Shown here piece after piece: positions 1-32,974 of a stretch of 32,974 nt of DNA. The notes below the pieces were generated by a model. It did no database searches and was not told the DNA's origin. It saw only the letters and a program-made list of their open reading frames with translations. A program made the position numbers and the translations under genes. Positions within the stretch are counted from its first letter, which is position 1. Each line of letters begins with the position of its first letter. The stretch is from Deltaproteobacteria bacterium (lineage in GTDB: Bacteria > Desulfobacterota > Deferrimicrobia > Deferrimicrobiales > Deferrimicrobiaceae), in the NCBI GenBank assembly GCA_025356865.1, contig JANXQJ010000110.1, forward strand, positions 1-32,974. Reading direction: 5' to 3'.

Positions 1-1420
1 CGATTTCAAGGACGGCGGACTGGAGATCGCCCGCCTGCCCCCGAAGATCCTCGACCGACGCGGCGATCTCCTCGGCATTCGCCGCAGACTGCTGCGTCAC
101 CTTGTCCATCTGGGAGATGGCGCTGCTCACCTCGGTGATCCCGCGCGCCTGCTCCGACGACGCGGCCGTGATCTCCCCGACCAGTTCGGTCACCTTGCGG
201 ACATTGACGGCGACGTCTTCGAAATCGTCGCTCGTCCGTTCGACGAGCGCCGTCCCCGAGCGGATTTCGCGGATCGTCTGCTCGATCAGGTCGGATGTGT
301 TCTTTGCCGCCGCCGCCGCACGCTGCGCCAGGTTGCGCACTTCGTCGGCCACCACCGCGAAGCCCGCCCCCGCCTCGCCGGCCCGCGCCGCCTCGACGGC
401 CGCGTTGAGCGCGAGCAGGTTGGTCTGGAAGGCGATCTCGTCGATCGTCTTGATGATCTTGCTGATTTCCTCGCCCTTGGAGGATATCTGCGCCATCGAG
501 TCGACCATTCCCTCCATGGAACTGTTGGCCTTCACGACGCTGGAACCCGCCTTGTCGGCCAACTGCTTGGCTTGCCCGGCGTTCTCGGCATTCTGCCGCG
601 TCATCGCCGACATCTCTTCCATTGCGGAAGACGTTTCCTCGAGGGACGCGGCCGATTCGGACGACCCTTCGGCCATCGACTGCGACGACTCGGCCAGCTG
701 GGCGGAAGCGGCGTCGACGCGCGAGGCGTTTTCGGCAAGGCCGGAAACCGTCCGCGACAGCGATCCGGAAATCGAGATCGAGAGCCACAGCCCGAGCCCG
801 AACGCCAGGAGGACGCCCGTGACGACCGTCAATTCGGTCAGCCGCTTCGTCGTGGTCACCTGGCGGTCGAACCCGGCGTCGGCGGCTTTCGCCCCGGCGA
901 TCTCGAGGTCGACCAGTTTCATCAGCGTCTCTTCGCATTTGCGGAAGGCGCCCCGCACCTTCCCGAGCGACAGCTGGTAGCCGGCCTCTTTCTCGGCCGC
1001 GCTCCCGGCCCCGATCGCCGCCATCAGCTCGCCGTCCAGCCGGCGCCATTCGTCCCAAGCCATCTTCAGTTCCCGGTGAAGCGCCTCTTCTTCCGCGCCC
1101 TTGGGCAACGCGCCGTAGATCGCCCAACCCTTCTCGGCCATCTCGAGGTAGTTCTTGATCCGCTTCCCCTGGGAGGCGATCTCGTCGCCGGTGACCTGGG
1201 TGAGCAGCATCGTCCGCTCGCCGCGTTGCACATCGCTCTGCCCCTTGGCGATCATCCAGAGGGCGTTGACGGCCGGAAGGCGCTCGGAGGCGAAAGCATC
1301 CTGCGCCTTGGCCGCGAAGAGGATTCCGCGATAGCCGATCACTCCGACGGCGACCGTGATGAGCGCGACGACCAGGAACGCACCGAGCAGTTTCGTCTTC
1401 AGGGAGAGACTTTGCAGCAT
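1..1420 (-). CDS. Methyl-accepting chemotaxis protein, 3' end cut by the window edge
   Basis: Transmembrane chemoreceptor that would control CheA through CheW. At least 473 residues are visible and the frame is still open at base 1. The first transmembrane segment is at about residues 11-31. A helical, probably periplasmic sensor of the four-helix-bundle type spans about 32-194, and the second membrane segment is about 195-216. The cytoplasmic coiled coil follows, with the highly conserved hairpin tip at about 328-365 ([20 protein letters not shown]). I see no convincing HAMP domain between TM2 and the signalling helices. The ATG at 1420 is chosen because GGAGG lies 7 bases upstream and a hydrophobic segment follows at once. 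The gene lies 40 bases after the HD-GYP gene and is probably the last visible gene of the cheW-led operon. The ligand cannot be told from sequence. Confidence 0.93.
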
Positions 1421-1460
1421 GGGGGTACCTCCTGGAACGTGAGGAACGGGTTGAGGTCTT

Positions 1461-2735
1461 TCAGAGTGCGACCTTGGGAAGATAGAGGTCGACCTCGATT
1501 GCGAACTGGGCGGGATCGACGGGACGCGCGATCGTCCGCCTGAATTTGGGGGAATCGGGGGCGGCAGGGTCGGTCAGGTCGACCTCGATGGGTACGGGCA
1601 TCCGCCGACGCTCGTCCTTGCACACCAGCATCACCTTGGGGCGAAGCACCTTGTCGTGATTGACCGAGACGACGATGCCGATCTCGGACGTATCGAGCTG
1701 GACGGTCGTCCCTATGGGGTAGATCCCCAGGCACTGGATGAAGCGCTGGGCGAATACCGGGTTGAAATCGGTCTTGCTCAATTCGAAGATGCGGCGGATC
1801 CCTTCGGGCGGCGTCATGGGGCGGCTGTAGACCCGGGTGGTCGTCATGGCGTCATAGGTGTCGGCGATCGCGGCGATCTGGGCGCAGCGGCTGATCGCCT
1901 CGCCCTTGAGCCCGTCGGGGTATCCGGTTCCGCCAAACCGCTCGTGGTGCTGCATCGCAACGGCCTTGGCCTCGTCGGTGATCCCCTCGGTCCGCTCCAG
2001 CACCTCGGCGCTGTAGAGGGCATGCTTCTTCATCTCGGCGAATTCGACGTCGGTCAGCTTGCCGGGCTTGTTGAGGATCGCGGGAGGAACCTTCATCTTG
2101 CCCGCGTCGTGCAGCATCGCCCCGATCCCCAGCGACTGGAGTTCTTCGCGGTCGAGTCCCAACTGACGCCCGAGCGTCAGGGAGAGGACGCAGACGTTCA
2201 CCGAGTGGACGAACGTGTACTCGTCGTACCCCTTGATCCGGGTGAGGCTGGAGAGCGCGTCCATGTTTCGGAAGATGCTGTCGATCATGTGGTTGACGGC
2301 CTTGACCGCCTTGCCGCTCTCGATGCTCTTCCCCATGCGGACGTTGTGCAGCACCTCGTTGACGACGGTGTGCGCCTCTTTCTGGGCGACCTTGGCGGCC
2401 TCGATCTCGACGTGGAACGGGATCTCTTCTTTCAGCGGCGCGGCCAGGTTCACCGGCAGGGGGGAGGCCCCGTCGGGCGTCGGGGCGAGAGTGTCCGCCA
2501 CTTCGATCATCGGATCGGGTTCCGGCCCGGGACCGTCCGGGCCGGCATCGACGTCGAGCCCCATATCCGTGTTGATGTAGAGTTCGGTGATGTTGTATTC
2601 CCGGAGCCGCTCGATGTGGGCCTGGGTGGTGATCTTCTTCCGGTTGGTCAGGAAGGGATGCTCGAGCCAGGAACGGTCCATCTTCTCGACGACCATGCCG
2701 AGCGTCAGTTCCCCGATGAGGATCTTCTTGAGCAT
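1461..2735 (-). CDS. HD-GYP domain cyclic-di-GMP phosphodiesterase with DUF3391-like N-terminus
   Basis: Predicted cytoplasmic phosphodiesterase that hydrolyses cyclic-di-GMP; 424 residues. The N-terminal about 60 residues resemble DUF3391, the small domain often found before HD-GYP. A Pro/Asp-rich linker follows at about 60-105. The HD-GYP domain lies at about 165-340: the HD dyad is in AMLHDAGK (H209-D210), and the second signature [14 protein letters not shown] is at 263-276 with an intact GYP. The C-terminal about 85 residues carry no motif I recognise. The gene begins 9 bases after the cheB stop and precedes the receptor gene, so it is probably co-transcribed with the chemotaxis genes. 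That suggests coupling of c-di-GMP turnover to taxis, which is inference; family membership is clear from both signatures. Confidence 0.93.
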
Positions 2736-2743
2736 CGGCTACC

Positions 2744-3790
<1,047 letters not shown>

Positions 3791-4651
3791 TCATCCCTCC
3801 AGATCGAACATCGCCACGATGCCGTGGAATTGCGCCTCGACCTCCATGAGCCGGATCATCGCCAGCTCGAACTCGCGGGAACCGATCCCGTTCGACTTGC
3901 ACAGGTCGTAGTCGATCTTGTACTGGAGCCCGTCGGCGCCGACGCCGATCCCGCTGGTCAGGCACAGGATATCGCTCAGATGGACCAGGAACGGCAGCTT
4001 GGATTCTCCGGTTGCCCCGCCCGGTGCGTGGTGGTGCCGGATCGCGGCGACCATCTCGGCATCGAAGTTCCACAGTTCCCCGAGCCGGCCGCCGATCTCG
4101 GCGTGGCTGACGCCCAGCACCTGCGTCTCGGCCTCGAGAAACGACGTCTTCCCGGACGCCGCCGCCCCGCTGATGGCCTCGTAGGCCCCCGCGACGAACT
4201 CGGCCATCGCCAGCTTGCCGACGTCGTGCAGCAACCCGGCGGTGAACGCCTTGTCTGGCGAGTCGTACTTGACGACGTCGCAGAGCGACTCGGCGAGCAG
4301 GGCGCACAGGATGGAATGCTTCCAGAGGTCGCCCCGGGGGAGGTCGTACCCCGCGAGCTCACGCTGGAGCAGGTCGGTTCCGCCGGCCGACAGGATGATC
4401 TGGAGGAGCTGCTTGTTGCCGATCCGGACGAGCGCGTCGCGCAGCGTCGATACCGGCATCGCCCCGCCCAGGATCGTCGAGTTGCACATCTTGATGACCT
4501 TGGCGGTTATCGCCTGGTCGTACTTGACGACATCGAGGATCTTGTCGGCACCGACCAGCGGATCGTCCATCAGCGCCATCACCCGCTGGATGACCGCGGG
4601 AAAGGGCGGAAGCTCCCCCGCCCTCGCGACAATTTCATCGACTCGGCTCAC
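3791..4651 (-). CDS. HDOD domain protein in the chemotaxis operon
   Basis: HDOD-family protein of 286 residues; these are usually non-enzymatic signalling proteins, and no specific activity can be assigned. The HDOD domain covers about residues 8-210, with the typical opening LPPFPAVIQRVMALMDD and the core KAFTAGLLHDVGKLAMAEF. Unusually for HDOD, an HD pair (H142-D143) and LLHDVGK are kept, along with a histidine cluster HHHAPG at about 206-211. The frame stays open to 4900, but GTG at 4651 is chosen: it overlaps the cheD stop in a GTGA, GGAGAAGG lies just upstream, and the upstream extension is the antisense-like reading of cheD. It sits between cheD and cheB, so it is likely co-translated with the adaptation enzymes. 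Confidence 0.9.
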   Translation of the reverse strand: MSRVDEIVARAGELPPFPAVIQRVMALMDDPLVGADKILDVVKYDQAITAKVIKMCNSTILGGAMPVSTLRDALVRIGNKQLLQIILSAGGTDLLQRELAGYDLPRGDLWKHSILCALLAESLCDVVKYDSPDKAFTAGLLHDVGKLAMAEFVAGAYEAISGAAASGKTSFLEAETQVLGVSHAEIGGRLGELWNFDAEMVAAIRHHHAPGGATGESKLPFLVHLSDILCLTSGIGVGADGLQYKIDYDLCKSNGIGSREFELAMIRLMEVEAQFHGIVAMFDLEG

Positions 4652-5127
4652 AGCGCAACCACCCCTTCTCCGGAAGTTTTCAGCAGGACGCTGCCGGTGC
4701 TCATCTCGAGGGAGATCGTCCGGTTGACGGTCCCGCCCAGCGCCGTCGCCCCCATGGTGACGCCGTTCTGCCAGAAAAGCTTTCTCATGGCCAGGATGTT
4801 GCGCTTGCCGATATTGAACATGCCGTTGGGATCGAGCACCTGCGCGCCCCCGACCGCCTTGACGATCAGCCGTTCCTTGACCGCTCCGAGCCTGTAGCAA
4901 TCCTTGAAGAGCAGCGGGACGCCGGTGTCGGCGAACATATAGGGGTTCTTCGCCGCTTTTTCGGCCGAAAGCGCGGACTCGGGGAGCATCAGGTGGAGCA
5001 GGCCCCCGACGACCGCCACCGGATCGAATATGACGATGCCGATGCAGGAACCGAGCGAATAAGTGATCAGGATGTCATCGGGCCGGTTGCTGATCTTCAG
5101 GTCGGCCACTCCGACGGTGAGTTTCAT
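4648..5127 (-). CDS. cheD: CheD, chemoreceptor glutamine deamidase
   Basis: Converts receptor glutamines to glutamates and, in species with CheC, can be a CheC partner. 159 residues, the normal length. The catalytic cysteine C28 is in TYSLGSCIGI and the conserved histidine H45 in GGLLHLMLP. The conserved VKAVGGAQ and NIGKRN segments are present. The ATG overlaps the cheR stop by 4 bases (ATGA) and the stop overlaps the HDOD start by 4 bases, so translation is tightly coupled. CheC/CheX-family phosphatases are encoded on the opposite strand beyond cheW, which fits the CheC-CheD type of adaptation system. Confidence 0.97.
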   Translation of the reverse strand: MKLTVGVADLKISNRPDDILITYSLGSCIGIVIFDPVAVVGGLLHLMLPESALSAEKAAKNPYMFADTGVPLLFKDCYRLGAVKERLIVKAVGGAQVLDPNGMFNIGKRNILAMRKLFWQNGVTMGATALGGTVNRTISLEMSTGSVLLKTSGEGVVAL

Positions 5128-6035
5128 GCCGAGGGGCCTTTCCTTTCGGCCGAAGCCGCCCCGGTCTTCCGGTAGACCGCCGGCCGCACGTATTTGAACG
5201 GGTGGGCAATGCTGTTGAGACTCTCGGAGTGCCCGATGAAGAGGTAGCCGTCTTCGGCCAGATAGCGGTGGTAGCGGTTGACGAGCGTCTCCTGCGTCGG
5301 ACGGTCGAAATAGATCATCACGTTGCGGCAGAAGATCGCGTCGAACGGCCCCTTGAACGGATAATCGGCGTGCAGGTTGAGGTGGGCGAAAGTGACCATC
5401 TTCCGGATGGCGTGCTGGACCCGGTAGTAGCCGCCCTCACCGTGCACTTCGGCCGGCACGAACCAGCGGTTGACCACGGGAGACGGCATGGTCTTGAATT
5501 TGTCGCCGGCATAGAGCCCGTTCCGGGCGATCTGGAGCACGCGGGTCGAGATATCGGTCGCGAGGATCTTGACGTCCCAGCCTTCGATCCCGGGCAGCGT
5601 CTCGCGAAGCGTGACGGCCAGCGAATAAGGTTCCTCGCCGGTCGAGCAACCGGCGCACCAGATGCGCACCTTGCGGGCGCCCGTCTGGTTTCGGGCCGCC
5701 GCGAGCGCCGGAAGGACGGTCGATTCCATGAAGCGGAAATGGTCGGGCTCGCGAAAGAAGGAGGTGACGTTGGTCGAGACCGCGTCGAGCAGCACGGTGA
5801 TCTCGTCGCCGCTGTCGTCGTTCTCGATTTCGGCCAGGTAATCGGTGAAGGACGTCAGGCCCCGTTTCCGCAGGATCTTGCCGAGGCGGGCGCGCAGCAA
5901 CTCCTTCTTGCCTTCATTGAGGGTGATGCCGGCGGTCTCGTAGATGATCCGCCGGAACTTCTCGAAGTCGGCATCCGTCAGGTCGCGAAGGTGCGATTGT
6001 TCCGTTGCCGGTTCGATCCGGGACCCGTGGGCCAT
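5124..6035 (-). CDS. cheR: CheR, chemoreceptor glutamate methyltransferase
   Basis: Transfers methyl groups from S-adenosylmethionine to receptor glutamates. 303 residues. The N-terminal helical CheR_N region (about 18-75) is followed by the conserved TNVTSFFRE (88-96), the SAM-binding loop WCAGCSTGEEPYSL (126-139), LATDIS (158-163) and IFCRNVMIYFD (234-244). All hallmark elements are intact. It begins one base after the cheA stop and overlaps cheD by 4 bases. The start is weakly supported by its ribosome-binding site, but no better upstream start exists without entering cheA. Confidence 0.97.
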   Translation of the reverse strand: MAHGSRIEPATEQSHLRDLTDADFEKFRRIIYETAGITLNEGKKELLRARLGKILRKRGLTSFTDYLAEIENDDSGDEITVLLDAVSTNVTSFFREPDHFRFMESTVLPALAAARNQTGARKVRIWCAGCSTGEEPYSLAVTLRETLPGIEGWDVKILATDISTRVLQIARNGLYAGDKFKTMPSPVVNRWFVPAEVHGEGGYYRVQHAIRKMVTFAHLNLHADYPFKGPFDAIFCRNVMIYFDRPTQETLVNRYHRYLAEDGYLFIGHSESLNSIAHPFKYVRPAVYRKTGAASAERKGPSA

Positions 6036-6036
6036 G

Positions 6037-8292
6037 TCAGTTGAAGGATGCCTGTCTGCCGGTGATCTCGAAGATCCCGGAGACGTCCAGGATCAGCCCG
6101 ACGCGGCCGTCGCCCATGATGGCGCCCCCCGAGATGCCGCGTACGTTGGACATGCCGCCGCCCAGCGTCTTGATGACGACCTCCTGCTTGCCGAGCAGCT
6201 CGTCGATCAGGACCGCGCGCTTCTGGCCTTCGCTCTCGATGACCACCACCAGCCCTTCCCACGGGTTCTGGATGCCGTTATGGATGGAAAAGAGCCGGTG
6301 CAGGCGCACCAGCGGCAGCAGTTCCTCGCGAACCCGGATCATCTCGGCGCGCTGCTCGACCGTGAGGTAGTCTTCGCGCGGCGGACGGAGCGCCTCGACG
6401 ATGCTGTTGGTCGGCATGATGTAGCGTTGCTCGCCAACCCGGACGACGATGCCGTCGATGATCGCGAGCGTAAGCGGGAACTTCATCTGGAAGGTCGACC
6501 CCTGCCCGAGGGTAGACCGGGTCTCGATGGTGCCGCGCAACTTCTCGACGTTTCGCTTGACGACGTCGAGGCCGACGCCACGCCCCGAGATATCGGTGAT
6601 CTTCTCGGCGGTCGAGAAGCCGGGCTCGAAGAGGAGGGCGAAGATCTCGGATTCGGACAACGACGCGCCGGCCGCCACGACGCCCCGTTCCTGCCCCTTG
6701 GCGAGGATCTTGACCGGATCGAGACCGCGGCCGTCATCCTCGACCGCGATCACCACGTTGCCGCCGTGGTGGAACGCGCGCAGCGTCACGGTGCCCAATG
6801 CGCTCTTGTTTGCCGCCAGCCGGATATCGGGTTTCTCGACGCCGTGGTCAACGGAATTGCGGATCATGTGGACGAGGGGATCGTGGATCTCCTCGATCAT
6901 GTTGCGGTCGACCTCGGTGTCTTCCCCTTCCATCAGCATGGTGACTTCCTTGCCCGACTTCTTGGCGAGGTCGCGCACCATCCGCGACATCTTCTGGAAC
7001 GTGTTCTTGATGGGGACCATGCGGAGCGACATCGAGATCTTCTGCAGCTCGGAGGTGATGCGGCCCAGCTGCGAGAGGTTGCGGTAGAAGCGCTGGCTGT
7101 CGATCGACATGACGTCGGGGTCGTTGCAAACGAGCGACTGGGCGATGACCAGTTCGCCGACCATGTCGACCAGGCCGTCGAGTTTGTGGATGTTGACCCG
7201 GATATCCTGCGTCTCGATCGCGTTGGCCGCGTTCTTCTGGATGCGGAGCGCCTGCGCGACATCCTTGGGGGAAACCTTCTTGTCCTCGATGAGGAGCATG
7301 CCGAGCGTTTCCCGCTCGCCGCTCTCGGGCTGGTCGCTGAGCGTTTCGTTGATCTCGGCCTGCGTGATCTTGCCCTGCTCGACGAGGACGTCGCCCAGTC
7401 GCGGCGGCGTCGCCTGCCGCGGCGGGGGCGAGTCGTCGCGCCCTTCCTGGACGGCGGTGATCCGGGCGATGATCCGGTCGGTGCCGATGAACTCGCGCGC
7501 CGTGGCGCCGGCGGAAACCTTTTCGGAGACGTCGCGGATCATCCCCTTCATGCCGTCGATCGCCTCGAAGATGACGTCGATGACTGAGCCGGTCACGGGC
7601 AGCTCGTTGCGGCGCGCCATGTCGAGCAGCGTCTCCGTGCGGTGGGCGAGTTCGTTGACGTCGCGCAGGTTGAGGAAACCGGAAACGCCCTTGATGGTGT
7701 GAAAGGCGCGGAAAATCGCGTTGAGCGTCTCGCTGTCGTCGGGGGCCGCTTCGAGGTCGACCATCTTGATCTCGATGGAGTCGAGGTGCTCCATCGACTC
7801 GGTGATGAAGTCGGTATAGAGTTCCTTGTCCTGGTCGAGCGCCATGCTCTTGTCGGCGCCGCCCGACGCAGCCGCGGCGGCCTCCTCGGCCTCGCCCCCT
7901 TCGATCTCGATCTCGAGCTGCTCGCGAATGTCAGAGAATATGCGGGAGAGCACGGGCCGGTTCATCTTCCCGCCCCGGAACACCTCCTGGCAGCAGGAAG
8001 CGAGACGGCCGAAGATGTCCATTGCCTGGTCCCAGTGCTTGCGGGCCGTGTCGTCGAACATCAGCGCCGTGCCGACCGCATCACCGGCAGTCACCGCGTC
8101 GGGAACATCGGTTCGCCCTTCGGTTGCCGCGATCTTGCCGATCTGCTCGAAAGCGGAGAGAATTTCACCCAGCTTGCGCATGTCGTCGCGGGAAGCCGTC
8201 AGCACCGCGACCGAGATGCGGTCGAACTGGACCTCGGCCGGGGTCTTGTCGGCCCCTCCGGCCTGACCGGGATTGTCTTGTGCGCTTGTCAC
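6037..8292 (-). CDS. cheA: CheA, chemotaxis histidine kinase with an MshEN-like segment in place of P2
   Basis: Autophosphorylating kinase that signals to CheY and CheB; 751 residues. Residues 1-150 form a helical N-terminal region I do not recognise. The P1/HPt domain (about 155-270) has phospho-acceptor H198 in FRAFHTIKGVSGF. Residues 298-353 hold two tandem repeats (RLGDVLVEQGKITQAEI..., then TLGMLLIEDKKVSPKDV...) that resemble the MshEN c-di-GMP-binding motif and stand where P2 usually is. P3 dimerisation is about 360-430. The P4 kinase domain has the N box HMIRNSVDHGVE (475-486), DDGRGL (519-524) and GRGVGLDVV (570-578). The P5 CheW-like domain is about 605-745. It starts at GTG with GGAGG 10 bases upstream and follows cheW by 32 bases. 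Confidence 0.97.
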   Translation of the reverse strand: MTSAQDNPGQAGGADKTPAEVQFDRISVAVLTASRDDMRKLGEILSAFEQIGKIAATEGRTDVPDAVTAGDAVGTALMFDDTARKHWDQAMDIFGRLASCCQEVFRGGKMNRPVLSRIFSDIREQLEIEIEGGEAEEAAAAASGGADKSMALDQDKELYTDFITESMEHLDSIEIKMVDLEAAPDDSETLNAIFRAFHTIKGVSGFLNLRDVNELAHRTETLLDMARRNELPVTGSVIDVIFEAIDGMKGMIRDVSEKVSAGATAREFIGTDRIIARITAVQEGRDDSPPPRQATPPRLGDVLVEQGKITQAEINETLSDQPESGERETLGMLLIEDKKVSPKDVAQALRIQKNAANAIETQDIRVNIHKLDGLVDMVGELVIAQSLVCNDPDVMSIDSQRFYRNLSQLGRITSELQKISMSLRMVPIKNTFQKMSRMVRDLAKKSGKEVTMLMEGEDTEVDRNMIEEIHDPLVHMIRNSVDHGVEKPDIRLAANKSALGTVTLRAFHHGGNVVIAVEDDGRGLDPVKILAKGQERGVVAAGASLSESEIFALLFEPGFSTAEKITDISGRGVGLDVVKRNVEKLRGTIETRSTLGQGSTFQMKFPLTLAIIDGIVVRVGEQRYIMPTNSIVEALRPPREDYLTVEQRAEMIRVREELLPLVRLHRLFSIHNGIQNPWEGLVVVIESEGQKRAVLIDELLGKQEVVIKTLGGGMSNVRGISGGAIMGDGRVGLILDVSGIFEITGRQASFN

Positions 8293-8324
8293 GATCGGAC
8301 CGCCTCCTTCAATTGTCGCCTGGC

Positions 8325-8822
8325 CTAACCTGCGAACTGCCCCAGCCCGCCGCCGGAAAGCACGAGACTGATATCGAGCAGAATGACGACCTTCCCCTTG
8401 ATCTTGGCCATGCCCCGGATGTAGTCGGTCGAGAAGCTGGCGCCGAACTCGGGCGTCGGCTCGATGTCGGTCTCGGAAATGTTGGTCACCTCGGATACGG
8501 CGTCGACGATGATGCCGACCAGCATCTTCCCCTCGGCCATTTCGAGCTCGACCACGATTATACAGGTGCGCTCGGTGTATTCGCGCTCGTCGAACCCGAA
8601 CTTGAGCCGCAGGTCTACCACGGGAATGATCTTGCCCCGCAGGTTCAGGACCCCCTTGACGTATCCGGGGGACTGCGGAACCGGGGTAATGTCCATGATG
8701 CCGATGATTTCCTTGACCTTGAGGATATCGAGGCCGTAGATCTCGTCGCCCAACTGGAACGTCAGAAACTTGCTGCTCTTTGCCGAACCCGTCGCCACGT
8801 TCTTGCCCTGCCGCTCCGCCAT
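8325..8822 (-). CDS. cheW: CheW, chemotaxis adaptor protein
   Basis: Adaptor linking chemoreceptors to CheA; 165 residues, a single CheW domain covering about 15-160. Conserved stretches are present: LTFQLGDEIYGLDILKVKEI, TPVPQSPGYVKGVLNLRGKI and PVVDLRLKFG. It has a short basic N-terminus. The ATG at 8822 has GGAGGGG at 7-13 bases upstream. It is the first gene of the minus-strand che operon, with a good sigma-28-type promoter at 8866-8893, and is followed by cheA after 32 bases. Confidence 0.97.
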   Translation of the reverse strand: MAERQGKNVATGSAKSSKFLTFQLGDEIYGLDILKVKEIIGIMDITPVPQSPGYVKGVLNLRGKIIPVVDLRLKFGFDEREYTERTCIIVVELEMAEGKMLVGIIVDAVSEVTNISETDIEPTPEFGASFSTDYIRGMAKIKGKVVILLDISLVLSGGGLGQFAG

Positions 8823-8865
8823 TAACGTCCCCTCCGAATGAACAGGATTCTACCGATCATTGTAC

Positions 8866-8893
8866 CTATCGGAGCGATTCCCGCAAAACTTCA
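8866..8893 (-). promoter_or_regulatory. Sigma-28 (FliA)-type promoter for the cheW operon
   Basis: On the minus strand TGAAGTTT (8886-8893), a 12-base spacer, then TCCGATAG (8866-8873). This matches the FliA consensus TAAAGTTT-N11-GCCGATAA at 7 of 8 and 6 of 8 positions. The same 12-base spacing occurs at the fliC and flgM promoters in this window. The element lies 43 bases upstream of the cheW ATG, and an A/T-rich stretch just upstream of the -35 could serve as an UP element. Confidence 0.72.
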
Positions 8894-8914
8894 TTTAAAA
8901 TTCCCCGCCGGCCC

Positions 8915-8941
8915 TAAAGTTTCCCGGGGAATTTCCGATGA
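8915..8941 (+). promoter_or_regulatory. Sigma-28 (FliA)-type promoter for the cheX-cheY unit
   Basis: TAAAGTTT (8915-8922, exact consensus), an 11-base spacer, then TCCGATGA (8934-8941; 6 of 8). Transcription would begin near 8948, just after the first possible ATG at 8945, so translation from the second ATG (8975) is favoured. The element is arranged back to back with the cheW promoter, with 21 bases between the two -35 elements. Confidence 0.72.
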
Positions 8942-8974
8942 GGAATGGGTAGGAAACCAACCTGGGGGACCCGA

Positions 8975-9466
8975 ATGATAATCAAGGACATGGGCGCAAT
9001 CATGGTCGAAGCCGTCCACGACGTGTTCGAGACGCTCATATTCATCATGCCCGAAGAGTTGCCGCCGGAAGAAACCGAGGAAAGCCGCCTGGCGGGCGAG
9101 CTCATCTCCTCGATCCACATCCAGGGCGACCTCAACGGAATCGTTTCCATGTCGTGCAGCCGGAAGGTGGCCGCAACCCTCACCCGCAACATGCTCGGCA
9201 TCGAGGACGACCAGCCGGCCGAGGGCGACATCGCCGATTGCGCGGGCGAAATCGTCAACATCGTCACGGGCAACATCAAGAGCAAGGCGCTCGAGAAAAA
9301 CATCTCCTTCACCCTCTCGATCCCGACCGTCGTCTACGGCCAGGAAGTGGTGCTATGCTTCCCCGAAGAAGTGCGCGGGGTAAGGGTCCCGTTCCTGGTC
9401 GAGGGTGACGAGATCGTCTTCTCATTCTTCTATAAGGGGGGCGGGGCGGACCTGCTCGAGGAGTAG
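8975..9466 (+). CDS. cheX: CheX-type CheY-phosphate phosphatase
   Basis: CheC/CheX/FliY-family phosphatase predicted to dephosphorylate CheY; 163 residues, the normal CheX length. The active-site helix shows D88-x3-E92-x2-N95 (DCAGEIVNIVTG), with a proline 22 positions after the Asn (P117). This matches the family signature, in which Glu and Asn act on the CheY phosphoryl group. Only one such helix is present, as in CheX. ATG 8975 is preferred over 8945 because it has a GGGGG ribosome-binding site 7 bases upstream and because the predicted transcript starts near 8948. It is the first gene of a three-gene plus-strand unit ending with cheY. Confidence 0.87.
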   Translation: MIIKDMGAIMVEAVHDVFETLIFIMPEELPPEETEESRLAGELISSIHIQGDLNGIVSMSCSRKVAATLTRNMLGIEDDQPAEGDIADCAGEIVNIVTGNIKSKALEKNISFTLSIPTVVYGQEVVLCFPEEVRGVRVPFLVEGDEIVFSFFYKGGGADLLEE

Positions 9467-9479
9467 CCGCAAGGCACAG

Positions 9480-10457
9480 ATGGCGTCCGACAAATTCATA
9501 AACGCATCCGAATCGCTGCTCCTCAATTGCGTCGAGCAGACCGGCGAACGGCTCGGGTCGCTCGTCGGCGGCGAGGTGGTGTTCCGCCCGGGGACCATCG
9601 GCCCCCTGTCCTCGGCCGACTATTCCCGGAAAAACCGGAAGAAGACGGCCGTTCTCCTGATGGAGAGCAACGGCGACGGGCACGCCATGGTTTTCATCCG
9701 GATGCAGGAGGCGATCCTGCTTGCGGGCACCCTGCTGATGATGCCCCAGAACACGCTCAAGGAGATCATCAAGTCCGGCGAGATGGACCAGGACCTGAAC
9801 GACGCGTTCAACGAGGTCGCCAATATCGTCTACGGCGCCATCGACGAGTTGACGCACAACATGTCTCCCGACAACGGCAAGCTTCGCAACGAAGGGGTTC
9901 AGCTGGTCGACCCCTCCCGCGAGAGCGACCTCTCGTCGCTCTGGCCGACCGGCCAGACCTACGGCGGCGAGATGTCCATGACGTTTCCCGGCTTCGAGGG
10001 CGCATCGGCGTTCCTGGTTTTCGACGAGGCGCTGCTGACCCTGGTCACGGGGGTCCCGGTCGACGGGGAGCAGGCCGCGGCGGGACCGCCGGAGGCGCTG
10101 CTGTTCGGAACCGAGGCCGCCATCGCCGCCGACCTCAACGCATTCCTCTCCGAAAAGGGGATCACGGCCCGCCAGATCGACGACGCCGGGCAGGCGATCG
10201 AATTCCTGTCGCGGAAACCGGCCCTGGTGATGGTCGAATTCAAGGAAGGGGCCGAACCGATGATCGAAAAGTTGTGCGAGGCCATCCGGAAATCGCAACC
10301 GGGGATCCCGGTCGTGGGCATATCTTCGAACCCGACGCGCGAAACGATCCTGCTGGCGAAAAAAACGGGGGTCAAGGCGTTTCTCGTCCACCCCTTTTCT
10401 CCGGATACGCTCAGAACAAAGGTGGCGCCTTTTCTCGCCGCTTGTGTAAAATCATAA
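9480..10457 (+). CDS. CheC/CheX-family phosphatase fused to a degenerate receiver domain
   Basis: 325 residues in two parts. The N-terminal about 200 residues look like a CheC/CheX-type domain with the phosphatase signature D108-x3-E112-x2-N115 (DAFNEVANIVYGA). The C-terminal about 115 residues have a receiver-like fold pattern, ending in KKTGVKAFLVHPF. There the usual phospho-acceptor Asp is replaced by Glu (E253 in ALVMVEFKEG) and the conserved Lys before Pro-Phe by His (H304), so it is probably not phosphorylated normally. The frame opens earlier (9405), but ATG 9480 begins after the cheX stop. The ribosome-binding site is weak, which suggests coupling to cheX. It could locate the phosphatase or act as a constitutively 'on'-like partner; that is inference. 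Confidence 0.8.
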   Translation: MASDKFINASESLLLNCVEQTGERLGSLVGGEVVFRPGTIGPLSSADYSRKNRKKTAVLLMESNGDGHAMVFIRMQEAILLAGTLLMMPQNTLKEIIKSGEMDQDLNDAFNEVANIVYGAIDELTHNMSPDNGKLRNEGVQLVDPSRESDLSSLWPTGQTYGGEMSMTFPGFEGASAFLVFDEALLTLVTGVPVDGEQAAAGPPEALLFGTEAAIAADLNAFLSEKGITARQIDDAGQAIEFLSRKPALVMVEFKEGAEPMIEKLCEAIRKSQPGIPVVGISSNPTRETILLAKKTGVKAFLVHPFSPDTLRTKVAPFLAACVKS

Positions 10458-10487
10458 ATATCAGGCAATCAAGGGGAACGATATCAA

Positions 10488-10859
10488 ATGGAACGCATTC
10501 TGGTGGTTGACGATTCGAGCACCATGCGAAAGATCATCGCGCGGTCGCTCCGGCAGGCGGGCTTCGAAATCGGCGAAATTGTCGAGGCCGAACACGGCCA
10601 GGCGGGGCTCGACAAATTGAACGCCCAGTCGTTCGGGCTGATCCTGACCGATATCAACATGCCGGTGATGGACGGCCTGACCTTCATCGACAACGTCCGG
10701 GCAAACCCGGCCTGGGACCGCACGCCCATCATCGTCATCACGACCGAGGGCGCCGAATCCATGACCAAGGAAGCCGTAAAGAAAGGGGCGAACAACCTCG
10801 TGAAGAAGCCGTTCACCCCCGAGCAGATCAAGGAAAAGCTGGCGACTTATTTTACCTGA
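10488..10859 (+). CDS. cheY: CheY-type single-domain response regulator
   Basis: Phosphorylated by CheA; CheY-P binds the flagellar switch. 123 residues, a lone receiver. The acidic pair D8/D9 (LVVDDS), phospho-acceptor D55 (LTDINMP), T85/T86 (VITTEG) and K107 (VKKPF) are all present. AAGGGG lies about 12 bases before the ATG. It is the last gene of the plus-strand unit, behind two candidate CheY-P phosphatases, so kinase target and phosphatase are co-expressed. Its 3' end overlaps the convergent unknown gene by 13 bases, leaving no room for a terminator between them. Confidence 0.95.
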   Translation: MERILVVDDSSTMRKIIARSLRQAGFEIGEIVEAEHGQAGLDKLNAQSFGLILTDINMPVMDGLTFIDNVRANPAWDRTPIIVITTEGAESMTKEAVKKGANNLVKKPFTPEQIKEKLATYFT

Positions 10860-11464
10860 GCGCCTCTCAGATTTTCCAGGAACGCCTTCCAGCCATCGAG
10901 GTTGGGAACAACTTCGTATTCCAGCAAATCGGCCATGAGGGTCCAGTCTTCCTGGCGCTGCGCCTCGAAGAGCCTTGACAGGATTTCTGCGGTGTCGGTC
11001 GACGGCGCACCGGGTGTCCCCCGCCCCTCCGGAACAACGAAACAACCCGCCTGATATCCGCTCAGGATTGCGCCCGATAGTTGGAAAAATGTCTCCATCG
11101 ACGCGAGACACGCCATGTACATCGACAGGCCACCCTCGAATTCCCCCTGCCTCAAAGAGGCGGTCGACCTGCCGATATCGGCGCAGATCGCATTGACCAG
11201 GGCAAGCCCTCCCTCGATTCCGCTCTTGTAAAGTTCGGACGCGGTGCCGGTGGTCACGTCCACTTCCCCGACTTCCGAAAGACCGGTCTCCGCCATCGCC
11301 TTCTCGGCACCGGCGTCGAGTTCGCGGCCATCGACCGTGACGCGGCACACGACGCGCCCTCCGGCGGCGGTTGACTCATACAAGGCATCCATCAGGGCGG
11401 AGATGTCCCGCATGCCGGACAGGTCCAACCCCGATTCGTTTCCGTCAATTGTCAACCTGGGCAT
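10847..11464 (-). CDS. Unknown protein at the end of the flagellin/glycosyltransferase operon
   Basis: 205 residues; I do not recognise the family. It appears soluble, with no signal peptide or membrane segment. A beta-rich N-terminus opens with MPRLTIDGNESGLDLSGM. A helical middle follows (about 80-160), then an acidic C-terminus with LMADLLEYEVVPNLDGW. The start at 11464 overlaps the end of the glycosyltransferase gene by 13 bases and has GGGAGGG 5 bases upstream, so translational coupling is likely and the gene is real. Its place at the end of fliC-flaG-fliD-fliS-fliT-glycosyltransferases suggests a role in flagellin handling or modification. This is context only. The 3' end overlaps cheY convergently. 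Confidence 0.75.
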   Translation of the reverse strand: MPRLTIDGNESGLDLSGMRDISALMDALYESTAAGGRVVCRVTVDGRELDAGAEKAMAETGLSEVGEVDVTTGTASELYKSGIEGGLALVNAICADIGRSTASLRQGEFEGGLSMYMACLASMETFFQLSGAILSGYQAGCFVVPEGRGTPGAPSTDTAEILSRLFEAQRQEDWTLMADLLEYEVVPNLDGWKAFLENLRGAQVK

Positions 11465-13134
11465 TCAGCCCTCCCTTCGTCGACCGGTGCCGGCAAATCG
11501 GCTCCGACAGCCAGAAGATACGCCAGACTGCGCGTGCGGCGCAACAGCTTTCCGAACAGGTCGGCATTCTCGCGGGCGGCCGCTTCGAGCCCCGCTTCCA
11601 TCATGTTTTCCTCTTCGAGTGCGAACATCGTGCACAGGCTGTTCGCCTCGGGGACCGTCTGCCCGATTTCCCGGATCGCTTTCGCGCACGCCCGGATCGT
11701 TTCGAGCCCCTCCGCCAGCTGCGCCTGCCGCCGCGGATTGCGGGCCGCCTTCGCGATGTCGGCAGCCGTGTCCCTCCCCTTGAGCGCGAGCGACTCGAGT
11801 TTCAGGAGGATCTGGAATAACCCCGTTCCGGATTGTGTCACCACGGATCGTTCCCCCGGCATGCCCCCTTCCCCGGCAAGCGATGCGAACCAGACCCTGC
11901 GGTAGGCGCGCACGAGACGCGCCCGGAAATCGGGGGCTCGGTCGACCAGGGGCCGGTAGTCCAGCAGGCCGTCCTCCCCCCATTCGGTGGCGTACACGCT
12001 GCACCCGGCGTATGCCTGGCTCTCGGGAATCGATCCATCCTTGAGCGGATCCCCGGCCAGCATCCGGAGCGCGGCGTCGGCGACGGCATCGGGGGTAACC
12101 ATCTTCTTGCATTCGGGATTGACGCAGCGGACGTGGAAAGAACAGGGTGCGCAGGCGGCCCGCGGTTGAAAGACAAGGTGCCCTTCGCCGTAGGGTGCCG
12201 TGTTGGAATAGTGGATCGGACCCAGGGCGATCGAGAGGACACGCGTACCGGCCGCCGCCGCGATGTGCATGGGGCCCGTGTCGTTGGTGATCACGAGATC
12301 GCACCGTTCGAGGAGCGCGGCCAGTTGGGCCAGCTCGGTCTTTCCGGCCGCAACGGCGCTTCCGGACGCATCGAGGAAAGCGTGCGCCCGTTCGGCGACC
12401 GGCCGCTCCCCTTCCCCCCCGACGAAAAGGAAACGGACTCCCGCCATCCGCTCGCGGATCCGTCGACAGGCGAGCGTGAAGGAGGACGGGGGCCAGATCT
12501 TGTGGTCTTCGCTCGCGCCCATGTGGACCGCCAGGAGCGGCCCCGTGCCCGGACATTCCCGGTCGAGGAATTCATCGGCCCAGCGTGACGCGTCATCGGG
12601 GATGCGGATCGAAAGCGGGATCGGTCCGGCGGCGGAATCGGGATCGCCCGTCATCGCGCACATGTCGACGAGATTGAAGGGGCAGATCTCCTTCCCGGCG
12701 ATATAGGCATGAAGGAATCTCATCCACGGGTGGGAAATGCCTCGTTGCCCGCCGGACGTCATGACGGGGCCGCGCTTGTCGGCGGTCTGGATCAGGTACA
12801 TGAGCATGGCGCTCACATGGGTGTGGGTCATGTTGATGGCGACGCGGAATTTTCTCGAGAGAAGCGGTGAAAGGACGGCGGACGCCGATTCAAGCAACGA
12901 ATTCAGCGGCAGGTCGTTCCGGAGCGAAAGCCTCAGGAGGGCGTCGCGATCGACCGTGATGATCTCGTCGATTCCGTCCATCAGTTCCGCTGCCTTCACG
13001 AATTCGGGCAGCACGCAGACCGCCACGGGAGAATCCGGCCGGCTCCGTTTCAGGCCTTTGGCGAGCGGGGTCAGCTGGATCAGGTCGCCGACGCGCACGA
13101 AGGCCAGGATCAGGGCAGGTTCAGCGGCCGCCAT
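11452..13134 (-). CDS. Glycosyltransferase family 9 (heptosyltransferase-like) protein
   Basis: 560 residues. Residues 5-360 follow the heptosyltransferase/GT9 pattern: LILAFVRVGDLIQLTPL at the N-terminus, LAVHMGASEDHKIWPPSSF in the middle, and the sugar-nucleotide signature VITNDTGPMHIAAAAG (281-296). A Cys-rich patch follows (CAPCSFHVRC...C, about 328-342), as in many heptosyltransferases. Residues about 370-560 are an extra helical region without a match I know, longer than usual GT9 proteins (about 350). The ATG has GGGGGAG upstream and overlaps the preceding glycosyltransferase by 14 bases. Proximity to fliC/fliD/fliS suggests flagellin glycosylation rather than LPS synthesis, but neither donor nor acceptor is known. 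Confidence 0.87.
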   Translation of the reverse strand: MAAAEPALILAFVRVGDLIQLTPLAKGLKRSRPDSPVAVCVLPEFVKAAELMDGIDEIITVDRDALLRLSLRNDLPLNSLLESASAVLSPLLSRKFRVAINMTHTHVSAMLMYLIQTADKRGPVMTSGGQRGISHPWMRFLHAYIAGKEICPFNLVDMCAMTGDPDSAAGPIPLSIRIPDDASRWADEFLDRECPGTGPLLAVHMGASEDHKIWPPSSFTLACRRIRERMAGVRFLFVGGEGERPVAERAHAFLDASGSAVAAGKTELAQLAALLERCDLVITNDTGPMHIAAAAGTRVLSIALGPIHYSNTAPYGEGHLVFQPRAACAPCSFHVRCVNPECKKMVTPDAVADAALRMLAGDPLKDGSIPESQAYAGCSVYATEWGEDGLLDYRPLVDRAPDFRARLVRAYRRVWFASLAGEGGMPGERSVVTQSGTGLFQILLKLESLALKGRDTAADIAKAARNPRRQAQLAEGLETIRACAKAIREIGQTVPEANSLCTMFALEEENMMEAGLEAAARENADLFGKLLRRTRSLAYLLAVGADLPAPVDEGRAECPG

Positions 13135-14932
13135 GCCGGAGCTCCCCCAGCATCAGGATCATCGTCTCGTCCTTCGTTAGCGGGTGTCCCGGGTCTCCAC
13201 GCATGACGTGGCGGTGGAGCGACTCGAAATCGACGAGCGCATCGCCGTCGAGCCCCCGGAAGATGGCCTTCCATGAAGGATCATCGCGCTCGGAGGCGAT
13301 TTCGCGCGCCGTGGGAATCCTGCGGCCGGCCTCGGGCGGGCAATGCTCGAAGACCGCCTCGAGCAGTTCCCGCATCCGTTGCGGGTAGGTGTGCTCACGG
13401 AGCACCCGGGCGCGTGCCCGGGCCGCCATTTCGGCGCAGGAAGCGGGATCGGAAAGGCTGGCGTCGAGGAGCGCCAGGAATTCGGGCTGGCCTGAAAAAC
13501 ATTCGACCTCGAATCCGGGTTCGAAGAGGCCGGGAAGGAGAGACCGGTGGTCGACCAGCTGGAACGCGGAGCAGGCGGCGATCTCGAATGTCCGGGGATT
13601 GACGAAGTCTCCGAACGGGTTGACACCCTCGTGGCTGACCGACGAATGCAGGTTGATGTTGACGTCGGTCCCGTTGAAGATCCGGGCGGTCTCGGCAGCG
13701 TTCACGCGGCGGCCCCCGCCCCGGACGTGTGGCGCCAGCGGGCCTTCGGAGGGCCACCCGTTTCCCCAGATCTTGAAGGGACGGCCCGCGAGCGCCTGGA
13801 AAAACCGGAGGCGATTGTGGTAGGCCGCTCCCATGAAGGAGATCGGCGAACCGAATTCCGCCAGGGCGCTGCCCGCGAGGGGTGCCGGGGAAAAAACCTT
13901 GTCGTCCGCCGCCAACGGAAGATAGTGCTGGTGCCCCTGACCCGCCATCGCGAGTTCCTGCGGGAAATCGCCCTTCTGGATCGGGAAGAAGAGGTCGAAG
14001 GAGGCGGCTTCGGACTCCCATCGACGCAGCAGGTGACGGTCCTCGACAAACCAGGTGACGACTCGGCGACCCTTGTCGCGAAACGCGCGCATCTGCGCTT
14101 CGCCCACCGGGGCGTCGGGGAGCACGACCACGATCGCGGGATCGAAGGCGTCGATCCGCGCCTCGACCTGTGCGGATGCCCAGGCAAGGAACGAGGCGAT
14201 TCCCGCATCGAAGACCCTGCCCTTCCGGTCCCGTGCGGCGTGGAAGGCGCGAAGCGCCGGAACGACGGCTCCGAACGGGGATGCGTCGACGAAATCGACC
14301 GTCATCCCGTTGGCCTCGAGGCCGGCCCCCGCATACCTGGCGATCTCGACCGCGCCGCCGTAAATGGGTGAGACGACCGAAACCTTGCAGGAGGCGGAAC
14401 GCGCCGATTCGATCGCGGCGCACTTGTTGCGGAAACTTTCGGCGAAGGACGGGAAAAGCCAGGAGACGTAAGGGAGCACGAGCGTCGCCTTGACGGCAGC
14501 CAGCTGCGCCTTGTGCGGCCCCGCCCGGTACAGGTCGGCGGGATCGTCGATCAGGAAGCAGGGAACCCGCTCGAGGAACCGGCCGGCATCCCGGTGCTCC
14601 GTCATTCCGACCAGAAGGGATGGCAAGGGCTCGAAGACGACCGGTCGGAACCCGGAGTCGAGGAGCGCCTCGGCGACGTACCCGAAGCCGTTGCCCAGGA
14701 CGGCGACCGGATCACCCGGCCGGAGGTCGTTCTGACGAAGAAAACCGTCAACGAACCGACGCGCTTCTTCGAGCGGATCGTAGCTGCTGTGGATCGTTTT
14801 CCCGGCAAACCGGGGGACGGGCAGGCCTCCCGTACGCGAGGAAACAACTTCGTCGAGCGGCGGGATGCCCAGGCGGGAGAGCCGTTCCAATTTTCGGAAA
14901 AGCGTTTGGAGTGTGACCAATTCCACTGGCAA
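13121..14932 (-). CDS. CgeB/DUF3880-like glycosyltransferase
   Basis: 603 residues, no membrane segments. The N-terminal about 190 residues include a Rossmann-like GDPVAVLGNGFGYVAEALLD. From about 190 on there is a CgeB-like GT-B fold: VSVVSPIYGGAVEIARYAGA, VTWFVEDRHLL (DUF3880-like) and then a C-terminal glycosyl-transferase group-1-like part. That part has SFMGAAYHNRLRFFQAL, IWGNGW, NINLHSSVSHEGVNPFGDFV and RTFEIAACSAFQLVDHR. A TTG start at 14932 is used because GGAGGA stands 7 bases before it; a GTG two codons later is the alternative. It follows the FliT-like gene by 43 bases and overlaps the GT9 gene. Such proteins in flagellar loci are often tied to flagellin glycosylation; substrate unknown. 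Confidence 0.8.
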   Translation of the reverse strand: MPVELVTLQTLFRKLERLSRLGIPPLDEVVSSRTGGLPVPRFAGKTIHSSYDPLEEARRFVDGFLRQNDLRPGDPVAVLGNGFGYVAEALLDSGFRPVVFEPLPSLLVGMTEHRDAGRFLERVPCFLIDDPADLYRAGPHKAQLAAVKATLVLPYVSWLFPSFAESFRNKCAAIESARSASCKVSVVSPIYGGAVEIARYAGAGLEANGMTVDFVDASPFGAVVPALRAFHAARDRKGRVFDAGIASFLAWASAQVEARIDAFDPAIVVVLPDAPVGEAQMRAFRDKGRRVVTWFVEDRHLLRRWESEAASFDLFFPIQKGDFPQELAMAGQGHQHYLPLAADDKVFSPAPLAGSALAEFGSPISFMGAAYHNRLRFFQALAGRPFKIWGNGWPSEGPLAPHVRGGGRRVNAAETARIFNGTDVNINLHSSVSHEGVNPFGDFVNPRTFEIAACSAFQLVDHRSLLPGLFEPGFEVECFSGQPEFLALLDASLSDPASCAEMAARARARVLREHTYPQRMRELLEAVFEHCPPEAGRRIPTAREIASERDDPSWKAIFRGLDGDALVDFESLHRHVMRGDPGHPLTKDETMILMLGELRHGGR

Positions 14933-14975
14933 ATCAGGGTCCTCCGTCGGCGGGTATCACCGGCGATGCCCCGGT

Positions 14976-15374
14976 TCACCCTTTGCCGTTGACGATCCTC
15001 AACATCTCTTCTGCGGCCGGCAGGTAGGCGCGATCGACCTTGCGAAGCGTTCCCATCCGCAGGAGTTCGGCACCGACCGTCTCTTTCATCGAAAGAACCC
15101 GCTTCATCAAATCGGCATCGGTTTCATTGATGCAAGCGATATGCCCATTGATTTGATCGCATAGCGACACGTCCTGGTCGCACAGCGGTAGTTGGCGCCA
15201 GCCTTCAACGGCCTGCCGGAAAAGAAGGATGTCCCGCCCACGCCTTTCAAGCGCGGAATCGATGGCCGGTTCGTCGAAAACCGCTACCGCCTCGAGAAGA
15301 CCGTCGGTTGCGCTTTGATAGGATGCGAGAATCTCGACCATCGTTCGGGCAAGATCCCGCGCATCGCCGTTCAT
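14976..15374 (-). CDS. FliT-like small helical protein downstream of fliS
   Basis: 132 residues, almost all helical, with repeated heptad-like segments (ARTMVEILASYQSATDGLLE; NETDADLMKRVLSMKETVGA). Size, composition and position directly after fliS (2 bases between stop and ATG) match FliT-type export chaperones for FliD. Sequence identity to FliT is not obvious to me, so the function rests mainly on context. The frame is open up to 15608, but ATG 15374 has AGGGGAT about 6 bases upstream and everything further upstream is a shadow of fliS. Confidence 0.75.
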   Translation of the reverse strand: MNGDARDLARTMVEILASYQSATDGLLEAVAVFDEPAIDSALERRGRDILLFRQAVEGWRQLPLCDQDVSLCDQINGHIACINETDADLMKRVLSMKETVGAELLRMGTLRKVDRAYLPAAEEMLRIVNGKG

Positions 15375-15376
15375 CG

Positions 15377-15775
15377 TTATCCCCTGTCGCCGGAGGGGGG
15401 GGCGAGGGAACGGATGGCGCCGTCGAACCCGTCCCGAAGCGTGCCGAGAATGCGGGCGACGTCGTTCATGTTTTTTCCGGTGCGGCGGACGTTCGCCTGG
15501 GTCATGTGATCGATCATGAACAGGTACAGCTGCTGAAGATTCAAGGCGACCTCGCCCCCCACCTTCATGTCGAGGGTGGTCAGGAACTCGGTGACGATCG
15601 CCTGGCACTTGAGAAGATATTCGCGAAAACCGACCGTATCGCCGGCCTCGAGCCGGTTTGCGGAAGCGTTTGCGAAACCGATCGCGCCATCGAACAGCAT
15701 CAGTAGCAGCTTTTCCCGGGAGACCGTCCGCACGGTGGTCTGCTGATACTTGTTCAGGTTGGCCTGCATCTGCAT
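15377..15775 (-). CDS. fliS: FliS, flagellin export chaperone
   Basis: Binds the C-terminal helices of flagellin in the cytoplasm and keeps it unfolded for export. 132 residues, the normal length. The N-terminal NKYQQTTVRTVSREKLLLML and the following FDGAIGFANASANRLE are the hallmark FliS region, with the later LNLQQLYLFMIDHMTQAN helix conserved. A ribosome-binding site (GAGAGGATA) stands upstream of the ATG; a second ATG lies two codons in. It follows fliD by 52 bases and precedes the FliT-like gene. Confidence 0.97.
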   Translation of the reverse strand: MQMQANLNKYQQTTVRTVSREKLLLMLFDGAIGFANASANRLEAGDTVGFREYLLKCQAIVTEFLTTLDMKVGGEVALNLQQLYLFMIDHMTQANVRRTGKNMNDVARILGTLRDGFDGAIRSLAPPSGDRG

Positions 15776-15827
15776 GATTTAATATCCTCTCGAATCAGGG
15801 TGGATCGATCGTTTCTCTGTAGGGTTC

Positions 15828-17549
15828 CTAAAGCGAACCGAGCGTCCCGGCCTGGTTTTTCAGGGCACCGACCAGTCGTTCCATGTTCGCGTATTTTACC
15901 TTGAGCGACTGCTGGTACAACGAGACGGCCGCTTCCTTCTGGGTCACCATGGTATTGATGCCGGTGATCCTGGACTGGAGGCTTTTTTTCCGGTTGGCGA
16001 CGAGGCCGTCGACGGGCGACATCCATCGGTCGACCCGTTCGATGACCTGCGATGCGACGCCTTTCGTGCCTGTCGACAGGTTTTTCGTGAACAGGTCGAC
16101 GACCCCCTTGAAATCGGCCGTCATCGCCGCATCGAACTTCGCGGCGTCCATCGAGAGCGTCCGGTCCGCCTGGGTCTTGATGCCGACGCGCGACAGGGCC
16201 GTAAAATTGCCCCCGAGCCCGGAAACCGCGTTGACGAGGACGGAAGAGAGGGCATTCGACACGGTGGTGATCGCGATATCACCCTGCAGCGGGCCGGCTT
16301 TCTTCGTCGAGGCGTTGTAGGTCGAATTGGACTTGATGTAGCTTGCGAGGTCGTTGTAGGCCGTGATGAACGCCTGCACCTTGTTCCGGATCGCAGCGTT
16401 GTCCTTGGCCACGCCGATTGAAATCGTCGGCTTGGAGGCGGGGGCGTCCACCAGGTTCAGCGTGACTCCGGAGACCACATCGCTGATCACATTGGTTGAA
16501 CGCTTGATGCCGGTCATCCCGTCGATATCGATGATCGCATCCTGTGCGGTCTGGACGTTCGCGAACGACAAGGTCTTGGGATCCCCGGGGACGGTCGGCG
16601 TGTAGACGGCGCTGAATGCGGACACTTCCCCCATCCCCTTGCCGTTCAGCACCAGCGACCAGGAGGGCGCCACGGAAGTTCCGGAATTGATGAGGCTCGC
16701 GGAATAGGACGGGATTCCGCCGGCAAGCTTGCTTCCGGAAAGCTGGATCGCGCCATCGGTCCCGCCGGCTGCGTTGGTGTTGGTCATCCCGATCAGGTTT
16801 CCGGTGCTGCCCGCCGTGGTGGCCTTTACGGTGACGACGCTCCCGGAGGTGGTCATCGCCGAACCGGTTCCCGCGGAAGCGGCCGCCAGCCGGGAAGCGA
16901 TGGCGACGGTGGTCGCGCCATTGACGTTGACTCCGATATTGGTGCCCGAGTAGGCCCCGGCCGTGCTGTCGTAGAATTCGTAGGTCTTGCTGTCGATGGC
17001 CAGCTTGGTCCCGCTGGCGGGAACGGCCAGGAACGAGAGCGACCCGTAGGCCGTCGGGGTGGAATTGTTGATCTTGTCGCGGATCGCCGCCAGCGAATCG
17101 GTCGCCAGCAAGGAAACGTGGTTGACGGGGGTGGAGACGCCCGCCGCCGCGGCCGGAGTCAGGTCGAGGGTTCCCGCCAGCCCGAAAGGGTTGTCGGCGG
17201 AGACGGAAGTCTGGGTCGATTTGGAGGTCTGGCCGGCGGCCAACTGCTGGACGACGACCGTGTGGTTCCCCTCGGATGCGGCGGTCGATGCGGCCACGGT
17301 AATCACGTCGCTGCTGCTGGTGCTGGTCGAGAAGGCCGAGAATGAACTCGTCGATGCGAGCGACTGGGACGCGCTTCTCAAGGCGGTGAGTTTTGCTGCG
17401 AAATCGTCCATCCGCGTCAGGTTGGCCTGGAAGTCGGCCGCCTGATTCTGGAGAAGGACGATCGGTTGCCGCTTCGCCTCTACGAGCGCCGTGATGAGAC
17501 TCGATGAATCGATGCCGGAAGAGAGCCCGGAGAAATTGACATCGGCCAT
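15828..17549 (-). CDS. fliD: FliD, flagellar filament cap protein, with an inserted domain
   Basis: Caps the filament tip and promotes flagellin polymerisation. 573 residues, longer than many FliD proteins (about 450-500). FliD_N is at about 1-105 (FSGLSSGIDSSSLITALVEA). The C-terminal FliD domain is about 325-570, ending in a coiled coil (ITGINTMVTQKEAAVSLYQQ). The extra length lies mainly in residues 178-280 (16713-17017), a TYEFYD...NIGVNVNGATT...ASRLAAAS block that is clearly related to a block in FlgK. The central region is Ser/Thr/Ala/Gly-rich and would be surface-exposed. AAGGGG lies upstream of the ATG; the gene begins 4 bases after the flaG stop. Confidence 0.97.
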   Translation of the reverse strand: MADVNFSGLSSGIDSSSLITALVEAKRQPIVLLQNQAADFQANLTRMDDFAAKLTALRSASQSLASTSSFSAFSTSTSSSDVITVAASTAASEGNHTVVVQQLAAGQTSKSTQTSVSADNPFGLAGTLDLTPAAAAGVSTPVNHVSLLATDSLAAIRDKINNSTPTAYGSLSFLAVPASGTKLAIDSKTYEFYDSTAGAYSGTNIGVNVNGATTVAIASRLAAASAGTGSAMTTSGSVVTVKATTAGSTGNLIGMTNTNAAGGTDGAIQLSGSKLAGGIPSYSASLINSGTSVAPSWSLVLNGKGMGEVSAFSAVYTPTVPGDPKTLSFANVQTAQDAIIDIDGMTGIKRSTNVISDVVSGVTLNLVDAPASKPTISIGVAKDNAAIRNKVQAFITAYNDLASYIKSNSTYNASTKKAGPLQGDIAITTVSNALSSVLVNAVSGLGGNFTALSRVGIKTQADRTLSMDAAKFDAAMTADFKGVVDLFTKNLSTGTKGVASQVIERVDRWMSPVDGLVANRKKSLQSRITGINTMVTQKEAAVSLYQQSLKVKYANMERLVGALKNQAGTLGSL

Positions 17550-17553
17550 CTCG

Positions 17554-17946
17554 CTACCCCTTTTCGTTGACGATCATCCCTTTTTGAGACCTGAGATACT
17601 TCAACACTTCAATGACCGATTCGGGGGGATACTGCCGGACGACTTCGCCCGAATTCGCATCAAGCACCTTGGTGATGATCATCTTGAGATCCTTGTCGAG
17701 CGAGATGTCGAGCGTCGACGGGTTCTCCTTGAAGTGGCGCTGCACTTCCTCGGCGAGCCGTTCCATCTCTTTCGACTTCTCGACCGGCTGGACGGGTGTG
17801 ACAGCCGCAGGGGACGACTGGGAGGATCCGCCTACGATTCCCGACGTGCCGGAGACGGGTGCGACCGCTTCGTCCTTTTTCCGGGTCGGTGGCGCCGGAC
17901 GGTTATTCTCGATATCCGTGGCGGTGGTTATGGCCTGAATTTTCAT
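17554..17946 (-). CDS. flaG: FlaG family protein
   Basis: FlaG-type protein, commonly encoded between flagellin and fliD and linked to control of filament length; the exact role is not established. 130 residues. The N-terminal about 65 residues are low-complexity Pro/Ser/Val-rich. The C-terminal FlaG domain is clear: LDISLDKDLKMIITKVLDAN, then SGEVVRQYPPESVIEVLKYL. ATG 17946 is preferred over the in-frame GTG at 17955 because the AGGTGA ribosome-binding site would overlap the GTG. It is separated from fliC by a 14-bp hairpin. Confidence 0.93.
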   Translation of the reverse strand: MKIQAITTATDIENNRPAPPTRKKDEAVAPVSGTSGIVGGSSQSSPAAVTPVQPVEKSKEMERLAEEVQRHFKENPSTLDISLDKDLKMIITKVLDANSGEVVRQYPPESVIEVLKYLRSQKGMIVNEKG

Positions 17947-17965
17947 TTTCGTCACCTCATAGCGT

Positions 17966-17996
17966 CCGGGGGAAGGGCGAAACGCCCTTCCCCCGG
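17966..17996 (-). terminator. Strong hairpin between fliC and flaG, without a U-tract
   Basis: A perfect 14-bp inverted repeat (17966-17979 against 17983-17996; CCGGGGGAAGGGCG arm) with a 3-base loop, 34 bases after the fliC stop. No run of T follows on the minus strand, so it is not a canonical intrinsic terminator. It more likely stabilises the 3' end of fliC mRNA, or partly terminates, so that flagellin exceeds FlaG/FliD. The structure is seen directly; its effect is inferred. Confidence 0.65.
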
Positions 17997-18030
17997 TTTG
18001 ATGCGTTCAACTATCCGGTTGCGCCCCTGG

Positions 18031-18849
18031 TTACTTGAGGAGCGAAAGGGCGATCGAAGGCTGCTGGTTCGCCTGCGAAAGAACCGAGACACCGGCCTGC
18101 ACCAGGATCTGGTTGCGGGTGTAGGAGGCGGTTTCTTCGGCGACGTCCACGTCGCGGATACGCGAGTTGGCGGCCGTGGTGTTCTCGATGCTGACCGAGA
18201 GGTTCCGGATGACCGACTCGAGCCGGTTCTGGAGGGCGCCCAGGCTGCCACGCGCCGTGGTGACCGTGGAGATCGCTTTGTCGATCGTGTCCAGGACGGT
18301 CTGCGCCGCGCCGGCGGTATTAATGTCGCTCGTGCTGATGCTCAGCGTGCCGGTGGTAACGGCGGTGAGTCCGACGGAGAGCTGTTCGGACGAGCCGGTT
18401 CCGATCTGGAGCGAGATGCTCGTGACGCCGGAAGTCAGAAGCGCGGTGCCGTTGAACTTGGTGGCGTCCGAGATTCGACCGATTTCCGCGGTAAGTGCCG
18501 AGAACTCGGCGTTCAGGTTCTTGCGCTCGGTGTCGCCGATGTCGCCCGAGGAAGACTGGACCGCGAGTTCGCGCATGCGGCTGAGGCTGTTGGTGATTTC
18601 GACCAGGGCGCCTTCGGCCGTCGCCACGACGGAGATGCCGTTGGCGGCGTTGCGGGACGCCTGCCCGAGGCCGCGGATCTGGGCGCTGAGCTTTTCGGAA
18701 ATGGCCAGACCGGCTGCGTCGTCGGCGGCCTTGGTGATGCGCATGCCGGACGAGAGACGGGCGATGGAGGTCGAGAGGTTCGCCTGGGACATTTCGAGGT
18801 TCTTGCGGGCGGTGAGAGCTGCCAGGTTGCTGTTGATTACGACGGCCAT
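18031..18849 (-). CDS. fliC: FliC, flagellin
   Basis: Filament subunit of 272 residues, a short flagellin with intact D0/D1 ends and little D2/D3. The N-terminus (INSNLAALTARKNLEMSQAN ... SIARLSSGMRITKAADDAAG) and C-terminus (SYTRNQILVQAGVSVLSQAN, ending SIALSLLK) carry the conserved D0/D1 helices. The central part (about 140-195) is Ser/Thr-rich, a plausible site for O-glycosylation by the neighbouring glycosyltransferases. The start is secured by AAGGAGG 8 bases before the ATG. A sigma-28-type promoter lies about 160 bases upstream and the long leader has a CsrA-type hairpin. The fliW-csrA pair upstream and FliS downstream are its known partners. Confidence 0.98.
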   Translation of the reverse strand: MAVVINSNLAALTARKNLEMSQANLSTSIARLSSGMRITKAADDAAGLAISEKLSAQIRGLGQASRNAANGISVVATAEGALVEITNSLSRMRELAVQSSSGDIGDTERKNLNAEFSALTAEIGRISDATKFNGTALLTSGVTSISLQIGTGSSEQLSVGLTAVTTGTLSISTSDINTAGAAQTVLDTIDKAISTVTTARGSLGALQNRLESVIRNLSVSIENTTAANSRIRDVDVAEETASYTRNQILVQAGVSVLSQANQQPSIALSLLK

Positions 18850-18857
18850 GATATTAT

Positions 18858-18864
18858 CCTCCTT
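18858..18864 (-). promoter_or_regulatory. fliC ribosome-binding site, possible second CsrA site
   Basis: AAGGAGG at 8 bases before the fliC ATG, a near-perfect Shine-Dalgarno that fixes the start. It contains a GGA in the context CAAGGAGGAT, resembling the CsrA recognition sequence. CsrA bound here would block ribosome entry, as described for hag of Bacillus subtilis. Confidence 0.8.
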
Positions 18865-18874
18865 GATTTTTCCC

Positions 18875-18888
18875 GGGCATCCTTGCCC
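18875..18888 (-). promoter_or_regulatory. Candidate CsrA-binding hairpin in the fliC leader
   Basis: On the minus strand GGGC-AAGGAT-GCCC forms a 4-bp GC stem (extendable by two C-G pairs past an A/G mismatch) that presents AAGGAT in the loop. A GGA in a short hairpin loop is the classic high-affinity CsrA site. It lies 10 bases upstream of the Shine-Dalgarno, which holds further GGA motifs; six GGA motifs occur in the predicted leader. The csrA and fliW genes are about 1.2-1.9 kb upstream. CsrA control is inferred. Confidence 0.6.
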
Positions 18889-19008
18889 TGGGGTTCATGG
18901 TTGGTTGACGGATTCCGATCCCCATGAAAACCGGCTTTCGATTCGTCTGCGTCTGTGCCTCTTGAATCCCCCTTTCGTTTCGGCCTCTTGCATTTCCTTC
19001 TGTAATAC

Positions 19009-19036
19009 TTATCGGAAGGAAACGGCCCCGACTTTA
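19009..19036 (-). promoter_or_regulatory. Sigma-28 (FliA)-type promoter for fliC
   Basis: On the minus strand TAAAGTCG (-35; TAAAGT at 19031-19036), a 12-base spacer, then TCCGATAA (-10, 19009-19016; 7 of 8 to GCCGATAA). A run of ten A on the minus strand (19039-19048) sits just upstream of the -35 and could act as an UP element. Transcription from about 19003 would give a leader of about 150 bases before fliC. Confidence 0.78.
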
Positions 19037-19058
19037 ACTTTTTTTTTTCGAAAAGCCC

Positions 19059-20054
19059 TCAGCTTTCCATTTCCCGGCGGCGGGAGAGGTCGGAAAGCTG
19101 CAGTTTCGAGATGTAGATCAGCAACCGCCGGTCGCAACCGTCGGCCAGGCGGGTGAATTCGAAACCGTACCTGAACCGGAACCGCGACTTGCTCTCGGAA
19201 AGCGACATTTCATAGACGCAGCGGGCCGCTCCCTCTATTGGAAGCAGGGTGCCGCCCTCGAGCCGGAACGAAGGCACTTCTTCCCCCGGCTTGAACCGGT
19301 CGGAGGTGGCCACCGAGAATCCTCCGGTGCTCACGTCGAGTACGTTCATGGCGGGCTGCCCGGAATCGCCGGCACGGCACGACACGGGCGCGGAGAGCGG
19401 CGGGTCAACCCGGTAGACGTCCCGTCGCTGCGTGAATCCGATCTCTTCCGGCAGCGCAAGCCGGTGGATGAAGGAACCGCGATCGGACTCTTCACCGCTC
19501 CAGGTGCACTCGAAATGATAAGGAACCCGCTGGTAAAGGTATTCGATCCGGACCGCGCTGGACGTTCGGAGCATGTCGTTGCCGACCGCCGGCGTCATCG
19601 GCTGGACCAGCAACTCTTTCCCGTTTTCCGTGATTGCGTCGGGATGGGACGAAAACTTGATGAAGTGGTCGTCGATCCAGACGAAGAGCGGAATCCGGTC
19701 TCCGATCACCCGGGCGAGGTGTTCCCTGACCGAACCGGGCGTCATCAGGCTCTCGATGAGGTACCGGGTGACGGATTCGGCCTCCCGGCGCCGGGCGGCC
19801 AACCGGGAGAAGATTTGCTGGATCCCGATCAGGACTGCGACGGTCAGCCCGCCCCACAACGCCGCTTCGGCGGTGAACACGGCTTTCTCTTCGGGCGGCA
19901 GCGGCTTGCCCGAATCGCGGACGACCTGCTCGTCGAGGGAACCCTGGAATTTCCGGACGCGATCCGCACGGGTATCGGCCTGCACCGGCGTGCACGGGAC
20001 CAGCAACAGCGCGAAGGCGACGACCAGGGCGGCGGCGCCGGACAGGATCCGCAT
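19059..20054 (-). CDS. Membrane-anchored PilZ (YcgR-like) c-di-GMP receptor
   Basis: 331 residues. A hydrophobic N-terminus (1-26, ending VQA) looks like a signal peptide. A short, probably periplasmic stretch leads to a membrane segment at about 63-83, followed by SRLAARRR (positive-inside), which places the rest in the cytoplasm. Residues about 95-200 resemble a YcgR-type N-terminal domain. The PilZ domain (about 208-325) has RDVYR (211-215, the RxxxR motif) and DVSTGG (240-245, the D/NxSxxG motif), so c-di-GMP binding is expected. It lies 2 bases after fliW and before the fliC promoter. A flagellar-brake role is inferred from the family and location; membrane anchoring is unusual for YcgR. 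Confidence 0.87.
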   Translation of the reverse strand: MRILSGAAALVVAFALLLVPCTPVQADTRADRVRKFQGSLDEQVVRDSGKPLPPEEKAVFTAEAALWGGLTVAVLIGIQQIFSRLAARRREAESVTRYLIESLMTPGSVREHLARVIGDRIPLFVWIDDHFIKFSSHPDAITENGKELLVQPMTPAVGNDMLRTSSAVRIEYLYQRVPYHFECTWSGEESDRGSFIHRLALPEEIGFTQRRDVYRVDPPLSAPVSCRAGDSGQPAMNVLDVSTGGFSVATSDRFKPGEEVPSFRLEGGTLLPIEGAARCVYEMSLSESKSRFRFRYGFEFTRLADGCDRRLLIYISKLQLSDLSRRREMES

Positions 20055-20056
20055 CG

Positions 20057-20506
20057 TTACTTTCCGCCCCCCGCGGCGGCGACGGGCGGCATCGGTTCAC
20101 GCACCCCCCAACGGTCGTCCTTGAGCACGAACTGCTTCCCCGAACAGGTTCTCATGTTGACGACGATCGGCGCCCGAAGATTGAAGGTCGTATCTTCCTT
20201 GTGCTTGCCACGGACCGTGACGACCGAGAGGAGCGCCATTTCGTCGCCTTCGGCGAAACCGACCGCCTCGAGTTCCCGGTCTCCCATAGGCGCCTCGTAA
20301 TCGGGAAATATCGCGAACGGGTCGGCCACCACGAAAGCCAGTTCGGGCTGGTCGACGAAAAGCAGCCACTTGAAATCGGCCCCGGGCCGGGTATCGAGGA
20401 GCACGCACCGGCGGGCGTCCGAGAAACCGGGCAACCCTTCGGCCAGCGTGATGATCTTCGCGTCCGGAATCTCGACGTCGCCCAACTTGCTGTTTTCAAT
20501 CCTCAT
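20057..20506 (-). CDS. fliW: FliW, flagellar assembly factor and CsrA antagonist
   Basis: Binds flagellin or CsrA, releasing CsrA to repress fliC when flagellin accumulates (partner-switching known from Bacillus and Campylobacter). 149 residues, the normal size. Conserved features are the opening [51 protein letters not shown] and NLRAPIVVN. Its start lies inside the end of csrA (11-base overlap), so the two are co-translated. The C-terminus is an Ala/Gly/Pro-rich tail. Confidence 0.97.
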
Positions 20507-20726
20507 TTTCGGTCCCTTCCCACGCCGCCATGAAATCGCGGTCGACGCCCGACGCGCTCCTGTTTTCCTCGACGACCTTCAGGTAGATTTCCTCCCGGTG
20601 GACCTTGACGCCCGGAGGCGCGGCGATCCCGATCTTGACCTGCCCCTTGCCGACCTCGAGTATGGTCAGCGTCACGTCGTCGCCGATCATGAGCCGTTCA
20701 CCCGACTTCCGTGTCAATACAAGCAT
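20496..20726 (-). CDS. csrA: CsrA, carbon storage regulator (translational repressor)
   Basis: RNA-binding dimer that represses translation by binding GGA in leader hairpins. 76 residues. The core [20 protein letters not shown] and [19 protein letters not shown] are typical, including R6-type and HREE motifs, with a short acidic C-terminal extension. AGGGAGGG precedes the ATG. It overlaps fliW, and the likely target fliC lies downstream with a matching hairpin in its leader. Confidence 0.98.
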
Positions 20727-20771
20727 GCTCCCTCCCTGGAGGCTCCGCGGACCGGATTCAGCCGGGCCGTC

Positions 20772-21701
20772 TTACCGTTTTACCGCATCGAGGACGGTCA
20801 TCGAGGTGATCCGGCCCGCAACCTGGATGGAGGCGCTGAGCACCGCCTCCTGCTTCGCGAGGTCGATGGCCATCTGGGCGATATCGAGATCCTGAATGTC
20901 GGACAACTGGGCCGTGAGACTCGTCGACAGGTTGAGCAGCGACGAGTCGGTCACCCCCATGTGCTTGGTGCGTGTCCCGACCGAGGCCTGGCTCTGGACG
21001 ACCTTGGCCTGCCCCAGGTCCATGGCGTCGATCGTCTTCTGGATACCCGACACGTCGTTGTTTTCGAGTGCGGCCCGGAACTGCGCCAGGTCTTCCATGA
21101 TGGAGCTTCCGGAGACATACGTGGCCGGCGGGGCCGGCGGGACGGTCCCGACCGTGACCCGGTTTCCGAATACGTTGCTCCCGATCTCGTTGATCTGCAT
21201 CTTTTCGCTCTGGCCGATCCGGACGAGCCGGGTGCCGGCGTCACCCTGCCAGACTCCGTCGTCGGTGTAAGCCGCCGTGTCGCTCTTGAAACCTGAAAAT
21301 ATGTATTCGCCGCCCAGCTTGGTATTGGCGTAGCCGACCGCCTGCTTGAACAGTTCGTTGACCTCGGCCGCCGCGGCTTTCCGGTCGGAAGCGCTGACCT
21401 CGCCGTTCGCCATCTGGATCGCCAGTTCCTTGGCGCGAACCAGCGTGTCGTTGATGCCGTTGAGCGCGTTCTCGGTCAGGTCGAGCGACGCCTTGCCGAA
21501 CAGGATGTTCCGCTTGAACTGGGAGACTTCGGACTGCCCGGTCTTGATCTGGGACGCCTTCTCGGAGGATCTCGGGTCGTCGGAGAGGTATATCAGGCGC
21601 CGGTTCTCGGCGATCTTCTGCTGGACATTGAAAAGAGTCGACCGGTTGTCCATCACGGAGTTGCGAACCGAGTCGTAGATGATCTTTTCGGTTATGCGCA
21701 C
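20772..21701 (-). CDS. flgL: FlgL, hook-filament junction protein
   Basis: Second junction protein between hook and filament (HAP3); 309 residues. Flagellin-like terminal helices: MRITEKIIYDSVRNSVMDNR, LSDDPRSSEKASQIK, and the C-terminal LDIAQMAIDLAKQEAVLSAS. The central part has LGGEYIFSGFKSDTAAYT, typical of FlgL. It starts with GTG at 21701, supported by GGAGGA 6 bases upstream, and follows flgK by 10 bases. It does not contain the insertion shared by FlgK and FliD. Confidence 0.96.
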   Translation of the reverse strand: MRITEKIIYDSVRNSVMDNRSTLFNVQQKIAENRRLIYLSDDPRSSEKASQIKTGQSEVSQFKRNILFGKASLDLTENALNGINDTLVRAKELAIQMANGEVSASDRKAAAAEVNELFKQAVGYANTKLGGEYIFSGFKSDTAAYTDDGVWQGDAGTRLVRIGQSEKMQINEIGSNVFGNRVTVGTVPPAPPATYVSGSSIMEDLAQFRAALENNDVSGIQKTIDAMDLGQAKVVQSQASVGTRTKHMGVTDSSLLNLSTSLTAQLSDIQDLDIAQMAIDLAKQEAVLSASIQVAGRITSMTVLDAVKR

Positions 21702-21711
21702 GACAGTCCTC

Positions 21712-23532
21712 CTACGTGCTCTTCATCGTGATGATCGTGTTGAGCAACTGGTCGATGATCGAGATCATCTTGGTCGACGCCTCGAACGCCCGCTGGAACT
21801 TGATGAGATTGGTCATCTCCTCGTCGAGGGAAACACCCGAGACCTCGGAACGCCGCGTTTCGAGGTTGTCGACGATCACCTTCTGGTGCTTGAGGTCGAG
21901 ATCGACGCCCTTGGTTTCGGAGCCGATCTGGCCGATCATCCCGGCGATGAAGTCGGGAAGCGTGCTTCCGTCCTTAAGATATGACACCTTGACGTTGCCC
22001 TGGCCGGAAAGAAGCAGTGCATTCCGGTTGTCGCCGACGGGCGGAGGCGGGGCAGGAAAATCGACCCCGCCCGAAAACGTGTTCCCGGAGAGGTGGATGG
22101 CCTTCGTCGGATCGTTGCCTGCCGTGGACATCGCGATCGCGTTCCCGGCGAGGCCGTCGGCGGTCGCGACCGCCAGCAGGAGGCCGCCCCGCGCCTGGAG
22201 GGTGTAGTTGGCGCCGACGGATGCGGCCGCCACCCGGCTTGCGACGTCGGCGGCCGTCCGGGCGCCGTTGAGGTCGACGCCGACGTTTGCGCCGACGTAG
22301 GCCGCGACCGAGTTGTCGTAGAAGTCGTAGGTGTCCGCGCCGATCGTGATGCCCGGTGCGGGCGCCGCCGTGACGGTGGGAACCCCGGTGAACACGACGC
22401 TGCCCGACCCCTTGGTCGCGCCGCCCGCGGCGACCTTGCTGATGTCGTTGAGCACCGATGCGTCGACCTGGAAGTTCGATGCCGCGTTCTTGAGCTCCTG
22501 GAGCGGCGCGAAGAAGGCGTTGCCGGTCGTTGCGACGGGAGGCGTCCCGGTCGAGACGCCGTAGCCGACGACGTGCGTCGCGTTGACCTGGTTGGTGATG
22601 GCATAGGCGAGCTGGTCGATCCGGTCGCGAACGGTGTTGATGTAGCCGTCACGAAAGGAGATGGCCGAGGCGAGCTGCCCGCCCTTTATATCGCTTGTGA
22701 TCGCATCCCACTGGTTGATGTCGCCTTTTTGTCCGGGCAGCTGGATCTTGACGTCGTAAAGCAGGTCGGGCGTGGTCGTGTTGATATCGGTGTAGAGCTT
22801 CCCGTAATTCTCGCCGTCGACCAACGCACGCCCCTTGCCGACATAGAGGTTCACCTGCCCGTAGTCGTCGGTGATGGTCGTGAAGCCGATCTTCTGGCCG
22901 AGCTGCCTGAGCAATTCGCCGCGCTGGTCGAGCAGGTCGTTCGGCGACTGCCCCTGGGCGATATTGATCTTGATGCTGCCGTTGAGCTTCGCGACCTGCG
23001 CCACGAGCTGGTTGACCTCGGAGACGAGCGACTGGACGTCCTTGTTGGCGTTTTCCTTCAGCGTGGCGACCTGCTGGTCGACGCGCCGGAATTCGGAGGT
23101 GAGCAGCTCGGCCGTCGAGACGACGGTCTGGCGCTCGGCAGTCCCCTGCGGGTTGACCGACAGGTCGTCCCACGCGTGGTAAAACTCGTTGACCCGGTCG
23201 GCGAGACTCGCCCCGTTGTTGTCGTTGAAGATCGCCTCGACCTGCCCCACGGACTTGGCCGTGTAGTCGAGCCCGCTGTAGGTGCTGTTCTCGGTGATGA
23301 GCTGCTTCTCGGTGAACGCGTCGACACTGCGCCGGATCTCGACGACTTGGGAACCCATCCCGAGCTGGCCGGGGTTGAAGGTCATCGCCGAGGACTCGGT
23401 GACGATCGCATCCTGCCGCGAATAGCCGGGGGTATTGGCGTTGGCGACGTTGTGACTGGTCACCTGCAACGCCATCTGGTTGGTGTAGAGCGCCTTGCGG
23501 GCGATCTCCATCGCCAAGTAGATTCCGGGCAT
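21712..23532 (-). CDS. flgK: FlgK, hook-filament junction protein, with an inserted domain
   Basis: First junction protein (HAP1); 606 residues, longer than many FlgK proteins (about 450-550). The N-terminal rod-type motif is LYTNQMALQVTSHNVANANT, followed by PGYSRQ; the C-terminal D0 helix is DEEMTNLIKFQRAFEASTKM. Residues 392-491 (22060-22359) form an inserted block (TYDFYD...NVGVDLNGART...VASRVAAAS) that matches residues 178-280 of FliD in this window. AAAGGCGG lies upstream of the ATG; it follows flgN by 15 bases and precedes flgL. Confidence 0.97.
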   Translation of the reverse strand: MPGIYLAMEIARKALYTNQMALQVTSHNVANANTPGYSRQDAIVTESSAMTFNPGQLGMGSQVVEIRRSVDAFTEKQLITENSTYSGLDYTAKSVGQVEAIFNDNNGASLADRVNEFYHAWDDLSVNPQGTAERQTVVSTAELLTSEFRRVDQQVATLKENANKDVQSLVSEVNQLVAQVAKLNGSIKINIAQGQSPNDLLDQRGELLRQLGQKIGFTTITDDYGQVNLYVGKGRALVDGENYGKLYTDINTTTPDLLYDVKIQLPGQKGDINQWDAITSDIKGGQLASAISFRDGYINTVRDRIDQLAYAITNQVNATHVVGYGVSTGTPPVATTGNAFFAPLQELKNAASNFQVDASVLNDISKVAAGGATKGSGSVVFTGVPTVTAAPAPGITIGADTYDFYDNSVAAYVGANVGVDLNGARTAADVASRVAAASVGANYTLQARGGLLLAVATADGLAGNAIAMSTAGNDPTKAIHLSGNTFSGGVDFPAPPPPVGDNRNALLLSGQGNVKVSYLKDGSTLPDFIAGMIGQIGSETKGVDLDLKHQKVIVDNLETRRSEVSGVSLDEEMTNLIKFQRAFEASTKMISIIDQLLNTIITMKST

Positions 23533-23547
23533 AAGCCGATACCGCCT

Positions 23548-24048
23548 TTACACGTTTTGCCGGACGATCCGGCCCGTTGTCGCGGATTGGGAACGAAAAT
23601 CGCCTTTGCCGCCATAGACGGGAACCGTCAGGTCGCCATGGATCAGCCCCAGCGTGGAACGAACCAGCATCAGGCCGTGCGTCATGATTCGCCGCGTGAG
23701 TTCGTTGAGTTCGGCAAGTGACGAACGGAGCGACCTGACGCGCGCGAGCGACTCGATCCCCTGCCCCCGGTGGGACGGAGGCAGCGACTCGACCATTCCG
23801 TCGAATGTCGTCGCCGCCCCTTCGGGTGCGCGTCCGAGCGCGTCGAGCAACCCCCTCCGCGCCTCGACGACCACCTGCATCTCGGCCAGGACCGCCTCCT
23901 TGAGGCGAACGTTCTCTTCGAGTTCGTCGGCACGCGACATCGCCACGGCCCTCTGGTCGGCCTGCAGGATCTGGATGAGCCTGGCTAGGTGGGATTCTTC
24001 CTGGCGGAGGATGGCGATCCAGCGATCGGCTGTCTTCAGGTCGATCAT
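23548..24048 (-). CDS. flgN: FlgN-type export chaperone for FlgK and FlgL
   Basis: 166 residues, mostly helical, matching the FlgN pattern: an N-terminal helix ending ILRQEESHLARLIQILQADQ, a second helix ELEENVRLKEAVLAEMQVVV, and a C-terminal basic tail with GGKGDFRSQSATTGRIVRQNV-like composition (seen in FlgN, where the C-terminus binds cargo). It lies between flgM and flgK, the standard place for the chaperone of FlgK and FlgL. Expected to act in the cytoplasm. Confidence 0.88.
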   Translation of the reverse strand: MIDLKTADRWIAILRQEESHLARLIQILQADQRAVAMSRADELEENVRLKEAVLAEMQVVVEARRGLLDALGRAPEGAATTFDGMVESLPPSHRGQGIESLARVRSLRSSLAELNELTRRIMTHGLMLVRSTLGLIHGDLTVPVYGGKGDFRSQSATTGRIVRQNV

Positions 24049-24090
24049 GACACGCTCCCTTCCTTGCGAGCGTCCGGTGTTGCGGCTGCC

Positions 24091-24426
24091 TCAGTTCTTG
24101 CGGGAGCGGTTGCGGATATCCCTGACGGCCTCGGAAACCACCTTTTCGGCCACTTTTTCGCCTTCGACCTGATAGGTTCCGGCTTCGAGCGCACTCTGGA
24201 TGCGCCCGACCTTCTCGACGCGGATGTCGGGAAGGGCCTCGACCAGCTTGGCCGTTTCGGCCACGACCCGCCCGAGATCGGATATGGCGACGCTGGATTC
24301 GGAAGCATTACCGACTCCGCCCTGACCGGACGACGACGAAGTCGAAGCGACCGGGGCGATCTCGCCGGCCTTCTTGTATGCGACATTTTTTGCCTCGTTT
24401 CCCTTGCTTCGACCCGATATTTTCAC
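24091..24426 (-). CDS. flgM: FlgM, anti-sigma-28 factor
   Basis: Binds sigma-28 and keeps late genes off until it is exported through the completed hook. 111 residues. A disordered Ser/Gly-rich N-terminus (about 10-45) leads to the sigma-binding C-terminal part: SVAISDLGRVVAETAKLVEA, then RVEKVGRIQSALEAGTYQV. It starts with GTG at 24426; GGAGGAG lies 8 bases upstream. A near-perfect sigma-28-type promoter directly upstream implies feedback: sigma-28 makes its own inhibitor. Confidence 0.93.
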   Translation of the reverse strand: MKISGRSKGNEAKNVAYKKAGEIAPVASTSSSSGQGGVGNASESSVAISDLGRVVAETAKLVEALPDIRVEKVGRIQSALEAGTYQVEGEKVAEKVVSEAVRDIRNRSRKN

Positions 24427-24465
24427 GCGGGGGACTCCTCCAGTCAGTGATTCGCCTTATATCCC

Positions 24466-24493
24466 GTATCGGCATTTTCGAGGCGAAACTTTA
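24466..24493 (-). promoter_or_regulatory. Sigma-28 (FliA)-type promoter for flgM-flgN-flgK-flgL
   Basis: On the minus strand TAAAGTTT (24486-24493, exact consensus), a 12-base spacer, then GCCGATAC (24466-24473; 7 of 8). The -35 overlaps the stop codon of flgJ, so the promoter starts a new late-class unit inside a run of same-strand genes. It lies about 40 bases before the flgM start. Confidence 0.8.
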
Positions 24494-24796
24494 CGGAAGC
24501 ATCCCTGATTTCGTCTTTCCCACTGTTCCGAGCCGCGGTTCAAGCAGTTTCGCCAGCCCGATCCCGCCCGACTCGGCGACCTTGTGAACGATCTCGGCGT
24601 CGAACCGTTCCTGCCAGATCGCCTTCGCACGGCCGCCCTCTTCCGATTGCGGAACGGTCTTCCGCATCGACTTCATCATCTCGTTGAGGAACATCTCTTC
24701 GAACCCGCGGATCGCCTCGGTCTTTTTCTTTCGATCGATCTGCGCCTTTACCGTTTCGAGGGTCGTCGCCGCCGGGGTTGCGGCCAGGGGTTCCAT
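24491..24796 (-). CDS. flgJ: FlgJ-type rod-binding protein, single domain
   Basis: Rod cap/scaffold protein. 101 residues, covering only the N-terminal rod-binding domain of FlgJ (KKKTEAIRGFEEMFLNEMMK, SMRKTVPQ, AESGGIGLAKLL). The muramidase domain found in enterobacterial FlgJ is absent, as is common in other phyla; peptidoglycan would have to be opened by another enzyme. It lies 13 bases after flgI, and the flgM promoter overlaps its stop. Confidence 0.92.
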   Translation of the reverse strand: MEPLAATPAATTLETVKAQIDRKKKTEAIRGFEEMFLNEMMKSMRKTVPQSEEGGRAKAIWQERFDAEIVHKVAESGGIGLAKLLEPRLGTVGKTKSGMLP

Positions 24797-24809
24797 CGCG
24801 TTTCCCCCC

Positions 24810-25940
24810 CTACATCAAGGCGAGGTCGGCCTGCAAGGCCCCCGCTTCCTTCAAGGCCTGGAGAATCGCGATGAGGTCGCGCGGCGTGACGCCGAGCTTG
24901 TTGAGGCCATCGACCAGGTCGGCGATCGTGGCCCCCTTCTGGACAAGGGCGAGCTTGACCTTTTCTTCGGTGACCTTGACGTCGGTCTTGGGGGTGACCA
25001 CGGTCTGTCCCTGGGAGAGCGGCGCCGGTTGGGAGACCTCGGCCTTCTCCTTGATGACGATGTTCAGCGAGCCGTGCGCCAGGGCTACGGTCGAGATCCG
25101 GACGTTCTGGCCGATCACCACCGTCCCCGTCTTCTCGTTGACCACGACGCGCGCCACCGTGTCGGGGGTCACCTCGCAATCGCCGATCCGTGCGAGGAAA
25201 TCGACGAGGAGGGGGCGGTCCTTCGCGGGAACCCGGACGCGGATCTCGTTCCCGTCCGTCGCGTGCGCCGCCTGCTCGCCCAGTTTTTCGTTGATGGCGA
25301 CGGCCGCCCTGGACGCGGTGGCGAAATCGGGAGAGGCCAGGAGCACTTTGACGTATTCGCCCGGCTCGGGGGGAACGATCTCGCGCTCGATCACCGCACC
25401 GCCCGGGATGCGCCCGACGGTCGGATGGTTTTTCTGGACGCCGGAACCCGAGGCGCCCGAAACCGCGAAGCCGCCGACCAGCACCGGCCCCTGCGCGACG
25501 GCAAAGACGTCGCCGTTCGCGGCCATCATCGGGGTCATCAGCAGCGTCCCGCCTTCGAGACTCGGGGCGTCGCCCATCGAGGAGATCATCACGTCCATCC
25601 GCCACCCCTGCTTCGAGAAGGCGGGGAGGTCGCCGGTGATCATGACGGCCGCGGCATTCTTGGTCTTGATCTTGGCCAGCGGCACCGAGATGCCGAATTT
25701 CTGGAGCATGCTCATGACGCTCTGCATCGTGAACGCCGACGTGTCGGTGTCGCCGGTGCCGTTGAGCCCCACGACGAGGCCGTAACCGATCACCGGATTG
25801 GCGCGGGTTCCGCCGATGTTGGCGATATCCTTGAGCCGGGCCGCGTCCGCCCGGGGCGCCAGCGGCAGGAGCGGGGCCGCGACGAGCAGAAGCGCCAGCA
25901 GCGCCGCCGATATTTTCGCTGGGAACCGGTTTCTTTCCAT
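24810..25940 (-). CDS. flgI: FlgI, flagellar P-ring protein
   Basis: Periplasmic P-ring subunit around the rod. 376 residues, the family size. A Sec signal peptide covers about 1-33 (hydrophobic core AALLALLLVAAPLLPLAP, likely cut after ADA). The mature part begins ARLKDIANIGGTRANPVIGY, followed by LVVGLNGTGD, both FlgI hallmarks; the C-terminal LVDGLNKLGVTPRDLIAILQ is also typical. The frame is open to 26696, but ATG 25940 gives the signal peptide directly and has GGAAGG upstream; ATG 25979 is a possible alternative. It follows flgH. Confidence 0.96.
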   Translation of the reverse strand: MERNRFPAKISAALLALLLVAAPLLPLAPRADAARLKDIANIGGTRANPVIGYGLVVGLNGTGDTDTSAFTMQSVMSMLQKFGISVPLAKIKTKNAAAVMITGDLPAFSKQGWRMDVMISSMGDAPSLEGGTLLMTPMMAANGDVFAVAQGPVLVGGFAVSGASGSGVQKNHPTVGRIPGGAVIEREIVPPEPGEYVKVLLASPDFATASRAAVAINEKLGEQAAHATDGNEIRVRVPAKDRPLLVDFLARIGDCEVTPDTVARVVVNEKTGTVVIGQNVRISTVALAHGSLNIVIKEKAEVSQPAPLSQGQTVVTPKTDVKVTEEKVKLALVQKGATIADLVDGLNKLGVTPRDLIAILQALKEAGALQADLALM

Positions 25941-25981
25941 GGCCTGCCTGCCTTCCCGTGTACGACTTGAGCGATTCATGG

Positions 25982-26674
25982 CTAGAACGGCCACAGATGG
26001 TCGATGATCTTGTGCATCCAGCCGGGGTTCTGCTTTTCGGTGATGACCCCTTCGCCGTAATACTCGATGCGCGCCTGCGCCACGCGGGACGAGGGAACGC
26101 TGTTCAGCCCATCGACATCGTCGGGCCGGATCACGCCGTGCAGCACCATCACCTGGTTCTCGTTGTTGACGCTGACGGTGCGCTTCGCCTCGAGTTCCAT
26201 GTTCCCGTTGGGCAGGATCGCCTTGACGATCGCCGTGACCGTCGTGGTGAGCGATTCCTCGCGCGACGTCTTGCCGGAACCATCGAACCCGGTCGACGTG
26301 TTGCTTTGGACAAGCGAGGAAGGACTGATCCGGCTGTTGGAACCCGCGATCGACTTCTCCAGCCCGAAGAAGGCGGAGATGCCCAACTGCGTGGAGGAAT
26401 CCCGGGCAAGCGACGTTCCGGCCGCCTTGGACGCCTTGGCCGATTCGTCGACCACGATCGTGACCACGTCGTTGACCTTGCGCGCCCGCCGGTCGGCGAA
26501 AAAGGCGCCGCTGCGGTCGTCCCAGAGCGAGGCGCCGGATGCCGACGCCACGCGGACAGGCGCGTCCGGCCAGGTCGTCACCTTGTATTCCGCCTTGCGG
26601 TCCCATGCGGGCGCGCAACCCGCAAGCGCCAGCAGCAGGAAGGCCGCACCCTGTTTCATCATTTTCGTGTCCAT
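25982..26674 (-). CDS. flgH: FlgH, flagellar L-ring lipoprotein
   Basis: Outer-membrane L-ring subunit. 230 residues. The lipoprotein signal AAFLLLALAGC places the lipidated Cys at about residue 17. Conserved FlgH stretches are present: SLWDDRSGAFFADRRARKVN, then DVVTIVVDESAKASK, and the C-terminal GVIRPDDVDGLNSVPSSRVA. The ATG at 26674 has GGAGGAA about 9 bases upstream; the longer open frame is the shadow of flgA. It shows that the host has an outer membrane. Confidence 0.97.
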   Translation of the reverse strand: MDTKMMKQGAAFLLLALAGCAPAWDRKAEYKVTTWPDAPVRVASASGASLWDDRSGAFFADRRARKVNDVVTIVVDESAKASKAAGTSLARDSSTQLGISAFFGLEKSIAGSNSRISPSSLVQSNTSTGFDGSGKTSREESLTTTVTAIVKAILPNGNMELEAKRTVSVNNENQVMVLHGVIRPDDVDGLNSVPSSRVAQARIEYYGEGVITEKQNPGWMHKIIDHLWPF

Positions 26675-26700
26675 CGGTTGCTTCCTCCCACGGCAAGCCA

Positions 26701-27417
26701 CTAATCCACCCGCACCACGTGTCCCGGGGCGAGTCGCCCGGCCATCTCCCGGCCCGAAAGCTGGCTTCTGACCAGCACCGTATCGCCGATCCGTGCGGAC
26801 TGGAGCGCCACCCCCTTGCCCGTGATGTGGACCGTGCCCGTTTCGGCCTCGATCACCACCGGGTCGCCCCGCTTGAGCGCCTCGGGATCTTCGAGATATT
26901 CCCTGCGAACCGGGACGCCGCCCGAAAGCTGCCACCGGACGCGCTTGCCGACGGCCTCGGCGGGGTCGTGGATCATCGCCTCGCCCGAAGCGGAGAAATC
27001 CTTGCGGCGCACCGAGAGATCGTCCGCACCGAGCGTCGTGCCGGTGGGCAGATTGCGCGCCGCGACGACCACCGGCACCTGGACCGACACGTCGGCCGAC
27101 GCGCGCAGCTCGCGCACGTCGCCGTTCGACGAGCGGACGAAAATGCCGAACATGAGGCTGCGCCCGGAGCGGACGGCGCCGTCGAGCGAGATGCGGACGA
27201 CTTCCCCGCCCGCCTGGGCTCGCGAGGGATCCTGGAAGCGGACGCCGGAAACGAACACCTCGACGCCGGGCACGCCGGCCTGCTCGACAACGGCCGCCGT
27301 CAGGGCGTCGCGCGCCGAGAGCGCCAGCACGGAGTCGCCGGGCGTCGCCGTCGATCCGGGGCCCGCCGAAAGGAGGGCGAACAACGTGGCGATGAAGATC
27401 GTGGATGTCCGTCTCAT
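26701..27417 (-). CDS. flgA: FlgA, P-ring assembly chaperone
   Basis: Periplasmic chaperone for FlgI. 238 residues. An N-terminal signal peptide covers about 1-24 (STIFIATLFALLSAGPGSTA). The C-terminal SAF/ChapFlgA region is clear: AARNLPTGTTLGADDLSVRR, then VGKRVRWQLSGGVPVRREYL and IGDTVLVRSQLSGREMAGRL. GGAG lies 10 bases before the ATG, overlapping the end of flgG. It is placed between flgG and the ring genes, as in many non-enteric flagellar loci. Confidence 0.94.
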   Translation of the reverse strand: MRRTSTIFIATLFALLSAGPGSTATPGDSVLALSARDALTAAVVEQAGVPGVEVFVSGVRFQDPSRAQAGGEVVRISLDGAVRSGRSLMFGIFVRSSNGDVRELRASADVSVQVPVVVAARNLPTGTTLGADDLSVRRKDFSASGEAMIHDPAEAVGKRVRWQLSGGVPVRREYLEDPEALKRGDPVVIEAETGTVHITGKGVALQSARIGDTVLVRSQLSGREMAGRLAPGHVVRVD

Positions 27418-27430
27418 GGCGCCCGTTCTC

Positions 27431-28216
27431 CTAGCGGATCTGCGTCGCGGTGCGCAGCATCTGGTCGACGGTCTGGATCACCTTCGAGTTGATTTCGTAG
27501 GCGCGCTGCCCGACGATCATGTTCACCATCTCCTCGACGATGTTGACGTTGGACGCCTCGATGAATCCCTGCATGATGGTCCCGAGCCCGTTCTGGCCGG
27601 CGTTGCCCACGGTCGCGTTGCCCGAAGAAGGGGTCGCGGCGAAAAGGTTCTTGCCCAGGCTGCGGAGGCCCGACTGGTTGGTGAAGCGGGCCAGCTGCAT
27701 GGTGCCGAGAACGGTCGGCGTGATCGACCCCTGGAGAAGTCCGGAGACGGTTCCGTCGGGCGCGATGGTGACGTGCGTCGAATTGTCGGGAATCGTGATC
27801 GGTGGATCGATCGCGTAGCCGTTCGGCGTGACCAGCTTCCCCTGGACGTTCTTCTTGAGGGCGCCGTCGCGCGTGTAGGCCCGCTCGCCGCTGGGCAGCA
27901 GCACCGGGATGAACCCTTCGCCCTCGATCGTGATGTCGAGGTCGTTGCCCGTCTGCTTGAATTCGCCCTGCGTGAAGATCTTGGTGACCGAAACGACGCG
28001 CGCGCCGAGTCCGTATTCGAGGCCGACCGGCGCCTCGGTGCTGGACGACGAGGGCGAGCCCGCAGGGGTGATCGACTGGTAGAGCAGGTCCTGGAAATCG
28101 CCCCGGCTCCGCTTGAAGCCGTTCGTGTTCACGTTGGCCAGGTTGTTGGAGATGATGTCCATGTTGGTCTGCTGGACTTCCATTCCCGACGAGGCGATCA
28201 TCAATGAGCGGATCAT
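27431..28216 (-). CDS. flgG: FlgG, distal rod protein
   Basis: Distal rod subunit of 261 residues, exactly the usual size. The N-terminal rod motif is SSGMEVQQTNMDIISNNLAN, followed by VNTNGFKRSR; the distal-rod-specific stretch is around LLYQSITPAGSP, followed by GLEYGLGARV. The C-terminal D0 helix is VEEMVNMIVGQRAYEINSKV. AGGGGG lies upstream of the ATG, which begins 13 bases after flgF ends. Confidence 0.98.
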   Translation of the reverse strand: MIRSLMIASSGMEVQQTNMDIISNNLANVNTNGFKRSRGDFQDLLYQSITPAGSPSSSSTEAPVGLEYGLGARVVSVTKIFTQGEFKQTGNDLDITIEGEGFIPVLLPSGERAYTRDGALKKNVQGKLVTPNGYAIDPPITIPDNSTHVTIAPDGTVSGLLQGSITPTVLGTMQLARFTNQSGLRSLGKNLFAATPSSGNATVGNAGQNGLGTIMQGFIEASNVNIVEEMVNMIVGQRAYEINSKVIQTVDQMLRTATQIR

Positions 28217-28229
28217 ATTCGCTTACCCC

Positions 28230-28985
28230 CTACACGCGACCGAGATCGGTCGAAGCCTTCGAAGTCATTTCGCTGATCGTCGTCATCATCTTCATGTACG
28301 CGTCGAACATCCGCGACGCCTCGACCATCTCGGCCATCCCGGCGACCGGTGAGACGTTGGCCTCCTCGATGCTTCCCTGCTGGATCCGTACGTTCGAGTC
28401 CGCCGGGAGGAGGGGCGTTCCCTGCGGGACGATGAAGAGACTGTGCCCTTCCTTCTTCATCGCGGCGGGATCGCCCGGTTTCTGGATTCGCAACTTGTCG
28501 ACCACGGCCCCTGCCACGGTGACGGTCCCCTCGGCCGTGACGCCGAGCGCGCCTTCGCCGATATGGATCGGCCCGTTGGCGCCGAGCACCTTCCCTCCGT
28601 CGGGCGTGGCCAGGTCGCCCGCCGCATCGAGGCGGAAGTTGCCGGCTCGCGTCAGCCGGGTGCCGCCTTTCGTCTGGATGGTGAAATAGCCGTCGCCTTC
28701 GATGGACATGTCGGTCGAGTTGCCGGTCGGACGCAGGGGGCCCGGCCCGAAATCCGTGTATTGCGTGGCGGGCGTCGAATAGAGCAGCTGCGCCCCGGTT
28801 GTCTCGCCCGAAAGCGACGTCCGGTCGGTTCCCGCGAGCGAGGCGGCGGGGACGACCCCCGAATCGACCGACTTGTCCTGCTTGTAGCCCACCGAAGAGA
28901 TGTTGGCCAGGTTGTTGGCGACCTGGTCCAACCGTTTCTCCGCGGCCCGGGCCCCGGTATAGGCGATGTACATTCCGGCTTGCAC
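28230..28985 (-). CDS. flgF: FlgF, proximal rod protein
   Basis: Rod subunit of 251 residues. The N-terminal YIAYTGARAAEKRLDQVANN leads to LANISSVGYKQ, and the C-terminal helix is VAGMAEMVEASRMFDAYMKM. GTG at 28985 is chosen: GAGGAGG stands 7 bases upstream and the protein then begins VQAGMYIAYTG as other FlgF proteins do. The in-frame ATG at 29009 is possible but less well spaced. A sigma-54-type promoter about 110 bases upstream makes it the head of the rod/ring operon flgF-G-A-H-I-J. Confidence 0.95.
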   Translation of the reverse strand: MQAGMYIAYTGARAAEKRLDQVANNLANISSVGYKQDKSVDSGVVPAASLAGTDRTSLSGETTGAQLLYSTPATQYTDFGPGPLRPTGNSTDMSIEGDGYFTIQTKGGTRLTRAGNFRLDAAGDLATPDGGKVLGANGPIHIGEGALGVTAEGTVTVAGAVVDKLRIQKPGDPAAMKKEGHSLFIVPQGTPLLPADSNVRIQQGSIEEANVSPVAGMAEMVEASRMFDAYMKMMTTISEMTSKASTDLGRV

Positions 28986-29093
28986 GGCGTTGCCTCCTCT
29001 AGCCCGCATTTCTCACCACCCTCCTGCTACGGCGGCGGATACGGGGTGAGAAAAGCGCGCTAGCGTTCGATATTTTGACGCTAACGTCTCTAT

Positions 29094-29109
29094 AGCAACA
29101 GACGTGCCT
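29094..29109 (-). promoter_or_regulatory. Sigma-54 (RpoN)-type promoter for flgF
   Basis: On the minus strand AGGCACGTCTGTTGCT: GG of the -24 and GC of the -12 elements at the required spacing, matching TGGCAC-N5-TTGCW at all but the first base. Transcription would start near 29083. Two copies of TAACTCC 22 bases apart (29123-29129 and 29145-29151) lie upstream and may be part of an activator site. The 195-base gap (29010-29204) holds no gene. Confidence 0.72.
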
Positions 29110-29204
29110 GAACAGTCATCATGGAGTTATCGACAGATTAACAGGGAGTTACACGACTTACACGGAGCGGGGGCGGAGAAAAAGCGTCAACAAACCGGCA
29201 TCAA

Positions 29205-29528
29205 TTACTCGGCGGGTGACGGAGGGGCGGAAATATTTTCCCCTGCGTCTTCCAGGGCCTGACGCCGGGCGCGGATCAGGAAGGCGTAGACTTCGGCGAC
29301 CGCCATGTAAAGTTCGGGGGGAATCGGGTCGCCTTCGGGAAAACGGAAGAGCGCGTCGGCGAGGATCGGGTCGTTTTCGACGGGAATGCCGTTCTCCCGG
29401 GCGAGGCGCAGGATGATGTCGCTCAAGGCGCCCTCGCCCTTGGCGGCGATCCGGGGCGCCGGCTCGACCCCCCGGTCGTAGGAGAGGGCGACGGACCGGC
29501 GGACCGGATCGGCCGGCGGTTTCTTCAC
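29205..29528 (-). CDS. Stand-alone FlhB C-terminal-domain homologue (FhlB/EscU-like)
   Basis: 107 residues that match the cytoplasmic C-terminal domain of FlhB: VALSYDRGVEPAPRIAAKGE, LARENGIPVENDPILADALF and IPPELYMAVAEVYAFLIRAR. The membrane part of FlhB is absent. The NPTH autocleavage motif is also absent: the protein begins about where it would be (VKKPPADPVRRSVALSYD). Such small homologues often sit behind fliK and can partly replace the FlhB C-terminus, so a role in the export switch is likely. The GTG start overlaps the fliK stop in a GTGA with GGAGG upstream. It ends in a short Pro/Ser tail. Confidence 0.87.
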   Translation of the reverse strand: MKKPPADPVRRSVALSYDRGVEPAPRIAAKGEGALSDIILRLARENGIPVENDPILADALFRFPEGDPIPPELYMAVAEVYAFLIRARRQALEDAGENISAPPSPAE

Positions 29529-31735
29529 GCCCGCTCCTCCAGCAGTTGCAGCCCCGTGTCGCGCGAGAGCATCGCGCCGAATTCCGACTCGGCGGATCCG
29601 CGGCGGGCCGGGCGAACCCGCACTTCGCGCAGGGGAAAACCCCCGTCCCGCAACGCGGCCGAGAAACCGGACGCGCCCGCCTCCAGCTGATTGCACATCC
29701 CGGGGTGCTCGACCTCGAACAGGATGGACCACCCACCCGCCCCGGGCTGGAAGCGGATGGAGATCGCGCCGATTTCGGGAAGCCGGAAAAAGAGCCGCCA
29801 GGACGCTTCGGACTCGCCGCGGGCCGGCTCGCGATAACCCGGAAACAGAAGCGGCGCCTTCTCTCCCGGAAACGGGACAAAGAACCAGAACGGCGCATCC
29901 TGTCCCGGCAATGCCGCGGAATGCAACTCGAATCGGGGCGGTTCCGGCGCCTCTCCCGCGGGCGATGCGGATAGCGGATCGGACCGGACCGGTTGGGACG
30001 CCTCCGGCGATCCGGCCGGTGGCTCTTTCATGCCGGCCCCGCGGAAAGCAGCCGACGGCACCGTCGTCGGGGGTGCGGGTGCAACGGACGCCTGGAGATC
30101 CGTCCGGGGCGTCGTGGCCGCCCCGGAGTCGGACGGTCGCCCCGGCGCGGGCGGAGCCGTCTCGCCGGACGGCGGCAACCCCGGCACCTGAGCCGGACGG
30201 GCCGGATTGGAACCCGTTTGGGGCCGGGAGAAAATCGGATGTTCGTCGCCGGACGCCCCCGGCCGCGCCTCCCCGTGAGGAGGGGAAGCGGGCGGTCGCG
30301 GCGTGGGTCGGGCGTGCGCCGTGTAAAGGGCCGCCAGATCCCTGGGCGGCACCCGTCCCCCATCCGGCAACCGCGGTTCCGGATCGGGGTTGCCCTGTGC
30401 GGATCGGCCTTCCGCGGCATGCCGCGGCCCCGGTTCGGTGATCGCATCCCGCCGCGGCTCGCCTTCGCTTCCGGCAACGGCCGGTGTACCCGCCGGCGCT
30501 GACGGCTGCACGGCAATCGGCATAACCGGCGGACCGGACGGCTGCACGGCAACCGGGGCACCCGACGCCCCGGGCGACTGAGCGGCGACCGGGGCACCCG
30601 ACGGAACGGGCGACGGAACGGCAACCGGTGCAACTGAGGCCCCGGACGACTGAACGGCAACCGGTGCAACTGACGCCCCGGACGACTGAACGGCGACCGG
30701 GGCACCCGACGGAACGGCGGCAGGCGCCCCCGCCGGGCCTGACGGGTGCACGACAACCGGCGCTCTTGTCGGACCGGGAGGCGTGACGGGAACCCCGGGG
30801 GCCTGCCCCCCCTGCGCGGGCTGCGACCCGGAAGGCAGCCGTGCAGAAACCGGTGTTACGGAACCGGGTTGAACGGAGACCGGTTGTGCCGAAGGCGTGG
30901 ACCGGATCGCATCCGTCTGATTCATGATGGAAAGCGGGGATCGGTTCGGCGACCCCGCGGGAAGCGACAAGGCGTTGCGCGCCTCCGTCCCGCGTGGCAG
31001 GGCAAGCGGTTGTGGATCGGGCAAAAGCCGCCCCGCCTCGCTGCGCGCCGGTAGGCCGTTGGAAGCCGCGACCCCGCCCCCCTTCGCCGATGAAAGCGGC
31101 ACACTTCCCCCGGGGGCAGCCGGAAGCGGACGCACTGCGACCGCTTCCCGGGATCCGGATTCGACCGGAGCCCGCCCGTCCGCTCCTTGCGACGCTTTTT
31201 CGGGGAGCGGGGTCCCGGCCTGCGTCCGCCCCGGGCCCGAAGGCTTGAAACCGGGCAACGACACGAGGGTGGACGCGAGAAAACGCGACAGGACGATCGC
31301 CTCGCGCAGAAACAGGGGCGACGGCACCTGCCCGGGTTCGAGCGCGGCCGCAAGGTTTCGGTTCAACTGCTCGAGGGCCGCCGGCGGGATATTGCCGCGG
31401 ATCGGCTCCCTTCCGAGCAGGACGGGAATTTTCGAAGATGCCGGGACGGAAGCGGATGCAGGCAGGGAGAGGTCGGTGATCCGGATGCGAAGCGGCGGCC
31501 CCGCCGCCTCGACCACGGCTTTCCCCGTGGTGCCGGGTTCCGGCGGGTTCCGGGAAGTTGCCGCGAAATCCTGTCCGTTGATCCGGACGCGCATCTCGCC
31601 CTCCTGGCCGACCGGGAGGATGCGGAACTGGACGACCTGGCCGGCCTGAAGCAGGATGCGCTGGAGGGAGTCGGGGACACGCGGAACAACCGGGCCCTGG
31701 ACGACGCCAGGCCCTTTCCCGCCGGAAAGCGTCAT
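29525..31735 (-). CDS. fliK: FliK-like hook-length control protein
   Basis: Secreted ruler that measures hook length and switches export specificity. 736 residues, long for FliK (about 400-500). The N-terminal about 170 residues include LQRILLQAGQVVQFRILPVG and a helical stretch PPAALEQLNRNLAAALEPGQ. Residues about 170-600 are Pro/Ala/Ser/Gly-rich low complexity with 12-residue repeats. The C-terminal about 125 residues resemble the FliK C-terminal domain (ASWRLFFRLPEIGAISIRFQ, then HPGMCNQLEAGASGFSAALR). The ATG overlaps the stop of the small upstream ORF (ATGA); the stop overlaps the FlhB-like start. The call rests on the C-terminus, composition and context. Confidence 0.85.
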   Translation of the reverse strand: MTLSGGKGPGVVQGPVVPRVPDSLQRILLQAGQVVQFRILPVGQEGEMRVRINGQDFAATSRNPPEPGTTGKAVVEAAGPPLRIRITDLSLPASASVPASSKIPVLLGREPIRGNIPPAALEQLNRNLAAALEPGQVPSPLFLREAIVLSRFLASTLVSLPGFKPSGPGRTQAGTPLPEKASQGADGRAPVESGSREAVAVRPLPAAPGGSVPLSSAKGGGVAASNGLPARSEAGRLLPDPQPLALPRGTEARNALSLPAGSPNRSPLSIMNQTDAIRSTPSAQPVSVQPGSVTPVSARLPSGSQPAQGGQAPGVPVTPPGPTRAPVVVHPSGPAGAPAAVPSGAPVAVQSSGASVAPVAVQSSGASVAPVAVPSPVPSGAPVAAQSPGASGAPVAVQPSGPPVMPIAVQPSAPAGTPAVAGSEGEPRRDAITEPGPRHAAEGRSAQGNPDPEPRLPDGGRVPPRDLAALYTAHARPTPRPPASPPHGEARPGASGDEHPIFSRPQTGSNPARPAQVPGLPPSGETAPPAPGRPSDSGAATTPRTDLQASVAPAPPTTVPSAAFRGAGMKEPPAGSPEASQPVRSDPLSASPAGEAPEPPRFELHSAALPGQDAPFWFFVPFPGEKAPLLFPGYREPARGESEASWRLFFRLPEIGAISIRFQPGAGGWSILFEVEHPGMCNQLEAGASGFSAALRDGGFPLREVRVRPARRGSAESEFGAMLSRDTGLQLLEERA
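30619..30690. repeat. Two tandem 36-bp repeats inside fliK
   Basis: Units 30619-30654 and 30655-30690 differ by one base and encode two near-identical 12-residue units (APVAVQSSGASV). More degenerate copies extend over about 30480-30770. The repeats are in frame, so gain or loss would change the length of the FliK linker. Confidence 0.85.
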
Positions 31736-31944
31736 GCAGGCGGCTGGAGCGTGCGGGCCATGATATCTATCTTGCCGTGCGTCGGGTCGGGCGGATCGGG
31801 CGATCCATCGTCGGGAGGCGGTGGCGGCGGGGTCTTCCGTTCGTTCTTTTTCCGGTCCCGGCGCGCGTGGTCGTCGACGACGGGAACGTGAGGCGTGCGC
31901 CCCACTTCCGTGACTTCGCCGGTCAACCGGTGTCCGTTATTCAA
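31732..31944 (-). CDS. Small proline-rich ORF between the PilZ-like gene and fliK
   Basis: 70 residues from a TTG start; I do not recognise the family. Visible features are NGHRLTGEVTEVGRTPHVPV, a basic stretch DHARRDRKKNERK, a run of six prolines and an acidic PDDGSPDPPDP. The stop overlaps the fliK ATG (ATGA), and AAGGG lies just before the TTG, which overlaps the end of the PilZ-like gene by 8 bases. Tight packing suggests a real, co-translated gene. The unusual start and low complexity leave doubt. It may be a small export-related protein; function unknown. Confidence 0.5.
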   Translation of the reverse strand: MNNGHRLTGEVTEVGRTPHVPVVDDHARRDRKKNERKTPPPPPPDDGSPDPPDPTHGKIDIMARTLQPPA

Positions 31945-32578
31945 TGCCCTTGCTCTCTTCGCGCCGTTCGGCGCCGCTGCGGATGGCGTCGCGCTGCCGT
32001 GCGAAAATGTACCGGATGATCCGGTCCCGGTCCTCCTCCTCGATGATCCGGTACTGCACCGCCACCTCGGAACCGGGTTCGTCGCGGCGGGGCGACGGAA
32101 CGGCACGGATCACCCGCCCGAGGATCGGCACCGGCGCCCCCTCGAAATCGGGAAGCTGGAGGCGGATTTCGAGGAAGTCGCCTTCGGCGACCGGTTCGGA
32201 AACGATGAAGCGGATGCCCGAACCACCCAGGTCGACCCACCGGGGCGTGAAAATGGCGATCGCCTGACGGTCGCCGCTTCCGAGGAAGCGGACGATGGCG
32301 TCGATCTTGGTATCCATGCCGACGAGCACCTTGAGGATTTCGCGCTCGACCTCGGCGAACTCGGAACGGTCGTCACGCTGCGTGAAAAAGGTTCCGGTGG
32401 TCAGCCGCGTGGGAACCTTCCGGTTGGCGCGCTTCCGGAACGCCTCGCAAATCGCCTTTTCGTCGCCGCGCCGCACCGAGCATTCCATGCAGAGGAAATC
32501 GTTGATCCGGACGAACTCGCGCTCCTTCTCGCCGGGGGCGGGCCCCGAACCGGAAACTGGTTTATGCCGGGTCGGCAC
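31937..32578 (-). CDS. PilZ-like domain protein (possible c-di-GMP receptor)
   Basis: 213 residues, no membrane segment. The N-terminus has REFVRINDFLCMEC, resembling the RxxxR region that opens many PilZ-associated proteins. A helical middle (EFAEVEREILKVLVGMDTKI) follows. The C-terminal half has FTPRWVDLGGSGIRFIVSEP, like the D/NxSxxG part of PilZ, then beta strands (FLEIRLQLPDFEGAPVPILG). The two motifs are about 100 residues apart, so c-di-GMP binding is uncertain. GTG at 32578 is chosen because AAGGAGG stands 6-12 bases before it; it overlaps the GGDEF gene by 17 bases. Confidence 0.7.
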   Translation of the reverse strand: MPTRHKPVSGSGPAPGEKEREFVRINDFLCMECSVRRGDEKAICEAFRKRANRKVPTRLTTGTFFTQRDDRSEFAEVEREILKVLVGMDTKIDAIVRFLGSGDRQAIAIFTPRWVDLGGSGIRFIVSEPVAEGDFLEIRLQLPDFEGAPVPILGRVIRAVPSPRRDEPGSEVAVQYRIIEEEDRDRIIRYIFARQRDAIRSGAERREESKGIE

Positions 32579-32974
32579 GTCTGTCCTCCTTGGCTTTTTT
32601 CGAGCCGGCGGCGCATTCGGCAACCTGTATCCGGTCGCGGCCCCGTGCCTTGGCCTGGTAGAGCGCCCCATCGGCCCGTTTCAGCAATTCTTCCTGTTCG
32701 CGGGAGACCATGACGGTGCAATCGGCGATGCCGATGCTGAGCGTCAATTTGAACTCGTAAGGAGGAACGCCCTGCATCCTGGCGTGCACGGCCGTGCGAA
32801 CGCGGTGCGCAAACACCTCGGCCTGCGGGATCCCCGCGTCGGGCATCAGGACGACGAACTCGTCGCCGCCATAGCGGAAGGCATAGTCGGTCTTCCGCAG
32901 GTTCTGATGGAGAATCGCAGCAACCCCCTTGAGGACCTGGTCGCCCACCTGGTGGCCGAACGTGTCGTTGATTC
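32562..32974 (-). CDS. GGDEF diguanylate cyclase, 5' part outside the window
   Basis: C-terminal 137 residues of a GGDEF protein; the frame is open at the right edge. It begins INDTFGHQVGDQVLKGVA, then has the inhibitory I-site RKTD, five residues, and the intact active site GGDEF (in FRYGGDEFVVLMPD), and ends with LLKRADGALYQAKARGRDRI. Both synthesis of c-di-GMP and product feedback inhibition are predicted. The input domain lies beyond the edge. It is followed by the PilZ-like gene with a 17-base overlap, pairing a producer with a possible receptor. Confidence 0.95.
   Translation of the reverse strand, partial: INDTFGHQVGDQVLKGVAAILHQNLRKTDYAFRYGGDEFVVLMPDAGIPQAEVFAHRVRTAVHARMQGVPPYEFKLTLSIGIADCTVMVSREQEELLKRADGALYQAKARGRDRIQVAECAAGSKKAKEDRRADPA

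Follow-up and report, generated by a model that had tools for sequence, protein, structure and literature searches.

Control of flagellin production by CsrA through two sites in the mRNA leader is a known principle, also in diderms, and has been described in Campylobacter jejuni and Bacillus subtilis. The hag leader of B. subtilis, a member of a monoderm phylum, contains two CsrA sites, one of them over the Shine-Dalgarno sequence; csrA adjoins fliW, and Hag, FliW, and CsrA form a partner switch (PMC7652899). In the diderm C. jejuni, which possesses FliW, the flaA leader contains two stem-loops whose loops carry ANGGA; the second covers the ribosome-binding site, compensatory changes are found in other Campylobacter, and repression by CsrA is antagonized by FliW (PMC4894983). 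The glgC leader of Escherichia coli is similar in that a GGA in a hairpin loop lies just before the Shine-Dalgarno GGA and one CsrA dimer bridges the two; however, the target gene is a different one, and CsrA is controlled by the CsrB/C sRNAs, not by FliW (PMC7652899). The desulfuromonad Geobacter sulfurreducens has a FliW that binds CsrA via N55, but flagellin and its leader were outside the scope of the study describing this interaction (PMC13407953). FliW and BarA-UvrY are anti-correlated (PMC4682653), and a CsrA-FliW-flagellin system would be expected to lack CsrB/C-type antagonist RNAs.

The window, the whole stretch of 32,974 nucleotides that we analyzed, contains a block of flagellar genes on the minus strand. 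In the order of transcription these are flgK, flgL, csrA, fliW, a PilZ-domain gene, fliC, flaG, fliD, and fliS (Table 1). The csrA gene, present as a single copy in the genome, overlaps fliW by 11 bases. An earlier, sequence-only reading of this DNA had placed the genes for CsrA and FliW upstream and the gene for FliS downstream of fliC; the coordinates agree with this, with the qualification that the PilZ-domain gene intervenes between fliW and fliC. The PilZ-domain protein is possibly a motility regulator linked to c-di-GMP. Whereas the flaA leader of C. jejuni is only 45 nt long and fliW lies apart from csrA (PMC4894983), the leader in the window measures about 150 nt and carries an additional upstream box, and the overlapping csrA-fliW pair is located about 1.2 kb upstream of fliC. 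In contrast to hag, the flagellin gene in the window is followed by flaG, fliD, and fliS. The sequence-only reading had further seen an arrangement like that of B. subtilis in a diderm. The two-site control implied by this comparison is supported by our analyses, but a diderm case was already known from flaA of C. jejuni (PMC4894983).

Table 1. Features of the flagellar block and of the fliC leader (positions in the window).
Feature	Position	Strand	Basis or remark
flgK	21712-23532	-	
flgL	20772-21701	-	flagellin-like N-terminal domain and place after flgK
csrA, 76 aa	20496-20726	-	PF02599, 82 bits
fliW, 149 aa	20057-20506	-	PF02623, 114 bits
PilZ-domain gene	19059-20054	-	sits between fliW and fliC
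sigma28-type flagellar promoter, TAAAGT-N15-CCGATAA	19036-19009	-	sequence pattern
fliC leader (5' UTR), about 150 nt	18850-19003	-	promoter position and fliC start codon; transcript start predicted
upstream Shine-Dalgarno-like box, AAAGGGGG	18975-18968	-	about 28-30 nt downstream of the predicted start; not followed by a start codon
mid-leader helix, UUCAUGG/CCAUGAA, two GGA in the loop	18894-18928	-	pairing probability about 0.6; weak evidence
SL1, CsrA-type hairpin, GGGC-AAGGAU-GCCC	18888-18875	-	folding; covariation in relatives
SL2, hairpin, AUC-AAGGAG-GAU, Shine-Dalgarno inside the hexaloop	18867-18856	-	covariation in relatives
fliC, flagellin of 272 aa, presumed target of the control	18031-18849	-	PF00669 Flagellin_N and PF00700 Flagellin_C
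flaG	17554-17955	-	
fliD	15828-17549	-	
fliS, flagellin export chaperone	15377-15775	-	PF02561, TIGR00208

The promoter pattern upstream of fliC is matched exactly at four places in the 2.8 Mb genome and the reversed control pattern at none, and similar sigma28-type sites precede the flagellin genes of many relatives. Judged from the promoter position, transcription should begin near 19003 and the leader should measure about 150 nt, so that the start and leader length proposed earlier are well supported. The hairpin SL1, also proposed earlier, lies exactly where it had been placed; its four pairs have a probability of 1.0 in the folded leader, and the stem can be extended by CCC/GGG (18892-18890 with 18874-18872). 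Four G-C pairs around a hexaloop with GGA are found in 0.34% of dinucleotide-shuffled leaders. The second hairpin, SL2, is absent from the sequence-only reading. In the window it has only three pairs, with a pairing probability of about 0.25 when folded without the relatives. This weak stem is in line with the ligands selected by CsrA in SELEX experiments, which have a six-base loop and mostly no more than four contiguous pairs (PMC7652899). The first G of the GGA in SL1 is 20 nt from the first G of the GGA in SL2; a CsrA dimer can span distances of 10 to 63 nt between its sites and does so best above 18 nt (PMC7652899). One predicted CsrA site would hence lie in the loop of a hairpin and another, at bridging distance, on the Shine-Dalgarno sequence, and the hexaloops, short stems, and spacing fit both the SELEX and the bridging rules (PMC7652899).

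The leader contains eight GGA motifs (18850-19002), rather than the six counted earlier; however, dinucleotide-shuffled leaders have 7.6 on average (P 0.53), and since the number equals the shuffle expectation it carries no evidential weight and was dropped. The stability of the whole leader was dropped as well: the entire leader folds no better than its shuffles (z -0.33). With both the GGA count and the overall folding at shuffle level, the case rests on the comparison with relatives. The mid-leader helix may represent a third CsrA site; its inverted repeat is also present in the close relative L005, and L006 perhaps has CCGG/CCGG.

We searched for flagellin genes in 59 near relatives, 247 genomes drawn evenly from the phylum, and a set of named genomes, and extracted their leaders. 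SL1 is identical letter for letter in L005 (91% protein identity) and L006 (about 70%). In more distant relatives the loop ANGGAN remains constant while the letters of the stem change in step, giving rise to GGGC/GCCC, CGGC/GCCG, UGGC/GCCA, GGUC/GACC, GGCC/GGUC, CGAC/GUCG, GGCU/AGCC, and GGGA/UCCC. The forms of SL2 include AAUC-AAGGAG-GAUU, UUUC-AAGGAG-GAAA, UUAC-AAGGAG-GUAA, and CACU-AAGGAG-GGUA, among others. The choice of leaders was blind to pairing, in that the nearest GGA outside the Shine-Dalgarno sequence at 29-48 nt was taken whatever its surroundings. For the subset of 65 leaders from phylum relatives (alignment A1), RNAalifold predicted both hairpins unprompted. Across the two hairpins 84.6% of the cells in this alignment are paired, as compared to 59.6% after shuffling and at most 51% after sliding; changes on both sides of a pair number 124 versus 44 in the shuffled alignment, and the covariation score of 0.54 (versus 0.16 shuffled) was reached by none of 500 shuffles. 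Five pairs of SL1 covary among the 65 relatives, which answers the earlier suggestion to check the conservation of this hairpin: it is kept, with a covarying stem. For SL2, 89% of the cells are paired in the relatives and three pairs have changed on both sides. These comparisons show that two predicted, covarying hairpins with ANGGAN hexaloops are conserved throughout the phylum and beyond.

The distribution of the hairpin pair among genes points in the same direction. Under strict hexaloop rules, both hairpins are present in 47.5% of 40 flagellin genes from the phylum and 16.5% of 79 other flagellin genes; among non-flagellin genes with a GGAG Shine-Dalgarno sequence at the same loci, they occur in none of 85 from the phylum and none of 300 others. 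A covariance model of both hairpins trained on the phylum leaders (R1) finds a single significant match in the genome itself, the fliC leader (E 7.3e-12); the next match has an E of 0.45, and further strong sites are lacking there, the remaining matches being chance-like at E 0.45 or worse. Outside its training set, R1 marks flagellin starts in the Bdellovibrio group (best E 4.5e-8), with part of the score contributed by the Shine-Dalgarno sequence and the start codon. The flagellin genes of two genomes from the phylum, G040 and G192, are missed by R1, yet a variant hairpin pair is visible by eye. By sequence comparison, the hairpin pair is thus nearly restricted to flagellin genes. Rfam has no family for a two-hairpin flagellin leader; no Rfam model, those of CsrB/C-type antagonist RNAs included, matches at gathering score within the window, and the leader gives only chance matches at low score. 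A literature search limited to papers accessible without subscription found no description of this leader in the phylum or in its Bdellovibrio relatives.

The leader also tracks the genes for its presumed regulators. In a set of 79 genomes screened for FliW, CsrA, and R1 (with a match taken as roughly 18 bits or more), about 50 of the 64 with csrA and fliW have a match at a flagellin start, versus 2 of the 15 that lack fliW, 14 of which also lack csrA (Fisher P 5e-6 from a hand tally that ignores kinship). The two exceptional genomes, G069 and G290, carry the two-hairpin leader while csrA and fliW went undetected; these may be incomplete assemblies with missing contigs, or cases of recent loss. 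Conversely, about ten genomes labeled as Myxococcales or Deltaproteobacteria have csrA and fliW without a leader of the SL1/SL2 form, and this form is mostly absent from Myxococcales-type genomes that have both genes. An in-frame TGA seen in the fliW of three relatives proved to be an ordinary C-terminal stop in L226, the one inspected. The FliW encoded in the window matches the FliW chain of the solved FliW-CsrA complex (5dmb, 5e-21). The best PDB matches of its CsrA are CsrA/RsmA, and L4, R44, N55, and the C-terminal extension are all present in this protein of 76 aa. L4 is an RNA-contact residue of CsrA. R44 likewise contacts RNA (PMC7652899), and N55 is needed for the binding of FliW in G. 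sulfurreducens and B. subtilis (PMC13407953).

Taken as a whole, the covariation, the near-specificity for flagellin, the co-occurrence with csrA and fliW, and the contact residues of CsrA make two-site control of flagellin translation by CsrA the best reading of these sequences, and we consider it highly likely that the fliC leader is the two-site platform of a CsrA-FliW-flagellin homeostasis loop. CsrA very probably grips SL1 and SL2 and thereby shuts off flagellin production. One surface of the dimer would hold the high-affinity loop of SL1, and the dimer would reach across 20 nt to SL2, where the GGA is that of the Shine-Dalgarno sequence itself; with this sequence occupied, the ribosome would be unable to start fliC. 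FliW, the product of the neighboring overlapping gene, would remove CsrA from the RNA. As unsecreted flagellin would in turn titrate FliW, flagellin would keep its own production repressed until export had started. The binding and repression by CsrA, and the contacts of FliW with CsrA and with flagellin, are steps that we infer.

An alternative explanation is that the conserved hairpins act without CsrA as a passive element for translation or stability, for example as a barrier to RNases together with an exposed Shine-Dalgarno sequence. The location of SL1 directly before the Shine-Dalgarno sequence, the weakness of SL2 when folded alone, and the two genomes in which the leader is found and csrA and fliW are not would all be compatible with such an element. 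However, a loop that remains fixed as ANGGAN while its stem drifts is expected of CsrA sites and not of an ordinary stem, the leader and the two genes csrA and fliW tend to occur in the same genomes, and in the window both genes lie near fliC; this explanation is therefore improbable. A different role for CsrA itself is slightly less probable still. CsrA stabilizes the flhDC mRNA in E. coli. Protection of the fliC mRNA by CsrA is possible in principle, and the long leader provides several GGA sites, including one near the 5' end at 18997; but one of the covarying sites is the Shine-Dalgarno sequence itself, which points to occlusion of the ribosome, and both of the studied flagellin leaders with such sites are repressed (PMC7652899, PMC4894983). 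The notion that the hairpin and the GGA motifs arose by chance in a leader rich in G accounts for the shuffle-level GGA count and folding, but is refuted by the covariation in 65 relatives, the absence of the hairpin pair from 385 other genes, and the detection by R1 of flagellin leaders in other groups, and deserves hardly any credence.

If the hairpins are the sites of repression by CsrA, then covariation, and not the counting of motifs, suggests that two-hairpin control of flagellin reaches through this phylum into Bdellovibrio-type bacteria. This reach would fit the view that flagellin control is the old function of CsrA and FliW. The R1 model could serve for the annotation of flagellin leaders.

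The leaders contain a second conserved element, which is absent from the sequence-only reading. At a distance of about 30 nt from the presumed transcript start and about 110 nt from the gene that follows, the phylum consensus shows a Shine-Dalgarno-like box, GAAAGG[A/G]GGUGA. Complementarity to the anti-Shine-Dalgarno sequence scores at least 16 in 44% of 104 flagellin leaders from the phylum versus 4.7% of shuffles, and a high score is likewise reached in 47.5% of flagellin leaders versus 11% of other genes; the box in the window (AAAGGGGG) is a shorter, weaker wobble version with a score of 15. A role as the Shine-Dalgarno sequence of a leader peptide was considered and rejected, as a start codon follows in 10 of 57 cases, no excess over the 23% of the control. 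A plain CsrA site would not explain the box well either: 6 of 58 boxes lack GGA, and the match runs along the complement of the anti-Shine-Dalgarno sequence. The closest parallel is the STAB-SD of the cry3A mRNA, which also resembles a Shine-Dalgarno sequence, lies close to the 5' end of a leader of about 130 nt, and starts no translation; the 30S subunit at this site blocks RNase J (PMC4113751). The STAB-SD was, however, described in Gram-positives, and the window has only the wobble version of the box. RNase J is present in the genome (TIGR00649, 506 bits, cut-off 400). A function as a STAB-SD-like element is a guess based on this analogy. We propose only tentatively, and with more doubt than conviction, that the flagellin leaders of the phylum combine two opposing modules, a STAB-SD-like docking site for 30S subunits near the 5' end that would stabilize an abundant mRNA, and, at the genuine Shine-Dalgarno sequence, a bridge formed by CsrA. 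If so, the flagellin mRNA would be stored intact but silent until freed by FliW. The conserved box provides a separate lead on the stability of flagellin mRNAs.

Two further occurrences of such hairpins were observed. On contig C104 of the same genome, an exact GGGC-AUGGAU-GCCC lies near an R1 match (1479-1570, minus strand, of L217) without a convincing gene start, and is possibly another CsrA site or a product of chance. In the relative G175, the two-hairpin arrangement is also found before a small FliS-like gene that adjoins flagellin (L215, 165-229, plus strand), where GCGUUC-AGGGAA-GAACGC is followed by AAC-AAGGAG-GUU, hinting at control of a chaperone by CsrA.
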